DNA of 64,000 nucleotides. It comes from Devosia sp. SD17-2 (GTDB lineage Bacteria; Pseudomonadota; Alphaproteobacteria; Rhizobiales; Devosiaceae). Below, piece after piece: positions 1 to 64,000 of the stretch. Numbering within the stretch: position 1 is the first letter of the stretch; each line of letters opens with the position of its first letter. The DNA lies in NCBI RefSeq assembly GCF_029201565.1, contig NZ_CP104002.1, positions 1,133,001-1,197,000 on the forward strand. Direction: 5' to 3'. Below the pieces are notes generated by a model, which saw nothing but the letters and a program-made list of their open reading frames with translations, did no database searches and was not told the DNA's origin. Both the position numbers and the translations under genes were made by a program.

Positions 1-333
1 GGGCGTGGCGCCATTCGCCTCCTGGCTCAGCGCATGGACGGGGAAATGGCCGTGCAACATTTGCAAATCGGCCTGTCTCTCGTCGCCGGTGAGACAGTTT
101 TTCCTGCCTGAGGCAGAATATTTCTCAAATTTTTCTGCGCGCTTTGGCTGGAAGCAGGGCATTTCGCGCATTTTGCAGAGCGCAGGACGCTGATTCCCAA
201 TTGCAAATTACGCAATATTGCGGAAATTGCGTGAAATACGCAAATTGCTTGAGTTTGCGCAAATTCCGACCTAGCTTTCTCCGGCGTGCAAACAGCGCCG
301 GGCCGGAAATGCCGGCCGCAAAGGGAGGAAGAC
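1..333. other. 5' intergenic region, no convincing gene
   Basis: I see no convincing gene here. Several short open frames exist on both strands, but none has a good ribosome-binding site or a recognisable product. A minus-strand gene could begin near 60 and run off the left edge, which cannot be tested here. From about 105 onward the DNA is much more AT-rich than its surroundings and carries the TTGCG/CGCAA palindromes annotated separately, consistent with a promoter-operator region for the transporter gene that starts at 334. Confidence 0.5.
211..263. promoter_or_regulatory. Candidate operator array of TTGCG/CGCAA inverted repeats
   Basis: Three symmetrical sites built from the same half-site lie within 53 bp: CGCAATATTGCG at 211-222 (perfect 12-bp palindrome), TTGCG-N7-CGCAA at 227-243, and TTTGCGCAAA at 254-263 (perfect 10-bp palindrome). 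They end about 70 bp upstream of the transporter start. Repeated half-sites of this kind usually mark binding of a dimeric repressor or activator. The regulator is not visible in the window. The role is inferred; the symmetry is directly seen. Confidence 0.55.
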
Positions 334-2262
334 ATGACCATGACTCATCCCCTCCAGGGGAAGCGTCCGGCAGGTATTGCCATAGGTGCAATCACCGCCG
401 CTCTTATGCTGAACGGGAGTGCCCTGGCTCAATACCAGCAGGCTCCGGAACTCGACGCCCTTGTTTCAAGTGGCGCGTTGCCGCCCGTCGCGGAGCGCCT
501 GCCGGCCAATCCGCTGGTGATCGAGCCAGTCGACAGCGTCGGCACCTATGGCGGCACCTGGCGCAGCGCCCTGCGCGGTGGCCTCGACAATGCCTGGATC
601 GCCCGCACCGTGGCCTATGACGGCCTCGTTCGCTATGACCGCGAATGGAAGGAAATCATCCCCAATCTGGCGGAAAGCTGGGAGGTCAGCGCAGACGCCC
701 GCACCTATACGTTCAAGCTGCGCGAGGGGCTGAAGTGGAATAACGGCACGCCGTTCACCAGCGCCGATATCGCCTTTGCGGTCGAGCTCTTCGCCGAGCC
801 AAGCTATGGCGGCGGCACCTTCATGAAGAACCCCAACAATCCTGTGACGGTAGAGGTCATCGACGACACGATGTTCAGCTTCGTCTTCGAGCACCCGAAC
901 GGGCTGATCATGGATGATCTGGCCAGCGTCAACGGCCTGACCGTGGTGTCGCTCAGCAAGGATTACTGCAGCCAGTTTTACCCGAAATACAACCCGGACG
1001 CGGCTGCCAATGCCAAGGCGGCAGGCTTCGAGACCTGGGAACTGCAAATGACGGACCGTTGCTCCTGGGCGACGGAGACCATCCGCTGGGCCAATCCCGA
1101 CCTGCCGATGATGAATGCCTGGATGATCGACGATCCGCTGACCGGTGACGCCACGCGCGCCAGCTTCAAGCGCAATCCCTATTACTGGAAGGTCGATACC
1201 GAAGGAAACCAGCTGCCCTATATTGACCGGCTCGACATGCGCGTGTCCGACTCGCTCGAAGAAATCACGCTGATGGCGCTCAATGGCGAGATCGACTTCC
1301 AGGACCGCCATATCGCGACCGTCGCCAACCAGCCTCTGTTCTTTGACGGACAGGAGGGCGGTGATTACCGGCTGGGCGCCAATGTGCCCTCGTCGATGAA
1401 CACGCTGGTCCTGCAGTTCAACCTCAACCATGTCGACGAGAAGCGCCGCGAGCTCTTCGCCAACAAGGATTTCCGCATCGGGGTCAGCCATCTGCTCGAC
1501 CGCGAGGAAATCATCGACGTGGTCTTTACCGGCCAGGGCGAGCCCTTCCAGGCGGCGCCGCGCCCGGAAAGCCCGTTCTATGACGAGGAAATGGCCAAGC
1601 AATATACCGAGTTCGATCCGGATGCGGCGGCCGCGGCCTTCGAACGGGCGGGCCTGAGCAAGGGTGGCGACGGGGTCTATACCTTTGGCGATGGGTCCCC
1701 ACTCAAGGTCACCATCGACCTCATCTCCTCGTTCCGTTCGGAATGGGTGGACATGATGGAGCTGATGCAGCTCCAGCTCGAGGCCGGTGGGCTGGATATC
1801 GAGCTCAACAACATTGACCGCACGCTCTATTACGACAAGCGACCGCTCGGCGATTTCGACGCGCAGGTGTGGCAGGGCGACGGTGGCCTAGATGTGGTGC
1901 AGGAGCCGCGCTATTACATGGCTTCGGGTGGGGAGTCCGTCTGGGCTTTCCGCTGGCAGGCCTGGTACAATGGCTCGACGCCGGAAATTGCCGAGGAGCC
2001 CGCAGAATGGGCCGCCGAGCAGATGAAGCTCTACAGCCAGCTGCGCGAAGAGGGTGATCCGGCCAAGCGTTCCGAACTGATGACCCAGATCCTGGCGCTC
2101 GCCAAGGAGAACTTCCCGGTCATCGGCATCAGCCTGCCGGGCGAGGGCTACTACATCGCCAAGAACAATATGCGCAACATCGCCGAGCCGATGCTGCATG
2201 CCTATCTCTACCCCACGCCTGCTCCCTACGACCCATTCCAGTGGTACTTCGCCCAGGAATAG
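334..2262 (+). CDS. ABC transporter family 5 substrate-binding protein (oligopeptide/oligosaccharide type)
   Basis: A 642-residue periplasmic solute-binding protein of the SBP_bac_5 family, the capture subunit of the importer encoded by the next four genes. The start at 334 is chosen because AAGGGAGGAA lies directly upstream at 321-330; it gives a basic N-terminus, a hydrophobic segment and a likely signal cleavage after ALA near residue 32. Family features include RTYTFKLREGLKWNNGTPFT and NPYYWKVDTEGNQLPYIDRL. The latter type of motif is common in family 5 proteins that bind oligosaccharides rather than peptides, so a sugar ligand is plausible given the downstream DUF2264 and ThuA genes. The ligand cannot be decided from sequence alone. 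Confidence 0.9.
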   Translation: MTMTHPLQGKRPAGIAIGAITAALMLNGSALAQYQQAPELDALVSSGALPPVAERLPANPLVIEPVDSVGTYGGTWRSALRGGLDNAWIARTVAYDGLVRYDREWKEIIPNLAESWEVSADARTYTFKLREGLKWNNGTPFTSADIAFAVELFAEPSYGGGTFMKNPNNPVTVEVIDDTMFSFVFEHPNGLIMDDLASVNGLTVVSLSKDYCSQFYPKYNPDAAANAKAAGFETWELQMTDRCSWATETIRWANPDLPMMNAWMIDDPLTGDATRASFKRNPYYWKVDTEGNQLPYIDRLDMRVSDSLEEITLMALNGEIDFQDRHIATVANQPLFFDGQEGGDYRLGANVPSSMNTLVLQFNLNHVDEKRRELFANKDFRIGVSHLLDREEIIDVVFTGQGEPFQAAPRPESPFYDEEMAKQYTEFDPDAAAAAFERAGLSKGGDGVYTFGDGSPLKVTIDLISSFRSEWVDMMELMQLQLEAGGLDIELNNIDRTLYYDKRPLGDFDAQVWQGDGGLDVVQEPRYYMASGGESVWAFRWQAWYNGSTPEIAEEPAEWAAEQMKLYSQLREEGDPAKRSELMTQILALAKENFPVIGISLPGEGYYIAKNNMRNIAEPMLHAYLYPTPAPYDPFQWYFAQE

Positions 2263-2335
2263 GTCCTCCCCGGCTCCCGCGACCCCTCCCATGGGCCGCG
2301 GGGTGCTGGAGATTATGAAGGGCGGCTCGTGAGTT

Positions 2336-2450
2336 ACCCCCTCCTAGCCTCCCCCTGAAAATGGGGAGGGACCGGCCGGTGGGTGGACACCGAACTTGCC
2401 CGGAATGCTGAAGTGCTCCTCCCCCGATCAGGGGGAGGTTGGGTGGGGGC
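2336..2450. repeat. MITE-like palindromic repeat, copy 1 (diverged)
   Basis: An element of about 115 bp fills most of the gap between the binding-protein and permease genes. Its left end resembles CCCCCTCCTAGCCTCCCCCT and its right end is the approximate reverse complement (AGGGGGAGGTTGGGTGGGGG). Each end also folds into its own hairpin. The same ends occur at 12261-12373 and 30617-30730, but the interior of this copy has diverged. It may also work as a stem-loop limiting read-through from the binding-protein gene to the permeases. Confidence 0.75.
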
Positions 2451-2498
2451 TGACGCCTCCATGCTCCCAACCTTTTCTGCTTCTTCAAGGAGAGCCCA

Positions 2499-3491
2499 AT
2501 GCTCCGCTTCATTGCCAATCGACTGCTGGCCATGGTGCTCACCTTGTGGGCGGTCAGTTTCGTTGCCTTTGCCATCATCCAGCTGCCGCCGGGCGACTAT
2601 CTGACCACTTATGTGGCCACGCTCTCGGCCAATGGCGACCGGGTGGATCCGGCGACCATCGAGGCGCTGCGCCGGCAATATGGTTTTGGCGAGCCTTATC
2701 TCGTCCAATATTGGAAATGGATCTCCGGCATTCTGACGCGCGGAGATTTTGGCCAGAGCTTTGAGTGGAAGGCGCCGGTGACGACCCTGATCTGGGGGCG
2801 GCTGGGCAATTCCATCCTCGTCGAGGGGCTGGCCGTGCTGGTGATGTGGTTCATCGCCCTGCCCATCGGCATCTATGTGGCGGTGAAGAAATATTCGCTG
2901 GGCGATTACCTCGCCACGGTGGGCGGTTTCATTGGCCTCGCCATCCCAAATTTCCTCCTCGCCCTGCTGCTGATGTATCTCAGCTTTGTCTGGTTCGGCA
3001 CGACCATCGGCGGGCTGTTCTCGCCCGAATATGAAAGCGCGCATTGGTCGATCCCGCGGGTGATGGATTTCCTCTCCCGGGCCTGGGCGCCGGTGCTGGT
3101 GCTGGCCACCGCAGGCACGGCGGAGCTGATCCGTATCCTGCGCGCCAATCTGCTCGATGAGCTCAAAAAACCCTATGTCACCACCGCCCGGGCCAAGGGC
3201 CTGCCGGAATGGAAGGTGATCCTCAAATATCCCGTGCGCGTGGCGCTGAACCCGCTGGTCTCGACCATTGGCTGGCTGCTGCCGGCGCTGGTCTCGAGCT
3301 CGGTGATTGTCTCTGTTGTGCTCAATCTCCCGACGGCGGGGCCGCTTCTGCTGCGCTCGCTGACCAGCCAGGACATGTATCTGGCCGGCGCCATCATCAT
3401 GCTCCTGGGCGTGCTCACCGTGATCGGCACGCTGATCTCGGACCTGTTGCTGGCCTGGATCGATCCGCGCATCCGTTTCGGAGGAAAGTAA
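2499..3491 (+). CDS. ABC transporter permease (DppB/OppB-like)
   Basis: A 330-residue inner-membrane permease, first of two in this importer. The N-terminus MLRFIANRLLAMVLTLWAVS is the classic DppB-type first helix, followed by a periplasmic segment and about five more hydrophobic helices. The cytoplasmic EAA-like coupling loop lies around residues 220-260 (KPYVTTARAKGLPEWKVILK). The start is supported by AAGGAG about 7 nt upstream. The stop is followed one base later by the second permease, so the two are translationally linked. Substrate as for the upstream binding protein. Confidence 0.92.
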   Translation: MLRFIANRLLAMVLTLWAVSFVAFAIIQLPPGDYLTTYVATLSANGDRVDPATIEALRRQYGFGEPYLVQYWKWISGILTRGDFGQSFEWKAPVTTLIWGRLGNSILVEGLAVLVMWFIALPIGIYVAVKKYSLGDYLATVGGFIGLAIPNFLLALLLMYLSFVWFGTTIGGLFSPEYESAHWSIPRVMDFLSRAWAPVLVLATAGTAELIRILRANLLDELKKPYVTTARAKGLPEWKVILKYPVRVALNPLVSTIGWLLPALVSSSVIVSVVLNLPTAGPLLLRSLTSQDMYLAGAIIMLLGVLTVIGTLISDLLLAWIDPRIRFGGK

Positions 3492-3492
3492 G

Positions 3493-4629
3493 ATGGCCGT
3501 CGAAACGCTCTCGCCCGTTGCAGAAGTGGTGCCGCCGCGCCGCGCCCGCGAGTCCCAGCTTGGCCTGATGTGGCGCCGGTTCAAGCGGCATCAGCTGGCC
3601 GTGGTCAGCCTCTGGATCGTGATGGCCTTCTATCTCGTGGCGGCGCTGGCCGAATTTCTGGCTCCGGCCGATCCGTCCGCCTATAGCGCCCGCTATACCT
3701 ATGCGCCGCCGCAGGGGCTGCACTTCATCCTGCGCGACGAGAATGGCGGCTGGTCGTTCCAGCCCCATGTCAATGGCTACAAGTCCGAGGTGGACCCCAA
3801 GGCCATGCGCCGCACCTTTGTGGTGGATCCCGATGTGGTGATCCCGGTGCAGTTCTTTGCCCCCGCCGAGCCCTATCGGCTGTTTGGCGTCATCCCCATG
3901 TCGGTCAAGCTGATGGGGGTCGAGAACAAGCGCGATCCGTTCTATGTGCTGGGGGCGGACCGGCTGGGCCGCGATCTCCTCAGCCGGTTGATCCACGGCA
4001 CGCGCATTTCGCTCTCCATCGGGCTGGCCGGTGTGACCCTCAGCCTCTTTTTCGGCATCATTATCGGCGGTTTTGCCGGTTATTATGGCGGCTGGTTCGA
4101 CGGCGCGGTGATGCGGGTGATCGAGTTCATCCGCTCCATGCCCACCATTCCGCTCTGGCTGGGGCTGGCGGCCGCAATGCCCAAGAACTGGAATGCGCTC
4201 CAGACCTATTTCGCCATCACCATCATTCTCTCGCTGATCGGATGGACCGAGCTGGCGCGTGTGGTGCGCGGGCGGTTCCTCAGTCTGCGCACCGAGGATT
4301 TTGTGACGGCGGCGCAGCTTGATGGCGCCAGCGACTGGCGCATCATCACGCGGCATATGGTGCCCAGTTTCACCAGCCACATCATTGCGGCGGCAACGCT
4401 CGCCATTCCGGGCATGATCCTCGCCGAAACAGCGCTGAGCTTCCTCGGGCTGGGGCTGCAGGCGCCGATCGTGAGCTGGGGCACGCTGCTCCAGGAAGCC
4501 CAGAACATCCGCACCCTGGCGACGGCGCCGTGGCTGCTGACGCCGGGCATCTGCGTGGTGGTGGTGATCCTGGCGCTCAACTTCTTCGGCGACGGCCTGC
4601 GCGACGCGGCTGATCCTCATGGGCGGTGA
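3493..4629 (+). CDS. ABC transporter permease (DppC/OppC-like)
   Basis: A 378-residue permease partner of the preceding gene, starting 1 nt after its stop with GGAGGAAAG directly upstream. It has the longer cytoplasmic N-terminus of the DppC type, one helix near residues 35-55, then a soluble insert of about 100 residues before the conserved domain (DRLGRDLLSRLIHGTRISLS). The coupling loop is TEDFVTAAQLDGASDWRIIT and the family hallmark AETALSFLGLGLQAPIVSWG follows. The large periplasmic insert is typical of family members linked to the sugar-binding type of family 5 protein, which is inference. Confidence 0.92.
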   Translation: MAVETLSPVAEVVPPRRARESQLGLMWRRFKRHQLAVVSLWIVMAFYLVAALAEFLAPADPSAYSARYTYAPPQGLHFILRDENGGWSFQPHVNGYKSEVDPKAMRRTFVVDPDVVIPVQFFAPAEPYRLFGVIPMSVKLMGVENKRDPFYVLGADRLGRDLLSRLIHGTRISLSIGLAGVTLSLFFGIIIGGFAGYYGGWFDGAVMRVIEFIRSMPTIPLWLGLAAAMPKNWNALQTYFAITIILSLIGWTELARVVRGRFLSLRTEDFVTAAQLDGASDWRIITRHMVPSFTSHIIAAATLAIPGMILAETALSFLGLGLQAPIVSWGTLLQEAQNIRTLATAPWLLTPGICVVVVILALNFFGDGLRDAADPHGR

Positions 4630-4652
4630 GATGATGGTTTTGTGGATGTTTA

Positions 4653-4786
4653 ACCCCTCATCCGCTCTTCGGGCACCTTCTCCCTCAAGGGGAGAAGGAA
4701 GGCAGGGTGCCTCCCCTAACACAGGCCTCCCCCTCGCCCCTCCTGGGAGAGGGTGGATCGCGCGTAGCGCGAGACGGGTGAGGGGG
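4653..4786. repeat. Composite palindromic intergenic repeat (GAGAAGG/GAGAGGG family)
   Basis: The gap between the second permease and the first ATPase is almost filled by a mosaic of hairpins: CTTCTCCCTCAAGGGGAGAAG and, further on, CCCTCCTGGGAGAGGG, flanked by CCCCTCA at the left and GGTGAGGGGG at the right. The same modules occur in reverse orientation at 15911-16070 and, partly, at 6957-7000, so this is a dispersed repeat family rather than gene-specific sequence. Confidence 0.8.
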
Positions 4787-4815
4787 CTTTCGACGGCAAA
4801 TAGCGAGTGTCCGGC

Positions 4816-5832
4816 ATGACCAAACCCCTCCTGACCATCAACAATATGTCCCTCATTTTCACCTCGCCCGACGAGCCCGACATCGAGGCGGTGCGGCAGG
4901 TGGATCTGACGCTGACGCCGGGCAAGACACTGGCGCTGGTGGGGGAAAGCGGCTGCGGGAAATCGGTGACGGCGCGGGCAATTCTGCGGCTTTTGGAAAA
5001 GAACGCCGATATCCGCACCGGCGAAATCCTCTTTGAGGGCGCGGGCGGGCCGGTCGATATTGCCCGGCTCAAGCCCGACAGCCAGGCCATGCGCGCCATT
5101 CGCGGGGCGCAGATTTCGATGATCTTTCAGGAGCCGATGAGTTCGCTGTCGCCGGTTCATACGATCGGTGACCAGATCGACGAGATCATCGTGCTCCATG
5201 AGGGATTAAAACCCAAGGCGGCGCGGGAGCGGACGGTGGCGCTGCTCGATCAGGTGGGCGTGCCCGGTGCGCGCGAGCGGGCCAATGCCTATCCGTTCGA
5301 GCTGTCGGGTGGGCTGCGCCAGCGCGCCATGATCGCCATGGCGCTGGCCTGTACGCCAAAACTGCTGATCGCCGACGAGCCGACCACGGCGCTCGATGTG
5401 ACGACGCAGGCGCAGATCCTTGATCTCCTGCGCCAGCTGCAGGCTGATTATGGCATGGCCATGCTGTTCATCACCCATGATCTCGGGGTGGTGGCGGAAA
5501 TCGCCGATGAGGTGGCGGTGATGTATCTGGGCGATGTGGTGGAGCAGGGGGACGTCTATGAGGTGTTCCGCGCGCCGCAGCACCCCTATACGCAGGCGCT
5601 GATGGCGTCGGTGCCACGGCTGACGCGGAAAGCCGAGCGACAGCGGCTGTCGCCGATCAAGGGCACGGTGCCTTCGCCCAAGGATCGGCCGGTCGGCTGC
5701 GCCTTTACCAGCCGGTGCCCGCATGCCTTTGCGCCCTGCGCGGGCGAGCGGCCGGAACGGACCCAGGTCTCTGAAGGCCATGTGGCGCGGTGCCATCTTC
5801 TCACTCATCAGAAGGCGGAGGCGCTGGCATGA
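4816..5832 (+). CDS. ABC transporter ATP-binding protein (DppD/OppD-like)
   Basis: A 338-residue ATPase of the oligopeptide-type importer. It shows Walker A GESGCGKS, a Q-loop, the signature [12 protein letters not shown], Walker [13 protein letters not shown] and the C-terminal oligopeptide-transporter extension with its cysteine cluster ([19 protein letters not shown]), where family members may hold an iron-sulfur cluster. The ATG at 4816 is chosen by family alignment; a GTG at 4807 is in frame, and neither has a strong Shine-Dalgarno site because repeat DNA lies just upstream. The 3' end overlaps the next ATPase by 4 nt (ATGA). Confidence 0.92.
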
Positions 5833-6902
5833 GCACGCTTCTTACCGTCGAAAACCTCTCCAAGATCTATACGCTGGGTGGCGGGCTCTTCGGTGCTGGC
5901 CGGGAGCTTGTAGCGCTCAATGACATCAACCTCACCGTCGAGGCGGGGGAAACCCTCGCCATTGTCGGGGAGAGCGGCTGTGGCAAGACCACGCTGGGGC
6001 GCTGCATCATCAAGGCGCAGCCGGTCAGCTCGGGCAAGGTGTTTTATCACCCACAAGAGGGGCAGCGCGTTGAGCTGAGTGCGCTCGACAAGCGCGCCAT
6101 AAAACCCTGGCGGCGCGATATCCGCATGATCTTCCAGGACCCGATGAGCTCGCTCAACCCCAACATGCGGGTCTTCGATATCGTCGCCGAGCCGCTGCGG
6201 GTGCATCGCATCGCCAAGGGGCGCGAGCTTGAGGACAAGGTCATCGACACCCTCGCCAAGGTGGGCATTCCCGCCGATGCGGTGGGCCGCTATCCCCATG
6301 CCTTTTCGGGAGGGCAGCGGCAGCGCATCGGCATTGCAAGAGCGCTGGTGCTCGACCCGAAACTGGTGATCGCGGACGAGGCGGTGTCGGCGCTCGATGT
6401 GTCGATCCAGGCGCAGGTCTTGAACCTGCTGGAGGACCTCAAGGCCGATTTCGGGCTGACCTATATCTTCATCAGCCATGATCTGGGCGTGGTGAACTAC
6501 ATCGCCGACCGGGTGGTGGTGATGTATCTGGGCCATGTGGTGGAAAATGCGCCGACCGAGGCGCTGTTCGAGCGGCCCCGCCACCCCTATTCGGAAATGC
6601 TGCTCGAAGCCCTGCCGATTGCCGACCCAAGCCGGCGCAAGGGGCGGAGCACCGAGCTCAAGGGCGAAATCCCCTATCTCGGCAACCGCCCGCAGGGGTG
6701 CCCGTTCCACACGCGCTGCAAATATGCCCAGGACATCTGCCGGAGCGAAAAGCCGGCGCTGCGCCCGATCAACGGCTCGGCCCAGCTGGCGGCATGCCAC
6801 TTTGCCGAAAGTCTGGAGCTGAAGGGGGCCTATGGGCCGGCGCCTGTCACGCCGCGCACGCTGCAGTCCGCCGATGGATTGCCCGGACATGCCGGGCAAT
6901 GA
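5829..6902 (+). CDS. ABC transporter ATP-binding protein (DppF/OppF-like)
   Basis: A 357-residue second ATPase of the importer, starting in a 4-nt overlap (ATGA) with the first. Walker A is GESGCGKTT and the signature is FSGGQRQRIGIARAL. Walker B reads LVIADEAVSALD, with Ala where most paralogues have Pro (DEPVSALD); the catalytic Asp-Glu pair is intact, so activity is expected. The C-terminal cysteine-rich segment (GCPFHTRCKYAQDICRSE) is present. The last residues, LPGHAGQ, and the stop codon lie inside a palindromic repeat (6878-6900), so the tail seems to have been acquired from intergenic repeat DNA. Confidence 0.92.
   Translation: MSTLLTVENLSKIYTLGGGLFGAGRELVALNDINLTVEAGETLAIVGESGCGKTTLGRCIIKAQPVSSGKVFYHPQEGQRVELSALDKRAIKPWRRDIRMIFQDPMSSLNPNMRVFDIVAEPLRVHRIAKGRELEDKVIDTLAKVGIPADAVGRYPHAFSGGQRQRIGIARALVLDPKLVIADEAVSALDVSIQAQVLNLLEDLKADFGLTYIFISHDLGVVNYIADRVVVMYLGHVVENAPTEALFERPRHPYSEMLLEALPIADPSRRKGRSTELKGEIPYLGNRPQGCPFHTRCKYAQDICRSEKPALRPINGSAQLAACHFAESLELKGAYGPAPVTPRTLQSADGLPGHAGQ
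6878..6900. repeat. ATTGCCCGG-type palindromic repeat overlapping a stop codon
   Basis: ATTGCCCGG, 5-nt loop, CCGGGCAAT: a 9-bp perfect stem that supplies the final codons of the DppF-like gene and the T of its stop codon. Relatives sit at 24703-24725 and 52192-52216. It may also form a stem-loop at the end of the ABC transporter transcript. Confidence 0.7.
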
Positions 6903-6956
6903 CGATGGAGGGGAGGATGGGTTCGATTGTCCAAGAATTTACCGCCGTCACCGGCC

Positions 6957-7000
6957 TACACCTCCCCCTTGAGGGGGGAGGGTGGGAGGGGGTGAGGGGA
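6957..7000. repeat. Partial palindromic intergenic repeat (GAGGGGG family)
   Basis: A hairpin ACCTCCCCCTTGAGGGGGGAGG followed by a GGTGAGGGG end, resembling half of the composite repeats at 4653-4786 and 15911-16070. It lies between the ABC transporter and the DUF2264 gene. The rest of the 186-bp gap shows no gene. Confidence 0.65.
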
Positions 7001-7088
7001 GCCTGATCATTGCGGCTCGCGCCCCCGACCTTTGTGCCCTCCCAAAAACCACTGACATTCCGGTTCACAACAGAGATGCCGAGCTGAC

Positions 7089-8948
7089 ATGACCTACGAT
7101 CCCGTTTCCGCCAATCCGCTGGCCGGTAATCCGCTCAAAAGCCGTAACGATGTCGAAAAGGGGCTGCGCGATCTGTTTGCGCCGCTGCTGCCCTATTTCT
7201 CCGAAGGTGGGGCGCGGGTGCGGCTCGACGCGGTGGGCGCCCATTTTGATCGGGCGGCGGCCGACCTTGAAGGCTTTGCCCGGCCGCTGTGGGGGCTGAC
7301 GCCGCTGGCCGCAGGCGGCGGTGATTTCGACCATTGGGCGCTTTATCGTCAAGGTCTGGCCAATGGCACCGATCCCGAGCACCCCGAATATTGGGGGACG
7401 GTCAACGGCATTGACCAGCGGCAGGTGGAGCTGGCGGCCATCGGCTTTACCATGAAGATGCTGCCGCACCTCGTCTGGGAGCCGCTGCCGCAAAAGGCCA
7501 AGGACAATCTGGCCGCCTATCTCAAGCATGCGCGCCAGTTCGATTATGCGCCCAATAACTGGAAGTTCTTCCGTATCCTCGTTGATCTCGGGCTCGAGGA
7601 ATGTGGGGTCGAATTCGACCGCTCCTATACGGACACATATCTGGCCGAGCTCGAGGATTTCTATATCGACGATGGCTGGTATCGCGACGGCAATATCCGT
7701 CGGATCGACCACTACATCCCCTTCGCCATGCATTTTTATGGGCTGATCTACGCCAAGCTGGCGCGGGGCGACGGGGACCGCGTGGCCGTCTACAAAGAGC
7801 GCGCGCGGCTCTTTGCGCGGGATATCCAGCACTGGTTTGACGATGAGGGCGGCACGCTGGCCTTCGGGCGTTCTCTGACCTATCGCTTTGCCTGTGGCGG
7901 CTTCTGGGGCGCGCTGGCCTTTGCCGATGTCGAAGCGCTGCCCTGGGGCGTCATCAAGGGCCAGTTCCTCCGGCACCTGCGCTGGTGGAGCAAGCTGCCG
8001 ATTGCAACGCGCGATGGCGTGCTCTCGGTGGGCTATGGCTATCCCAACCTCTTCATGTCGGAGAGCTATAATTCCTCGGGCTCGCCCTATTGGGCGCTCA
8101 AAGCCTTCCTGCCGCTGGCGCTGCCGGCCGACCATCCCTTCTGGACGGCGGAAGAGGTCGAGGCCAATTTCGACGATGCGCCGGTGCCCTTAAAGCATCC
8201 GGGCATGGTGATGATGCATACGCCGGGCAATGTGGTGGCGCTGTCGAGCGGCCAGCAGAACTGGCAGATGCGCCACGGCACCGAGAAATACGCCAAGTTT
8301 GTCTATTCCTCGCGCTATGGCTTTTCCGTTGAGGCCGATGAGCGGGCCTATCCGCAGGGCGCGTTTGACGGGGCGCTCGCCTTTTCCGATGACGGTCGCC
8401 ATTATCGCGTGCGCGAGACCAATGAGAGCGCCAGAATTGCCGGCGACAAGCTCCACGCCGTGTGGAAGCCCTGGGCGGATGTGACGGTCGAGACCTGGCT
8501 GATCCCGGCCAATCCCTGGCATATCCGCGTGCACAAGATCACGACGCCGCGGGCGCTGCATGCCACCGAGGGCGGCTTTGCCATTGGTCGTGCCGACCAG
8601 AACGCCGACACCTATATCGACGAGCCCGGTCGCGGTGTGGCCAAAAGCGTGACCGATGTCAGCGCCATTGTGGATTTGTCGCCGGACGGCCAGCGCGAGG
8701 GGCGGGCTTTCCGGGCGCTGCCCAACACCAATCTCATCGTCTCGAAAACCATCGTGCCGCAATTGCGGGGCGAGATCCCGGCCGGGACCACTGTTCTGGT
8801 CACGGCGGCGATGGCGCTTCCGGCTGGTGCCGCGGCCGAAACGGCCCTCGCCCAGCCGCCCAAGGCGCCCGACCTTGCCGCGCTCGAAGCGCTTTTTGCC
8901 CGCGAGGGCGTTGATGTCAGCGCCATTATGGTGCCGGAGACTTTCTGA
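7089..8948 (+). CDS. DUF2264 domain-containing protein (possible glycoside hydrolase)
   Basis: A 619-residue soluble protein without a signal peptide. It is recognised as DUF2264 from the N-terminal region (residues about 30-90, including FARPLWGLTPLAAGGG and HWALYRQGLANGTDPEHPEY) and the alpha-toroid-like middle with DIQHWFDDEGGTLAFGRS. From memory, some members of this family have been characterised as beta-glucuronidases (CAZy family GH154); that assignment should be checked. A uronic-acid-releasing role would fit the oligosaccharide-type importer upstream and the uronate genes near 47900-52200. The stop overlaps the next start by 1 nt (TGATG), so it is part of the same operon. Confidence 0.8.
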   Translation: MTYDPVSANPLAGNPLKSRNDVEKGLRDLFAPLLPYFSEGGARVRLDAVGAHFDRAAADLEGFARPLWGLTPLAAGGGDFDHWALYRQGLANGTDPEHPEYWGTVNGIDQRQVELAAIGFTMKMLPHLVWEPLPQKAKDNLAAYLKHARQFDYAPNNWKFFRILVDLGLEECGVEFDRSYTDTYLAELEDFYIDDGWYRDGNIRRIDHYIPFAMHFYGLIYAKLARGDGDRVAVYKERARLFARDIQHWFDDEGGTLAFGRSLTYRFACGGFWGALAFADVEALPWGVIKGQFLRHLRWWSKLPIATRDGVLSVGYGYPNLFMSESYNSSGSPYWALKAFLPLALPADHPFWTAEEVEANFDDAPVPLKHPGMVMMHTPGNVVALSSGQQNWQMRHGTEKYAKFVYSSRYGFSVEADERAYPQGAFDGALAFSDDGRHYRVRETNESARIAGDKLHAVWKPWADVTVETWLIPANPWHIRVHKITTPRALHATEGGFAIGRADQNADTYIDEPGRGVAKSVTDVSAIVDLSPDGQREGRAFRALPNTNLIVSKTIVPQLRGEIPAGTTVLVTAAMALPAGAAAETALAQPPKAPDLAALEALFAREGVDVSAIMVPETF

Positions 8949-9955
8949 TGCGCCCAAAACTTGCTTTTGCCATGGCGCCAGACAAGACGCGGCATGTGTT
9001 CGACACCGCCACGGTCGATCGCCTTGACGAGAGCTGCGAAATTCTCTCGCGCCAGCCGTTTGAGGATCTGACCACTGACGTGGCCAGGGCCGCGATGGCT
9101 GAGGCGGAAATATTGGTGACCGGCTGGGGCTGTCCGATGATCACTCCGGCGCTTTTGCGCCAGATGCCGCAGCTGAAACTCATCGCCCATGCGGCGGGGA
9201 CGGTGAAATTCACCGTCGACCCGCTCGCCTATGAGGCAGGCATCAGGGTGACGCATGCGGCGGAGGCCAACGCCGTGCCGGTGGCCGAATATACGCTGGC
9301 GGCGATCCTCTTTGCCAATAAGGCCGTGTTCGAGTTGCGCGACCGCTATCGCGCTGATCCCAGCCGGATGACCAGCTATGCCCTGATGGATCAGCCCATC
9401 GGCAATTTCCGTCGCGTGGTGGGCATTGTCGGGGCGTCCCGCATCGGGCGGCGCGTGATCAAGCTGCTGAAGCCATTCGATATCGAAGTGCTGCTCTTTG
9501 ATCCCTTCGCGCGGGCAGATGATCCGGAGCTTTCCGGGGTGGAACTGGTCGATCTCGAGAGGCTGATGTCGCGGTCCGATGTGGTGTCCATCCACGCGCC
9601 TCTCTTGCCCGCAACGCGGGGCATGATCCGCGCGCTGCATTTGCGGCTGATGCGGGACGGGACGACCTTCATCAATACGGCACGCGGGGGATTGGTGGAC
9701 GAGGCGGCGCTGGTCGAAGAGCTGGAAACAGGACGGATAAACGGCATTATCGATGTGACCGAGCCGGAAATTCCTGCGCCAGACTCCCCGCTTTACCATC
9801 TGGCCAATGTCTTCCTCACCCCGCATCTCGCCGGGGCGGTGGGCACGGAGCGGCTGCGATTGGGGTTGATGGTGGCTGATGAAATCGAGCGCTATGTGCG
9901 CGGCGAACCCCTGCACTACGAGGTGGTGCCTGAATTGCTGGAACGGCTGGCATGA
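8948..9955 (+). CDS. D-isomer-specific 2-hydroxyacid dehydrogenase family protein
   Basis: A 335-residue NAD(P)-dependent dehydrogenase with the two-lobed D-2-hydroxyacid dehydrogenase fold. The Rossmann loop reads [12 protein letters not shown], in which the usual second glycine of GxGxxG is Ser. The catalytic triad is visible as Arg in FINTARGG, Glu in DVTEPE and His in LTPHLAGA. It overlaps the previous gene by 1 nt and the next by 4 nt. Family members reduce 2-keto acids or oxidise hydroxyacids; in this cluster a sugar-acid substrate is an inference only. Confidence 0.87.
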
Positions 9956-11586
9956 CTGTGTCCAATGCCTCTGATGAGGGGGACTGGCACGAGGCCCGCC
10001 TGCAGTTTCTGACCTGGGACCGCACGCCGGACGATATCGAAAGCGTCGAGCATCGGGCGCGGCAGGCGCTGCTGGTCGAGCGGGCAGGGGCCAGTTTTGC
10101 CCCCGATGCCTATGTGGCCGCAGACGCCGCGATTTTTACGACGCGGCTGGTGCTCGGCGCGAAAAGCTGGATTGCCGGCCATGCGCTGGTGCGGGGCAAT
10201 GTGACCTTTGGCAGCCACTGCACGGTCAATCCCTATGCGATGATCTCGGGCAAGGTGCGCTGCGGCGATGGCGTGCGGATCGCCAGCCATGTGTCCCTTG
10301 TCGGCTTCAACCACGGTTTTGACGACCCCGATGTGCCCATCCACCAGCAAAAGCATGAGAGCCTCGGGATCATCATCGAGGATGATGTGTGGATCGGCGC
10401 CAATGCGGTGGTAGTCGACGGGGTGACTGTGGGTCGGGGCGCCGTGATTGCGGCCGGGGCTGTCGTCAGCAAGGATGTGCCGCCCATGGCGGTCGTCGGC
10501 GGCGTGCCGGCCAAAGTGCTGCGCTTTCGCGGGCAGGGGCGGAGCGACGCCGTGCGCGAGCAATTGCAGGCGCTGGGCGCGCGGGCGCAAGAACAATGGC
10601 GCGATGTGTTGGCTCAGAACCGGGACGGGGACGAATATGTCTCGCGCGAGAATGATGGCAGCGTGCGAAAATCCAACCGCCATCTCTGCGACGCCATCGA
10701 GATTGCGGCCGGGTTCGGGGAACTGCCGCCGGGCCTTGATGTTGCGGCTGCGATCGCGCGGCTGCAGGCGGTGCAGGACCCGGCGAGTGGGCTCTTCCCC
10801 GATCCCTTCCAGCCGCCGCCGCCGGGCGGCGCCATGCGCGATGACGGGCTGGCGCTCTACAATGTGCTCTCGGCCGGTTATGCGCTCGAAGTGCTCGGCA
10901 GCCGTCCGCTCCACCCGATTTCGGCGGTGGAACTTGCTGGCCCGGAGCTCTGCGACTGGCTCGAAAGTCTCCCCTGGCGGTCACGCGCCTGGGGCGCAGG
11001 GGCCAGCGTGGATGCGATCAGCACGGCGCTTTATTTCAACGCCCGTTATTTTGCCAGCGGGCGGGCGCGGGAAACGCTTTTTGGCTGGCTGGCGCTGAAA
11101 CAGGACCGGGGCACGGGTCTTTGGGGCAGTGCCACGCCAGAGCAGGGCCTGTTGCAGCCGGTCAACGGGTTTTACCGGCTGACGCGCGGCACTTATGCCC
11201 AGTTCGGCGTCGCCGTGCCGCGACCGGAAGCGGCGATCGACAGCGTACTGCTCAACTATCGCAATTTTGGCGGTTTTTCTGCCGCCACCTACACGGCCTG
11301 CAATCTGCTCGATACCATCCATCCGCTTTTGCTGTGCCTGATGCAGACTGATCACCGGCGGCGGGAGGCCGAGGAAATTGCGCGGGCCATCATTGCGCAG
11401 GCGGGTGAGCGCTGGGTGGAAGGCCGGGGTTTCGCCTTTGCCGACGGGCAGACGCCGGGCCTGCAGGGCACGGAAATGTGGCTCTCGGTGGTGCATCTGG
11501 CGGCCAAGCTGCTGGGCATGGACGAGGCGTTTTCCTTCGTGCCCAAGGGTGTGCACCGGACCGAGGCAGTGGGGCTGGGGCTCTAG
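9952..11586 (+). CDS. Fusion of a left-handed beta-helix acyltransferase and an alpha/alpha-toroid domain
   Basis: A 544-residue protein with two apparently unrelated parts. Residues about 40-195 form a hexapeptide-repeat O-acetyltransferase of the maltose/galactoside acetyltransferase type: repeated [24 protein letters not shown] turns, a catalytic-type His in VGFNHGF, and the C-terminal cap [18 protein letters not shown]. Residues about 240-530 are helical with prenyltransferase/terpene-cyclase-like repeats ([25 protein letters not shown]). It begins in a 4-nt overlap with the dehydrogenase and ends 14 nt before the ThuA-like gene. I know of no characterised protein with this arrangement; an O-acetylated glycan substrate is a guess. 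Confidence 0.78.
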
Positions 11587-11600
11587 GAAAGGAACGTGAG

Positions 11601-12248
11601 ATGACGGGGAAGAAGGCGCTGGTCGTCTGGGGCGGGATGGAATTGCACACGCCCGAACGGGGCGCGCATGTGGTGCAGGCGCTGCTGGAGGAAGAGGGTT
11701 TCGCCGTCACCGTTACTCCCGACTATGAGGCGCTGGGTGCCGAAGATGTCGGCGAGAACGATCTCATCGTGCCGGTCATCACCGATGGGACGCTGGCGCC
11801 AGAGAAGATGAAGAACCTCATCGGCGCCATTCGCGCCGGCACGGGGCTCGCCGGCTACCACATGGGCCTTGCGACCACGTTCCGGGCCAGCGTGCCCTTC
11901 CGATATGCCGCCAGCGTCTATTGGGTGCAGCATCCGGGCAATATCATCACTTACCAAGTCCACGTGACCCGCTCCGACCACCCGATCATGGCCGGGATCG
12001 AGAGTTTCAGCCACACATCCGAGCAATATTATCTCAATTATGATCCGGCCGTTGAGGTGCTGGCGACGACGACTTTTTCGGGCGAATTCCACCCGTGGCG
12101 CAAGGATGTGGTGATGCCGGTGGTGTTTACCACGACCCATGACAACGGTCGGGTGTTTTATTCCTCACTCGGCCACACGGCCGATGAGCTGGAGATCCCG
12201 CAGGTGCGGACAATTTTGAAGCGCGGGCTGCTCTGGGCGGCGCGGTAG
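11601..12248 (+). CDS. ThuA-like domain protein
   Basis: A 215-residue cytoplasmic protein of the ThuA-like family (glutamine-amidotransferase-like fold), whose founding member is linked to trehalose use in Sinorhizobium. It is recognised from the N-terminal KALVVWGGMELHTPERGAHV, the central GTGLAGYHMGL and the C-terminal GRVFYSSLGHTADE. The start at 11601 follows GGAACGTGAG; an upstream in-frame ATG overlaps the preceding gene extensively and is less likely. Last gene of the carbohydrate cluster. Biochemical function is unproven for most members. Confidence 0.87.
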   Translation: MTGKKALVVWGGMELHTPERGAHVVQALLEEEGFAVTVTPDYEALGAEDVGENDLIVPVITDGTLAPEKMKNLIGAIRAGTGLAGYHMGLATTFRASVPFRYAASVYWVQHPGNIITYQVHVTRSDHPIMAGIESFSHTSEQYYLNYDPAVEVLATTTFSGEFHPWRKDVVMPVVFTTTHDNGRVFYSSLGHTADELEIPQVRTILKRGLLWAAR

Positions 12249-12260
12249 TGCGGGGTAAAA

Positions 12261-12373
12261 TACCCCCACCTAGCCTCCCCCTGAAAAGGGGGAGGGATGC
12301 GCCTGTGGCTCACATAGCGCGTGGCAAACTCGATAGGCTCCTCCCCCTGTCAGGGGGAGGCTAGGTGGGGGTA
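12261..12373. repeat. MITE-like palindromic repeat, copy 2 (24-bp perfect terminal inverted repeats)
   Basis: A 113-bp element. Positions 12261-12284 are the exact reverse complement of 12350-12373 over 24 bp, beginning TACCCCCACCTAGCCTCCCC. Each terminus is itself a hairpin (CCTCCCCCTG and its complement). It lies between two convergent genes and ends 8 bp from the methyltransferase stop. No coding capacity. Related copies are at 2336-2450 and 30617-30730. Confidence 0.85.
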
Positions 12374-12381
12374 TCCGCCAC

Positions 12382-13101
12382 TCACTCCGCCGCTTCTTCC
12401 GCCCGCCGCCGCAGCACTTCTGATTCCGGTAGGGCGTTGGCATAAGCCAGTTCGCGGTTGGCGCGGGCCCAGAAGGCGGGGTGGACGCGGTCGAGCAGGT
12501 CCGGGTCTTCCGGCACGAGGCCAAGTCCCGATGCGGTGGCGTCATCGAGATAGAGGATGATGTTCTGGCGGTACCAGGCCGGGATGGCCTCGTCGGCCCA
12601 GAGTTTTGGGCGCAGCACATCATAGGGCTTGCGGCCATGGGCGGCGAAGAGGTCTGCCCAAAAGCTCTGCCACTGCTCGTTGATATGGCCGACGCCGCCC
12701 TGGCCGGGAATGGCAGCACTGAAGAGGGTCGCCGGACCCATGGCGACGAGATCGGTCACAAAGCCTTCCGCGCGCTCCGGCGTCAGGTGTTCGGCCACTT
12801 CGAGTGACATGGCGAGATCGACCTGCGCGCCGGAAAAACCGTGTTCGAGATCCTGATTGGTAAAATGGATCCGTGGATCATCAAGCATGTCCGGGCGGAC
12901 CCAGGCGCCTTCTATGCCGTAGACGGCGGACGCGCCCGCCTCCAGCGCCGCCGCCAGAAAAGTGCCCGTGCCGCAGCCGATGTCGGCAACGCTGTCGCGC
13001 TTCAGTCCAGCCGGAAGTGCAGCGAGAATATTGGCTGCCGCATGAGCGGTGTGGCTCCGTCGATCGGCGTAGAAATCGGCGGGGTAGAGGCTGGTGGACA
13101 T
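12382..13101 (-). CDS. Class I SAM-dependent methyltransferase
   Basis: A 239-residue putative methyltransferase. Motif I for S-adenosylmethionine binding is VADIGCGTGTF at residues 38-48, followed by the acidic strand end YGIEGAW and LAMSLEVAEHL. The start at 13101 is chosen over a further upstream codon because AAGGAGTG lies 8 nt before it. It is a single gene between a repeat and the divergent DUF892 gene. The methyl acceptor is not evident; small-molecule or glycan O-methyltransferases share this pattern. Confidence 0.85.
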   Translation of the reverse strand: MSTSLYPADFYADRRSHTAHAAANILAALPAGLKRDSVADIGCGTGTFLAAALEAGASAVYGIEGAWVRPDMLDDPRIHFTNQDLEHGFSGAQVDLAMSLEVAEHLTPERAEGFVTDLVAMGPATLFSAAIPGQGGVGHINEQWQSFWADLFAAHGRKPYDVLRPKLWADEAIPAWYRQNIILYLDDATASGLGLVPEDPDLLDRVHPAFWARANRELAYANALPESEVLRRRAEEAAE

Positions 13102-13170
13102 GGGCACAATCACTCCTTGCGACCACACTAGCAAAATCGGGTTCCGGGGACAGTCGATTTGTTATGCGGA

Positions 13171-13196
13171 GGAACCGTTGCCGCACCCGGTTCGTT
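13171..13196 (+). promoter_or_regulatory. EcfG (general stress response) promoter, exact consensus
   Basis: GGAAC at 13171-13175, a 17-nt spacer, then CGTT at 13193-13196, identical to the alphaproteobacterial EcfG consensus GGAAC-N16/17-CGTT. It lies about 45 nt before the ATG of the DUF892 gene, an ideal distance. The sigma factor itself is encoded at 59434-59988. Confidence 0.85.
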
Positions 13197-13240
13197 TGTG
13201 GAGCAGCGTCACTACCCCATCAAATTCTGGAGACGACAAC

Positions 13241-13729
13241 ATGGCTGACAAGCAACTGGACGATCTCTTTCTCGACACCCTCAAGGACATCTACTACGCC
13301 GAACGGCAGATCCTGAAGGCACTGCCGAAGATGGCCAAGGCTGCCACGTCCGAAGAGCTTCGTGCCGGCTTCGAACAGCACCGCCAGGAAACCGAAGTGC
13401 AGGTGGAACGGCTTGAGCGCGTGTTCGAAATCCTGGGCAAGAGCCCGCGCGGCAAGACCTGCGACGCCATCCTTGGCATCCTCGATGAGGGCAAGGAAAT
13501 CATGGAAGAATACAAGGGCACTCAGGCGCTGGACGCCGGGTTGGCCGCTGCCGCACAGGCTGTCGAGCACTATGAGATTGCCCGCTATGGCACACTGCGC
13601 GCCTGGGCCCAGCAGCTCGGCCACAAGGAAGCCGCCGATCTCTTCGCTCAGACTCTTGCCGAAGAAGAAGCGACCGACAAGAAGCTGACCCAGCTGGCGA
13701 CCGCCGTCGCCAACAAGAAAGCTGCCTGA
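13241..13729 (+). CDS. DUF892 ferritin-like stress protein (YciE/YciF family)
   Basis: A 162-residue four-helix-bundle protein of the YciE/YciF (DUF892) family, whose members are small stress-induced ferritin-like proteins. The N-terminal signature LDDLFLDTLKDIYYAERQIL supplies the expected Asp, Tyr, Glu and Gln residues, and further Glu/His residues recur (FEQHRQETE, AVEHYE, AEEEATDKKL), consistent with a di-metal centre. The start at 13241 follows GGAG at 13228-13231. An exact EcfG promoter lies upstream, so induction by general stress is expected. The DUF2934 gene 48 nt downstream may be co-transcribed. Confidence 0.9.
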   Translation: MADKQLDDLFLDTLKDIYYAERQILKALPKMAKAATSEELRAGFEQHRQETEVQVERLERVFEILGKSPRGKTCDAILGILDEGKEIMEEYKGTQALDAGLAAAAQAVEHYEIARYGTLRAWAQQLGHKEAADLFAQTLAEEEATDKKLTQLATAVANKKAA

Positions 13730-13777
13730 TTGGCAGACGGGTGGGCATTGCGCCCACCCTTCCGGGTCTAGCGGCAC

Positions 13778-14011
13778 ATGCGCAAGAACACAGCCCTGGC
13801 CGAACGCGTCCGCGACACGGCCTATTTCCTGTGGGAGCAGGATGGACGCCCCGAGGGGCGTGCAATGGAATATTGGCTTCGGGCCAAGGCGATGTATCTC
13901 CGGCAGCTGGCCTATGATCGCTGGCTTGCGGATGGAACGCCCTCGGACCGGTCGGATCTGCACTGGTATCAGGCGGAAGCCGAGATCGATCAGAAGTTTG
14001 ACGACAAATGA
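13778..14011 (+). CDS. DUF2934 domain-containing protein
   Basis: A 77-residue small basic/acidic protein recognised as DUF2934 from RVRDTAYFLWEQDGRPEGRA followed by EYWLRAKAM. It has no signal peptide or membrane segment. The family is common in Rhizobiales and of unknown function. It lies 48 nt after the DUF892 gene and is followed at once by an intrinsic terminator, so it probably ends the stress-induced transcript starting at the EcfG promoter at 13171. Confidence 0.85.
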   Translation: MRKNTALAERVRDTAYFLWEQDGRPEGRAMEYWLRAKAMYLRQLAYDRWLADGTPSDRSDLHWYQAEAEIDQKFDDK

Positions 14012-14013
14012 GA

Positions 14014-14038
14014 ACGGGCCCCGCGGGGCCCGTTTTTT
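14014..14038 (+). terminator. Intrinsic terminator after DUF2934
   Basis: ACGGGCCCCG pairs with CGGGGCCCGT to form a 10-bp perfect hairpin directly followed by six T residues, right after the DUF2934 stop codon. Confidence 0.93.
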
Positions 14039-14097
14039 ATATCGCGTGCTTGGAGAGGCTGGGCCCTGCGAGCGTAGCTCTTCGGGCCTGATCGCCT

Positions 14098-14120
14098 AAA
14101 ACGCTCCACCGGAGCGTTTT
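14098..14120 (-). terminator. Terminator-like hairpin downstream of efp
   Basis: AAAACGCTCC, 3-nt loop, GGAGCGTTTT: a 10-bp perfect stem whose TTTT arm follows the stem on both strands. It lies 25 nt past the efp stop on the minus strand and probably terminates efp; it could work in both directions. Confidence 0.75.
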
Positions 14121-14144
14121 CGCCGCGCGGAGCGCGGCCGGCGA

Positions 14145-14714
14145 TCAGTCCTTCGCGCGTTCTACGTAGGAGTTGTCTTCGGTCAGGATGACGATGCGGG
14201 TGCCGGCGCCGATATGGGGCGGGACCATGACGCGCAGGCCATTGTTGAGCGTGGCAGGCTTGTAGGACGACGACGCTGTCTGGCCCTTTACCACCGGCTC
14301 GGTCTCGGTGACTTCGAAGGTCATGCGCTGCGGCAGTTCCATCGAGAGCGCAATGCCCTCGAACGTCATCAGGTGAACCTTCATGCCATCGGACAGATAG
14401 GCCGCCTGGTCGCCGATCACGTCGTCGGGAACAGTGATCTGTTCGTAGGTGGCGGGCTCCATGAAGTGATGGCCTTCGCCATCGGAGTAGAGATAGTCGT
14501 AGACGCGGTCATCGACGTCGGCCTTCTCGACCATTTCAACCGTACGCCAGCGGCCGATGACCTTCACGCCGTCGGAGATGCGGCGCATGTTGACGTTGGT
14601 GATGGAGTTGCCCTTGCCCGGGTGGACGTTTTCAGCGGTGAGGACGACGTGCAGATTGCCGTCCTGCTCGACCACATTGCCTTTGCGCAGGGACGAGGCG
14701 ATGACCTTGACCAT
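14145..14714 (-). CDS. efp: Elongation factor P
   Basis: A 189-residue EF-P, which relieves ribosome stalling at consecutive prolines by entering the E site. The three-beta-barrel family pattern is clear. The modifiable lysine is Lys34 in HPGKG, the same position as in Escherichia coli EF-P, as required for beta-lysylation. Domains II/III carry [15 protein letters not shown] and [14 protein letters not shown]. The start follows AAGGAAG. It is divergent from epmA-epmB (129 nt between start codons), which encode the enzymes that modify Lys34, so the whole modification system is local. Confidence 0.97.
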
Positions 14715-14843
14715 ATTTCTTCCTTGTTCGTAGCTCTGGCGCGTACTAGAGGCTGGGCCATCCCGCGCGCCGATAAACGTATCATCGAGCGCCCGATACA
14801 TTATTCCGCGCCAAACCGCCAGACCGGAGCGCCAGAAACCCGT

Positions 14844-15893
14844 ATGTCCGCACCCAAAGCCTCCCCCTGGTGGGCGCCCGAGCGCCATGCCGACCGCCGT
14901 CCGATCCTGCTCGCCCGCAACCGCATCGATGCGGCGGTGCGCGCATGGCTGGCCCAAAACGACTTCCTCGTGGTCGATCCGCCGGGGTTACAGCGCTCCC
15001 CGGGCAATGAGGCGCATCTGCACGCATTCGGCACCAATATGATCGGCAATGACGGGGAGGGGCAGGCCATGTATCTGCACACCTCGCCCGAATTCACCAT
15101 GAAAAAACTGCTGGCCGCGGGGGAGCAGCGCATCGCCAGCCTCCAGCATGTCTGGCGCAATCGCGAGCGCAGCGCGCTGCACCATCCCGAGTTCACCATG
15201 CTCGAATGGTATCGTGTCGGCGAGCCCTATGACGTCATCATTGCCGATACGCTGGCGCTGATCCGCCTTGCGGCCATAACCACAGGGATCACCCAGTTCG
15301 AGTTCCGCGGCCGCCTCTGCGATCCGCTGGCCGAGGCGGAGCGGATCAGCGTTGCGAATGCGTTTTCGCAGCACGCCGGCATCGATCTGCTAGCCACCAT
15401 GGACGAGGCGGGCGTGCCTGATGGGGAGGCCCTGGCAGCGCAGATGGAAGACCGGGGCATGGATGTGCCCGAGGATCGCAGCTGGAGCTATCTTTTCAGC
15501 CTTATTCTGGTCGAGAAGGTGGAGCCGCAGCTGGGCAATGGACGCGTGACCGTGCTCGACCGCTATCCCGCCTGCGAGGCGGCGCTGGCGCGGCGTGTGC
15601 CGGATGATGCGCGGGTGTCCGAGCGGTTTGAGGTCTATGCCTGCGGGGTCGAGCTGGCCAATGGGTTTGGAGAGCTCACAGACGCGGATGAACAGCGCCG
15701 GCGTTTTGAGGGCGAAATGGCGGAAAAGCAGCGCATCTATGGCGAGCACTATCCGATCGATGAGGATTTTCTGGCGGCACTGGATGTGATGCCGGAAGCC
15801 AGCGGCGTCGCGCTGGGCTTTGACCGGCTGGTGATGCTGGCGACGGGCGCGCCGCGCATCGAGGCTGTGCTGTGGGCACCGGTGGCGGAATGA
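14844..15893 (+). CDS. epmA: EF-P beta-lysine ligase EpmA (PoxA/GenX)
   Basis: A 349-residue class II lysyl-tRNA-synthetase-like ligase that attaches (R)-beta-lysine to Lys34 of EF-P. It lacks the N-terminal anticodon-binding domain of LysS, as expected. Motif 2 is seen in [12 protein letters not shown] and motif 3 in [12 protein letters not shown]. The ATG at 14844 has only a weak ribosome site but matches the usual N-terminus ([20 protein letters not shown]). The stop overlaps epmB by 4 nt. The adjacent efp and epmB genes make the assignment to EpmA rather than LysS secure. Confidence 0.95.
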
Positions 15894-17107
15894 GTGGCGC
15901 GGCAAAGCAACCCCTCACCCGCCCCGTCCTGCGGACGGTCCACCCTCTCCCCCAGGGGGAGAGGGGCAGCTCCACTCCTGTGACGGGCACTGAGCCCCCT
16001 TCTCCCCTCGAGGGAGAAGGTGCCCGAAGGGTCGCCGAATTAGCTTCCGACTTCGGCTGGGATGAGGGGGGACGATCCATCAAGTCGATAGAAAGCTTGA
16101 AAGCCGCCGGCCTCAGCGATTCGATTGGCCTCGACGCCGTCGCGGAAAAATACGCCATCGGCATCACTCCGGCCGTGCATGCGCTGATTGATCCAAACGA
16201 CCCCGATGACCCGATGGCGCGGCAATTCGTGCCGCGGCTCGACGAGCTGGTGTCGACGCCAGAAGAACGCGAGGACCCGATCGGGGATCTGGCGCACTCG
16301 CCGGTGGAAGGCATTGTCCATCGCTATCCCGATCGCGTGCTGCTCAAGGCGGTGCATGTCTGTCCGGTCTATTGTCGCTTCTGCTTCCGGCGCGAAATGG
16401 TAGGGCCGCAGGGGCTGGGCACGCTGACCCCGGCCGAGCTCGATGCAGCCATGGCCTATATCGCAGCGCACAGCGAAATCTGGGAAGTGATCCTCACCGG
16501 TGGCGATCCGCTGGTGCTGTCGCCGCGCCGGTTGCGGGCGCTGATGGAGCGGCTGGCGGCGATCCCCCATGTCAAAATCGTGCGCTTTCATACCCGCGTG
16601 CCCGTGGTCGAGCCGGACCGGGTGGACGACGAGATGGTGGCGGCGCTGACAGCGAGCGGCAAGACCACCTATCTGGCGGTCCACGCCAATCACCCGCGCG
16701 AATTTACCCCGGCAGCGCAGCAGGCATTCCGCAACCTCATCGCCGGTGGTGTGGCGCTGGTCAGCCAGTCCGTGCTGCTGCGTGGGGTCAATGACACTGT
16801 CGAGACGCTCGCAGCGCTGATGCGCGGCTTCGTCGAGAACCGGATCAAGCCGTACTATCTCCATCACCCCGACCTCGCGCCGGGCACCAGCCATTTCCGG
16901 CTGTCGATTGAGGAGGGCCAGGCGCTGGTGGGCGCACTGCGCGGGCGGATTTCAGGCCTCTGCCAGCCCGTCTATGTGCTTGATATTCCCGGCGGACACG
17001 GCAAGGCCGAATTGGCGCAGAGCCGCGTATCAGGCGGCGATGGCTGCATGAGCATCCGCGACTGGCAGGGCAATGAGCACGCCTATCCGCCTTCCGGCAG
17101 TGACTAG
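15890..17107 (+). CDS. epmB: EF-P beta-lysylation protein EpmB (lysine 2,3-aminomutase-like)
   Basis: A 405-residue radical SAM/PLP enzyme converting L-alpha-lysine to beta-lysine for EpmA. The CxxxCxxC cluster motif is in HVCPVYCRFCFRREM, and KPYYLHHPDLAPGTSHFR and IPGGHGKA (PLP lysine region) follow. It begins in a 4-nt overlap with epmA. Codons about 8-60 coincide with a composite palindromic repeat (15911-16070) read in frame; the residues this adds (LRTVHPLPQGERG, PLEGEGARRVA) are translated repeat, making the protein longer than E. coli EpmB (342 residues). Normal family sequence resumes at IKSIESLKAAGL, where a TTG near 16094 is a possible alternative start. Confidence 0.92.
   Translation: MSGAAKQPLTRPVLRTVHPLPQGERGSSTPVTGTEPPSPLEGEGARRVAELASDFGWDEGGRSIKSIESLKAAGLSDSIGLDAVAEKYAIGITPAVHALIDPNDPDDPMARQFVPRLDELVSTPEEREDPIGDLAHSPVEGIVHRYPDRVLLKAVHVCPVYCRFCFRREMVGPQGLGTLTPAELDAAMAYIAAHSEIWEVILTGGDPLVLSPRRLRALMERLAAIPHVKIVRFHTRVPVVEPDRVDDEMVAALTASGKTTYLAVHANHPREFTPAAQQAFRNLIAGGVALVSQSVLLRGVNDTVETLAALMRGFVENRIKPYYLHHPDLAPGTSHFRLSIEEGQALVGALRGRISGLCQPVYVLDIPGGHGKAELAQSRVSGGDGCMSIRDWQGNEHAYPPSGSD
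15911..16070. repeat. Composite palindromic repeat inserted in frame in epmB
   Basis: About 160 bp built from CCTCTCCCCCAGGGGGAGAGG and CCTTCTCCCCTCGAGGGAGAAGG-type hairpins with CCCCTCA and GATGAGGGG ends. It is the inverted counterpart of the element at 4653-4786. Unlike the other copies it lies inside a coding sequence and contains no stop in the epmB frame. Confidence 0.85.
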
Positions 17108-17121
17108 GTCAGGCACATGAG

Positions 17122-17146
17122 GATGGGGCACGCTAAGTGCCCCATC
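17122..17146. terminator. Hairpin between convergent epmB and SDR genes
   Basis: GATGGGGCA, 7-nt loop, TGCCCCATC: a 9-bp perfect stem 15 nt after the epmB stop and about 45 nt beyond the convergent SDR gene's stop. There is no long T run, so it is a weak terminator or an mRNA-end stabiliser. Confidence 0.6.
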
Positions 17147-17192
17147 AAAATTACACACATTCAACGCACCACTGGCTGCGCTGACATGGCTC

Positions 17193-17969
17193 CTACTTTT
17201 CTCGGTAGATGTCGAAGGGGCCGATGGCCTGGGTTGTCGCCATCATCTGGATCTTGTTGATGTTGACGTGCTCGGGCAGGGATGTGGCCCAGAAGATGCT
17301 CTCGGCGATATCCTCGGCGGTCATGGCCTTGGTGCCCGAATAGGGGGCGGCGGCCTTGCCTTCGTCGCCCTTGAAGCGGACCAGCGAGAATTCGGTCTCG
17401 GTGAGGCCGGGTTCGATATCGGTCACGCGCACATTCTTGCCCTGCAGGTCCGAGCGCAGATTGAGGGCAAAGTGCTTCACGAAGGCCTTGGTCGCGCCAT
17501 AGACCGAGCCGCCGGGATAGGCATATTCGCCGGCCACCGAGCCGAGCGTCACCACATGGCCACCGCCACGAGCGATGAGGCCGGGCAGCAGCAGGCGGAC
17601 GGTATAGACGAGGCCGGAAATATTGGTGTCGATCATCGTCTGCCAATCATCGAGATCGGCCTCGGCGGCAGGCTGGAGGCCGAGCGCGAGCCCTGCATTG
17701 GCGAGCACGATATTGATGGCGTCAAAGGGCGCGGGAATATCGGCGATGGCCTTTTCGAGGGCAGCGCGATCCCGCACGTCGAGCGCGATGATGTGGCAGT
17801 TGTCCTTGCCCAGTTCTGCCTGCAGCTCTTCGAGGCGATCCTCGCGCCGGCCGGTCGCGATGACCTTGCCACCGGCTGCCACATAGCGCCGCGCTGCGGC
17901 CGCGCCGAATCCGGAGGTGGCGCCGGTGATGAAGACGACGAAGCGGCTGGGATCGAGCAGCTGATACAT
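17193..17969 (-). CDS. SDR family NAD(P)-dependent oxidoreductase (YdfG-like)
   Basis: A 258-residue short-chain dehydrogenase. The cofactor motif is TGATSGFGAA near residues 15-24, with a basic residue pattern after beta-2 (ATGRREDRLEE) favouring NADP. NAG is present (VLANAGLALG), the catalytic Ser is in TLGSVAGEY and YxxxK in YGATKAFVK. The ending and overall pattern resemble 3-hydroxy acid dehydrogenase YdfG (serine/allo-threonine dehydrogenase), also active on malonic semialdehyde. The ATG at 17969 follows AGGA. Monocistronic. Confidence 0.88.
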   Translation of the reverse strand: MYQLLDPSRFVVFITGATSGFGAAAARRYVAAGGKVIATGRREDRLEELQAELGKDNCHIIALDVRDRAALEKAIADIPAPFDAINIVLANAGLALGLQPAAEADLDDWQTMIDTNISGLVYTVRLLLPGLIARGGGHVVTLGSVAGEYAYPGGSVYGATKAFVKHFALNLRSDLQGKNVRVTDIEPGLTETEFSLVRFKGDEGKAAAPYSGTKAMTAEDIAESIFWATSLPEHVNINKIQMMATTQAIGPFDIYREK

Positions 17970-18285
17970 GACAGTCCTGAGCGTAGTCGGAAGGATGAAA
18001 GGGAGGGTGGACCGGGCCGAGGGGCGACGTCAACCATGTGGCGGCGTTGCGCATCGGTCACGCTCGCCGGCAATGACGGCGAAAGTGACCGCACGCACTT
18101 GTTCCTGCCGGTCCCAGCGCCCTAAACTCGCCATGAAAGGGCCGCCTCTTTGGCCGGTGCAGGAAGATTTGCACAGCCTGGGGGGGGCCTTAACGGAATC
18201 TTTCCCCGTGGGAAGGCATTGTCGGCTTTAACCGTAAGTAGTTGAAGCGTAACGGTCGGGAACTGGTCCACTGCAAAGCGCGCGT
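17970..18285. other. Intergenic region upstream of tamA, no gene seen
   Basis: These 316 bp separate the SDR gene and tamA, which diverge. They include an eight-G run at about 18181-18188 and short inverted repeats, but no supported gene. The promoter for tamA-tamB is presumably here; no confident -35/-10 pair could be chosen by eye. Confidence 0.5.
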
Positions 18286-20187
18286 TTGGTAACGAGTATT
18301 GGCGCCCTGTGCATCGCCATGGCATGTGCTGCCGTGACGGTTCCGGCTGCCCATGGGTTTGAGCTCTTTGGGTTCAAGTTTTTCGAGAACCCCGAAGAGG
18401 TTAATGCGGACGACGTCATTGTCGATCCACAGCCCTATGTTGTCACATTTTCCGCCAGCGAAACCGGCGCTGCCGAGGCCGCGGCGCGCAATGCCTCGGC
18501 GCTGATTGCCGACGAGGCCCAGCCGGCTTCCGGCGCTGCCGGGCTGATCGCCAAGGCGCGCGGCGACTACCGCCGCATTCTGGGTGCCCTTTACAATGAG
18601 GGGCATTACGGCGGCGCAGTCAGCATTCGCATTGGCGGAGCCGAGGCGGCCACGCTGGCGCCTGACGTCAATCTGCCCGATCCGGTGGACGTGACCATCG
18701 CGATCACCACCGGCCCGCTTTTTACCTTCAACGATGTCGCGGTAGTCAATCAGGCGCCGCAGACCGATGATCCCGAGGATCAGGTCGATTTGCCGGTGAT
18801 GCGTGGCTTTGCAGCCGGGCAGGTGGCCAAGTCCTCCGTAATTCTCGCTGCCGAGCGTCTCGCGCTGGCCGCCTGGCAGGAGCAGGGCTACGCCAAGGCC
18901 GAGATCGTCGGGCGCGAAGTCGTCGCCGACCACGCCTCGCGCACCGTCGATGCCAAGATCATCGTCAATCCTGGGCGGCTCGCTGCCTTCGGCGATGTGA
19001 CGGTGACCGGCACGACCAATATGAACCCCGATTTCGTGCGCCAGCAGACGGGGCTCGTCGTGGGCCAGGAATATGACCCCGACGAAATCCAGCGGGCGCA
19101 GAAGCGTCTCGACCGTCTCGAAGTGTTCCGCGCCGCGCGGTTCGAGGCAGCCGACGCCATCGGCTCGGACGGGCTGCTGCCCTATCAGCTGATCGTCGAT
19201 GAAATGTCGGGCCGCCGCTTTGGCGTTGGCGCGACCTATTCCACCGTCGATGGCCTGGGCCTTGAGGGGTATCACCTCTGGCGTAATCTCTTCGGCCAGG
19301 CCGAGCGGCTGCGCCTCGACGCGCGCGTCGCCAGCATTGCCTGGCCGGTGGATACGGCCGAATTCGACTATTTTGTCGGCGGTACCTTCACCAAGCCCGG
19401 CTTCCTCACCCCCGACACAGACCTTGTGGCGGTGGTGTCGGCTGAGCGCACCATCTACCCGACCTATACCGAAACCTCGGCGGCGGGACGGCTGGGCCTC
19501 ACGCACTTCTTCTCCGACGAAATCACCTTTGAAGGCGGGATGAGCTTCAAGCAGGCTCGCTTCGACGACAGCTTCGGTACGCGCGACTTCTCGACCGTGG
19601 GGCTCTATGGCGGCGCGACCTATGACGGGCGCGACAGCAGTGTGAACCCGACCGAAGGCTTTTATGCCTCGGGCATGCTCGAGCCCTTCTATGATCTGCG
19701 CGTTGGCAAGGCCGGCGCCCGCATCACAATCGAAGGCCGCACCTATTTCGGCTTCTCCGAGGATGACGCCTTCATCCTGGCTGGTCGCATCAAGGCGGGC
19801 GCCCTGGTGGGCCCCGATCTCAGCGAAATTCCGCCCGATAAACTGTTCTTTGCCGGCGGTGGCGGCTCGGTGCGTGGTTATGGCTTCAAGTCGCTTGGCG
19901 TCGACAATGGCGCGGGCGGGGTGACCGGCGGGCGCTATCTGCTCGAAGGCTCGCTCGAAGCGCGCGTCAAGGTCACCGAGGATATCGGTGTGGTTGGCTT
20001 CGTCGATGGTGGCTATGTGGCCGCCGATACTTTCCCCGGTCTCGATGACCTGCGCCTCGGCGCCGGCATTGGTGCCCGCTATTACACCGGTCTCGGCCCG
20101 CTGCGGCTGGATCTGGCCGTGCCGCTCAACAAGCGGCCGGGCGATCCGGACTACGCCATCTATGCCGGTATCGGACAGGCTTTCTGA
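18286..20187 (+). CDS. tamA: Translocation and assembly module protein TamA (Omp85/BamA superfamily)
   Basis: A 633-residue outer-membrane protein that works with inner-membrane TamB to insert outer-membrane proteins. A signal peptide ending at PAAHG is followed by about three POTRA domains (residues about 50-290) and an Omp85 beta-barrel. The lid-lock motif VRGYGF occurs in GGGGSVRGYGFKSLG, and the protein ends in a beta-signal with terminal Phe (YAGIGQAF). The start codon appears to be TTG at 18286, since a stop lies just upstream in frame; the ATG at about 18319 would cut into the signal peptide. The stop overlaps the tamB start by 1 nt. Confidence 0.93.
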   Translation: MVTSIGALCIAMACAAVTVPAAHGFELFGFKFFENPEEVNADDVIVDPQPYVVTFSASETGAAEAAARNASALIADEAQPASGAAGLIAKARGDYRRILGALYNEGHYGGAVSIRIGGAEAATLAPDVNLPDPVDVTIAITTGPLFTFNDVAVVNQAPQTDDPEDQVDLPVMRGFAAGQVAKSSVILAAERLALAAWQEQGYAKAEIVGREVVADHASRTVDAKIIVNPGRLAAFGDVTVTGTTNMNPDFVRQQTGLVVGQEYDPDEIQRAQKRLDRLEVFRAARFEAADAIGSDGLLPYQLIVDEMSGRRFGVGATYSTVDGLGLEGYHLWRNLFGQAERLRLDARVASIAWPVDTAEFDYFVGGTFTKPGFLTPDTDLVAVVSAERTIYPTYTETSAAGRLGLTHFFSDEITFEGGMSFKQARFDDSFGTRDFSTVGLYGGATYDGRDSSVNPTEGFYASGMLEPFYDLRVGKAGARITIEGRTYFGFSEDDAFILAGRIKAGALVGPDLSEIPPDKLFFAGGGGSVRGYGFKSLGVDNGAGGVTGGRYLLEGSLEARVKVTEDIGVVGFVDGGYVAADTFPGLDDLRLGAGIGARYYTGLGPLRLDLAVPLNKRPGDPDYAIYAGIGQAF

Positions 20188-23100
20188 TGATTACCCTGCC
20201 CAAGATGTCCCGCCGCTTCACCTATGTCGCGGCCCTGCTCGTGCCGGTTATCGCCGTGCCGGTGGCGCTGGTGGCGCAGGACGTATTGTCCATGCCCGAA
20301 GATGAGCAGAAGGACTGGCTGACGAGCTTCGTCGAAGGGCAGCTTTCGACGCCCGAACGCCAGATCCGCCTCTCCAATATCGACGGCATTCTGGGCTCGG
20401 ACGTTTCGGTGCGCGAGATCACCATCTCGGACCAGGAGGGCGTCTGGCTGCGCGTCAACAACGCGAGCCTCAACTGGAACCAGGGCGCGCTCTTTACCGG
20501 CAAGCTCGAGGTGCGTTCGCTGCGCGCCGAGAGCATCGACTATATCCGCAATGCCGTACCGGCAGAGGGTGTGGATCTACCTCCGCCAGAAGCCGGTTCG
20601 CTTGAAATCCCCGAATTCCCCGTTGCCATCCAGCTTGGTGAGCTGGAGGTCCCACGCGTCACCTTTGGGGAAGGTGTCTTCGGTCTGGGCTCGGAAATCT
20701 CGCTCGCCGGGTCGCTCACGCTCGAAGGCGGCAATCTCGACACGGCGCTCGACATCACCCGCCTCGATGGTCCGGGCGGTACGCTCGGGCTCGATGTCGC
20801 CTATCTTCGCGCCGACAATTCCATCGATCTTTCGGTCGATCTCAATGAGCCGGCCAATGGCGTGATCGCCAACCTCCTCAATATCGAGGGGCGCCCGGCC
20901 ATGCAGCTGACCCTCGCTGGGGCAGGGCCGGTCGAAGATCTCACCGCCGAACTCAATCTTCTCGCGGATGGCCAGCCGGCGCTGGCCGGCACCGCGCGGA
21001 TCGAGCAGGCTGCCGATGGCCTGGCCGTTGTCGCCGATGTCGGCGGGCCGCTGTCGCGCCTTGTGGCCGAGCCCTATCGTCCGTTCTTTGGTGCTGAAAC
21101 CCGCCTCACCGGCAATGCCCTGCTGCGGTCTGCCGGCGGGCTGGACCTGACGGCCGTGACGCTGAGCGGCGGGCAGCTGTCGCTGACCGCGAGCGGCGCC
21201 ACCACGGCCGACAATTTCCTGTCGCGCCTCGATCTTGAGGCGCGCATTGCCGATCCGGCCGGTGGTCCTGTGACCCTGCCGGTCGCCGGCAATGCCACCC
21301 GAGTCGGCGACGCCCGCTTCTCCATCGACTTCGGCGATGACGAGGGTGGCAACTGGTCTGCCGATCTCGACATCGAGCGGTTCGAAACCGACGGCTTTGC
21401 CGCCGAGCAGTTTGCGCTTGGTGTGTCCGGCGTTGCCTCCAATCTTTCCGATCCGACCAATCGCATGGTCACCTTCAACGGTGACGGCGAACTCTCGGGC
21501 ATTGCCGCCGATCCGACTGTGAAGGCCGCGCTGGGTGATAGCGTCGGTCTCGGTCTTGCCGGCATGTGGCAGGGCGGCCAGCCGATCCAGCTGGCGCAGC
21601 TGCGCGTGGTGGGCGAGGCGCTGACCGCCAGCCTTGCGGGCGTGATTGATGGCACGGACTTCAAGGGGCGCATCGGCCTTCAGACCGACAGCATCGCGCC
21701 GTTCTCCGGCCTTGCCGACCGCCAGCTGACCGGCGGGCTGATGCTCGACGCGGAAGGCGAAATCCAGGCTGTGGGCGGGGCGTTCGACCTCACCTTTGAC
21801 GGCATGGGCACCAATCTCAGCATTGACGACGAGACGGCCGACAAGTTGCTCGCCGGGCAGGTGGAGCTCGCCGGGCGCCTGGCGCGCACCGAAAACGGGC
21901 TGGTTGCCGAGAATTTCTCGGTCACTAATCCGCAGGTGCAGTTCACCGCCGATGGCACCTATGCCAGCGACACCGCCGACTTTGCCATTGGGCTCGATCT
22001 CGCCGATCTGGCGCTTCTCACCGAAGAGGCCAGCGGGGCGCTCCGCGTTCGCGGCACTGCAAAATCGGCCGCGCCGGAAGAGCCCATTGCCCTGGTGCTC
22101 GACGCCAATGTGCCAAGCGGCACACTGGTCGGCCGGACCCTGCGCGATGCGCAGGTTGGGCTCGATCTCGATCTTCTCGGCAGCAAGCTCTCCGGCACCG
22201 TCGATGGCTCGGCCATGCTCGACGGACACCGCGCCACCCTCGCTAGCCAGGTCGCGGTCGACGAAGTGCGTCAGGCCCTTACCGGTCTTGGCTTTGAAAT
22301 TGCCGGCACGCGCATTTCGGGTGAAGTTGCCCGCGCGGTTGAAACAGAACTTCTTACCGGGCAGATCGAAGTCACCGCGCCCGACGTCTCGCTCGCGGCG
22401 GCCCTGCTGCTGCAGGAAGCCTCCGGCGCGGTCAACGCCCGGATCGAGCTGGCGCCCAACAATGGCGAACAGGGCGCGTCGGTATTGGCCAATGCCGCCA
22501 ATCTGCGGGTCAGCGACATTGCCATCGGCCGCGCTGATATCGCCGCAACTGTCGGTGATCTCTTCGGCGTGCCGGCAATCGACGGCACCGTCAAGGCCGG
22601 TGCCATTTCCGTCGCGGGAACGACGGTCAATGTTCTCGATGCCCGCGCCAGCCAGAATGGCGACACTACGAGCTTTGACGCCACCGCCGCGCTCTCGACC
22701 GGAACCGGCGTTGCTGTCGGCGGATCGCTGAGCCCGGTTGCCGGTGGCTATCGCCTCGGTCTCGACCACGCCAATCTCGTCCAGGGCCAGCTTTCGGCGC
22801 GTCTCGCCAACCCGACCGCTCTGATGGTCAGCGGCGACAGCGTTGCGCTCGATGCCGTGCGCTTCGATGTCGGCACTGGCCGCATCACCGCGAGCGGCAC
22901 CGCCGGCAATGCGCTCGATCTCAGCGTCGATATTTCCGCGCTGCCGCTCTCCATTGCCAATGCCGTTGTGCCGGGCCTCGGCCTCGCCGGTACGCTCGAG
23001 GGCAATGCCCGGGTCACCGGCTCGGCCAGCGATCCGCGCGTGACCTTTGACGCGCGCGGCAATGGCATCAATGCCACGGCAATCGCGCCCTTTGGCATTG

Positions 23101-24533
23101 CTCCGGTCAACGCCTCGGCGCGCGGCAGCTTTGCCGCCAACACCGTTTCCATCGATGCGCTCAGCGCCAATGGCTCGGGCGGGCTTTCGGTGACGGGCTC
23201 CGGCCGCGTGCCGCTGTCCGGTTCGGGTCTCTCGGTGACGGCCAATGGTTCGGCGCCTCTGGTGCTCGCCAACCGCTTCCTTATCGACCGGGGCGGTCAG
23301 TTGTCCGGCACGGCGAATTTCGATGCCCAGGTCAGCGGCAGTATCGCCAACCCGCAGTTCGGCGGCTCGGTGTCCACGAGTGGCGCCGGCTATGTCGATC
23401 CAGAGCTCAATTTGCGCCTCGCTGACATCACCGGTCGCGCCCGCCTCGACGGCACGGTTGCGACCATCGAAGGTCTCAGCGCCAATCTCTCGACCGGCGG
23501 CAGTGCCTCGATCTCGGGCACGGTCGGGATCACCGGAAACTTCCCGGCCAATCTGGCGCTCAACGTCAATTCGGCGCGCTATGCCGATGGCGATCTCTTC
23601 GTTGCCACCGTCTCCGGCAATCTCGGGCTCACAGGCAATCTTACCGGCACGCCGCTGCTCGCGGGCAATGTGCTGGTCGAGCAGGCCAATATCACCGTGC
23701 CGGAGGGTTTTGGGGGCGGCGCCGAGCTGATCGATGTCCAGCACCGCGGCACGCCGGCCGATGTGGCCCGGACCCTCGATCGCGCCAAGATCACCACCAA
23801 TGGTGCGCCGGTGCCGCAGAGCCGCTCGCCCGGCATGCTGCTCGACATCAACGTCAACGCGCCCAACCAGATCTTTATCCAGGGTCGCGGGCTCGACGCG
23901 GAAGTGGGTGGTTCGGTCCGTCTCACCGGCCCGCTCAACAATATCCAGCCCGTGGGCGCCTTTTCCCTCAACCGCGGTCGCCTCTCCATCCTCGGCCAGC
24001 GCATCACCTTCGAGCGCGGCACGGTTACGCTGGTCGGCGATCTCGATCCCCAGCTTGATTTCGTCGCGCTCACCGAAGCCGATGGCATCGAGGTGGTGGT
24101 GACGGTGTCGGGCCGCGTCTCCGCGCTCGAAATCGGTTTCGGCTCCAGCCCGCAATTGCCGCAGGATGAAGTCCTGGCGCGCCTCTTGTTCAAGCGCTCC
24201 ATGGGCGAGCTGTCGCCATTGCAGCTGGCACAGCTGGCAGCCGCAGCCGGGGAACTGGTGGGAGCAGGGGGCGGCGGTGGCGGTCTTCTTGGCGGCCTTC
24301 GCGGTGCCGCAGGCCTCGCCGACCTTGACGTCGTCACCGACGCGCAGGGCAATGTCGGCGTCGAAGCCGGCACCTATCTGCAGGACAATATCTATCTCGG
24401 CGTCACGGCGGGTGCCAACGGCCAGAGCAAGGTGACGATCAACCTCGACGTCACCGAAGACCTCACGGTCAAGGGCGCGGCCGGCCAGGATGGCAATTCC
24501 AGCCTCGGCGTCTTCTACGAGCGCGATTACTAA
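20187..24533 (+). CDS. tamB: Translocation and assembly module protein TamB
   Basis: A 1448-residue bridging protein anchored in the inner membrane by one N-terminal helix (FTYVAALLVPVIAVPVALVA), spanning the periplasm as a long beta-taco groove and ending in the DUF490/TamB domain that contacts TamA. The domain is marked by FERGTVTLVGDLDPQLDF, LPQDEVLARLLFKRSMGELS and the final ENIYLG-like strand, here NIYLGVTAGANG. The long middle is low-complexity beta-rich sequence (Ala, Gly, Ser, Asp, Leu), as usual in the family. The start overlaps the tamA stop (TGATG), so the two are translationally coupled. AsmA-like lipid transport is an additional proposed role of TamB-type proteins. Confidence 0.95.
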   Translation: MITLPKMSRRFTYVAALLVPVIAVPVALVAQDVLSMPEDEQKDWLTSFVEGQLSTPERQIRLSNIDGILGSDVSVREITISDQEGVWLRVNNASLNWNQGALFTGKLEVRSLRAESIDYIRNAVPAEGVDLPPPEAGSLEIPEFPVAIQLGELEVPRVTFGEGVFGLGSEISLAGSLTLEGGNLDTALDITRLDGPGGTLGLDVAYLRADNSIDLSVDLNEPANGVIANLLNIEGRPAMQLTLAGAGPVEDLTAELNLLADGQPALAGTARIEQAADGLAVVADVGGPLSRLVAEPYRPFFGAETRLTGNALLRSAGGLDLTAVTLSGGQLSLTASGATTADNFLSRLDLEARIADPAGGPVTLPVAGNATRVGDARFSIDFGDDEGGNWSADLDIERFETDGFAAEQFALGVSGVASNLSDPTNRMVTFNGDGELSGIAADPTVKAALGDSVGLGLAGMWQGGQPIQLAQLRVVGEALTASLAGVIDGTDFKGRIGLQTDSIAPFSGLADRQLTGGLMLDAEGEIQAVGGAFDLTFDGMGTNLSIDDETADKLLAGQVELAGRLARTENGLVAENFSVTNPQVQFTADGTYASDTADFAIGLDLADLALLTEEASGALRVRGTAKSAAPEEPIALVLDANVPSGTLVGRTLRDAQVGLDLDLLGSKLSGTVDGSAMLDGHRATLASQVAVDEVRQALTGLGFEIAGTRISGEVARAVETELLTGQIEVTAPDVSLAAALLLQEASGAVNARIELAPNNGEQGASVLANAANLRVSDIAIGRADIAATVGDLFGVPAIDGTVKAGAISVAGTTVNVLDARASQNGDTTSFDATAALSTGTGVAVGGSLSPVAGGYRLGLDHANLVQGQLSARLANPTALMVSGDSVALDAVRFDVGTGRITASGTAGNALDLSVDISALPLSIANAVVPGLGLAGTLEGNARVTGSASDPRVTFDARGNGINATAIAPFGIAPVNASARGSFAANTVSIDALSANGSGGLSVTGSGRVPLSGSGLSVTANGSAPLVLANRFLIDRGGQLSGTANFDAQVSGSIANPQFGGSVSTSGAGYVDPELNLRLADITGRARLDGTVATIEGLSANLSTGGSASISGTVGITGNFPANLALNVNSARYADGDLFVATVSGNLGLTGNLTGTPLLAGNVLVEQANITVPEGFGGGAELIDVQHRGTPADVARTLDRAKITTNGAPVPQSRSPGMLLDINVNAPNQIFIQGRGLDAEVGGSVRLTGPLNNIQPVGAFSLNRGRLSILGQRITFERGTVTLVGDLDPQLDFVALTEADGIEVVVTVSGRVSALEIGFGSSPQLPQDEVLARLLFKRSMGELSPLQLAQLAAAAGELVGAGGGGGGLLGGLRGAAGLADLDVVTDAQGNVGVEAGTYLQDNIYLGVTAGANGQSKVTINLDVTEDLTVKGAAGQDGNSSLGVFYERDY

Positions 24534-24797
24534 GGTTTTAGGGCCTCAGCCCGACGTTTCACACCCTCCCATCCTCCCTCCTAAAAGGGTGAGGTGTCGA
24601 TCGCGTTTTTGGGCACGTCGTTGTCACGGGGCCAGGCCTGCACGCTCCTCAGGGGAGAGGTGCTCCTGACCAGCGGCGTTCCCCACGCCACTCCCCACCG
24701 TCATTGCCCGACTTGTCCGGGCAATCCACCCCGCCCCAAAAATACATCACCCGGACAAGCCGGGTGATGACAATTGCCTACGGTTGGAACGCACTGG
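24534..24797. repeat. Repeat-rich intergenic region between tamB and yejA
   Basis: No gene is seen between these convergent genes. The region holds a GC-rich imperfect hairpin at about 24565-24600 (CCTCCCTCCTAAAAGGGTGAGG), then two strong palindromes: ATTGCCCG-N7-CGGGCAAT at 24703-24725 and CATCACCCGG-N5-CCGGGTGATG at 24745-24769. The last two belong to the ATTGCCCGG-type dispersed family also found at 6878 and 52192. Confidence 0.75.
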
Positions 24798-26651
24798 CTA
24801 CTGACCAGCGCCGCCCGTCTTTGCGGCCTTGGCTTCGTCCCACCACCAGATCGTCGGGAACCCGTTGGAGAATTCCGGCAGGGTTTCGGGGCGGCTGAAG
24901 CGGTCCCAGCGGGCGGTGCGGGAGTAGAGCAGCGCATAGCCGGGGGTGACATAGTCATGCGCCAACAGCACCCGGTCGAGCGCCTCGACAATGGCAAGCT
25001 GGGTGTCGCGGTCGCCGGCGGCGACGAGCTGGTCGATCAGCGCGTCGATACCCGCATCGGCAATGCCGGCGTAGTTGCGCGAGCCCTGTTCGTCGACGCT
25101 TCCCGAGCCGAAGAAATAGCGCTGCTCATTGCCCGGCGAGAACGACTGGGCCCAGCTGGCATAGATCATGTCGTAGTCGAAGCTGCGCAGGCGGTTGATA
25201 TATTGGGGCGTGTCGACCATGCGGATCTGCACATCGACGCCGATCTGGGCGAGGTTGCGCTGCAGATTGGCTGCGATGGGTTCGAGCGTGGGCTGGTGCA
25301 TCAGGAGCTCAATGGAGAGCTGGGTGCCGTTGGCGTCAACCAGTTGGGTGCCATTGAGTGTGTAGCCGGCTTCGGTCAGGAGATTGAGCGCGGTGCGCAG
25401 GTTTTCGCGCAGTTTTGTCGGGTCGCCATTGACCGGGTTGGTGTAGGCCTCTGTGAAGACGCTTTCGGGGACAAGGTCCTTCACGCCTTCCAGAATTTCG
25501 AGCGTCTTGCCTTCCGGCAGGCCCTTGGCGGCAAAGGGCAGGCCGAAGAAATAGCTGTCGATGCGGGCGTACTGATTGAAGAAAACGGTGGCGTTCAACT
25601 CTTCGAAATCGAAGGCATGGTTGATCGCCCGCCGGACGCGCTGATCGTCAAACTTGTCGCGGCGCAGGTTGGGAATGAAGCCGGTCATTTCGCCCCGGCC
25701 ATTGTAGTCCTCGTGGAATTCTTCGCGGACGACGCGGCCATCGGCGACGGCCGGGAAATCAAAGCCGGTGGCCCAGCGGCGGGCGGTATATTCGCTCCAC
25801 CAGTCGAACTGGTCGCCCTTGAAGGCCTCGAACCACACCGCCTCATCCAGGAAATACTCGTAGGCAAGCTTGTCGAAATTATTGGTGCCGATCTGGGTCG
25901 GGTGATCGGCACCCCAATAATCCTCTACCCGCTCATAGGTGATCGTGCGGCCTGCATCGAAACTGACGAGGCGATAGGGGCCCGAGCCCAGCGGAGCCTC
26001 GAGCGTCGATTCCCCGATATTGCGCTGCTTGCCGGATGCGTCGGTGCCCTCCCACCAATGCTGGGGCAAGACGATCATCTGGCCCAGAATATGGGGTAAC
26101 TCGCGATTGCCGGTCATGTCGAAGGTGAAGGTCACCTCGCCGGGGGCGGTGACTTCGGCATCCGTCACATTGGCGTAATATTGCGTATAGGTGGGGCTGA
26201 GCTCGATCAGCTTGTCGAAGGACCAGACCACATCCTCGGCCTTGACTGGCTCGCCATCATGCCAGCGTGCATCGGGGTCCATGCGGAAGGTCACCGCGCC
26301 ATAGTCGTCGGCGACCTTCATGGCTTCAGCGAGGAGCCCATAGGAGGTGTTCACCTCGTCCATCGACGCTGTCATCAGGGTTTCATAGATCAGCCCGAGC
26401 CCGGAGGCCGCGTTGCCCTTGGGCAATATGGGGTTGAACGTATCAAAGCCGCCGCGCGTGCCCAGCCGCACCGTGCCGCCCTTGGGGGCGTCGGGGTTCA
26501 CATAGTCGAAATGGGCAAAGCCCTCGGCATATTTGGGCGCTTCGGTGAGGGAGTCTGCGTGGACCCACACACCGGTCGGGGTCTGCGCCAGAACAGGCAC
26601 GGCAAGGCCGAGCGTCAGCAGGCCGGATGCGACAAGGGCGGCGAACTTCAT
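24798..26651 (-). CDS. yejA: Peptide ABC transporter substrate-binding protein YejA-like
   Basis: A 617-residue periplasmic binding protein of SBP family 5, with a signal peptide ending VPVLA near residue 22. The YejA subtype is recognised from HFDYVNPDAPKGGTVRLG and DTFNPILPKG near the mature N-terminus and by the adjacent yej permease and ATPase genes. Yej systems import peptides and peptide antibiotics such as microcin C. It is the last gene of the minus-strand operon, 29 nt after yejF; in E. coli yejA comes first. Confidence 0.92.
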   Translation of the reverse strand: MKFAALVASGLLTLGLAVPVLAQTPTGVWVHADSLTEAPKYAEGFAHFDYVNPDAPKGGTVRLGTRGGFDTFNPILPKGNAASGLGLIYETLMTASMDEVNTSYGLLAEAMKVADDYGAVTFRMDPDARWHDGEPVKAEDVVWSFDKLIELSPTYTQYYANVTDAEVTAPGEVTFTFDMTGNRELPHILGQMIVLPQHWWEGTDASGKQRNIGESTLEAPLGSGPYRLVSFDAGRTITYERVEDYWGADHPTQIGTNNFDKLAYEYFLDEAVWFEAFKGDQFDWWSEYTARRWATGFDFPAVADGRVVREEFHEDYNGRGEMTGFIPNLRRDKFDDQRVRRAINHAFDFEELNATVFFNQYARIDSYFFGLPFAAKGLPEGKTLEILEGVKDLVPESVFTEAYTNPVNGDPTKLRENLRTALNLLTEAGYTLNGTQLVDANGTQLSIELLMHQPTLEPIAANLQRNLAQIGVDVQIRMVDTPQYINRLRSFDYDMIYASWAQSFSPGNEQRYFFGSGSVDEQGSRNYAGIADAGIDALIDQLVAAGDRDTQLAIVEALDRVLLAHDYVTPGYALLYSRTARWDRFSRPETLPEFSNGFPTIWWWDEAKAAKTGGAGQ

Positions 26652-26680
26652 TCCTGGGCTCCGTTGGTTTGGTCGGAAGA

Positions 26681-28276
26681 TTAGTCCGAATTTGGGGCGA
26701 TGTCGAAGGCTGCGGCCATGAGCTGGCGGGTGTAATCCTCGCGCGGTGCCGCAAAGATCTCAGCCGCTGCGCCCGCCTCCACCACAAGGCCGTGACGCAT
26801 GACAATGAGGCGATGGGCAAGCGCCCTGACGACGCGCAGATCGTGGCTGATGAAGAGATAGGTGAGGCCGCGCCGCTGCTGGATATCGCGCAGCAGATCG
26901 ATCACCTGGGCCTGGATGGACACGTCGAGCGCCGAGGTTGGCTCGTCGAGCACGAGGAAGGCCGGTTCCAGAATGAGCGCGCGGGCAATGGCGATGCGCT
27001 GGCGCTGGCCGCCGGAAAACTCATGCGGATAGCGATCGGCGCTGTCGGGGTCGAGCCCGACCTCGCGCAGCACGTCGACGACCTTGCTTTGACGTTCGTC
27101 GTGCGAAAGGCTCGGCATGTGCACGGACAGGCCTTCGGCGACGATTTCGCGTACCGACATGCGCGGGCTGAGCGAGCCGAAGGGATCCTGAAAGACGATC
27201 TGCATGTGCTTTCGCATCGGGCGCAGGGCGCGGCCGGAGCGGCCGGCGACGTTCTCGCCCAGCACCACGATCCGCCCCTCGGACGAGATGAGGCGCAAGA
27301 GCGCATAGCCCAGCGTCGACTTTCCCGAGCCGCTCTCGCCGACGACGCCCAGTGTCTCGCCGCGATAAATGTCGAGATCGACTCCGTCGACCGCTTTGAT
27401 ATGGCCGATGGTGCGGCGCATGAGTCCCCGCTTGATCGGGAACCAGACTTTGACGTCCCGCGCCTCCACGATCTTTTCGGCATTAGGCTCGGGCAGGTTT
27501 GGCGAACCACTCGGCGCGGCGGCGAGGAGTTTCTTGGTATAGGCGTGCTGCGGGTTCTCGAAAATCTCGCTGACCGGGCCAGTCTCGACGATCTTGCCCT
27601 CGGTCATCACTGCCACGCGGTCAGCAATTTTGCGCACGATCGTGAGGTCGTGGGTGATGAACAGCATGGCCATGCCATTCCTGCGCTGCAGGCGCTTCAG
27701 GAGATCAAGAATCTGCGCCTGCACCGTCACGTCGAGCGCCGTGGTCGGTTCGTCAGCGATCAGCAGTTTGGGATCATTCGCCAGCGCCATGGCGATCATG
27801 ACGCGCTGGCGCTGCCCGCCTGAAAGCTGGTGAGGGTATGACTCCAGCCGGCTTTCCGGATCGGGAATGCCGACATCGGTGAGGAGCTCGATCGTACGCT
27901 TGCGGGCCGCCGTCTGGCGCAGGCCCTGATGGATCGCCAGCACCTCGCCGATCTGCTTGCCGATCGTGTGCACAGGATTGAGCGAGCTCATCGGCTCCTG
28001 AAAAATCATGCCGACCCGATTGCCGCGCAGGCCGCGCAAGATCTGCTCATCGACACTGGCAAGGTTTTGCCCTTCAAAGCTGATCTCGCCGGAAATGCTG
28101 GCGCTGGGCGGCAGGAGCCGCAGCACGGACAGAGCCGAAACCGATTTGCCCGACCCGCTCTCGCCAACCAGCGCCAGCGTCTCCCCCGGCGCGATGTCAA
28201 AGGCGATGTTCCGCACCGCCTCGGAAGTGCCGAAGCGGATGGTGAGATCCCGTACGGAAAGCAGCGGCCCGGTCAT
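26681..28276 (-). CDS. yejF: Peptide ABC transporter ATP-binding protein YejF-like (two nucleotide-binding domains)
   Basis: A 531-residue tandem ATPase energising the Yej importer, close to the 529 residues of E. coli YejF. Domain 1 has GESGSGKSVSAL, LSGGQRQRVMIA and [12 protein letters not shown]. Domain 2 has [27 protein letters not shown] and [12 protein letters not shown]. All key residues are intact in both halves. The start at 28276 overlaps the yejE stop by 4 nt (ATGA); longer upstream starts in this frame would run through yejE and are rejected. Confidence 0.95.
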   Translation of the reverse strand: MTGPLLSVRDLTIRFGTSEAVRNIAFDIAPGETLALVGESGSGKSVSALSVLRLLPPSASISGEISFEGQNLASVDEQILRGLRGNRVGMIFQEPMSSLNPVHTIGKQIGEVLAIHQGLRQTAARKRTIELLTDVGIPDPESRLESYPHQLSGGQRQRVMIAMALANDPKLLIADEPTTALDVTVQAQILDLLKRLQRRNGMAMLFITHDLTIVRKIADRVAVMTEGKIVETGPVSEIFENPQHAYTKKLLAAAPSGSPNLPEPNAEKIVEARDVKVWFPIKRGLMRRTIGHIKAVDGVDLDIYRGETLGVVGESGSGKSTLGYALLRLISSEGRIVVLGENVAGRSGRALRPMRKHMQIVFQDPFGSLSPRMSVREIVAEGLSVHMPSLSHDERQSKVVDVLREVGLDPDSADRYPHEFSGGQRQRIAIARALILEPAFLVLDEPTSALDVSIQAQVIDLLRDIQQRRGLTYLFISHDLRVVRALAHRLIVMRHGLVVEAGAAAEIFAAPREDYTRQLMAAAFDIAPNSD

Positions 28277-29373
28277 GCAAAGGTCTTTCGCGGGTCGAAG
28301 GCGTCGCGGACGGCTTCGCCGATGAAGACGAGCAGAGTCATCATGGCGGCGATGGTGAAAAAGCCGGTCAGCGCCAGCCAGGGGGCCTGCAGATTGTTCT
28401 TGCCCTGCGCCAGCAATTCCCCAAGCGAGGGCGAGCCCGGCGGCAGGCCGAGGCCGAGGAAATCGAGCGAGGTGAGGGTCGCCACCGACCCCGAGAGAAT
28501 GAAAGGCATGAAGGTCAGTGTTGCGACCATGGCGTTTGGCAGGAGGTGCCGCCACATGATGGTGCGGTTGGAAACGCCCAGCGCGCGGGCGGCGGTGACA
28601 TATTCAAAATTGCGCGCCCGCAGAAATTCGGCGCGGACAATGCCCACCAGCGACACCCAGGAAAACAGCAGCAAGATGCCGAGCAGCACCCAGAAGCTGG
28701 GCGCGATCACCCGCGAGATGATCAGCAGCAGATAAAGCGCCGGGATCGAGGTCCAGATTTCGATGAGGCGCTGGGCGATGAGGTCGGTCCAGCCGCCGAA
28801 ATAGCCCTGCACGGCCCCTGCCACGATACCGACGCCCGAAGAGATGACCGTGAGGATCAGCCCGAAGAGGATCGACAGCCGGAACCCATAGACCAGCCGC
28901 GCAAAAACATCGCGGCCGCGATCGTCGGTGCCCAGCCAGTGATAATTGCCGATATGGCAATTGGGGTCGTCAACGCCCATGGGATAGCGGGCGCAGAACT
29001 CTTCCCGGCTCATCAGCCAGCTGGGCGGATTGGCGCCAGAATAGGGCAGATAGCCATCAATCGTCGTGTAGTCGAAGCGCACCGGCGGCCAGAGCGCCCA
29101 GCCATTGGCCTCGATTTCGTCTGATATATAGGGCTGGCGGTAATTGGTGGTGGCCAGAAACCCGCCGAACTTGCTCTCGGGATAGGTGACCAGCGCCGGC
29201 ACCAGCAATTCGCCCTTGTAGGAGACGAGGATCGGGCGCTCATTGGCAATGAACTCGGCCCCCAGCGTGACGATGAAGAGGGCGAGGAAAATCCAGAGCG
29301 ACCACCAGCCGCGCCGGTTGGCCTTGAAATTGGCGAGGCGCCGGCGATTGAGCGGGGAGAGGGCAATGCTCAT
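28273..29373 (-). CDS. yejE: Peptide ABC transporter permease YejE-like
   Basis: A 366-residue inner-membrane permease. One N-terminal helix (residues about 23-43) is followed by a periplasmic loop of about 120 residues characteristic of YejE (PNCHIGNYHWLGTDDRGRDV at its end), then five helices. The coupling loop is NFEYVTAARALGVSNRTIMW and the family motif LDFLGLGLPPGSPSLGELLA. It overlaps yejB by 4 nt upstream and yejF by 4 nt downstream. Confidence 0.95.
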   Translation of the reverse strand: MSIALSPLNRRRLANFKANRRGWWSLWIFLALFIVTLGAEFIANERPILVSYKGELLVPALVTYPESKFGGFLATTNYRQPYISDEIEANGWALWPPVRFDYTTIDGYLPYSGANPPSWLMSREEFCARYPMGVDDPNCHIGNYHWLGTDDRGRDVFARLVYGFRLSILFGLILTVISSGVGIVAGAVQGYFGGWTDLIAQRLIEIWTSIPALYLLLIISRVIAPSFWVLLGILLLFSWVSLVGIVRAEFLRARNFEYVTAARALGVSNRTIMWRHLLPNAMVATLTFMPFILSGSVATLTSLDFLGLGLPPGSPSLGELLAQGKNNLQAPWLALTGFFTIAAMMTLLVFIGEAVRDAFDPRKTFA

Positions 29374-30470
29374 GCGTCGCGGCTTTCAAAGTCGAGGCGC
29401 GGATCCACCCACATATAGGCTAGATCCGAGATCAGCCCGATCACCAGCCCCAGAAGCGAGAAGATATAGAGCGTGGCAAAGACCACCGGATAATCGCGAT
29501 TGGCGATGGCCTCAAAACCGAGGAGGCCAAGCCCGTCGAGCGAGAAGATGGTTTCGATCAGCAGCGAGCCACCGAAGAAGGCGCCTATGAACGCGCCCGG
29601 AAACCCGGCAATGATCAGCATCATGGCGTTGCGGAAGACATGGCCATAAAGCACCTGCCGGTCGTTCAGGCCCTTGGCCCGCGCCGTCACCACATATTGC
29701 TTGCCGATCTCGTCGAGGAAGGAATTTTTGGTGAGCAGCGTCGCCGTGGCAAAGGCCCCGAGCCCCATGGCCGTGATGGGCAGGACGAGGTGCCAGGCAT
29801 AATCGAGCACCTGCCGCCACCAGGGGAAAGATGAAAACCCCGGCGAGGTCAGCCCGCGCAGCGGGAAGATCGACCAGAAACTGCCCCCGGCAAAAAGCAC
29901 GATCAGCGCAATGGCAACGAGAAAACCGGGCACGGCATAGCCGACGATGATGAGGCTCGAGGTCCAGACGTCGAAGCGGGAGCCATCGCGGCGCGCCTTG
30001 GCGATGCCGAGCGGAATGGAGACGCCATAGGCGATCAGCGTCATCCACAGGCCCAGCGAAATCGAGACCGGCATCTTCTCCTTGATCAGATCGATGACGG
30101 AGATGTCGCGATAATAGCTCTCGCCGAAATCGAAGCGGAGATAGTTCCAGATCATGGTGACGAAGCGTTCGAGCGGCGGCTTGTCGAAGCCGAACTGCTT
30201 TTCGATCCGCTCGACAAGTTCAGGCGGCAGGCCGTCGCTGCCGCGATAGCCGCTCCTGCCGGGCTGGTTCTGGGCATTGGGCTGGGAGACAACGTCACCC
30301 CCGCCACCGGTGACGCGTTCGGTCAGCGCCACGTTCTGGCCGGAGAGATTGGCCAGGGCCTGTTCCACCGGCCCGCCCGGCGCAAACTGGGTGATGAGAA
30401 AGGAAATAGCCATGATGCCGAAAACGGTCGGGATCATCAGCAATAGTCGGCGGATGATATAGGCGCCCAT
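29370..30470 (-). CDS. yejB: Peptide ABC transporter permease YejB-like
   Basis: A 366-residue permease and the first gene of this operon. The ATG at 30470 is preceded by GGAG with 6 nt spacing and gives the standard first helix (MGAYIIRRLLLMIPTVFGIM); an upstream extension lacks support. An insert rich in Gly, Gln and Asn (residues about 50-80) precedes GLPPELVERIEKQFGFDKP, a usual YejB trait. The coupling loop is QYVVTARAKGLNDRQVLYGH. Confidence 0.95.
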   Translation of the reverse strand: MGAYIIRRLLLMIPTVFGIMAISFLITQFAPGGPVEQALANLSGQNVALTERVTGGGGDVVSQPNAQNQPGRSGYRGSDGLPPELVERIEKQFGFDKPPLERFVTMIWNYLRFDFGESYYRDISVIDLIKEKMPVSISLGLWMTLIAYGVSIPLGIAKARRDGSRFDVWTSSLIIVGYAVPGFLVAIALIVLFAGGSFWSIFPLRGLTSPGFSSFPWWRQVLDYAWHLVLPITAMGLGAFATATLLTKNSFLDEIGKQYVVTARAKGLNDRQVLYGHVFRNAMMLIIAGFPGAFIGAFFGGSLLIETIFSLDGLGLLGFEAIANRDYPVVFATLYIFSLLGLVIGLISDLAYMWVDPRLDFESRDA

Positions 30471-30790
30471 CTCGTCTCCAACCCTTGGCTCGCCATGGTT
30501 CACTTTGTCGAGCCACCCGCAAATCACCTTGCGGTGAGAGGGGTTTGTCCCGAATGCACCATTTGGCGACAGCTTTTGCAACTGCCGCTTTCATTGGGAG
30601 CTTCTGTCTCGCCAAACACCCCCACCTAACCTCCCCCTTTGAGGGGGAGGGATGTTTCTGTGGCTCACCGGCCGCTCAGCAAAACTCGATCGGTCCCTCC
30701 CCCTTCACAGGGGGAGGCCAGGTGGGGGTAGCCTCATCTCCGCTTGCCTCATCCCCTCGCCACCGTCACAATCGGCCCACGGGAGTGCCC
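30471..30790. other. Intergenic region upstream of yejB, mostly a repeat
   Basis: This 320-bp divergent gap contains the repeat at 30617-30730 and no supported gene. The yejB promoter should lie in 30471-30610, which is not repetitive; no confident promoter elements were identified. Confidence 0.6.
30617..30730. repeat. MITE-like palindromic repeat, copy 3
   Basis: An element of about 114 bp starting ACCCCCACCTAACCTCCCCC and ending with its near reverse complement. The interior keeps the segment TGTGGCTCAC and AAACTCGAT found in copy 2 at 12261-12373, showing common descent rather than chance palindromes. Both ends fold into local hairpins. Confidence 0.85.
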
Positions 30791-31039
30791 ATGAACTACA
30801 AGACGATTGCCCAGGTGCGGGATGCCGGTATCGCCCGTGTCCTTATCGTTGCCCTCCGGGCCCACGGATTTCATCCGCTCGACCCGCGCGATGGTGGCCT
30901 GCCGGGGGTGCCGAATATTTTCGGGGCCGATGGCGTCGGCATTGAGGTGCCGGAAAACGAGATGGGCGATGCAACGCTTCTGGTCGAGGACCTGTTGAAG
31001 GACATGACAGAGCCTCGTCCCGCAAAACCGCCATATTGA
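30791..31039 (+). CDS. Small conserved-looking protein, possibly DUF2007-like
   Basis: An 82-residue soluble protein. The start at 30791 has GGGAG about 6 nt upstream. Its pattern (RVLIVALRAHGFHPLDPRDG, then GIEVPENEMGDATLLVEDLL) resembles small DUF2007 'putative signal transducing' proteins, in which a short beta-alpha-beta unit ends with a helix after a VP motif. That link is tentative. It lies between the divergent yejB and the Omp19-like gene with no obvious operon partner. Confidence 0.65.
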   Translation: MNYKTIAQVRDAGIARVLIVALRAHGFHPLDPRDGGLPGVPNIFGADGVGIEVPENEMGDATLLVEDLLKDMTEPRPAKPPY

Positions 31040-31144
31040 CAAAACACCATTGGTTTGCGGTCGGGCGTTGAACGGAGTGGTTGCTTTGGTTTATAAGCCG
31101 CCACAAGTGTTAATTTCCCTTAAGCCCTCGGGCAGGAGTCACTC

Positions 31145-31747
31145 ATGAAGCTTTGGAAACGCGGAGCTGGTTCCGTATTGGGTGTGGCCGCTGCTGCGCT
31201 GCTGCTTGCAGCCTGCTCGCCGTCCACACGATCCAATACGGCCGGGCTCAACGTCGTGAGCGCGCCCCAGCAGTTGCAGCCGATCCAGCCCTCGACTGTT
31301 CAGCAGGGCACTTTGCCTTCGATCGGCGCCACCGGTACGCCGGCACCGGGCTTGTCGGGTACCCCCGTTCTGGGTGGGGCGCCTGCTGCGCCGCAGCCGG
31401 GCTTCGGCACCACCACAACAGTTGGCAGCGCCGGATCGATCACCACGATCGGCCAGCCAGCCGGCAGCTTCAGCGCTGGTCCGGAAGGCGTGTGGACCGT
31501 CACTGCTGGTGCACAGACCTGCCAGCTCAACCTGCCGATGACCGCCAAGACCGGCACCAATTACTTCCGCGCCTCCTCGCCCGGCTGCACCGTGCCGCAG
31601 ATCGCCTCGGTGACCGGCTGGCAGCAGGTCGGCAGCCAGCTGCAGCTCTATGATGAGAACGGCAATATCGCGGCTTTCCTCGCCCCCTCGAGCGGCCGCT
31701 ACATCGGCACCATGGGCGGTGGCCAGGCCATCGCGATGTCGCGCTAA
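31145..31747 (+). CDS. Omp19-like outer-membrane lipoprotein with AprI/Inh protease-inhibitor domain
   Basis: A 200-residue lipoprotein with lipobox LLAAC (Cys24), a long Pro/Gly/Thr-rich linker, and a C-terminal AprI/Inh-type beta-barrel domain (residues about 112-200). The domain starts EGVWTVTAGAQTCQLNLPM and ends GGQAIAMSR, closely matching the end of Brucella Omp19 (GGQAVTLSR as I recall). Omp19 inhibits proteases and protects the cell surface from host enzymes. The two cysteines typical of the inhibitor fold are present. CAGGAG precedes the ATG and a strong terminator follows, so it is monocistronic. Confidence 0.85.
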   Translation: MKLWKRGAGSVLGVAAAALLLAACSPSTRSNTAGLNVVSAPQQLQPIQPSTVQQGTLPSIGATGTPAPGLSGTPVLGGAPAAPQPGFGTTTTVGSAGSITTIGQPAGSFSAGPEGVWTVTAGAQTCQLNLPMTAKTGTNYFRASSPGCTVPQIASVTGWQQVGSQLQLYDENGNIAAFLAPSSGRYIGTMGGGQAIAMSR

Positions 31748-31756
31748 GTCTTTTAG

Positions 31757-31782
31757 GCCGGCCCGCGCAGGGCCGGCTTTTT
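31757..31782 (+). terminator. Intrinsic terminator after the Omp19-like gene
   Basis: GCCGGCCC, 5-nt loop, GGGCCGGC: an 8-bp perfect stem followed by five T residues, 10 nt after the stop codon. Confidence 0.93.
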
Positions 31783-31819
31783 GTTTCCAGGCGTTGCACC
31801 GCATCGAGGCATCGTGTCA

Positions 31820-31837
31820 CCCCCGCGAAAGCGGGGG
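31820..31837. repeat. CCCCCGC-gaaa-GCGGGGG palindromic repeat
   Basis: A 7-bp GC stem with a GAAA tetraloop, preceded by GTGTCA. The same GTGTCA-CCCCGC module occurs at 34419-34442 before sucC, so it is a dispersed repeat. Confidence 0.7.
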
Positions 31838-31902
31838 CTCTGTTTTCGGTTGCGGTTCAATAGGGGTCTCGCTGTGGCGGGACCGTCCGGTGGTATTTCC
31901 TG

Positions 31903-34409
<2,507 letters not shown>

Positions 34410-34551
34410 CCGAACAAGTGTCATCCCCGCGCAAGCGGGGATCTCCCTTTCAGGGGAGAGAAACCGAGATTGCCGCTTTGAGGCGGGAATGACGCGGTAG
34501 GGGTCTTGGAGCCCCGTGATCGCAAGCGATTGACCCACCAAGGGGAACACG
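34410..34551. repeat. mdh-sucC intergenic palindromes
   Basis: ATCCCCGC-gcaa-GCGGGGAT at 34423-34442, CTCCC-N6-GGGAG at 34443-34458, and a further GAGGCGGGAATGACG end form a mosaic repeat of the GTGTCAT family. It may stabilise the mdh 3' end or attenuate between mdh and sucC. Confidence 0.7.
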
Positions 34552-35745
<1,194 letters not shown>

Positions 35746-35763
35746 TTCAGGGGACTGGAAAGC

Positions 35764-36666
35764 ATGTCTATTCTCGTCAACAAAGACACCAAGATCCTCG
35801 TTCAGGGCCTGACCGGCAAGACCGGCACGTTCCACACCGAACAGGCGCTGGCCTATTACGGCACCCAGATGGTTGCCGGCATTCACCCCAAGAAGGGTGG
35901 CGAAACCTGGACTGGCGCTGCCGGCAAAAGCCTGCCGATCTATGCTACGGTTGCCGAAGCCCGCGACGCTACCGGTGCTGACGCATCGGTGATCTATGTG
36001 CCGCCTGCCGGTGCTGCCGACGCGATCATCGAAGCCATTGAAGCCGAGATCCCGTTCATCACCTGCATCACCGAAGGCATTCCGGTGGCCGACATGGTGC
36101 GCGTCAAGGCCCGCCTCGAACGCTCCAATTCGCGCCTCCTCGGCCCGAACTGCCCCGGTATCCTCACCCCGGAAGAGTGCAAGATCGGCATCATGCCGGG
36201 CTCGATCTTCCGCAAGGGTTCGGTCGGTATCGTCTCGCGCTCGGGCACGCTGACCTATGAGGCCGTGTTCCAGACCACCAATGAGGGCCTTGGCCAGACC
36301 ACGGCTGTTGGCATCGGCGGCGATCCGGTGAAGGGCACCGAGTTCATCGACGTGCTCGAGATGTTCCTCGCCGACGACGCGACCGAGTCGATCATCATGA
36401 TCGGCGAAATCGGTGGCGCGGCTGAAGAAGAAGCGGCGCAGTTCCTGATCGACGAAGCCAAGAAGGGCCGCAAGAAGCCCATGGCCGGCTTTATCGCCGG
36501 GCGCACCGCACCCAAGGGGCGCACCATGGGCCATGCCGGCGCTGTCGTTTCCGGCGGCAAGGGCGATGCGGAATCCAAGATCGCGGCCATGGAAGCGGCC
36601 GGGATCACGGTGTCGCCGTCGCCCGCACGACTCGGCAAGACCCTCGTGGACGTGCTCAAGGGTTAA
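35764..36666 (+). CDS. sucD: Succinate-CoA ligase subunit alpha
   Basis: A 300-residue CoA-binding, phosphohistidine-bearing subunit. [16 protein letters not shown] marks the CoA fold, [20 protein letters not shown] the central region, and the active-site His lies in [13 protein letters not shown]. It is followed by the long leader before sucA rather than by close coupling. Confidence 0.98.
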
Positions 36667-37005
36667 CCGACCAGCGCTTTTGTCTGAAAGTATACATCTC
36701 GACCAATAAGGTCAGTAGAGTTGTCTTTTACCGCCGACGGAAGTGCACGACTTATATAACGGATCCCTTCACGGGATCGTCACTGGGCGCGGCGAAATTC
36801 GCCGCGCTAACTGCCCAGAGGGATGCTAGCCAAGATTAGGCCAAGGTCTCTCGATATCTGAGCCACGACCCTGCTCAGGGGTCGTTCACTTAACAGGATA
36901 CTAAGGATAAGCGGTCAGTATCCGATCGTAATCAAGGGACCGCATTGAGGCCGGCTCGCCGGCTCGTTTCAAAGGATGGCGGGGCGGCGCCTCGCACAAA
37001 AAGCG
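36667..37005 (+). promoter_or_regulatory. Long hairpin-rich leader upstream of sucA (candidate structured RNA)
   Basis: This 339-nt gap in an otherwise tight operon contains four strong inverted repeats. GATCCC-N5-GGGATC spans 36762-36778. A two-part stem spans 36783-36818 (outer CTGGGC/GCCCAG, inner GCGGCG/CGCCGC). CGACCC-N7-GGGTCG spans 36866-36884. Two interleaved pairings follow: GGATAC 36896-36901 with GTATCC 36918-36923, and GCGGTC 36911-36916 with GACCGC 36938-36943. The interleaving allows a pseudoknot or two alternative folds. None has a T run, so these are not simple terminators. An internal sucA promoter is also likely here. No known riboswitch class was recognised. Confidence 0.55.
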
Positions 37006-40000
37006 ATGACACGACAGGAAAAGAACGACGCGTTCTTGCTGACCTCGTTCCTCTATGGGGGGAACGCTGACTACATCGAACAACTTTACTCCCGTTACAA
37101 GTCTGACCCGAGCAGTGTCGACGAGACCTGGTCGAGCTTCTTTTCCCGTCTGGACGACAGCCAGGACGTCGCCGTCCGGAATGCTGAAGGTCCCAGCTGG
37201 GGTCGCAAGGATTGGCCGCAGGCGGCCGGCGGCGACCTGATAGCTGCGCTTGACGGCAATTGGGGCGAGATCGCGGTCAAGGCCGAAAAGGCCACGACCA
37301 AGAAGGCCGTCGCCGAAGGCAAGCCTTCCGCCAGCGCCGAAGACGTGCTGCAGGCGACCCGGGATTCGATCCGTGCCATCATGATGATCCGCGCCTATCG
37401 CATGCGCGGCCATCTGCATGCCGATCTTGATCCGCTCAAGCTCAAGGCCGACGAACCGGCCCCCGAGCTTGATCCACTCAGCTACGGCTTCACCGAGGCC
37501 GACTACAGCCGCAAGATCTTCATCGACAATTATCTGGGCCTCGAATACGCCACCATCCCAGAGATGCTGGCCATCCTGCAGCGCACCTATTGCGGCACGC
37601 TCGGGATCGAATTCATGCATATCTCCGATCCGGAAGAGAAGCAGTGGATTCAGGAGCGCATCGAGGGTCCGGACAAGGAAATCACCTTCACCGCCGAAGG
37701 CAAGAAGGCGATCCTCAACAAGCTGATCGAGGCCGAAGGCTTCGAAAAGTTCCTCGACGTCAAGTATACCGGCACCAAGCGCTTCGGCCTTGATGGCGGC
37801 GAAGCCACTATTCCGGCGCTCGAGCAGATCATCAAGCGCGGCGGTGCCCTTGGCATCAAGGATATCGTGCTGGGCATGGCCCACCGCGGCCGTCTCAACG
37901 TTCTGACCCAGGTCATGGCCAAGCCGCATCGCGCGCTGTTCCATGAATTCAAGGGCGGCGCCTTCTACCCCGACGACGTCGAGGGTTCGGGCGACGTGAA
38001 GTACCATCTTGGCGCGTCGTCGGACCGCGAGTTCGACAACAACAAGGTGCACCTGTCGCTGACGGCCAATCCGTCTCACCTCGAAATCGTTGATCCCGTG
38101 GTGCTCGGCAAGTCGCGCGCCAAGCAGGACCAGCACATCGCTCCCGATGGCAAGCTCGTCAACATCGCCCAGGATGGCAAGCCGGACCGGTCCATGGTCC
38201 TGCCCCTGATGATCCATGGCGACGCGGCCTTTGCCGGCCAGGGTGTGATTGCCGAATGTCTGGGGCTCTCCGGCCTCAAGGGTCACCGCACGGGTGGGTC
38301 GATCCACTTCGTCATCAACAACCAGATCGGCTTTACCACTTCGCCGATCTATTCGCGCTCCTCGCCATATCCGACCGACGTCGCCAAGATGATCGAGGCG
38401 CCGGTTCTGCATGTGAATGGCGATGATCCGGAAGCTGTCGTGTTCGCGGCGAAGGTGGCTGTCGAATACCGCCAGAAGTTCGGCAAGCCTGTCGTCATCG
38501 ACATGTTCTGCTATCGCCGCTTCGGTCACAACGAAGGCGACGAGCCCAGCTTCACCCAGCCGCTGATGTACTCCAAGATCCGGTCGCACAAGACGACCCT
38601 GGAGATCTATTCGCAAAAGCTGATCGCTGAAGGCGTGCTCTCCGAGAACGACGTCGAGCAGATGCGCGCCAATTGGAAGGCCAAGCTCGAGGCCGAATTC
38701 GAAGCCGGCCAGGACTATCGCCCGAACAAAGCCGACTGGCTCGACGGCGCCTGGAAGAGCTTCAAGCCGGCCGCCGATGAAGGCCCGCGCCGCGGTGACA
38801 CCGGTGTCGATCTCGACCGTCTGGTCGCTATCGGAACCCAGCTCACCAAGGTTCCGGCCGAGTTCAACGTCCACAAGACGGTCAAGCGCTTCCTCGACAA
38901 CCGCCTCAAGGCAATTGAGAGCGGCGAGGGCATCGACTGGGCGACGGCCGAGGCGCTGGCCTTTGGTACGCTTGTTACCGAAGGGCACCCTGTGCGCCTT
39001 TCCGGCCAGGATTCGGAACGCGGCACGTTCAGCCAGCGCCACTCGGTGCTGAATGACCAGCAGGTGGAAAACAAGACCTTCACCCCGCTGAACAATCTCA
39101 CGCCCGATCAGGCCCGCTACGAGGTCATCAACTCGATGCTCTCCGAAGAGGCGGTGCTCGGTTTCGAATACGGCTATTCGCTCGCCGATCCGCGGGCGCT
39201 GACGCTGTGGGAAGCCCAGTTCGGCGACTTCGTGAACGGTGCGCAGGTCGTCATCGACCAGTTCATCTCTTCGGGCGAGCGCAAGTGGTTCCGCATGTCG
39301 GGCCTCGTGATGCTCCTGCCGCACGGCTATGAAGGGCAGGGGCCGGAGCACTCCTCCGCGCGTCCCGAGCGCTTCCTCCAGCTCTGCGCCGAAGACAATA
39401 TGCAGGTCGCCAACTGCACGACGCCGGCCAACTACTTCCACGTGCTGCGCCGGCAGCTCAAGCGCGACTTCCGCAAGCCGCTGATCCTGATGACGCCCAA
39501 GAGCCTCTTGCGCCACAAGCGTGCGGTCTCCGGCCTCGTCGAGCTTGGTCCGGACAGTGTCTTCCATCGCCTCCTCTGGGACGATGCCGAGGCCCCCGGT
39601 CTGCCCAAGACCACTATCCGCCTCCAGCCGGACGAAAAGATCCGTCGCGTCGTCCTCTGCACCGGCAAGGTCTATTACGACCTCCTCGAAGATCGCGAGA
39701 AGAAGGGCATCGACGATGTCTATCTCCTGCGCATCGAGCAGCTCTATCCGTTCCCGGCCAAGGCGCTGCTTGACGAGCTGAGCCGCTTCCCCAATGCGGA
39801 AGTGATCTGGTGCCAGGAAGAGCCCCGCAACATGGGTGCCTGGGCCTTCATCCAGCCCTATGTGGAATGGGTGTTCGACCAGATGGGCCGTGGCCACCAG
39901 CGCGTGCGCTACTCCGGCCGTCCGGCGGCCGCTTCGCCCGCTACGGGCCGCATGAGCGTTCACCTGGAGCAGCTCCAGGCGTTCCTCGACGATGCCTTGG

Positions 40001-40008
40001 GCTCCTGA
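37006..40008 (+). CDS. sucA: 2-oxoglutarate dehydrogenase E1 component
   Basis: A 1000-residue thiamine-diphosphate-dependent decarboxylase of the 2-oxoglutarate dehydrogenase complex. The N-terminal FLLTSFLYGGNADYIEQLYS and the E1 core (MAHRGRLNVL, HLGASSDREF, FVINNQIGFTTSP, CYRRFGHNEGDEP) are clear, and the C-terminal part has VWEAQ-type LTLWEAQFGDFVNGAQ. The ATG at 37006 is chosen by family alignment (MTRQEKNDAF); an upstream ATG at 36976 has its AAAGG immediately adjacent and adds ten unusual residues. It precedes sucB. Confidence 0.97.
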   Translation: MTRQEKNDAFLLTSFLYGGNADYIEQLYSRYKSDPSSVDETWSSFFSRLDDSQDVAVRNAEGPSWGRKDWPQAAGGDLIAALDGNWGEIAVKAEKATTKKAVAEGKPSASAEDVLQATRDSIRAIMMIRAYRMRGHLHADLDPLKLKADEPAPELDPLSYGFTEADYSRKIFIDNYLGLEYATIPEMLAILQRTYCGTLGIEFMHISDPEEKQWIQERIEGPDKEITFTAEGKKAILNKLIEAEGFEKFLDVKYTGTKRFGLDGGEATIPALEQIIKRGGALGIKDIVLGMAHRGRLNVLTQVMAKPHRALFHEFKGGAFYPDDVEGSGDVKYHLGASSDREFDNNKVHLSLTANPSHLEIVDPVVLGKSRAKQDQHIAPDGKLVNIAQDGKPDRSMVLPLMIHGDAAFAGQGVIAECLGLSGLKGHRTGGSIHFVINNQIGFTTSPIYSRSSPYPTDVAKMIEAPVLHVNGDDPEAVVFAAKVAVEYRQKFGKPVVIDMFCYRRFGHNEGDEPSFTQPLMYSKIRSHKTTLEIYSQKLIAEGVLSENDVEQMRANWKAKLEAEFEAGQDYRPNKADWLDGAWKSFKPAADEGPRRGDTGVDLDRLVAIGTQLTKVPAEFNVHKTVKRFLDNRLKAIESGEGIDWATAEALAFGTLVTEGHPVRLSGQDSERGTFSQRHSVLNDQQVENKTFTPLNNLTPDQARYEVINSMLSEEAVLGFEYGYSLADPRALTLWEAQFGDFVNGAQVVIDQFISSGERKWFRMSGLVMLLPHGYEGQGPEHSSARPERFLQLCAEDNMQVANCTTPANYFHVLRRQLKRDFRKPLILMTPKSLLRHKRAVSGLVELGPDSVFHRLLWDDAEAPGLPKTTIRLQPDEKIRRVVLCTGKVYYDLLEDREKKGIDDVYLLRIEQLYPFPAKALLDELSRFPNAEVIWCQEEPRNMGAWAFIQPYVEWVFDQMGRGHQRVRYSGRPAAASPATGRMSVHLEQLQAFLDDALGS

Positions 40009-40089
40009 GCCTTGTGACAAGTCATATTGAGCGCCACATTCGTCCTTAGGACGGTGGCGCTCTGGCCCGAAATAGAAGGACAACATTCC

Positions 40090-41331
40090 ATGTCGACAGA
40101 AATCCGGGTGCCTACCCTGGGCGAAAGCGTCACCGAGGCCACCATCGGCCAGTGGTACAAGCAGGTCGGGGACGCCGTCTCTGCCGACGAGCCCATCGTC
40201 GAGCTCGAAACCGACAAGGTCACCATCGAAGTGCCGGCACCGGCCTCCGGCGTGCTCGAAGCGATCGCCGCCCAGCCGGGTGACACGGTCGACGTCGGCG
40301 CGCTGCTCGGCGCCATTGCTGCCGGTGCTGGTGCTGCCGTTGCGCCCAAGGCCGCCCCCAAGGCCGAAGCGCCTGCTGCTGCTCCCGCTGCACCGGCTGC
40401 CGCACCGCAGGCTGCCGCCGCCACCGATCGTGCTCCGGCCCCCTCGGCCCAGAAGCTGATCAATGAAAAGGGTCTTGATGCCGGCGCCATCGCCGGTTCG
40501 GGCAAGGCCGGTCAGGTGCTCAAGGAAGACGTGCTTGCCGCCCTGGCCAAGACCACGGCTCCCGCCGCTGCCGCTCCGGCCCCTGCTGCAAAGCCCGCAG
40601 CCCCGCGCGCTCCGAGCTCTGCCGATGATGCGGTTCGCGAAGAGCGCGTGAAGATGACGCGCCTGCGCCAGACTATCGCCCGCCGCCTCAAGGATGCGCA
40701 GAACACTGCCGCCATGCTCACCACCTTCAACGAGGTGGACATGAAGCCGGTGATGGACCTGCGCAACCAGTACAAGGAGCTCTTTGAGAAGAAGCACGGC
40801 GTCAAGCTCGGCTTCATGGGCTTCTTCACCAAGGCTGTGGTCCACGCCCTCAAGGAAATCCCGGCGGTCAATGCAGAGATCGACGGCGATGACCTGATCT
40901 ACAAGCAGTACGCCCATATCGGCGTGGCTGTCGGCACCGACAAGGGCCTCGTCGTGCCGGTGGTGCGCGATGCCGACCAGATGTCGATCGCCGAGATCGA
41001 GAAGGAAATCGGCAATCTCGGCCGCAAGGCGCGCGATGGCCAGCTGTCCATGGCTGACATGCAGGGCGGCACCTTCACCATCTCCAATGGTGGCGTCTAC
41101 GGCTCGCTGATGTCGACCCCGATCCTCAATGCTCCCCAGTCGGGCATTCTGGGCATGCACAAGATCCAGGAGCGTCCGGTTGTCGTCGGCGGCCAGATCG
41201 TCATCCGCCCGATGATGTATCTCGCCCTCAGCTATGATCACCGCATCGTCGACGGCAAGGAGGCCGTGACCTTCCTCGTGCGCGTCAAGGAAAGCCTCGA
41301 GGCGCCCGAACGCCTCGTGCTTGACCTGTGA
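40090..41331 (+). CDS. sucB: 2-oxoglutarate dehydrogenase E2 (dihydrolipoyllysine succinyltransferase)
   Basis: A 413-residue E2 core enzyme. The lipoyl domain occupies residues 1-77 with the lipoylated Lys in [10 protein letters not shown]. An Ala/Pro linker follows, then the peripheral-subunit-binding domain near residues 117-155 ([20 protein letters not shown]), a second Ala/Pro linker, and the catalytic domain with [22 protein letters not shown] precedes the ATG. An intrinsic terminator follows, so the E3 gene lpd is transcribed separately. Confidence 0.97.
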
Positions 41332-41351
41332 TCGCCGCATTTTGCTGATTG

Positions 41352-41382
41352 AAAAAGGGTCCGGTTCGCCGGACCCTTTTTT
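41352..41382 (+). terminator. Intrinsic terminator after sucB
   Basis: AAAAAGGGTCCGG, TTCG loop, CCGGACCCTTTTTT: a long hairpin with a T-rich 3' arm 20 nt after the sucB stop. Confidence 0.95.
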
Positions 41383-41479
41383 GTTCACCGATTGGTGTTT
41401 AACGTCACGGCAAACGTTAGCAGTCTGTTAGCAGATTGTGACGCTAAGGCTGTGTCTGGATTATTTTTCGAGGTGTGGT

Positions 41480-41935
41480 TTGCGACGTTTTGTGGTTCTG
41501 GCAGCCCTGTGTTTTGGCGCAATTTCTCCCGCGTCGGCGCAGGAGGACGTCGCCGCAAATACCCAGCTGGTGGGGGAGCTCATGGCCTTCCATGGCTCGC
41601 AGGCCATCGTCGAGGTCATGACCACCCATTGCTACGAGAACACCGGTCTCGATGGTGCCTACAAGACCGCTGCCGAGAACTGGTACCTCAGAAACATAGG
41701 GTTTCTGGACCTTGCAGACCGGGTGATCGCCCGGCTGGGCGGGGGTGCCGAGGGGCAGCAGGCAGCCGCCGAGACCTATGGCGGCAGCCAGATCATGTCC
41801 GCCTATAACCAGGCCGACAACAAGAACAGCTTTTGCCGGACCTTCCTCGAACAGGTGGAAACCGGCGCGCTCGACATCGACCAGCAATTGCCCGATCCCC
41901 TGAAACGCGCTCAGGAAATCTCGGCCTCCTCCTGA
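41480..41935 (+). CDS. Secreted protein of unknown function
   Basis: A 151-residue protein with a clear Sec signal (LRRFVVLAALCFGAISPASA, cleavage before QED). The TTG at 41480 is favoured because GAGGTG lies just upstream and the signal peptide starts there; a GTG at 41438 is an in-frame alternative. The mature part is helical and acidic, with two Cys residues (THCYENTG and NSFCRTFLEQ) that could form a disulfide. No family recognised. It stands alone between the sucB terminator and the MAPEG gene. Confidence 0.72.
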   Translation: MRRFVVLAALCFGAISPASAQEDVAANTQLVGELMAFHGSQAIVEVMTTHCYENTGLDGAYKTAAENWYLRNIGFLDLADRVIARLGGGAEGQQAAAETYGGSQIMSAYNQADNKNSFCRTFLEQVETGALDIDQQLPDPLKRAQEISASS

Positions 41936-42053
41936 TTTATCCTCCCCCTCCGAACTCCGGTATAGACTGGCGGTCGGAAGAGGCTCGCCCAAATGGGGGT
42001 TGAAACCTTTGGTGTCCCGCCCGCGTATAAGGGGGATAGTGGGGATAAATCCA

Positions 42054-42443
42054 ATGAGCCTTGAGCTGACACTTCTCGTCTGGAGCGCTGCGCTCGCCTT
42101 TGCCTATCTGGCGGTGCAATCGACCGTCTATCGCCTTGATTATGGTGTGAAATTTGCCAATGGCCAGCGTGATGGCGAACGTCCGCCGGGCAAATGGGCG
42201 GCGCGTGGCGAAAAGGCCCTGCGCAATTTCCTCGAAACCTACGGCATCTTCATCACCCTCGCCGTCGCCACCGAACTCTCGGGTCGATCGGACGGGTTCA
42301 CCCAATGGGGCAGCCAGATCTGGTTCTGGAGCCGCTGGGTCTATCTGCCGGCCTATTTCATCGAGGCGCCCTATATTCGCTCGCTGATCTGGACCATCTC
42401 CCTGATTGGTCTCGTCCTGCTCTTTGTCGGCGTCGCCTTCTGA
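42054..42443 (+). CDS. MAPEG family membrane protein
   Basis: A 129-residue integral membrane protein with about four helices. ELTLLVWSAALAFAYLAVQS starts helix 1; RGEKALRNFLETYGIFITLAV is the MAPEG signature, containing the conserved Arg-x-x-x-Asn and Glu residues that bind glutathione in eukaryotic relatives. The ATG at 42054 follows GGGGAT. Bacterial roles are poorly defined. Monocistronic by appearance. Confidence 0.87.
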   Translation: MSLELTLLVWSAALAFAYLAVQSTVYRLDYGVKFANGQRDGERPPGKWAARGEKALRNFLETYGIFITLAVATELSGRSDGFTQWGSQIWFWSRWVYLPAYFIEAPYIRSLIWTISLIGLVLLFVGVAF

Positions 42444-42638
42444 TACCGGGGCGGGGTCTTGCCCAATCGGCACGCCCCCAAGCCCTGGTGCGCGTTGCTG
42501 GCTTGTGCCCGGTGGTGTAACGCAATGGTATAGTGCGCGGATGGTGGTTTATTGGCGCAATCCACATTACATCTGTGCTGCTGGCCTTTAGGCGACATGC
42601 AGAAACACCAGCGCTAATCTTCTGAGGCAAAGAGAAAC
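42444..42638. other. Intergenic region upstream of lpd
   Basis: No gene seen in these 195 bp. The 3' part (about 42510-42600) is less GC-rich and probably contains the lpd promoter; no confident elements were picked. Confidence 0.4.
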
Positions 42639-44048
42639 ATGGCAGATCAATTCGACCTCACCATCATCGGTTCGGGCCCTGGCGGCTATGTCTGCGCAAT
42701 TCGCGCGGCGCAGCTTGGGATGAAAGTGGCCGTGGTCGAGAAGTGGCCGACGCTGGGCGGGACCTGCCTCAATATCGGCTGCATTCCCTCCAAGGCGCTG
42801 CTGCATGTTTCCGAGCTGTTTGAAGAGGCCGGCCATGGGTTCAAGGCCCTCGGTATCGACATTCCTGCGCCGCAGCTCAACCTGCCGCAGATGATGAACC
42901 ACAAGACCGACACGGTGAATTCCAACGTTGGCGGCGTCGATTATCTGTTCAAGAAGAACAAGATCACTGTTTTCCGCGGCATTGGCTCGATCCCGGCCGC
43001 AGGCAAGGTTCTGGTGACGCCGCAGACCGGCGCCCAGCAGGAAATCGCCACCAAGAATATCGTCATTGCCACTGGTTCGGTCTCGGCCAATCTGCCGGGC
43101 ATCGAAATCGACGAAAAGACCGTCGTCACCTCCACAGGTGCACTGGCGCTGGACAAGGTTCCCGGTCGCCTCCTCGTCATCGGGGCCGGCGTGATCGGGC
43201 TGGAGCTGGGCTCGGTCTGGGCGCGCCTTGGCGCCAAGGTCACCGTTGTCGAGTATCTCGATCGCATCCTGCCGGGCATGGACAGCGAAGTGGCGCGTCA
43301 GTTCCAGCGCATGCTGCAGAAGCAGGGCATGGAATTCCGCCTGTCCAGCAAGGTCGACGGCATCGACAAGCAGGAAGACGGCTCGCTCAAGGTGCGGGTG
43401 GAGCCGGCAGCAGGCGGAGACGTCGAGCTGCTCGACGCCGATGTGGCGCTGGTCGCCATTGGCCGCAAGCCGTTCACCGAAGGCCTGGGGCTCGACATTG
43501 TCGGCGTGGCGCTCGACGAGCGCGGCCGTGTTCGCGTTGATGCCCATTACAAGTCGTCGGTCGACGGCATCTACGCTATTGGTGACGTGGTCGCCGGCCC
43601 GATGCTGGCCCACAAGGCCGAGGACGAAGGCATTGCCATTGCCGAAATTCTCTCGGGCCAGGCGGGTCACGTCAATTACGCCGCCATTCCCTCGGTGGTC
43701 TACACCAATCCGGAAGTCGCCTCCGTCGGCAAGACCGAGGACGAACTCAAGGCCGATGGCGTCAACTACAAGATCGGCAAGTTCCCGTTTACGGCCAATG
43801 GTCGGGCCAAGGCCATGGTGGCGACCCAGGGTTTTGTAAAAATCCTCGCCGACGTCGAGACAGACCGCGTGCTGGGCGCGCATATCGTGGGCAAGAATGC
43901 CGGCGAGATGATCCATGAGCTGGTGACGCTGATGGAATTTTCGGGTGCTTCCGAAGATCTGGCTCGCACCACCCACGCACACCCGACCATGTCGGAAGCC
44001 ATCCGCGAGGCCGCGCTGGCTTTGGGTGATGGTGCCATCCACATCTAG
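42639..44048 (+). CDS. lpdA: Dihydrolipoyl dehydrogenase (E3)
   Basis: A 469-residue FAD-dependent disulfide oxidoreductase serving 2-oxoglutarate dehydrogenase. It has an N-terminal FAD motif [11 protein letters not shown], the redox-active disulfide in [17 protein letters not shown], the NAD motif [12 protein letters not shown], a second FAD motif [20 protein letters not shown], and the dimer-interface catalytic [12 protein letters not shown]. It lies downstream of sucA-sucB but behind a terminator and two unrelated genes. AAAGAGA precedes the ATG. Confidence 0.97.
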
Positions 44049-44087
44049 CCAGCTGCCAGCAAGACGCTGAAGTTGTTGTTCAATAAT

Positions 44088-44118
44088 GCAAAGGGGCGGT
44101 GTTGATCCGCCCCTTTGC
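44088..44118 (+). terminator. Intrinsic terminator after lpdA
   Basis: GCAAAGGGGCGG, 7-nt loop, CCGCCCCTTTGC: a 12-bp perfect stem 40 nt after the lpdA stop, followed by TTATT. Confidence 0.85.
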
Positions 44119-44135
44119 TTATTCAGTAAAGTCAT

Positions 44136-44171
44136 CATACAAGTTGCGGTTGATTGTATGTTGACTTGTAT
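44136..44171. promoter_or_regulatory. Candidate GntR/FCD operator upstream of the uronate TRAP operon
   Basis: CATACAA (44136-44142) and TTGTATG (44154-44160) form a perfect 7-bp inverted repeat with an 11-nt spacer, and a further CTTGTAT half-site lies at 44165-44171. The TTGTAT half-site resembles those used by FadR-subfamily GntR regulators of hexuronate genes. The likely binder is the GntR protein at 47139-47882. The site sits about 110-140 bp before dctP, overlapping TTGACT at 44161-44166, a possible -35 box. Confidence 0.5.
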
Positions 44172-44276
44172 TTTCCTTCCATACTAGTTTTCCTGCAGAT
44201 CGGCGCCGCGAGCTGCCGACTGACGCCGGCGCCTCGGGGAGACGTGCCGGACGTGTGAGAATTTGGGAGGATTCGA

Positions 44277-45257
44277 ATGTTGTATCTGCCGAAAATGGCG
44301 GCCGGCCTTGCCGTGGCTGCGACCTTAATGGTGTCCGGGGCCAGCGCCCAGACGGTGCTGCGCTCATCGGACACCCATCCTGACGGCTATCCCACCGTGG
44401 AAGCGGTCAAGAAGTTCGGTGAGCTGCTCAGCGAAAAGACCGACGGCGCCTATAGCGTCGAAGTGTTCCACTCCGCCCAGCTGGGGCAGGAGGCCGACAC
44501 CATCGAGCAGACCCAGTTCGGTGTGCTTGATCTCAACCGTATCTCGATCGGTGCTTTCAATACCCAGGTGCCGGAAGCCACCGTCACCCAGCTGCCTTTT
44601 ATCTTCCGCTCCGCCGAACACTTCCACAATGTGCTCGATGGCCCGATCGGCGAAGAAATCCTGGCGGCTTTCGAGAAGGTCGATGTGATCGCGCTGGCCT
44701 TCTACGATGGCGGTGCCCGCTCGTTCTACAACAGCTCCAAGCCGATCAACTCGCCTGCCGACATGGATGGGCTCAAATTCCGCGTCATGCAGTCGGACAT
44801 TTTCGTGGACATGGTCGGTGCCCTCGGCGCCAACGCCACGCCAATGCCCTATGGCGAAGTGTACTCTGGCATCCAGACCGGCGTTATCGACGGCGCTGAA
44901 AACAACTACCCGAGCTATGACACGGCCGGCCACGCTGAGGTCGCCAAGTTCTATTCGCTCGACGAGCATCTGATGGTGCCCGAAGTGCTGGTTGTCTCCA
45001 AGGTCGTCTGGGATGGCCTGTCGCCTGAAGTCCAGACCGCGATGCGCGAAGCCGCCAAGGAATCCGTGCCCTATCAGCGTGATCTCTGGTCCGCCAAGGA
45101 AGTTGAATCCAAGGCCGCCGTCGAAGCTCTCGGCGCGACGATCAACGAAGTCGACAAGGCTCCGTTCATTGAAGCGATGAAGCCGGTCTACGAGAAGTAT
45201 GTCACCGATCCGCAGCTGCAGGATCTGGTCGCCCGCATCCAGGCTACTGAAGGCTGA
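44277..45257 (+). CDS. dctP: TRAP transporter substrate-binding protein (DctP family, probable uronate binder)
   Basis: A 326-residue periplasmic binding protein with a signal peptide ending GASAQ near residue 25. The DctP hallmark is [15 protein letters not shown], whose Arg clamps the substrate carboxylate, followed by [20 protein letters not shown] precedes the ATG. The kduI, kduD, kdgF and uxuA genes downstream imply a hexuronate or unsaturated uronate ligand, which many TRAP binding proteins of this subgroup bind; that is inference. Confidence 0.92.
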
Positions 45258-45273
45258 CTTTAAAGCCAAAGCA

Positions 45274-45302
45274 CCGGGTCGGGGCTGCTTGCCCCGGCTC
45301 GG
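45274..45302 (+). other. Intercistronic hairpin between dctP and dctQ
   Basis: CCGGGTCGGGGC pairs with GCCCCGGCTCGG over 12 positions with two G-U wobbles and a 5-nt loop, 16 nt after the dctP stop and 9 nt before the dctQ ribosome site. Such hairpins usually stabilise binding-protein mRNA or reduce permease expression. Confidence 0.65.
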
Positions 45303-45323
45303 CTCTTTCCTGGAGGACCAGAC

Positions 45324-45848
45324 GTGAAAGAAAGCCTCGTGCCTGTCAGTCGCGTGTTGCGGGCAATTTCCAACTTCATTCTCCTGCTCGCCGGCGTGGG
45401 GCTGGTCGTGATGACAGCCATCGTCGCCTACCAGGTGTTCATGCGCTATGTGATCAACGCCTCTCCGTCCTGGACCGAGGGCGCGGCGATCATGCTGATG
45501 AGCTGGTTCATCTTTCTCGGCGCCGCCGTCGGCGTGCGCGAGAATTTCCATATGGGCTTTGACGTCCTGCTCTACGCGCTGCCGCCCAGCGGCAAGAAGT
45601 ATCTCCGTTCGATCAGCGACATAGCGATTTTCGGCTTTGCTTTCGGGATGGTCTATTTCGGGGGTGAACTGGCCCTGCGCGGCTGGACCGTGCGCATTCC
45701 CGTGCTTGGTATCCCGCAGACCTTCACCTACCTGCCGGTGGTCATTTCCGGTGCTCTGATGATGCTGTTCTCGCTTGAGCGCCTGCTGGCGCGCGCTGCC
45801 GGGGAGCCGGTCGATGAACCGCCAGCCGAACTCGTGACCGAGGCTTGA
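45324..45848 (+). CDS. dctQ: TRAP transporter small permease (DctQ family)
   Basis: A 174-residue membrane protein with four helices, the small permease subunit of the TRAP transporter. FMRYVINASPSWTEGAAIML and GAAVGVRENFHMGFDV match the DctQ core. The start is GTG at 45324 with GGAGGA 6 nt upstream. It is followed directly by dctM. Confidence 0.92.
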   Translation: MKESLVPVSRVLRAISNFILLLAGVGLVVMTAIVAYQVFMRYVINASPSWTEGAAIMLMSWFIFLGAAVGVRENFHMGFDVLLYALPPSGKKYLRSISDIAIFGFAFGMVYFGGELALRGWTVRIPVLGIPQTFTYLPVVISGALMMLFSLERLLARAAGEPVDEPPAELVTEA

Positions 45849-45853
45849 TCACT

Positions 45854-47134
45854 ATGGAATACTGGATTCTCTTCGGTGTCTTCGCAGCTCTGATGCTGGT
45901 CGGAACGCCTATCGCCTTCTGCCTCGGCATCGCCAGCTTTGCCACCATCGTCTATCTTGGGCGCCCGGCGATCGTGGTGTTCCAGCAGCTCAATTCCGGC
46001 GTCGCCGGGTTCACGCTCCTTGCCATTCCGTTCTTCATCTTCGCCGGCGACCTGATGATGCGCGGGGGTATTGCGGCGCGGATCATCCAATTTGCCGGGG
46101 CGCTGATCGGCCATGTCCGTGGCGGCCTGGGGCAGGTCAATGTCGCTGCCTCGACGCTCTTCGGCGGCATCTCCGGCTCTGCAGTGGCAGAGGCTGCTGC
46201 CGTGGGCGGCATCATGATCCCGCAGATGAAGGCCCGCGGCTATGGCGCGGACTATGCGGTCAATGTCACCTCGATGGCAGCGCTCATCGCCTTGCTGCTG
46301 CCGCCCAGCCACAACATGATCATCTATTCGCTCTCGGGTGGAGGGCGCATTTCCATCGCCGACCTCTTCACCGCCGGGATCATTCCTGGGCTGCTCCTCG
46401 CACTGGCCCTGGGGATCACCGCCTATATCGTGGCGGTCAAGCGTGGGTACCCCACCGAGCCCTTTCCGGGCTTTGCCAAGGCATTCCAGTATTTCCTTGT
46501 GTCCATTCCGGGGCTGATGCTGATCGTCATCATCTTCGGCGGCGTCCGATCGGGTATTTTTACCGCCACGGAAAGCTCCTGTATCGCCGTGATCTACGCG
46601 TTGCTGGTGACCTTGCTCGTCTACCGCTCGCTGAGCTGGAGCGAGTTTGTTCACTCGGTGAAAGGCGCGGTGCGGACCACCTCCATGGTGCTGTTCATCA
46701 TCGGCGCCGCCGCCTCCTTCGGCTGGCTGATGGCCTATCTGCGGGTCGCGCCGATCCTTACCGACGCGATCTCAAACCTCACCACCGATCCGCTGATGGT
46801 GCTGCTGCTCATCAACGTGCTGCTGCTCTTGCTGGGTACGTTCATGGACATGGGGCCGCTGATCATCATCACCACCCCGATCTTCCTGCCGATGGTGCAG
46901 AAGTTCGGCGTCGATCCCGTCCATTTCGGGGTGATCATGATCCTCAATCTCGGTATCGGGCTGAACACCCCGCCGTTAGGACCCGTCCAATTCGTGGCGG
47001 CGGCGGTCGGCAAGATCTCGATCTGGGCCGCCATGAGGAGCGTCTGGCCCTTCTATCTGGCGGGTCTGATCGTTCTCGGCCTCGTCACCTACATCCCGGC
47101 GCTGTCGTTGTGGCTGCCGAGCCTGTTCCACTAG
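45854..47134 (+). CDS. dctM: TRAP transporter large permease (DctM family)
   Basis: A 426-residue permease with about 12 helices that couples sodium or proton flux to substrate uptake. IPFFIFAGDLMMRGGIAARI, FGGISGSAVAEAAAVGGIMI, LLLPPSHNMIIYS and the final GIGLNTPPLGPVQF are DctM signatures. The ATG at 45854 is preferred over a TTG nine bases earlier, which overlaps the dctQ stop. The GntR gene begins 4 nt after the stop, so regulator and transporter are co-transcribed. Confidence 0.95.
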   Translation: MEYWILFGVFAALMLVGTPIAFCLGIASFATIVYLGRPAIVVFQQLNSGVAGFTLLAIPFFIFAGDLMMRGGIAARIIQFAGALIGHVRGGLGQVNVAASTLFGGISGSAVAEAAAVGGIMIPQMKARGYGADYAVNVTSMAALIALLLPPSHNMIIYSLSGGGRISIADLFTAGIIPGLLLALALGITAYIVAVKRGYPTEPFPGFAKAFQYFLVSIPGLMLIVIIFGGVRSGIFTATESSCIAVIYALLVTLLVYRSLSWSEFVHSVKGAVRTTSMVLFIIGAAASFGWLMAYLRVAPILTDAISNLTTDPLMVLLLINVLLLLLGTFMDMGPLIIITTPIFLPMVQKFGVDPVHFGVIMILNLGIGLNTPPLGPVQFVAAAVGKISIWAAMRSVWPFYLAGLIVLGLVTYIPALSLWLPSLFH

Positions 47135-47138
47135 CGCC

Positions 47139-47882
47139 ATGTCAGTAGCCCAGATCATTCCGCCGCCAACGCGAAAACCCAAGCTTGCCGAGCTGGTCAT
47201 CAATACGCTGCGTCAGCGTATTGTGACCGGGGAGCTGGTGCCGGGCATGAAGCTGCCCACAGAGAGTCAGCTGACGGTACAGTTCGGGGTCAGCCGAACG
47301 GTGATCCGCGAGGCGATAGCGGCGCTGGCGGCCGAGGGCAGCGTTCAGTCCCGGCAGGGGGCAGGGGTCTTTGTGCTGGCGAGTTTTGCCAGCACATTCA
47401 ACAATATGATGGGAGAGGCATCGAACAAGATTTCGGTCGCTCTCAATGTGCTCGAAGTGCGCATGGGCATCGAGATCGAGTCGGCTGGCCTGGCCGCAAT
47501 GCGACGGAGCACCAGCCAGGAAGCCGCGATCCATGAAGCCTGGAACGAGTTCGGCCGCCTGCTCAAGGCGGGAAACCCGACCGGCAAGACCGACTTCGCC
47601 TTCCATCGCGCCATCGCGGCGGCCACCAATAATCCGTTCTACATGGAAGTGCTCGATGCCTTGGGGAGCCGTACCATCCCCTGCGATGTCGCATCGCCCT
47701 GGGGGACCGAGAGCGTGCTTACCTATGACTATCAGGCGGGGCTGCACGAAGAGCATAGACATATCCTCGCGGCGATTTCAGCGCAGGACGGTGACGCGGC
47801 GCGCGAGGCGATGCGGGACCACCTGTCCCGCAGCCAGGAGCGCTATCGCGTCCGCCTGGCCGAGCAAGCGCTAAGCCACTGA
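47139..47882 (+). CDS. GntR-family transcriptional regulator, FadR/FCD subfamily
   Basis: A 247-residue regulator. The N-terminal winged helix (residues about 15-85) contains KLPTESQLTVQFGVSRTVIR, the recognition helix region; the C-terminal all-helical FCD domain has metal/ligand residues in FHRAIAAATNN and EEHRHIL. It lies within the TRAP-kdu operon and probably represses it in the absence of a uronate intermediate (inference). The candidate operator is at 44136-44171. Confidence 0.92.
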   Translation: MSVAQIIPPPTRKPKLAELVINTLRQRIVTGELVPGMKLPTESQLTVQFGVSRTVIREAIAALAAEGSVQSRQGAGVFVLASFASTFNNMMGEASNKISVALNVLEVRMGIEIESAGLAAMRRSTSQEAAIHEAWNEFGRLLKAGNPTGKTDFAFHRAIAAATNNPFYMEVLDALGSRTIPCDVASPWGTESVLTYDYQAGLHEEHRHILAAISAQDGDAAREAMRDHLSRSQERYRVRLAEQALSH

Positions 47883-47922
47883 TCGCCCCGACATTCCGGC
47901 CAAGAGATTTTCAGGAGCCAAA

Positions 47923-48753
47923 ATGAGTACCGAATACGACATCCGATTTGCCATTGATCCGGCTGGGGCTGCGGGCATGGGCACGGCCGAGCTGCGCGAG
48001 AATTTCCTCATCGACGATCTCTTCGCCGACGGCGCAGTGCGCTGGACCTATTCGCATTATGACCGGATGGCCGTCGGTGGAGCGGTGCCGGGTGGCGGGG
48101 AACTCGTGCTCGAAACCATCAAGCCGACGGGGACCAAGGCTTTTCTCGACCGGCGCGAGATGATCGCGGTCAATATCGGGGAAGCGGGGCGCATCATCGT
48201 TGACGGGACCACGCACGACGTTGGTCCGCGCGACATGCTCTATGTCGGCATGGGAGCGCAGGATGTCCGTTTTGCCGGCGCCGGTGCGAAGTTCTATCTC
48301 CTCAGTGCGCCGGCCCACGCCAGCTATCCGGCAAAACTCCTGCGTCAGTCGGGCGCAAAGCGGCTCGACATGGGCGCACGCGAAACCGCCAATGAGCGCT
48401 CGATCTACCAATATGTGAATGCGGACAGCGTCCAGACCTGCCAGCTGGTGGTCGGGCTGACTGAATTCGCACCGGGCTCGCTGTGGAACACCATGCCCGC
48501 GCATGTCCATGACCGGCGCATGGAAGCCTATCTCTATTTCGACCTGCAGCCCGACGCTTTCGTGGTGCATCTGATGGGCGAGCCGGACGAAACGCGCCAT
48601 CTCATCGTGCGCAATGAGCAGGCGATCCTGTCGCCGCCCTGGTCTATCCATTGCGGGGCCGGCACCGGTTCCTACACCTTCATATGGGCAATGGCTGGCG
48701 ACAATGTCGACTATACCGACGTCGAAAAGGTCGCCATGGAGGATCTGCGGTGA
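47923..48753 (+). CDS. kduI: 5-dehydro-4-deoxy-D-glucuronate isomerase
   Basis: A 276-residue zinc cupin isomerase converting 5-keto-4-deoxyuronate (DKI) to 3-deoxy-D-glycero-2,5-hexodiulosonate (DKII) in pectin breakdown. The metal ligands appear in PAHVHDRRMEAYLYF (two His and a Glu with the E. coli KduI spacing) and a later His in WSIHCGAG. AGGAG precedes the ATG. The stop overlaps kduD by 4 nt. Confidence 0.96.
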   Translation: MSTEYDIRFAIDPAGAAGMGTAELRENFLIDDLFADGAVRWTYSHYDRMAVGGAVPGGGELVLETIKPTGTKAFLDRREMIAVNIGEAGRIIVDGTTHDVGPRDMLYVGMGAQDVRFAGAGAKFYLLSAPAHASYPAKLLRQSGAKRLDMGARETANERSIYQYVNADSVQTCQLVVGLTEFAPGSLWNTMPAHVHDRRMEAYLYFDLQPDAFVVHLMGEPDETRHLIVRNEQAILSPPWSIHCGAGTGSYTFIWAMAGDNVDYTDVEKVAMEDLR

Positions 48754-49514
48754 CCGACCTCACGGCTTTCAGCCTTGCCGGCAAGACCATCATGGTCACC
48801 GGCGCCAACACCGGCATCGGGCAGGGCATCGCGCTCTCGATTGGCCGGGCAGGGGGCAGGGTTGTCGGCGTGGGGCGGTCGAGCATGGAAGTGACCGCCT
48901 CGCTAATGGCCGGGCAAGGTGCCGATTTTGCCGAAATGCGGGCAGATCTCGGCTCGGCGTTGGATGCCCAGGCGATGTTCGAAACGGCCTGGGAAGAGCA
49001 TGGCCCCATCGATGGTCTCGTCAACAACGCCGGGATCATCAAGCGTGTCGATGCGGTCGATTTCACCGAGGCGGATTGGGACGCGGTGATGGATATCAAC
49101 CTCAAGACGATGTTCTTTCTCAGCCAGTCGCTCGGCAAGAAGGCCATCTCGGCGGGACGCGGTGCGCGGATCGTCAACATCGCCTCGATGCTCAGTTTTC
49201 AGGGTGGCATCCGCGTGGCGAGCTATACGGCGTCAAAGAGCGGTGTGCTGGGGATCACGCGGCTGCTCGCCAATGAATGGGCGGCCAAGGGCATCAATGT
49301 GAACGCCATCGCCCCGGGATATATCGAAACCAATAATACCGAGGCCCTGCGCAATGATCCCGAGCGGTCTTCGGCCATTCTCGGTCGCATTCCGGCTGGT
49401 CGCTGGGGCGTTCCATCCGATATCGGCGATGCGGCGGTTTTCCTTCTCGCCCCCGCATCCAATTACATGCATGGCGCTGTCATCCCCGTGGATGGCGGCT
49501 GGCTCGCGAGGTAG
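48750..49514 (+). CDS. kduD: 2-dehydro-3-deoxy-D-gluconate 5-dehydrogenase
   Basis: A 254-residue SDR enzyme reducing DKII to 2-keto-3-deoxygluconate. It starts with GTG at 48750 in a GTGA overlap with kduI, with GGAGGA upstream. TGANTGIGQGIA is the cofactor motif, NNAG is intact, and the catalytic triad is Ser in NIASMLSFQGG and YxxxK in YTASKSG. Length matches KduD (253-254 residues). Confidence 0.96.
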   Translation: MTDLTAFSLAGKTIMVTGANTGIGQGIALSIGRAGGRVVGVGRSSMEVTASLMAGQGADFAEMRADLGSALDAQAMFETAWEEHGPIDGLVNNAGIIKRVDAVDFTEADWDAVMDINLKTMFFLSQSLGKKAISAGRGARIVNIASMLSFQGGIRVASYTASKSGVLGITRLLANEWAAKGINVNAIAPGYIETNNTEALRNDPERSSAILGRIPAGRWGVPSDIGDAAVFLLAPASNYMHGAVIPVDGGWLAR

Positions 49515-49519
49515 ACATC

Positions 49520-49855
49520 ATGACTGAACCAAAACTCTTCGCCCAGGCCGAGGACAGCGCATGGATCGAACTGGCGCCCGGCAATACCCGTCGCGTGTTG
49601 ATCCATCTGCCTGAGTTGATGCAGGTCGAGTTTGGCTTCGAGAAGGGTGCTGTCGGCGCGCTTCACAGCCATCCGCATGTACAGGTGAGCTATGTTGCCG
49701 AGGGCAGCTTTGAGGTAACGATCGGTGACCAGACCCAGATAGTCGGGCAGGGCGGCAGCTTCATCGTGCCCTCGGGGGTCACCCACGGCGTTGTCGCGCT
49801 GGAAAAAGGCAGGCTCGTCGACGCGTTCACGCCGCACCGTGCCGATTTCCTGTAG
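49520..49855 (+). CDS. kdgF: Cupin protein KdgF-like (unsaturated uronate linearisation)
   Basis: A 111-residue single-domain cupin. Metal-binding candidates are His49, His51 and Gln55 in HSHPHVQ plus His89 in SGVTHG, the arrangement known for KdgF, which opens 4,5-unsaturated galacturonate or the alginate equivalent to the linear keto-uronate used by KduI or DehR. It lies 5 nt after kduD with AGGTAG before the ATG. Other small cupins share the motif, but context supports KdgF. Confidence 0.88.
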   Translation: MTEPKLFAQAEDSAWIELAPGNTRRVLIHLPELMQVEFGFEKGAVGALHSHPHVQVSYVAEGSFEVTIGDQTQIVGQGGSFIVPSGVTHGVVALEKGRLVDAFTPHRADFL

Positions 49856-49964
49856 CAGGCCACAGACAAAGCGCTCCCCGCCGCCTTATCTCTAGGCTTT
49901 GGGGCGGCGCCTATGGTGGAATGGGCCCTTGCGATCCAGATTCTACCGCGCTTGAGGGCATTTC

Positions 49965-50582
49965 ATGCTGAGTATCATGTTCTACATCGCCATTACTGCC
50001 GAGGCGATGACGGCCGCGCTGGCGGCCGGGCGCCGGAACATGGACTGGTTCGGCGTGTGCCTGATTGCCTGCGTGACCGCTCTTGGCGGTGGGACGATCC
50101 GGGATATCCTGCTCGACCACTATCCCCTGCTCTGGGTCGCCAATCCCTATGTTCTGCTGCTGGTGTGCAGCGCGGCGCTGCTGACCATCCCGCTGGCACG
50201 GGTCATCGACAAACTCAAATGGCCGTTTCTTCTGCTCGATGCGCTCGGCCTGGTGGTGTTCACGGTGATCGGCTGCAATATCGGCATCGAGGCCGGTGTG
50301 CATCCGATCATTGTCATCGTGGCGGGCATGGTGACCGGGACCGCCGGCGGCATTTTACGCGATGTGCTCTGCAATGACGTGCCACTGATCTTCCAGGGCG
50401 AGCTCTACGCCACCGTCTCGATGGTGGCGGGCATCATCTATTACCTCGGCTATCTCGGCGGCATGCCGCTCGATCTGATGGCGGCGATTGCCATTGTGGT
50501 GGGCTTTGTTCTGCGCGTCACTGCGCTGTGGTTCAAATGGGAAATGCCCAAGTTCGTTTATGACAAGGACATGCGCAAATGA
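49965..50582 (+). CDS. TRIC/UPF0126 family membrane protein
   Basis: A 205-residue seven-helix membrane protein, two repeats of a three-helix unit plus one extra helix. The duplicated signatures GGGTIRDILLDHYPL and GGILRDVLCNDVPL place it in the UPF0126/trimeric intracellular cation channel family (YicG-like); bacterial homologues form potassium-permeable channels. The 110-nt gap after kdgF means it could begin a separate transcript. It overlaps the next gene by 4 nt. Confidence 0.92.
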   Translation: MLSIMFYIAITAEAMTAALAAGRRNMDWFGVCLIACVTALGGGTIRDILLDHYPLLWVANPYVLLLVCSAALLTIPLARVIDKLKWPFLLLDALGLVVFTVIGCNIGIEAGVHPIIVIVAGMVTGTAGGILRDVLCNDVPLIFQGELYATVSMVAGIIYYLGYLGGMPLDLMAAIAIVVGFVLRVTALWFKWEMPKFVYDKDMRK

Positions 50583-50968
50583 AACCGGCGCGGATCGTCC
50601 TGTCACGCAAGGCGGGTTTCGACCTGCAGGCCGTTTCGCATACGCTCAATGGTTTGCCGGCGCAGTCCGTGGCGCGCCCGGGGGCCTGGGGCAATCCTTT
50701 CACCATCGCCGAGGTGATGGCGGAAACCGGACTTGGCAAAGAGGCGGCGCAGGCAGAGGCGGTGGCGCGTCACGCCCGCTGGATGAACGGCGAAATCAGC
50801 GCCATCCGGCGGCCCCCTACACGCGACGCTATTCGTGCGGCGCTGGGCGGGAAAAACCTCGCCTGCTGGTGCCGGGCCGGAACGCCCTGCCATGTCCATA
50901 CACTTCTCGCGCTGGCTAATAGTGATGCCAGCATGATCAAAACACCTTCTCTTGGTACGGAGTTTTAA
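50579..50968 (+). CDS. DUF4326 domain-containing protein
   Basis: A 129-residue soluble protein recognised as DUF4326 by RPGAWGNPF near residues 34-42 and the Cys/His end LACWCRAGTPCHVHTLLALA. It starts in an ATGA overlap with the TRIC-like gene and ends 1 nt before the uxuA start. The family is of unknown function; the Cys-x-Cys and Cys-His residues suggest metal or nucleotide binding. It seems to be a passenger within the uronate locus. Confidence 0.88.
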   Translation: MKPARIVLSRKAGFDLQAVSHTLNGLPAQSVARPGAWGNPFTIAEVMAETGLGKEAAQAEAVARHARWMNGEISAIRRPPTRDAIRAALGGKNLACWCRAGTPCHVHTLLALANSDASMIKTPSLGTEF

Positions 50969-50969
50969 G

Positions 50970-52181
50970 TTGCGACAAACCTGGCGGTGGTTCGGCCCAA
51001 AGGACCTTTGCAGCATTGACGATATTACGCAGGTCGGTGCCCAGGGGGTCGTCAGCGCCTTGCACCATATCCCCAATGGGGTGGTGTGGAGCCGTGCGGA
51101 GATCGACAAACGCTATGCCGAGATCGGCACGCGCAAAGACGGCACGCCCTCGGGGCTGACCTGGGACGTGGTGGAGAGCCTGCCGGTCAGCGAGGACATC
51201 AAGAAGCAGAAGGGCGACTGGCGCGAGCACATCGCCAACTACAAGATTTCCATGCGTAATCTGGCTGAAAGCGGCATGGAAGTGATCTGCTATAATTTCA
51301 TGCCCGTGCTCGATTGGACGCGCACGGATTTGCGCTGGACCGTGCCCAATGGCGGCTCCTGCATGCGCTTTGATATCAATGATTTCGCGGCCTTCGACAT
51401 CCACATTCTCGAGCGCCCCGGCGCTGGTGCCGACTACACCAATGCCATCGCCGATGAGGCGGGGCGCCGGGTTTCGGCGATGAGCGAGGACGAGAAGAAG
51501 CAGCTCAGCCGCAATGTGACCATGGGCCTGCCGGGCTCAACGGAATCTATGTCGCTCGAGGACGTGCAGGCTCACCTGTCCGAATATGGCAGGATCAGCC
51601 GGGACCAGCTGCGACAGCACTTTATCGATTTCCTCGAAGAGGTGGTGCCGGAAGCCGAAAAGCTTGGGCTCAGGCTCTGCTGCCATCCGGACGATCCCCC
51701 GTTCGCGCTGCTCGGCCTGCCGCGCATCATGTCCACCGAGGAAGACTACAAACATATCCTCGATGCGGTGGATAGCCCGGCCAATGGCATGACGCTCTGC
51801 TCGGGCTCGCTCGGTGCCCGCCCTGACAATGACCTTCCGGGCATGATGGAGCGCTTCGGGCCCAAGGTTCACTTCCTCCACCTGCGCAATGTGAAGCGCG
51901 ACAACGGCGATATCATGGGCTCGTTCTACGAGGCCGAGCACCTGGCCGGGGATACGGACATGGTGGCGCTGATTGCCGCCATTGTCCGCGAGGAGCGCCG
52001 TCGCAAGGCCGAGGGGCGCAAGGATGCCATCATCCCGATGCGGCCCGACCACGGCCAGGACATTCTCGATGATCTGGGGCGCCGCGCCCAGCCGGGCTAT
52101 CCGACCATCGGGCGCATGAAGGGGCTGGCGGAGTTGCGTGGCGTGATGACCGCGCTGGAGCATGCCGCGCACGGTCTCTAG
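50970..52181 (+). CDS. uxuA: Mannonate dehydratase
   Basis: A 403-residue dehydratase converting D-mannonate to 2-keto-3-deoxygluconate in glucuronate catabolism. RQTWRWFGP is the family start, and the TTG at 50970 is preceded by CGGAG with 7 nt spacing, so I choose it over a more upstream TTG at 50952. Conserved segments are GVVSALHHIPNGVVW, VICYNFMPVLDWTRTDL, RLCCHPDDPP and MRPDHGQD. Its product feeds the same intermediate as the KduD reaction. It starts 1 nt after the DUF4326 stop. Confidence 0.95.
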   Translation: MRQTWRWFGPKDLCSIDDITQVGAQGVVSALHHIPNGVVWSRAEIDKRYAEIGTRKDGTPSGLTWDVVESLPVSEDIKKQKGDWREHIANYKISMRNLAESGMEVICYNFMPVLDWTRTDLRWTVPNGGSCMRFDINDFAAFDIHILERPGAGADYTNAIADEAGRRVSAMSEDEKKQLSRNVTMGLPGSTESMSLEDVQAHLSEYGRISRDQLRQHFIDFLEEVVPEAEKLGLRLCCHPDDPPFALLGLPRIMSTEEDYKHILDAVDSPANGMTLCSGSLGARPDNDLPGMMERFGPKVHFLHLRNVKRDNGDIMGSFYEAEHLAGDTDMVALIAAIVREERRRKAEGRKDAIIPMRPDHGQDILDDLGRRAQPGYPTIGRMKGLAELRGVMTALEHAAHGL

Positions 52182-52191
52182 AGACTTCAGA

Positions 52192-52223
52192 GATTGCCCG
52201 GCCTGGCCGGGCAATCTTGTTTT
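52192..52223 (+). terminator. Repeat-derived terminator after uxuA
   Basis: GATTGCCCGGC, 3-nt loop, GCCGGGCAATC followed by TTGTTTTT. It is a member of the ATTGCCCGG dispersed repeat family and should also act as an intrinsic terminator 11 nt after the uxuA stop. Confidence 0.85.
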
Positions 52224-52229
52224 TGGCCG

Positions 52230-53372
52230 TTAGTCTTCGAGCAGGTAGCCGCCAGCGCGGGTGGGCAGCACTTCGGTGCCGACGATCTTGGCGACGGAGG
52301 CACCAGCCGGGACATATTTGGCGCTGGCGCGGGAGAGGACGAAGCCGCTCGTACCGGCGCGAATGGGCGTGCGCGCGAGGAACGCCTCGGGGCCATCCAT
52401 GGCGATCAGCTCGGCTACGACATCGCCAGCTTTAACCCGGTCGCCGAGCGTGACCCGATAGGCGAGGAGACCTGGTTGCGTTGTGCGGAGCACTTCAGTG
52501 GCTTCGAAGGGCGTTGCCGGGGGCGCGGAAGTCTCGACAGGGGGGACGTCGGCATCGATCAGTCCCCGGCCAGCGAGGAAGCCAAAGAGGCCGGTCGCAT
52601 CGAGCTGGCCCATTTCGTCATTGGTGTCGGCCTGGCCGCGATATTCTAGGGTCGCGGTTTCGACAGCGATGGGGATTGAGGCCTGCGGATTGTCGCGCTG
52701 CGCCTTGCGATAGAGATTGGGCAGGACCTCGTCGAACGAACCACCGCCGCTGTCCTCAGCCGTCAGGGTTGCCGCCACGCCCATGCGGTCGGCCAGATCC
52801 TGCAGGCCGGGCATCATCTCGGGCGAGGTGAAGATGTGCATGAGGCTTTCGTCGTCGCAATGCAGGTCGAGGACGATATCGGCGTCATGCGCTGATCTGA
52901 GGATGTGCAGCCGCAGCTTCTGCTGCGCGGTGACCGGGGTTTGCTGGTCGATCCAGGCGCCGACGGCCTTGCGGAGCGTCGCGACGTTTGCGGCGGCGTC
53001 GGCGGTCAGCTTGCCGCGCACAGCCTCTGCAATGGCGGGATAAAGATCTGGCCAGCGGCGGTTGTAGTTGACGCCAGTTTCGAGGTCGTAGCGGCCGATA
53101 TGACGGCGCAGAACGCGGGTCGCCAGACCCATCGGGTTGACCGAGGGGAAGACCACGAACCTTGCCTTGAGCTGGCCGTTCTCATCGGCCTTGCGGAGCA
53201 TGGGCAGGAGGTGATGGAGCGCCATCGTGCCCGGCTGTTCATCGGCGTGGAGCGCTGCCTGCAGGTGCACCTTGGTGGGCGCGTCCTGCGGGCCCAGCTC
53301 GTACCAATAAAGGGTCGTTGTCTGCCCCGGGGCGTCACCGGGGAAGTCACGTGTGTGTTGCTGAAAGGTCAT
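52230..53372 (-). CDS. Succinylglutamate desuccinylase/aspartoacylase family protein
   Basis: A 380-residue zinc carboxypeptidase-like deacylase. The metal site HxxE is His42 and Glu45 in LHADEQPGT, with the third ligand likely His171 in LDLHCDDES; a catalytic-type Glu lies in IPIAVETATLEYRG. The C-terminal 90 residues form the beta-domain usual for this family (GDRVKAGDVVAELIA). Relatives remove acyl groups from N-acyl amino acids (AstE, DoeB). It is the last gene of the amino-acid ABC operon, suggesting that an N-acylated amino acid is imported and deacylated (inference). Confidence 0.87.
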   Translation of the reverse strand: MTFQQHTRDFPGDAPGQTTTLYWYELGPQDAPTKVHLQAALHADEQPGTMALHHLLPMLRKADENGQLKARFVVFPSVNPMGLATRVLRRHIGRYDLETGVNYNRRWPDLYPAIAEAVRGKLTADAAANVATLRKAVGAWIDQQTPVTAQQKLRLHILRSAHDADIVLDLHCDDESLMHIFTSPEMMPGLQDLADRMGVAATLTAEDSGGGSFDEVLPNLYRKAQRDNPQASIPIAVETATLEYRGQADTNDEMGQLDATGLFGFLAGRGLIDADVPPVETSAPPATPFEATEVLRTTQPGLLAYRVTLGDRVKAGDVVAELIAMDGPEAFLARTPIRAGTSGFVLSRASAKYVPAGASVAKIVGTEVLPTRAGGYLLED

Positions 53373-53382
53373 TTTTGCTTCT

Positions 53383-53670
53383 TCAGGCGAGACGGGCCAG
53401 TTTGTCGGCCATGGTCTGGGGTTTGTCGGTGCGGGTCGAGAAATGCATGGTGCAGAAAATGCGCTCGACGCCCATCTCGTGCAGGCGTTCACAGCAGGCT
53501 TCCACCGCAGCGCTGACCTCTGCCATCTCGCCCTCGATATTGGTGCCGTTGGCGTGCATTTCGTGGGTGAGGCGGGTGGTGGCGAGGATGTCGCGCACCT
53601 CCCGGATATAGGTCGAAACCGAGGGACCGACACCCATGGGGACGATGCAGAGATCAGCGATGATCTTCAT
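53383..53670 (-). CDS. MTH1187/DUF77 family thiamine-binding-like protein
   Basis: A 95-residue ferredoxin-like-fold protein of the MTH1187 (DUF77, YkoF-related) family. DLCIVPMGVGPSVSTYIREV, HANGTNIEGE and GVERIFCTMHFSTRTDK match. AGGAGAG precedes the ATG. Family members bind thiamine or hydroxymethylpyrimidine, but many sit beside unrelated transporters. Here it separates the permeases (9 nt gap) from the deacylase (10 nt gap). Confidence 0.88.
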   Translation of the reverse strand: MKIIADLCIVPMGVGPSVSTYIREVRDILATTRLTHEMHANGTNIEGEMAEVSAAVEACCERLHEMGVERIFCTMHFSTRTDKPQTMADKLARLA

Positions 53671-53679
53671 GGCACTCTC

Positions 53680-54414
53680 CTAGCGCATCCAACTGGGCAT
53701 GTAGCGGACGCGCGGCGGCTGGGGCAGGTGGCGCATCAGTCGCTGGTAGATAAGGCCAAAGACGAAGAACACCACCAGCGAAACCGCGAGGAAGTAGAGC
53801 GCCGCCACGGGGAAGTGCAGGAAGGCGTTGAAATCGCGTTCGAACAGATCCTTGGCAGTAATCATCAGGTCCTTCTGTCCGCCGACCACGGGCAGCGCCA
53901 GATAGACGATGGCGGTGGCGTGGAAGAGGAAGACCACTTCATTGGTGTAGGCCGGCCAGGCCAGACGGATCAGGTTCGGCCAGATGACCCGACGGAACTG
54001 CTGACTGCGGCTCATGCCATAGGCGCGGGCTGCCTCGATGGCGCCGCGCGGCACGGCGCGCAGGGCGCCGTAGAAGATTTCGGCGGTATAGGCGGCCGTG
54101 TTCAGCACCAGCACGAGCGGGCCCATGAACAGGGGATGCAGCACGAAGCCGGAAATGCCCAGGGGACGCCAGACTGTCAGATTGAGTGACAGGGCCAGCG
54201 AATAGAACATGAAGAACTGGATGAAGAGCGGCGAGCCCCGGAAGGCATAGATATAGCCGCGTGACAGCCGGTTGATGATCGGGTTGGACGATGCCTTGCC
54301 CAGCGCCAGGAAGATGGCCAAGACAAAGCCGACCGGGATGGAGGCGGCGGCAAAGTAGAGATTGAACAGCACCGCCGGTGCCATGAGAGCGAGATCGTCG
54401 AGGAAAGCCTGCAT
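53680..54414 (-). CDS. Polar amino-acid ABC transporter permease (HisM-like)
   Basis: A 244-residue permease of the HisM/GlnP type with about five helices. The coupling loop is GAIEAARAYGMSRSQQFRRV and the preceding segment NTAAYTAEIFYGALRAVPRG is diagnostic. Its ATG overlaps the stop of the upstream permease by 1 nt. Confidence 0.93.
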   Translation of the reverse strand: MQAFLDDLALMAPAVLFNLYFAAASIPVGFVLAIFLALGKASSNPIINRLSRGYIYAFRGSPLFIQFFMFYSLALSLNLTVWRPLGISGFVLHPLFMGPLVLVLNTAAYTAEIFYGALRAVPRGAIEAARAYGMSRSQQFRRVIWPNLIRLAWPAYTNEVVFLFHATAIVYLALPVVGGQKDLMITAKDLFERDFNAFLHFPVAALYFLAVSLVVFFVFGLIYQRLMRHLPQPPRVRYMPSWMR

Positions 54415-55226
54415 CAGCCCTGTGCCTCGCTCAGAATGCCACGACCCGCACGGCGCATGATGGCGTCGAAGGCCTTCTCAGAGAGCCAGGTGACGAGGAT
54501 GTAGAACACGAACAGCACGAGATAATAGCGCCAGCGCCAGTCTTCGTGGACGAGGCCCACGGCCGGCAGGAAGTTTGGCGCGCCAAGGCGGTCGGCCCAA
54601 AGCACGATATCGGCAATCTGCAGCAGCGAGAGCAGCGAGGTCGCCTTGATGATCAGCATCCAGACATTGGAGAGGCCGGGCAGGGCATAGACCCACATCT
54701 GGCGGATCTGAATGCGCCACAGCACCTGCGACGCGCTCATGCCATAGGCGCGGGCGGCTTCAAGCTGACCGCTGGGGACGGCGCGCATGGCGCCATGGAT
54801 GACATTGGTGGCGAAGGCGCCGTAGACGAGGCCAAGCGAGACGCTGGCGAGCAGCAGGTATTCCGTGGTGCCCAGGAACCAGTTCGCTTCGCGGCAAGGG
54901 GGCCATGACGAGGTCTGCGCCGCGATGGTTTCGGGCGTGCAGACCTGGCTCGCGATGAACCATTCGACCCCCTGCTCGAAAGCCAGCGGGAAGAACAGGA
55001 AGAACAAGACGTCCGGCACACCGCGCACGATCGCCGAATAGGTCGTGCCGATCAGCCGCAGCGGCAGAAAGCGGGAATTGCGCAGGGTTGCGCCGGTGAG
55101 CCCGAAGACGACCGCCAGGGCCCCGCCCAACAGGGCAGCAAAGATGGTAAACTGAAAACTGGCGTACCAGGTCAGGTGCTTACCATTGGTCAAATAGGCG
55201 AGCCAGAAGGCTATGTCGTCTGTCAT
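54414..55226 (-). CDS. Polar amino-acid ABC transporter permease (HisQ-like)
   Basis: A 270-residue permease, partner of the preceding entry. IVRGVPDVLFFLFFPLAFEQ and GQLEAARAYGMSASQVLWRI are the family motifs. A loop of about 30 residues containing two Cys (SQVCTPETIAAQTSSWPPCR) lies between helices and is longer than in HisQ. A hairpin terminator separates this gene from the binding-protein gene upstream. Confidence 0.93.
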   Translation of the reverse strand: MTDDIAFWLAYLTNGKHLTWYASFQFTIFAALLGGALAVVFGLTGATLRNSRFLPLRLIGTTYSAIVRGVPDVLFFLFFPLAFEQGVEWFIASQVCTPETIAAQTSSWPPCREANWFLGTTEYLLLASVSLGLVYGAFATNVIHGAMRAVPSGQLEAARAYGMSASQVLWRIQIRQMWVYALPGLSNVWMLIIKATSLLSLLQIADIVLWADRLGAPNFLPAVGLVHEDWRWRYYLVLFVFYILVTWLSEKAFDAIMRRAGRGILSEAQG

Positions 55227-55282
55227 GGACGGGGAGTCGCTCCGGCACGGCCCTGCAATGCAGCGTTGCCAGCAAAAAATGT

Positions 55283-55308
55283 CGCCGCAGGGTGATGACC
55301 CTGCGGCG
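55283..55308 (-). terminator. Attenuator-like terminator between binding protein and permeases
   Basis: A 10-bp perfect stem (CGCCGCAGGG and CCCTGCGGCG, 6-nt loop) followed on the minus strand by ACATTTTTTGC. It lies 15 nt past the binding-protein stop and about 55 nt before the permease start. Partial termination here would give an excess of binding protein over permease. Confidence 0.85.
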
Positions 55309-55322
55309 GGCGGGATTGAGGA

Positions 55323-56075
55323 TTACTCGGCGAAGTAGGGGCCGTGACCTTCGAACCACTTGGCGATGATGGTGTCGACGGTACCGTCCTTCTTCAGGGC
55401 GGTGATGGCGCCATCAACAGCGGCCTTGAGCTCGGCATCGTCCTTGCGGAGGCCTGCGCCGACGCCGCCACCGATCAGCACGTCTTCACCGGCAAATTCG
55501 ATGGCACCGTTCGAAGCGGCAACAATCGGCTCGAGATAGGCGCCGTCGGCGATGATGGTGTCGAGGTTGCCGGCAGCCAGATCGGCCATGGCCTGATCGG
55601 CCGTGGCGAAGGTGATGATGGTGTTGGCAGCGCTGAGATTGGTCTCGGCGTAGCTGGCCTGGATCGTGCCGCCCTGAACGCCAACGCGGGCGCCGGAGAG
55701 GGCTGCGAAATCAAGGTTCGAGCCGGCCAGAGCGACATATTTGGACGGATCGGGCGGGAAGTAGTTCTGGGTGAAGTCGATGGTCGCGAGGCGCTCCTCG
55801 GTGATCGACATGCCGGCCATGATCAGGTCGTAGTTGCCTGCGAGCAGGTTCGGGATGATCGAATCCCAGTCATTGATGATCCACTCGCAGGTGAGGCCTG
55901 CGTGGGCGCAGATGGCGTTGCCCAGCTCGATTTCGAAACCGGCAGGTGCACCGCTGTCATCAAGGAAGTTCCAAGGAGCATAAGCGCCTTCAGTGGCAAT
56001 GCGCACGGTTTCCTGTGCCATGGCGGAGCCAGTCAGCGCCAGGATCGCAGTGGCCGCCAGCATGATCTTCTTCAT
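55323..56075 (-). CDS. Polar amino-acid ABC transporter substrate-binding protein (family 3)
   Basis: A 250-residue periplasmic protein with a signal peptide ending GSAMA near residue 20. The family 3 pattern is clear: VRIATEGAYAPWNFLDDSG, GFEIELGNAIC, MSITEERLATIDFT (carboxylate-binding Arg) and GVQGGTIQASYAE. The arrangement resembles the arginine/histidine/octopine group, so a basic or N-acylated amino acid is plausible. CGGAG precedes the ATG. Confidence 0.92.
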   Translation of the reverse strand: MKKIMLAATAILALTGSAMAQETVRIATEGAYAPWNFLDDSGAPAGFEIELGNAICAHAGLTCEWIINDWDSIIPNLLAGNYDLIMAGMSITEERLATIDFTQNYFPPDPSKYVALAGSNLDFAALSGARVGVQGGTIQASYAETNLSAANTIITFATADQAMADLAAGNLDTIIADGAYLEPIVAASNGAIEFAGEDVLIGGGVGAGLRKDDAELKAAVDGAITALKKDGTVDTIIAKWFEGHGPYFAE

Positions 56076-56143
56076 AAACGTACTCCGTTCGATTGACCTG
56101 TTATTATCGCCCGGTTGACCGGGTTCTGCTCTCTTTGTTGCCG

Positions 56144-56941
56144 TCAGGAGTGACTGGCGGCATTTAGGAATTGCTTGAGACGGGCAGAGCGCGTGGCGCC
56201 AAAGACTTCCTCGGGCGTGCCGTCTTCCTCGATCAGACCCTGATGGAGGAAGATGACCCGGTCGGAGACCGTGCGCGCGAATTCCATGTCATGGGTCACG
56301 AGGATCATGGTCCGGCCCTCGTCGGCGAGGATCTTGATGACGCGCAGCACTTCGACCTCGAGTTCAGGGTCAAGCGCCGATGTCGGCTCGTCAAAGAGCA
56401 TGACGCGCGGATTGATGCAAAGCGCCCGCGCGATGGCGGCACGCTGTTGCTGACCACCCGAAAGCTGGGACGGGTAGGCGTCGGCCTTGCTGCCGATACC
56501 CACTTTATCGAGCATGGCGCGGGCTTCGGCTTCCACTTCGGCGCGCGGCCGTTTCTGGACGACCAGGGGCGCTTCCATGACATTTTCGAGAATGGTCATA
56601 TGGGCCCAGAGATTGAACGACTGGAACACCATGCCGAGTTCGGACCGGATCCTGCGGATCTGGCCCTCATCGTCGATACGCCGAGATGCGCCGGTTCCGC
56701 GCAGGCGAATGGCCTCCCCGTCGATGAGGACGTCGCCGCCATTCGGAATTTCGAGCATGTTGATGCAGCGCAAAAGGGTGGATTTTCCAGATCCCGAGGA
56801 GCCGATCAGCGTGATGACCTGGCCTTCCTGCGCAGAAAATGAAATGCCCTTGAGGACTTCCAGCTCGCCGAAGGACTTGTGCAGATCGCGCAGCTCAACG
56901 ATCGGCGATTTTCCCGGCGCAGCGGGTTCGAGTTGCGTCAT
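56144..56941 (-). CDS. Polar amino-acid ABC transporter ATP-binding protein (HisP-like)
   Basis: A 265-residue ATPase. Walker [13 protein letters not shown], signature [15 protein letters not shown] and Walker [13 protein letters not shown] are intact, with the H-loop in [10 protein letters not shown]. The insertion [20 protein letters not shown] is usual for the HisP/OccP group. First gene of the operon; promoter expected in 56942-57146, which is otherwise empty. Confidence 0.94.
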
Positions 56942-57146
56942 GCTTACTGTTCTGGCCCGACGAGCAGGCGCTTCCTGACCTGGCGACTGCCCTTATATGA
57001 GGCTGACAATCTTCACCGCGCTAAAGAAAGGCAAATGTCAGCCGGATAGCAAGCGGAAAAACGGAATGTTCCAGAGGCGAACGGCCACAGAGCGTGCATA
57101 ATTTGCCGCGATAGGGTCATGCCTGTGTGTTGGCGCGAGGAATCGG

Positions 57147-57938
57147 ATGTTTTTTGTTGCTGCGAAAGTGTTTTGGCTGTTGGCGCAGCCGCTCAGCATT
57201 ACCTTGCTGCTGCTCCTTGTCGGGTTGGCGCTGCTGTGGACAGCGCGCCTTCGGCTCGCTGCGACAGCCCTTCTTCTGGCGGCAATTGTCCTGGGAACAA
57301 CCGGCTTTACCACGCTCGGCTATGTGCTGATCCAGCCGCTCGAGGACCGGTTTGCCCGGCCGGCCGAGATGCCGGAGACAGCGGGGGCGATCATCATGCT
57401 GGGCGGCGCCACGCTGGCACGGCCCAGTTCAGCCCGGCAGACCGTCGAGATGAACGATGCCGGCGACAGATTAAGTGCCACACTCTGGCTGGCCGGGCGC
57501 TATCCGGAAGCCAAGATCATCCTCAGCGGCGGCAGCGGCCTTCTTTCGGGCGAGACGGAAAGCGAGGCGGTGACTGCGGCGCGCTTTTTTACGAGTTTCG
57601 GGATCGCAAGTGATCGGCTGGTGCTCGAAGGAGACTCGCGCAATACGGACGAAAATGTCGCCCTCTCGCGGGATTTTCTCGATGATGCCGCGGGGCCGGT
57701 CTTTCTGGTGACCTCGGCCTTCCATATGCCGCGCTCGGTCGGGCTCTTCGCGGCGCAGGATCTGGATATCGTGCCCTGGCCAACCGATTTTCGCAGTCCC
57801 GGTCCGGTGGGCTTCTGGTTCGACATCGCCAATCCGGTTCAGAACATCAGCGTATCGACTGTGGCAATCAAGGAGTGGATCGGCCTCGCCATCTACCACT
57901 GGACTGGGCGGATCGGCGCGCTTGTGCCAGGCCCATAA
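57147..57938 (+). CDS. YdcF/ElyC/SanA family (DUF218) membrane protein
   Basis: A 263-residue protein with two N-terminal helices (residues about 8-25 and 32-54) and a DUF218 domain. GAIIMLGGAT, PEAKIILSGGSG, ESEAVTAARFF, EGDSRNTDENV and VTSAFHMPRSVGLF are its motifs. E. coli ElyC and SanA influence envelope integrity. GAGGA precedes the ATG. It is followed by a hairpin terminator shared with the convergent DUF1328 gene. Confidence 0.9.
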   Translation: MFFVAAKVFWLLAQPLSITLLLLLVGLALLWTARLRLAATALLLAAIVLGTTGFTTLGYVLIQPLEDRFARPAEMPETAGAIIMLGGATLARPSSARQTVEMNDAGDRLSATLWLAGRYPEAKIILSGGSGLLSGETESEAVTAARFFTSFGIASDRLVLEGDSRNTDENVALSRDFLDDAAGPVFLVTSAFHMPRSVGLFAAQDLDIVPWPTDFRSPGPVGFWFDIANPVQNISVSTVAIKEWIGLAIYHWTGRIGALVPGP

Positions 57939-57968
57939 AAAAGGGCAGTGCCGAAGCACTGCCCTTTT
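57937..57968. terminator. Bidirectional terminator between YdcF-like and DUF1328 genes
   Basis: AAAAGGGCAGTGC, CGAA loop, GCACTGCCCTTTT: a 13-bp perfect stem with A/T-rich flanks, serving both convergent genes. Confidence 0.93.
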
Positions 57969-57987
57969 AGACGTATGCCGTCCGAAC

Positions 57988-58152
57988 CTAGGTCCGACGG
58001 AAGAGACCGATAACCAGCGAGATGACGAGGAAGGCCAGGAACAGGAAGAACAGAACCTGGGCGATGCCCGCGGACGCGCCAGCCACGCCGCCAAAGCCAA
58101 GAACGCCGGCGATCAGTGCGATGACGAGGAAGACGAGTGCATAGTACAGCAT
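57988..58152 (-). CDS. DUF1328 small membrane protein (YtjA-like)
   Basis: A 54-residue protein with two hydrophobic helices, reading [20 protein letters not shown] at the start, then a [12 protein letters not shown] turn and a second helix ending in LFRRT. The length and GFGGVAG motif match DUF1328. The start at 58152 has GGAG 7 nt upstream; an in-frame ATG at 58164 is weaker. An exact EcfG promoter lies about 30 bp upstream. Function is unknown, but family members are often stress-induced. Confidence 0.9.
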
Positions 58153-58182
58153 GGGAAGCTCCATGATTTATCTTGCTGGAAC

Positions 58183-58207
58183 AACGCCCGGTGCAATCGC
58201 TGGTTCC
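58183..58207 (-). promoter_or_regulatory. EcfG promoter for the DUF1328 gene, exact consensus
   Basis: On the minus strand GGAAC (58207-58203), a 16-nt spacer and CGTT (58186-58183). The -10 element ends 31 bp before the start codon, leaving room for a short leader. Confidence 0.85.
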
Positions 58208-58219
58208 TCCCATAAAGAA

Positions 58220-58243
58220 AAAGGCCGGTGAAAACCGGCCTTT
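58220..58243 (-). terminator. Intrinsic terminator after phyR
   Basis: AAAGGCCGGT and ACCGGCCTTT form a 10-bp perfect stem; read on the minus strand it is followed by TTTTTCTTT. It lies 19 nt beyond the phyR stop and just upstream of the DUF1328 promoter. Confidence 0.93.
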
Positions 58244-58262
58244 CGGGTAGAAACTTGACGTA

Positions 58263-59057
58263 TCACGCTGCTGCGCGAGAGCCCTCGTCGAAGAACAGCG
58301 CCTGGCTGATCAGCGCCTTCACCATTTCCGGGTTGAACGGCTTGGTGACGAGGAATGTCGGCTCCGGCCGTTCACCCGTCAGGAGGCGTTCGGGGAAAGC
58401 GGTGATGAAAATCACCGGCACGGAGTGGGAGTTGAGGATGTCGTTGACCGCATCAATACCCGAGCTGCCGTCGGCCAACTGGATATCTGCAAGGATCATG
58501 CGCGGCTGGGTCTGATGGAATAGATTGACTGCTTCCTTATGCGTGCGCGCCACCGACACAACCTTATGCCCAAGGCTTTCGACCATCTGTTCGATGTCCA
58601 TCGCGATGAGCGGCTCATCTTCGATGATCATGATTTCGGTCGCCACCTGACGCGAGATATCGCGCGAAGCTTCATCGAGAAGCTGCACGAATTCGGCATC
58701 GGTTACCGAGAGAATTTCAGCGGCCTGCGCGTGCGTGAAGCCTTCGACGGCAACCAATAGGAATGCCTGGCGTTGACGGGGTGCAAGGTTGGCGAGGTTA
58801 GCCGCAGCGCGCTTCTCCCACGCATAGCTCGAAGTCGGTTCCGGAATGGTTACCGCAGACGACGAAAACAGCGCCGAAAAGAGCTTATAGAGCGAGATGC
58901 GATCGCTGGATGCTTCTGGGAAGAGGGAAATGTCGGCAATGAGCGCTTCCAAGGTGGCGGCCACATAGGCATCGCCTGAGGTCTGCGATCCCGTGACTGC
59001 ACGAGAAAAACGCCGCAGATAGGGCAGGTGCGGAGCGATCCGCGTGGACAATGACAT
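58263..59057 (-). CDS. phyR: General stress response regulator PhyR
   Basis: A 264-residue response regulator: residues about 1-135 mimic an ECF sigma factor (sigma2-like YLRRFSRAVTGSQTSGDAYV, sigma4-like LAPRQRQAFLLVAVEGFTHA) and residues about 142-264 are a receiver domain. The acidic pocket is IMIIEDEPL, the phospho-acceptor Asp is in MILADIQLADG, and the conserved Lys is in LVTKPF. When phosphorylated it sequesters NepR and frees EcfG. The ATG at 59057 follows GGGAG. It diverges from nepR-ecfG. Confidence 0.97.
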   Translation of the reverse strand: MSLSTRIAPHLPYLRRFSRAVTGSQTSGDAYVAATLEALIADISLFPEASSDRISLYKLFSALFSSSAVTIPEPTSSYAWEKRAAANLANLAPRQRQAFLLVAVEGFTHAQAAEILSVTDAEFVQLLDEASRDISRQVATEIMIIEDEPLIAMDIEQMVESLGHKVVSVARTHKEAVNLFHQTQPRMILADIQLADGSSGIDAVNDILNSHSVPVIFITAFPERLLTGERPEPTFLVTKPFNPEMVKALISQALFFDEGSRAAA

Positions 59058-59107
59058 GGAAAACAACTCCCGGTGACGCTTGTATTCGTGATTTCACGAA
59101 ACTGATT

Positions 59108-59164
59108 AACTACCGAGGTGCGGAAAAGTTCCAGATGGGGGAACTTTTTTTGTTATCAGACATT
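59108..59164. promoter_or_regulatory. Overlapping divergent EcfG-type promoters in a palindrome
   Basis: AAAAGTTCC (59124-59132), 7-nt spacer, GGAACTTTT (59140-59148) is a 9-bp inverted repeat carrying a -35 GGAAC in each direction. On the plus strand GGAAC-N16-CATT (59161-59164) faces nepR-ecfG. On the minus strand GGAAC-N16-AGTT (59111-59108) faces phyR. Each -10 has one mismatch to CGTT. This implies autoregulation of the stress locus by EcfG. Confidence 0.7.
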
Positions 59165-59225
59165 AAAGCTAACAAGCGGCAATTACGCGTTTTGATCGGT
59201 CGATTGGATGAAGAAGGAAACCTCT

Positions 59226-59429
59226 GTGAACCAGCAACGCATGCGGACGCTGGCGGGGCGCGCAGATGACGGACTCGGTGTCAATTCCGACATCGGGTCG
59301 CGGTTGCGTGCGCTCTATGGCGCTATCCAGGATGAAGGCGTGCCAGACCAGCTGTTAGACCTGCTGGAGAAGCTCGACAACGCCGAGCAAGCCCAAAAAC
59401 ATAAGCTTCCTGCACAGGAAGGGGAATGA
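59226..59429 (+). CDS. nepR: Anti-sigma factor NepR
   Basis: A 67-residue anti-sigma factor that binds EcfG until captured by PhyR. The NepR core IGSRLRALYGAIQDEGVPDQ followed by LLDLLEKLDNAEQ is unmistakable. GTG at 59226 is chosen because AAGGA lies about 8 nt upstream; an ATG at 59208 would add six residues but lacks a ribosome site. ecfG starts 4 nt after the stop, so anti-sigma and sigma are co-translated. Confidence 0.93.
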   Translation: MNQQRMRTLAGRADDGLGVNSDIGSRLRALYGAIQDEGVPDQLLDLLEKLDNAEQAQKHKLPAQEGE

Positions 59430-59433
59430 TCGG

Positions 59434-59988
59434 ATGGCGACTGAACAGACGTCATTCAAACGCGAAATGTTGGCGACCCTGCCGAGCTTACGCGCATTCG
59501 CCGTATCTCTAACCGGCAAGCACGACAAGGCCGACGACCTGGTTCAGGACACGGTGATGAAGGCCTGGGCCAAGCAGTCCAGCTTCGAGATGGGCACCAA
59601 TATCAAGGCCTGGCTTTTCACCATCTTGCGCAATGAGTTTTACAGCCAGATGCGCAAGCGTGGCCGCGAAGTGCAGGATAGCGATGGTGCCTTTACCGAG
59701 CGGTTGTCGGTTCACCCCTCACAGTATGGGTCGATGGATATGGAGGACTTCAAGAAGGCCCTCTCCCAGCTTCCCGATGATCAGCGCGAAGCGATCATTC
59801 TGATCGGCGCCTCGGGATTTTCATACGAAGAGGCGGCTGACATCTGTGATTGTGCGGTCGGGACGATGAAAAGTCGCGTCAGCCGGGCCCGCTCTCGCCT
59901 TCAGGACATGCTCAAGGTTAGCGGCGAGTCCGACTATGGGCCGGATGCTGTCTCTGCACAGGTCACGACCAATAATCATTCGTTCTGA
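59434..59988 (+). CDS. ecfG: RNA polymerase sigma factor EcfG (general stress response)
   Basis: A 184-residue ECF sigma factor. Region 2 includes DDLVQDTVMKAWAKQSSFE and FTILRNEFYSQMRKRGREV; region 4 includes LPDDQREAIILIGASGFSYE and CAVGTMKSRVSRAR. It directs RNA polymerase to GGAAC-N16/17-CGTT promoters, several of which occur in this window. AGGAAGGGGA lies upstream of the ATG. A hairpin (60029-60050) follows 40 nt after the stop. Confidence 0.96.
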   Translation: MATEQTSFKREMLATLPSLRAFAVSLTGKHDKADDLVQDTVMKAWAKQSSFEMGTNIKAWLFTILRNEFYSQMRKRGREVQDSDGAFTERLSVHPSQYGSMDMEDFKKALSQLPDDQREAIILIGASGFSYEEAADICDCAVGTMKSRVSRARSRLQDMLKVSGESDYGPDAVSAQVTTNNHSF

Positions 59989-60028
59989 TGCTGGTGGCGC
60001 CCCTGGCGCCCTGGTGTGGACGTGAAAA

Positions 60029-60050
60029 GTCCCGGCGTGCGCGCCGGGAC
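60029..60050 (+). terminator. Hairpin downstream of ecfG
   Basis: GTCCCGGCG, 4-nt loop, CGCCGGGAC: a 9-bp perfect stem without a following T run; possible terminator or 3'-end stabiliser. The rest of the 59989-60252 gap holds nothing recognisable. Confidence 0.6.
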
Positions 60051-60252
60051 CTGATGTCCTGCGGGCCGCAGCGACCGTGGGAGCGATAGTCTAGGGCACC
60101 CTTATTCAAACAGTGCAGTCCGCTCCCTAAAACGCCAGCAACGGTTCAGTGCCGGCCTCATTGCTGCCATTGGCGCAAGGCATTAGCATATTGGGCACCG
60201 GCAAGGCTCGTCTCGAGATCGGGGACGGCCGAGAAGGCTTGGGTGGGCACGG

Positions 60253-61656
60253 GTGAACGAAAAGTCGACGGGGATAGCCATTCCGATCTGGGGGCGCATC
60301 AGTCTGCGCCGCCTTGCCGTGTGGGTCTCCCTCGCACTTGTCATTCTCGCTGGCCTCATCTCCCTGGTTCTCATCCAAGGCATCAGCCGCCAGCTCGTTG
60401 ATATCACGCAGACCTATGCCGTCCGCCAGCAGGCGAGCGAACTCATCATCACGCTGGGGGAGGCTGAGGCCAGCCAGCGCGGCTATCTGCTGACCCGGGA
60501 TCCTGGCTATCTTGATCCCTATAACGCCGCGATTGGCAGCATCGAAGCGCAGGTTGATGCGCTTCTCGATATGACCGCCGACGATCCCGTCCAAAGTCAA
60601 CGGGTGCGGGGGATCATCGGCGATATCGAGGGTAAACTGGTCGAAATGGCCCGCGCCGTTGAACTTGTCTCGCTGCAGCGGGATGCCGAAGCGCAAAGCC
60701 TGACCGAGACCGGCCGGGGGGCGCGCCTGATGGTTGAGGTGCGCGAGACGCTGAACCAGTTCATTGCCGAGGAAAACCAGAAGCTCGTCGATCGCAATGC
60801 CGAGATCGACCGCATGCGTCTTGTCCTCGCCGCCGTGCTGATTGCCGCGCTCTGTTCGGCTGCGATTTTGGCCTATGCGCTGTTGAGCCGGACACAGCGT
60901 CAGGTCAGCGCGCTCGCCCAGCGCCATCGCGGCCTCATGACGCAGAACGAGGCGCTGGAGGCTGAAATCGCTGAACGCACCCGCGCCATCGAAGAGGCTC
61001 GGGCGCATGCCGAGCACGAACGCCAGCGGGTGGAAGCGCTGTTGCAGGATGCCAATCATCGGATCGGCAATTCGCTGGCGACAGTGTCGTCACTCCTTGC
61101 GCTGCAAATCATGCGCAGCCGATCGGAAGAGGTCAAAGGCGCGCTGGAGGCGGCGCGGCTGCGTGTCCATGCCGTTGCGTCGGCCCACCGCAGGCTCAGG
61201 CTCGGAGCGGATCTGGAGTCGACCGCGGCCAATGAGTTCCTCAACGCCGTCGTCGAAGACATCATCAATACCCAGACCATGTCCGAGCATGTGACGATCC
61301 AGTGCGAGATCGACGATATCGAGGTTGGCGCGCGGGATGCGACGACGATTGGCATTCTGGTCAGCGAGCTGGTGACGAATGCGCTCAAGCATGCGTTTCC
61401 CGATGGTCGCGACGGGACGATCCTCGTGACGCTGGCGCGGGTGGACGCGGTTCCGACCCTCTCGATTGCCGACAACGGGGTGGGCCTGCCTCCCGAAGCC
61501 GGGGAGGGCGGGATGGGCTCTCTCATTATCCAGCAGCTGTCCGGGCAGTTTGGCGGCAAGCCTGAATATTCGCCGACTGCGGGCGGGGGGCTCACGATCA
61601 CCATTCCGCTGCCTCATCTCAACCGGGCCATGGCGGTCCACACCGAGGACGAATAG
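60253..61656 (+). CDS. CHASE3-domain HWE/HisKA_2 histidine kinase (candidate GSR sensor)
   Basis: A 467-residue membrane kinase. Helix 1 spans residues about 20-41; a periplasmic CHASE3-like domain (residues about 45-190, including ASQRGYLLTRDPGYLDPYNA) follows; helix 2 spans about 195-216; then a coiled coil. The histidine motif is DANHRIGNSLATVSSL, followed by the HATPase N box ELVTNALKHAF and DNGVGLP. This subfamily supplies PhyR-phosphorylating kinases in many alphaproteobacteria. The start is GTG at 60253 with a weak ribosome site. It overlaps the lipid kinase gene by 1 nt. Confidence 0.9.
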   Translation: MNEKSTGIAIPIWGRISLRRLAVWVSLALVILAGLISLVLIQGISRQLVDITQTYAVRQQASELIITLGEAEASQRGYLLTRDPGYLDPYNAAIGSIEAQVDALLDMTADDPVQSQRVRGIIGDIEGKLVEMARAVELVSLQRDAEAQSLTETGRGARLMVEVRETLNQFIAEENQKLVDRNAEIDRMRLVLAAVLIAALCSAAILAYALLSRTQRQVSALAQRHRGLMTQNEALEAEIAERTRAIEEARAHAEHERQRVEALLQDANHRIGNSLATVSSLLALQIMRSRSEEVKGALEAARLRVHAVASAHRRLRLGADLESTAANEFLNAVVEDIINTQTMSEHVTIQCEIDDIEVGARDATTIGILVSELVTNALKHAFPDGRDGTILVTLARVDAVPTLSIADNGVGLPPEAGEGGMGSLIIQQLSGQFGGKPEYSPTAGGGLTITIPLPHLNRAMAVHTEDE

Positions 61657-62570
61657 TGCGCATAGCTGCCATCCTGAACCGCGATGGCGGTAGTTTACGC
61701 ACAATAGATGTGGAAGCCCTGGCCCAGCGGGCTGCGGAGATCTTCGCCGCCAATGGCCATGATCTGGAAATCCACCTCGTGAAAGGCAAAAACGTCGAGC
61801 GAGCACTGCGCGCTGCGGCGCGGAATGCCCGTATCGATGCGACCCTCGCGGGCGGCGGGGACGGCACGATTTCTTCGGCTGCAGCGGTGGCTTTCGAGAG
61901 CGGCAAGCCACTGGCAGTGTTGCCGGCCGGGACGATGAACCTGTTTGCGCGCGCATTGCGCCTTCCCCCCGGGCTCGAAGAGGCTTTGACGGCAATCGCC
62001 CAGGGGGATGTCGGATACGTCGACATTGCGACCGCCAATGGGCGTCCGTTCGTCCATCAGTTCGGCGTGGGGATCCACGCCCGGCTGGTCCGCATTCGCG
62101 AGGGCATGAGCTACAGCAGTCGCTTTGGAAAAATGTTCGCCAGCCTGAGGGCCATTGGGGCCGCGGCTCTCAATCCTCCCCGGTTCGAGGTTGAACTGAA
62201 AAGCGGCAGCCGGACAATGACCCGCACGGTCAGTGGCGTTGCGGTGTCCAATAATCCGCTCGACAATGGGGCGATCCCGGTGGCGGAGCGGCTGGATAGC
62301 GGATTGCTCGGCGTGTATCTGGCCGGGCCTGTCGGCACGACGGAACTGCTTACTCTGGCACTCGATGTTCTGCGCGGGCGCTGGCGGGACAATCCGCAGG
62401 TCAGTGAAGTGGAAGTGAGCCGCATCGTGCTCCGCTTCCCCCAAAAAAAGCGCAATGCCTACGCTGTTATCGATGGCGAATTGGTCAAGCTGGACCGGCG
62501 CGTCGAGCTGGTCCTGCATCGCCGGGCGCTGCCGGTTCTGCTGCCCAAAAAGAATGAGGGCCAGGCGTAA
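61656..62570 (+). CDS. Diacylglycerol kinase catalytic-domain (lipid kinase) protein
   Basis: A 304-residue YegS/BmrU-like lipid kinase. The ATP-binding GGGDGTISSAA is near residues 67-77, PAGTMNLFARAL follows, and the C-terminal beta-domain has AYAVIDGELVKLD. The start is GTG at 61656, overlapping the kinase stop by 1 nt, so the two are an operon. The substrate may be diacylglycerol, sphingoid base or undecaprenol; undecided. A hairpin with one mismatch (62557-62580) follows. Confidence 0.88.
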   Translation: MRIAAILNRDGGSLRTIDVEALAQRAAEIFAANGHDLEIHLVKGKNVERALRAAARNARIDATLAGGGDGTISSAAAVAFESGKPLAVLPAGTMNLFARALRLPPGLEEALTAIAQGDVGYVDIATANGRPFVHQFGVGIHARLVRIREGMSYSSRFGKMFASLRAIGAAALNPPRFEVELKSGSRTMTRTVSGVAVSNNPLDNGAIPVAERLDSGLLGVYLAGPVGTTELLTLALDVLRGRWRDNPQVSEVEVSRIVLRFPQKKRNAYAVIDGELVKLDRRVELVLHRRALPVLLPKKNEGQA

Positions 62571-62580
62571 GCCTGACCCT
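62557..62580. terminator. Imperfect hairpin between convergent lipid kinase and holin-like genes
   Basis: AGGGCCAGGC, GTAA loop, GCCTGACCCT: a 10-bp stem with one mismatch spanning the lipid kinase stop codon. A probable weak convergent terminator. Confidence 0.55.
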
Positions 62581-62588
62581 CTGGACTG

Positions 62589-63008
62589 TTAGTCTCTATC
62601 GCGCATCAGCAAAAACGCGACGATGGCGGCCGGAATGCCGAAGCGCAGCATCATCGGTGATTTCGCCAAAGCCGGAAGCGCCGTCAGCGCCGCCGTGGTG
62701 ACAAATGCGCTCGTATCGTTCGAGTGCTTCCGCTCCACGGCTTCTCGCTTTCGGCGACCCTCGCCGATCTGGCTGCCGAGATAAACCGCCAGCGCCAGAA
62801 GGATGAATACACCCCCCATGATCAGGCTGGCGACCAGCGGGCTGGTGGCGGCGGCTAGCGCGATATAGCCCGCTCCAACCAGAAACCCTATGCCTACAAG
62901 GCCAAATGCAGCCATCAGGCCATAGGTGACTGCCGTGGATTTGGCCCGGCTGGCCACGCGCTCCGCTTCAAAACCAACCAGCGCCGCCAGGGGCGCGAGC
63001 AAGTTCAT
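62589..63008 (-). CDS. Phage-holin-like (holin-X/DUF1469) membrane protein
   Basis: A 139-residue membrane protein with two adjacent central helices (GLMAAFGLVGIGFLVGAGYI and LVASLIMGGVFILLALAVYL) and a third hydrophobic segment near the C-terminus (FGIPAAIVAFLLM). This layout matches the 'holin-X' proteins that are regularly paired with DUF883 proteins; they are envelope stress proteins rather than true lysis holins. The stop of DUF883 lies 2 nt upstream with GAGG as ribosome site. Confidence 0.82.
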   Translation of the reverse strand: MNLLAPLAALVGFEAERVASRAKSTAVTYGLMAAFGLVGIGFLVGAGYIALAAATSPLVASLIMGGVFILLALAVYLGSQIGEGRRKREAVERKHSNDTSAFVTTAALTALPALAKSPMMLRFGIPAAIVAFLLMRDRD

Positions 63009-63010
63009 CC

Positions 63011-63376
63011 TCAGTGCCGGGTCAGAAGGGCCAGAACGAAGCCGATGCCGGCGGCGGCTGCCACTGCGGTCAGGGGCTTTTCCCGGATCGTGTCCTTGAG
63101 CTGCTCTTCATACTCGACGGCCTGATCCTGGGCGTCCTCGATCAGATGCTTGCCACGGCGCTTCAGCTGGCGGAATTCAGCCTGGGCGATGTCCTTGACT
63201 TCACCAGCTTTTTCCTCTGTCAGCTTGCGCAGCGTCTCGGTGATCGCCTTGAGGTCATCCTGCAACTGAGAGACCTGAGCCTCCAGTTCCCGCTCGCGGT
63301 CGGTATCGAGGATTGCATCGGCTGCGCTAGCAGCAGCCTTGCGCGCGGAAGAGGTCATTTCGGGCGTATTTGCCAT
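63011..63376 (-). CDS. DUF883 (ElaB/YqjD-like) membrane-anchored protein
   Basis: A 121-residue protein: an acidic helical coiled region (residues about 25-95, LEAQVSQLQDDLKAITETL) followed by DTIREKPLTAVAAAAGIGFV and a single C-terminal helix. This is the DUF883 pattern; E. coli YqjD and ElaB are ribosome-associated membrane proteins induced in stationary phase. AGGAG precedes the ATG. An exact EcfG promoter lies 31 bp upstream, and the holin-like gene is co-transcribed. Confidence 0.9.
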   Translation of the reverse strand: MANTPEMTSSARKAAASAADAILDTDRERELEAQVSQLQDDLKAITETLRKLTEEKAGEVKDIAQAEFRQLKRRGKHLIEDAQDQAVEYEEQLKDTIREKPLTAVAAAAGIGFVLALLTRH

Positions 63377-63406
63377 GGAAATCTAACTCCTGTTGCGAAA
63401 TTCAAC

Positions 63407-63432
63407 AACGCACTAACCTAGGTCAAGGTTCC
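63407..63432 (-). promoter_or_regulatory. EcfG promoter for the DUF883 operon, exact consensus
   Basis: On the minus strand GGAAC (63432-63428), a 17-nt spacer and CGTT (63410-63407). A second GGAAC lies at 63441-63437 without a matching -10. Confidence 0.85.
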
Positions 63433-63463
63433 GCGTGTTCCATTTTGGGATTTCGAAAGAATA

Positions 63464-63526
63464 GCCCCGATGCGCGTGAGCACATCGGGGCATGGCGAGC
63501 CGAAAGGGGGGCGACCGTCGGCTCGC
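63464..63526. other. Tandem hairpins between DUF3309 and DUF883 genes
   Basis: GCCCCGATG, 10-nt loop, CATCGGGGC (63464-63491), then GCGAGCCGA, 14-nt loop, TCGGCTCGC (63495-63526): two 9-bp perfect stems. They lie downstream of the minus-strand DUF3309 gene and upstream of the DUF883 promoter, and probably end the DUF3309 transcript. Confidence 0.6.
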
Positions 63527-63571
63527 AAGGACACGTCGTGCAGTTTGCCTAGTGTCCAGTTCGGATGATTT

Positions 63572-63730
63572 TTATATCCGTCCCATCAGGACGAGAATGA
63601 GGATCACGACCAGGATCACGCCCAGAATGCCGGACGGAAAGTAGCCGAAGCCGCGCGAATAGCCCCAATTGGGCAGTGCGCCGATCAGCAGCAGCACGAG
63701 AATGATGATCAGTATTGTGCCAAGTGTCAT
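63572..63730 (-). CDS. DUF3309 small membrane protein
   Basis: A 52-residue protein with two hydrophobic helices separated by the conserved turn GALPNWGYSRGFGYFPSG, which is the DUF3309 signature. GGAGGG lies 7 nt before the ATG. Function unknown; such proteins are frequent in stress islands of Rhizobiales. I found no exact EcfG promoter directly upstream. Confidence 0.9.
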   Translation of the reverse strand: MTLGTILIIILVLLLIGALPNWGYSRGFGYFPSGILGVILVVILILVLMGRI

Positions 63731-63780
63731 GTCAAACCCTCCAGGAATTCTTGATAATTCAACGCCCTAGCTGCGACCCG

Positions 63781-63948
63781 TCAGAGCAAGGCGAGAAGTA
63801 AGGCAGTGGCAGCAGTCAGAATGACAAAGGCAGGGATGAGCGTCTTGGCGATATCGCCGAAACGGCCTGAGCTGTCATAAACATCGTTCGACCAGACCAT
63901 GGTGGAGCGGCCTGCGTCCTCGATGGATTTGATTTCAGCTTGGGTCAT
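63781..63948 (-). CDS. Small single-pass membrane protein, unknown family
   Basis: A 55-residue protein starting MTQAEIKSIEDAGRSTMVWS with one C-terminal helix (TLIPAFVILTAATALLLALL). GGAGG precedes the ATG with about 6 nt spacing. It lies 50 nt upstream of the DUF3309 gene on the same strand, so the two may form one transcript beginning near or beyond the right edge. Confidence 0.7.
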   Translation of the reverse strand: MTQAEIKSIEDAGRSTMVWSNDVYDSSGRFGDIAKTLIPAFVILTAATALLLALL

Positions 63949-64000
63949 CTTTGCCTCCATCCCCTTTGCGGGGTTCCGAACCGCATCCGTTGCCGGTTGC

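Follow-up and report, generated by a model that had tools for sequence, protein, structure and literature searches.

The Rfam sucA, sucA-II and sucC RNA motifs are structured RNAs associated with TCA-cycle genes. The region described here, the gap between sucD and sucA of Devosia sp. SD17-2, lies in a window of 64,000 nt (the whole stretch of DNA that was analysed), and unlike those motifs the window has no match to Rfam 15 at the gathering score. Two other described systems share features with it. One is the split ribosome-binding site of phage T4, where, as given in passages of one report (PMC3014915), a hairpin cuts the spacing from 22 to 5 nt at gene 38 and from 27 to 11 nt at gene 25. The other is the CtrA-activated promoter of Alphaproteobacteria. 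Passages of the CtrA literature give the consensus as TTAA-N7-TTAA (PMC11264516) or TTAA-N7-TTAAC (PMC7200025), describe a TTAA-N7-CTAA site bound by CtrA at Caulobacter hemE (PMC11264516), describe a Caulobacter transcript start, activated by CtrA, for which the full motif begins at -39, name rcdA and flagellar genes just before the CtrA motif classes (both PMC4287350), and report the motif in Methylosinus (PMC12403871).

The sucA locus resembles both. As at T4 genes 25 and 38, the Shine-Dalgarno of sucA is too distant in sequence and an intervening hairpin would shorten the spacing, here from 29 to 12 nt. Unlike the T4 genes, sucA is a chromosomal TCA-cycle gene, and its hairpin holds its place while the sequence changes across the family and, more loosely, across the class. 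As in CtrA-activated promoters, a candidate TTAA-N7-TTAA-like box would replace the -35 element, 38-40 nt before the predicted start, and its TTAA-N7-CTAA form is the variant of hemE. It departs from those promoters in the second half-site (CTAA in the window and CAAA in other species, for the consensus TTAA), in a -10 that lies within the inverted repeat S2, and in the metabolic nature of the gene. The putative split site and the probable CtrA-type promoter are known kinds of element, and their combination and place are new. Among excerpts of the open-licence PMC literature returned by a few search terms, none reports a recurring chromosomal hairpin-split site or a CtrA-type promoter on 2-oxoglutarate dehydrogenase. 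A recurring chromosomal site of this kind would allow the T4 mechanism to be examined in a gene of core metabolism, and if 2-oxoglutarate dehydrogenase does have a CtrA-type promoter, the TCA cycle would be linked to cell-cycle control.

Results and Discussion

The sucD-sucA gap and the sucA start

The genes of the locus are ordered mdh, sucC, sucD, gap, sucA and sucB, with an lpd-like gene further on. The gap extends from the sucD stop (36666) to the sucA ATG, and its features are collected in Table 1. The surroundings of ATG 37006 are invariant in the Devosia alignment, and ATG 36976 itself is not. Since the ATG at 36976 is absent from some species and elsewhere stands 30, 31, 32 or 33 nt before the sucA ATG, so that all frames occur, we placed the sucA start at 37006. 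A leader peptide or upstream start at 36976 was rejected on the same observations.

Table 1. Features of the sucD-sucA region, in positions of the window.
Feature	Position	Strand	Basis
sucD (succinate--CoA ligase alpha)	35764..36666	+	ORF; NCBIfam NF004230 above cut-off
5' half of gap, two strong hairpins (inverted repeats GATCCC/GGGATC at 36762-36778 and GCGCGGCGAA/TTCGCCGCGC at 36787-36807)	36667..36855	+	conserved in nearest genomes only
P1 hairpin, covarying	36865..36885 (arms 36865-36871 / 36879-36885)	+	fitted alignment and A1
CtrA-type box TTAA-N7-CTAA (TTAACAGGATACTAA), candidate	36890..36904	+	sole TTAAC-N6-YWAA match in window; fixed offset across family
S1, first helix of proposed pseudoknot	36896..36923 (36896-36902 / 36917-36923)	+	clade-limited pairing
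S2, loop holds most of -10	36911..36943 (36911-36916 / 36938-36943)	+	A3, A4
-10-like hexamer CAGTAT	36916..36921	+	26 bp from first base of box; conserved as YAnnnT
Predicted transcript start	36928..36930	+	7-9 nt past -10; box start 38-40 nt before
P3 hairpin, covarying, variable loop	36949..36964 (36949-36955 / 36958-36964)	+	fitted alignment and A1
Shine-Dalgarno AAAGGA	36971..36976	+	AAGGA invariant in A2, 47 Devosia sequences
P4 hairpin between Shine-Dalgarno and AUG	36979..36995 (36979-36985 / 36989-36995)	+	pairing, fold z and SD-distance tests
sucA (2-oxoglutarate dehydrogenase E1)	37006..40008	+	NCBIfam NF006914 above cut-off; start ATG 37006 from conservation
sucA codons 2-10; possible hairpin P5 (37021-37027 / 37031-37037) overlaps	37009..37035	+	synonymous-difference count

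The inverted repeats that a sequence-only reading had pointed out in this gap are real and lie where it placed them. The + strand of the gap gave a better fold than all of 100 shuffles (z -3.52), whereas the fold of the - strand was weaker (z -1.86, with 5 of 100 shuffles equally good). That reading had also held that the hairpins are not plain terminators, in agreement with a search for intrinsic terminators (a hairpin followed by a T run), which found none in the gap and a single site within 36300-37300, at 37118-37135 inside sucA. Compared with Rfam, the gap had one weak hit, to the unrelated Rubella_3 (E 3.4). A dispersed repeat was rejected as the origin of the gap, which over its length matches only itself in its own genome (single copy).

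Conservation and distribution

Devosia species conserve the 3' half of the gap, from about 36859 to 37006, but not the 5' half. When 61 genomes of the genus were searched with the DNA, most matching congeners aligned only at about query 193-340 or 223-340, and a near full-length match was found only in G016, of the same species, and in G058 (88%). Of 75 genomes of the genus, 72 gave a match to a covariance model built from 28 Devosia leaders, with E 4.3e-13 or better; among the three that it missed, G051 has a different leader (L165), and the contigs of G090 and G054 begin inside sucA. Fifteen of 61 other genomes of the family, from two genera, carry the element (E 3.6e-7 to 0.055), always before sucA, and three more gave chance-level matches only (E 0.4-0.84). 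Weak matches with E 0.4-0.99 fell in three further genera of the family and at second places in some genomes. The search of 297 genomes of the order returned nothing outside the family better than E 0.05 (best 0.0504), and there is no credible spread of the element beyond the family among the families sampled. A 30-base pattern of the element, run against contigs of one genome per species, occurred in 38 stretches, 34 of them from Devosia. A sucA start follows 36 of the 38; L143 ends before sucA and has sucD upstream, and the available DNA of L109, which is an Oscillospiraceae MAG, lacks sucA.

Four alignments are referred to below. A1, made from 28 of the best DNA matches, was aligned freely with MAFFT, and A2 contains 47 Devosia sequences. 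A3 (Devosia and other genera, 66 distinct sequences) and A4 (Devosia, 63 distinct sequences) were built by fitting sequences to the structure of the model, which biases them in its favour. Other hand-picked sets contained 71 loci and 70 loci. Sequences within Devosia are not independent, and combined p-values are therefore too small.

A putative split ribosome-binding site in front of sucA

The best-supported RNA part of the gap consists of the Shine-Dalgarno, P4 and the sucA AUG. The Shine-Dalgarno is 29 nt from the AUG, and P4 occupies 17 of these and leaves 12. In the fitted alignment, which leans towards the model structure, 98.6% of the P4 cells are paired, two-sided changes occur at 2 of the 7 pairs and one-sided changes at 2 others, and the free alignment A1 has two-sided changes at 1 of the 7.

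The position of P4 was also compared among sucA starts. The mean fold z at -40..-6, against mononucleotide shuffles, was -3.09 for Devosia (n=14), -1.78 for the family set (n=37, two Devosia genomes, L161 and L162, included), -1.04 for the order set (n=44) and -1.31 for the class set (n=26), where the last two sets are made up mainly of the closest sucA relatives of the query, at 30 loci per search, and the class-set starts are uncertain because they were taken as the nearest in-frame ATG or GTG. For the sucD and sucB starts of the same loci, the mean ranged from -0.55 to 0.23. None of 49 crude gene calls in the window had a z of -3 or below, a background only, in which sucA was given another start. 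When a split site was defined as a Shine-Dalgarno match at least 20 nt from the start, the two being separated by a hairpin of 4 bp or more, it was present at sucA in 13/14 Devosia, 23/37 family, 13/44 order and 7/26 class loci, compared with 0/27, 1/37, 1/72 and 1/53 for sucD and sucB together. The putative split site before sucA hence recurs across the family and, in part, across Alphaproteobacteria, and hardly occurs before sucD or sucB. It is not universal, because the best Shine-Dalgarno match lies within 15 nt of sucA in 21 of the 44 order starts; the same holds for 6 of the 26 class starts, and 6 starts in each set have no match. At a locus from one family of the order (L226), a GGAGG before sucA is able to pair with CCTCC in a hairpin and a second, close GGAGGG follows the hairpin, a layout that is sequestering rather than bridging.

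The coding start of sucA is frozen in Devosia, with a synonymous difference of 0.000 at codons 2-10 and 0.338 at codons 23-100 among 53 distinct sequences (one of 54 was dropped by the filter). Part of the pairing in the overlapping hairpin P5 could come from an AAY...TTY coding bias, and we do not claim P5 as real.

A candidate CtrA-type promoter upstream of the split site

Between P1 and S2 lies a strand that hardly varies within Devosia (A2) and that contains the candidate box, the one match to TTAAC-N6-YWAA in the window, where 0.09 were expected and 8 of 100 shuffles held one. When family sequences were anchored on TTAAC, most genera had YWAA at positions 12-15 and YAnnnT at positions 27-32, though the stems change. 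The composite pattern TTAAC-N6-YWAA-N11-YAnnnT fitted better than in shuffled gaps (p<0.05) in 18 of 23 family sequences and 10 of 13 genera, in a hand-picked set (5 Devosia, 5 of genus g13 and 3 of g23) for which the fit is partly circular because the pattern was drawn from the same family sequences. Five of the 23 have no promoter fit, and in L172 the fit sits elsewhere, at -189. For other families of the order, to which the circularity does not apply, 2 of 29 sequences reached p<0.05, no more than chance.

The composite pattern was also counted genome-wide. The own genome contains 7 sites, compared with 0 for a reversed control, and 31 Devosia genomes contain 128, compared with 28. The sucA site itself accounts for 26 of the 128, leaving 102 against the 28 of the control. 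The six other sites of the own genome adjoin genes for FlgB-like, RcdA, PAS-GGDEF, sigma-54 response regulator, Crp-type and DUF2336 proteins, and the open frames there begin at +58 to +81 relative to the box, except for that of RcdA, which begins at +219. RcdA scored above its NCBIfam cut-off; the FlgB-like protein scored below (136.7 vs 142) and has no Pfam match. From this layout, 36890-36921 is probably a CtrA-type promoter, with CtrA as the presumed binder, and another OmpR-family regulator could bind the box instead.

The sequence-only reading, which took the region for a possible leader of sucA, had counted a position wholly upstream of the sucA transcript start against itself. The interleaved stretch overlaps the probable promoter and so may lie upstream of that start; P3 and P4 lie 3' of the predicted start.

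The palindrome TTAGCA-N3-TGCTAA was considered as the site of another factor and rejected, as a genome search with it mainly gave a different dispersed repeat. Separately, many Devosia gaps (e.g., L041 and L045) were seen by eye to have a conserved GCGACC-AATGTC-GGTCGC block about 80-130 nt upstream of the TTAAC box, which is degenerate in the window (36699-36724). The block resembles the SciP half-site GCGAC given in passages of PMC4287350, but is further out.

Hairpins P1, P3 and S2

P1 and P3 covary strongly. In the fitted alignment, which leans towards the model structure, two-sided changes occur at 7 of 7 pairs of each hairpin, with 96.8% of the P1 cells paired, and in the free alignment A1 they occur at 5 of 7 pairs of P1 and 6 of 7 of P3. 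The covariation totals of the fitted alignments were reached by none of 500 shuffles, and versions of the structure slid along the alignment dropped to 25-47% of cells paired.

The support for S2 is more modest. In A4, 96.8% of its cells are paired and two-sided changes occur at 3 of 6 pairs, each in 2 sequences; in A3 they occur at 4 of 6 pairs, one of which, of the U-A to G-C type, is found in 10 sequences; both alignments lean towards the model structure. The free alignment A1 has two-sided changes at no pair of either S1 or S2. In L286 and L287, as read by eye, the arms of S2 are swapped for ACCAT/ATGGT while the box and a -10 are kept. With the 3' side alone shuffled, S2 was better than chance (p<0.05) in 11 of 45 sequences, hand-picked from 97 distinct leaders without near-duplicates, other families, or L165, L172, L179, L182, L184 and L188, in which the box or gap is unclear. 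By the same test S2 was not detected in L168, L170, L171, L175, L177 and L180 (p>0.3), all of which keep the box. In Devosia and its near relatives, then, S2 probably does form. The conserved structured RNA that had been suspected before sucA is supported by covariation, with strong compensatory changes in P1 and P3 and modest ones in S2 and P4.

A proposed composite control region and its alternatives

Our preferred explanation, held with moderate confidence, is that the gap is a composite control region that combines an internal CtrA-type promoter, a split ribosome-binding site and hairpins of the read-through RNA. In the proposed arrangement, 36890-36921 would consist of a -10 and, where a -35 would otherwise stand, a site for an OmpR-family regulator, and a separate sucA-sucB transcript would start near 36928-36930. 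Its short leader would carry P3 and then the split site, i.e., the Shine-Dalgarno (36971-36976), P4 and the AUG (37006). Folded P4 would bring the spacing from 29 to 12 nt and so make the distant Shine-Dalgarno usable, and we propose that the stability of P4 thereby sets SucA output. P1 and S2 could fold only when transcription from mdh-sucCD reads through the gap, and in such RNA they may protect the 3' end of the mdh-sucCD mRNA or limit read-through into sucA. The conservation, the covariation, the fixed promoter spacing and the place of P4 between Shine-Dalgarno and AUG come from comparison of genomes, whereas we infer that CtrA binds, where transcription starts, how P4 affects translation and any role that P1 and S2 may have. 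Some observations fit the composite region less well. S2 covaries to some degree, yet the promoter model needs no S2, which counts against it, and the frozen codons 2-10 are explained only loosely.

The covariation could instead mean that the gap is a single lineage-specific cis-regulatory RNA, a riboswitch or a protein-bound leader made up of P1, the TTAAC...CUAAGG strand, S2, P3 and P4. This RNA would be transcribed in one piece from sucCD, with the conserved strand as its core and P4 or the Shine-Dalgarno as its output. We regard it as possible but unlikely. The changes in P1 and P3 and, more modestly, in S2, the S2 pairing that survives arm replacement in L286 and L287, the near-invariant strand in Devosia, and the place before sucA of all 15 credible other-genus matches and of 36 of the 38 pattern matches would all suit such an RNA, and read-through is plausible because the gap is only about 130-180 nt in many other genomes of the family. 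However, the near-invariant strand is laid out as a CtrA-type promoter that is also found at flagellar and cell-cycle genes, S2 is undetected in several lineages that keep the box, and the RNA has no Rfam match and, in the 297 genomes of the order, nothing below E 0.05 beyond the family. The sequence-only reading was correct in taking the gap to be important and structured. Its suggestion of metabolite sensing fares worse, with no match in the Rfam search and a near-invariant block that a promoter explains as well as an aptamer does, and nothing points to a ligand for the sucA leader. The pseudoknot that it proposed is likewise not upheld, as described below.

A different extension starts from the recurrence of the split site. 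An ancient alphaproteobacterial split site at sucA might act as a switch, in which a ligand, temperature or a protein (the 2-oxoglutarate dehydrogenase complex itself being one candidate) would modulate P4 folding together with the frozen codons, and which in Devosia and its family would have been set under a CtrA-type promoter. We consider this quite unlikely; if it were true, the promoter would tie TCA-cycle flux to the cell cycle.

It is also conceivable, although decidedly improbable, that the hairpins only mark the 3' end of the mdh-sucCD mRNA, as an exonuclease block or a Rho-dependent end, and that sucA is expressed from elsewhere and the gap is without regulation. Downstream of sucD stands P1, which is stable and covaries, and the gap has no intrinsic terminator, as this explanation would have it, but the box with its -10, the split ribosome site and the frozen coding start of sucA are left unexplained by it.

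The interleaved stems

S1 and S2, the two interleaved stems, lie at the coordinates given for them earlier, and their geometry suits an H-type pseudoknot, with an 8-nt loop (36903-36910) and no gap between the stems. Both stems are perfect in the clade that contains the window. Among 63 distinct Devosia sequences, however, all 7 pairs of S1 are formed in 27, 4 pairs in another 27 and other numbers in 9, so that S1 is incomplete in 36. In A3, which leans towards the model structure, 75.8% of the S1 cells are paired, and three of the seven pairs are unpaired in 21, 25 and 36 of the 66 distinct rows. Slight covariation above shuffles was seen there (3 two-sided-change cells vs 0.3, with 0 of 500 shuffles as high), but the covariation score (0.060 vs 0.045) was equally high for versions of S1 slid by -1 and -2 columns. 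From these pairing counts, covariation and shuffle tests, S1 belongs to one clade and the pseudoknot does not hold generally, and a pseudoknot of S1 and S2, or an alternation of the two stems, is very unlikely as an explanation of the gap.

Other observations in these genomes

A second, diverged sucA-like gene is present in the Devosia genome G003 (G003:C5:820-3687, 57% identity). A dispersed 15-mer, YTAACAGTCTGCTAA, with similar flanks that form an imperfect palindrome, has 23 exact copies in the own genome (G000) among the matches listed. In the window it is found at 41417-41431 on the - strand, and one copy with a mismatch lies 3' of sucB.
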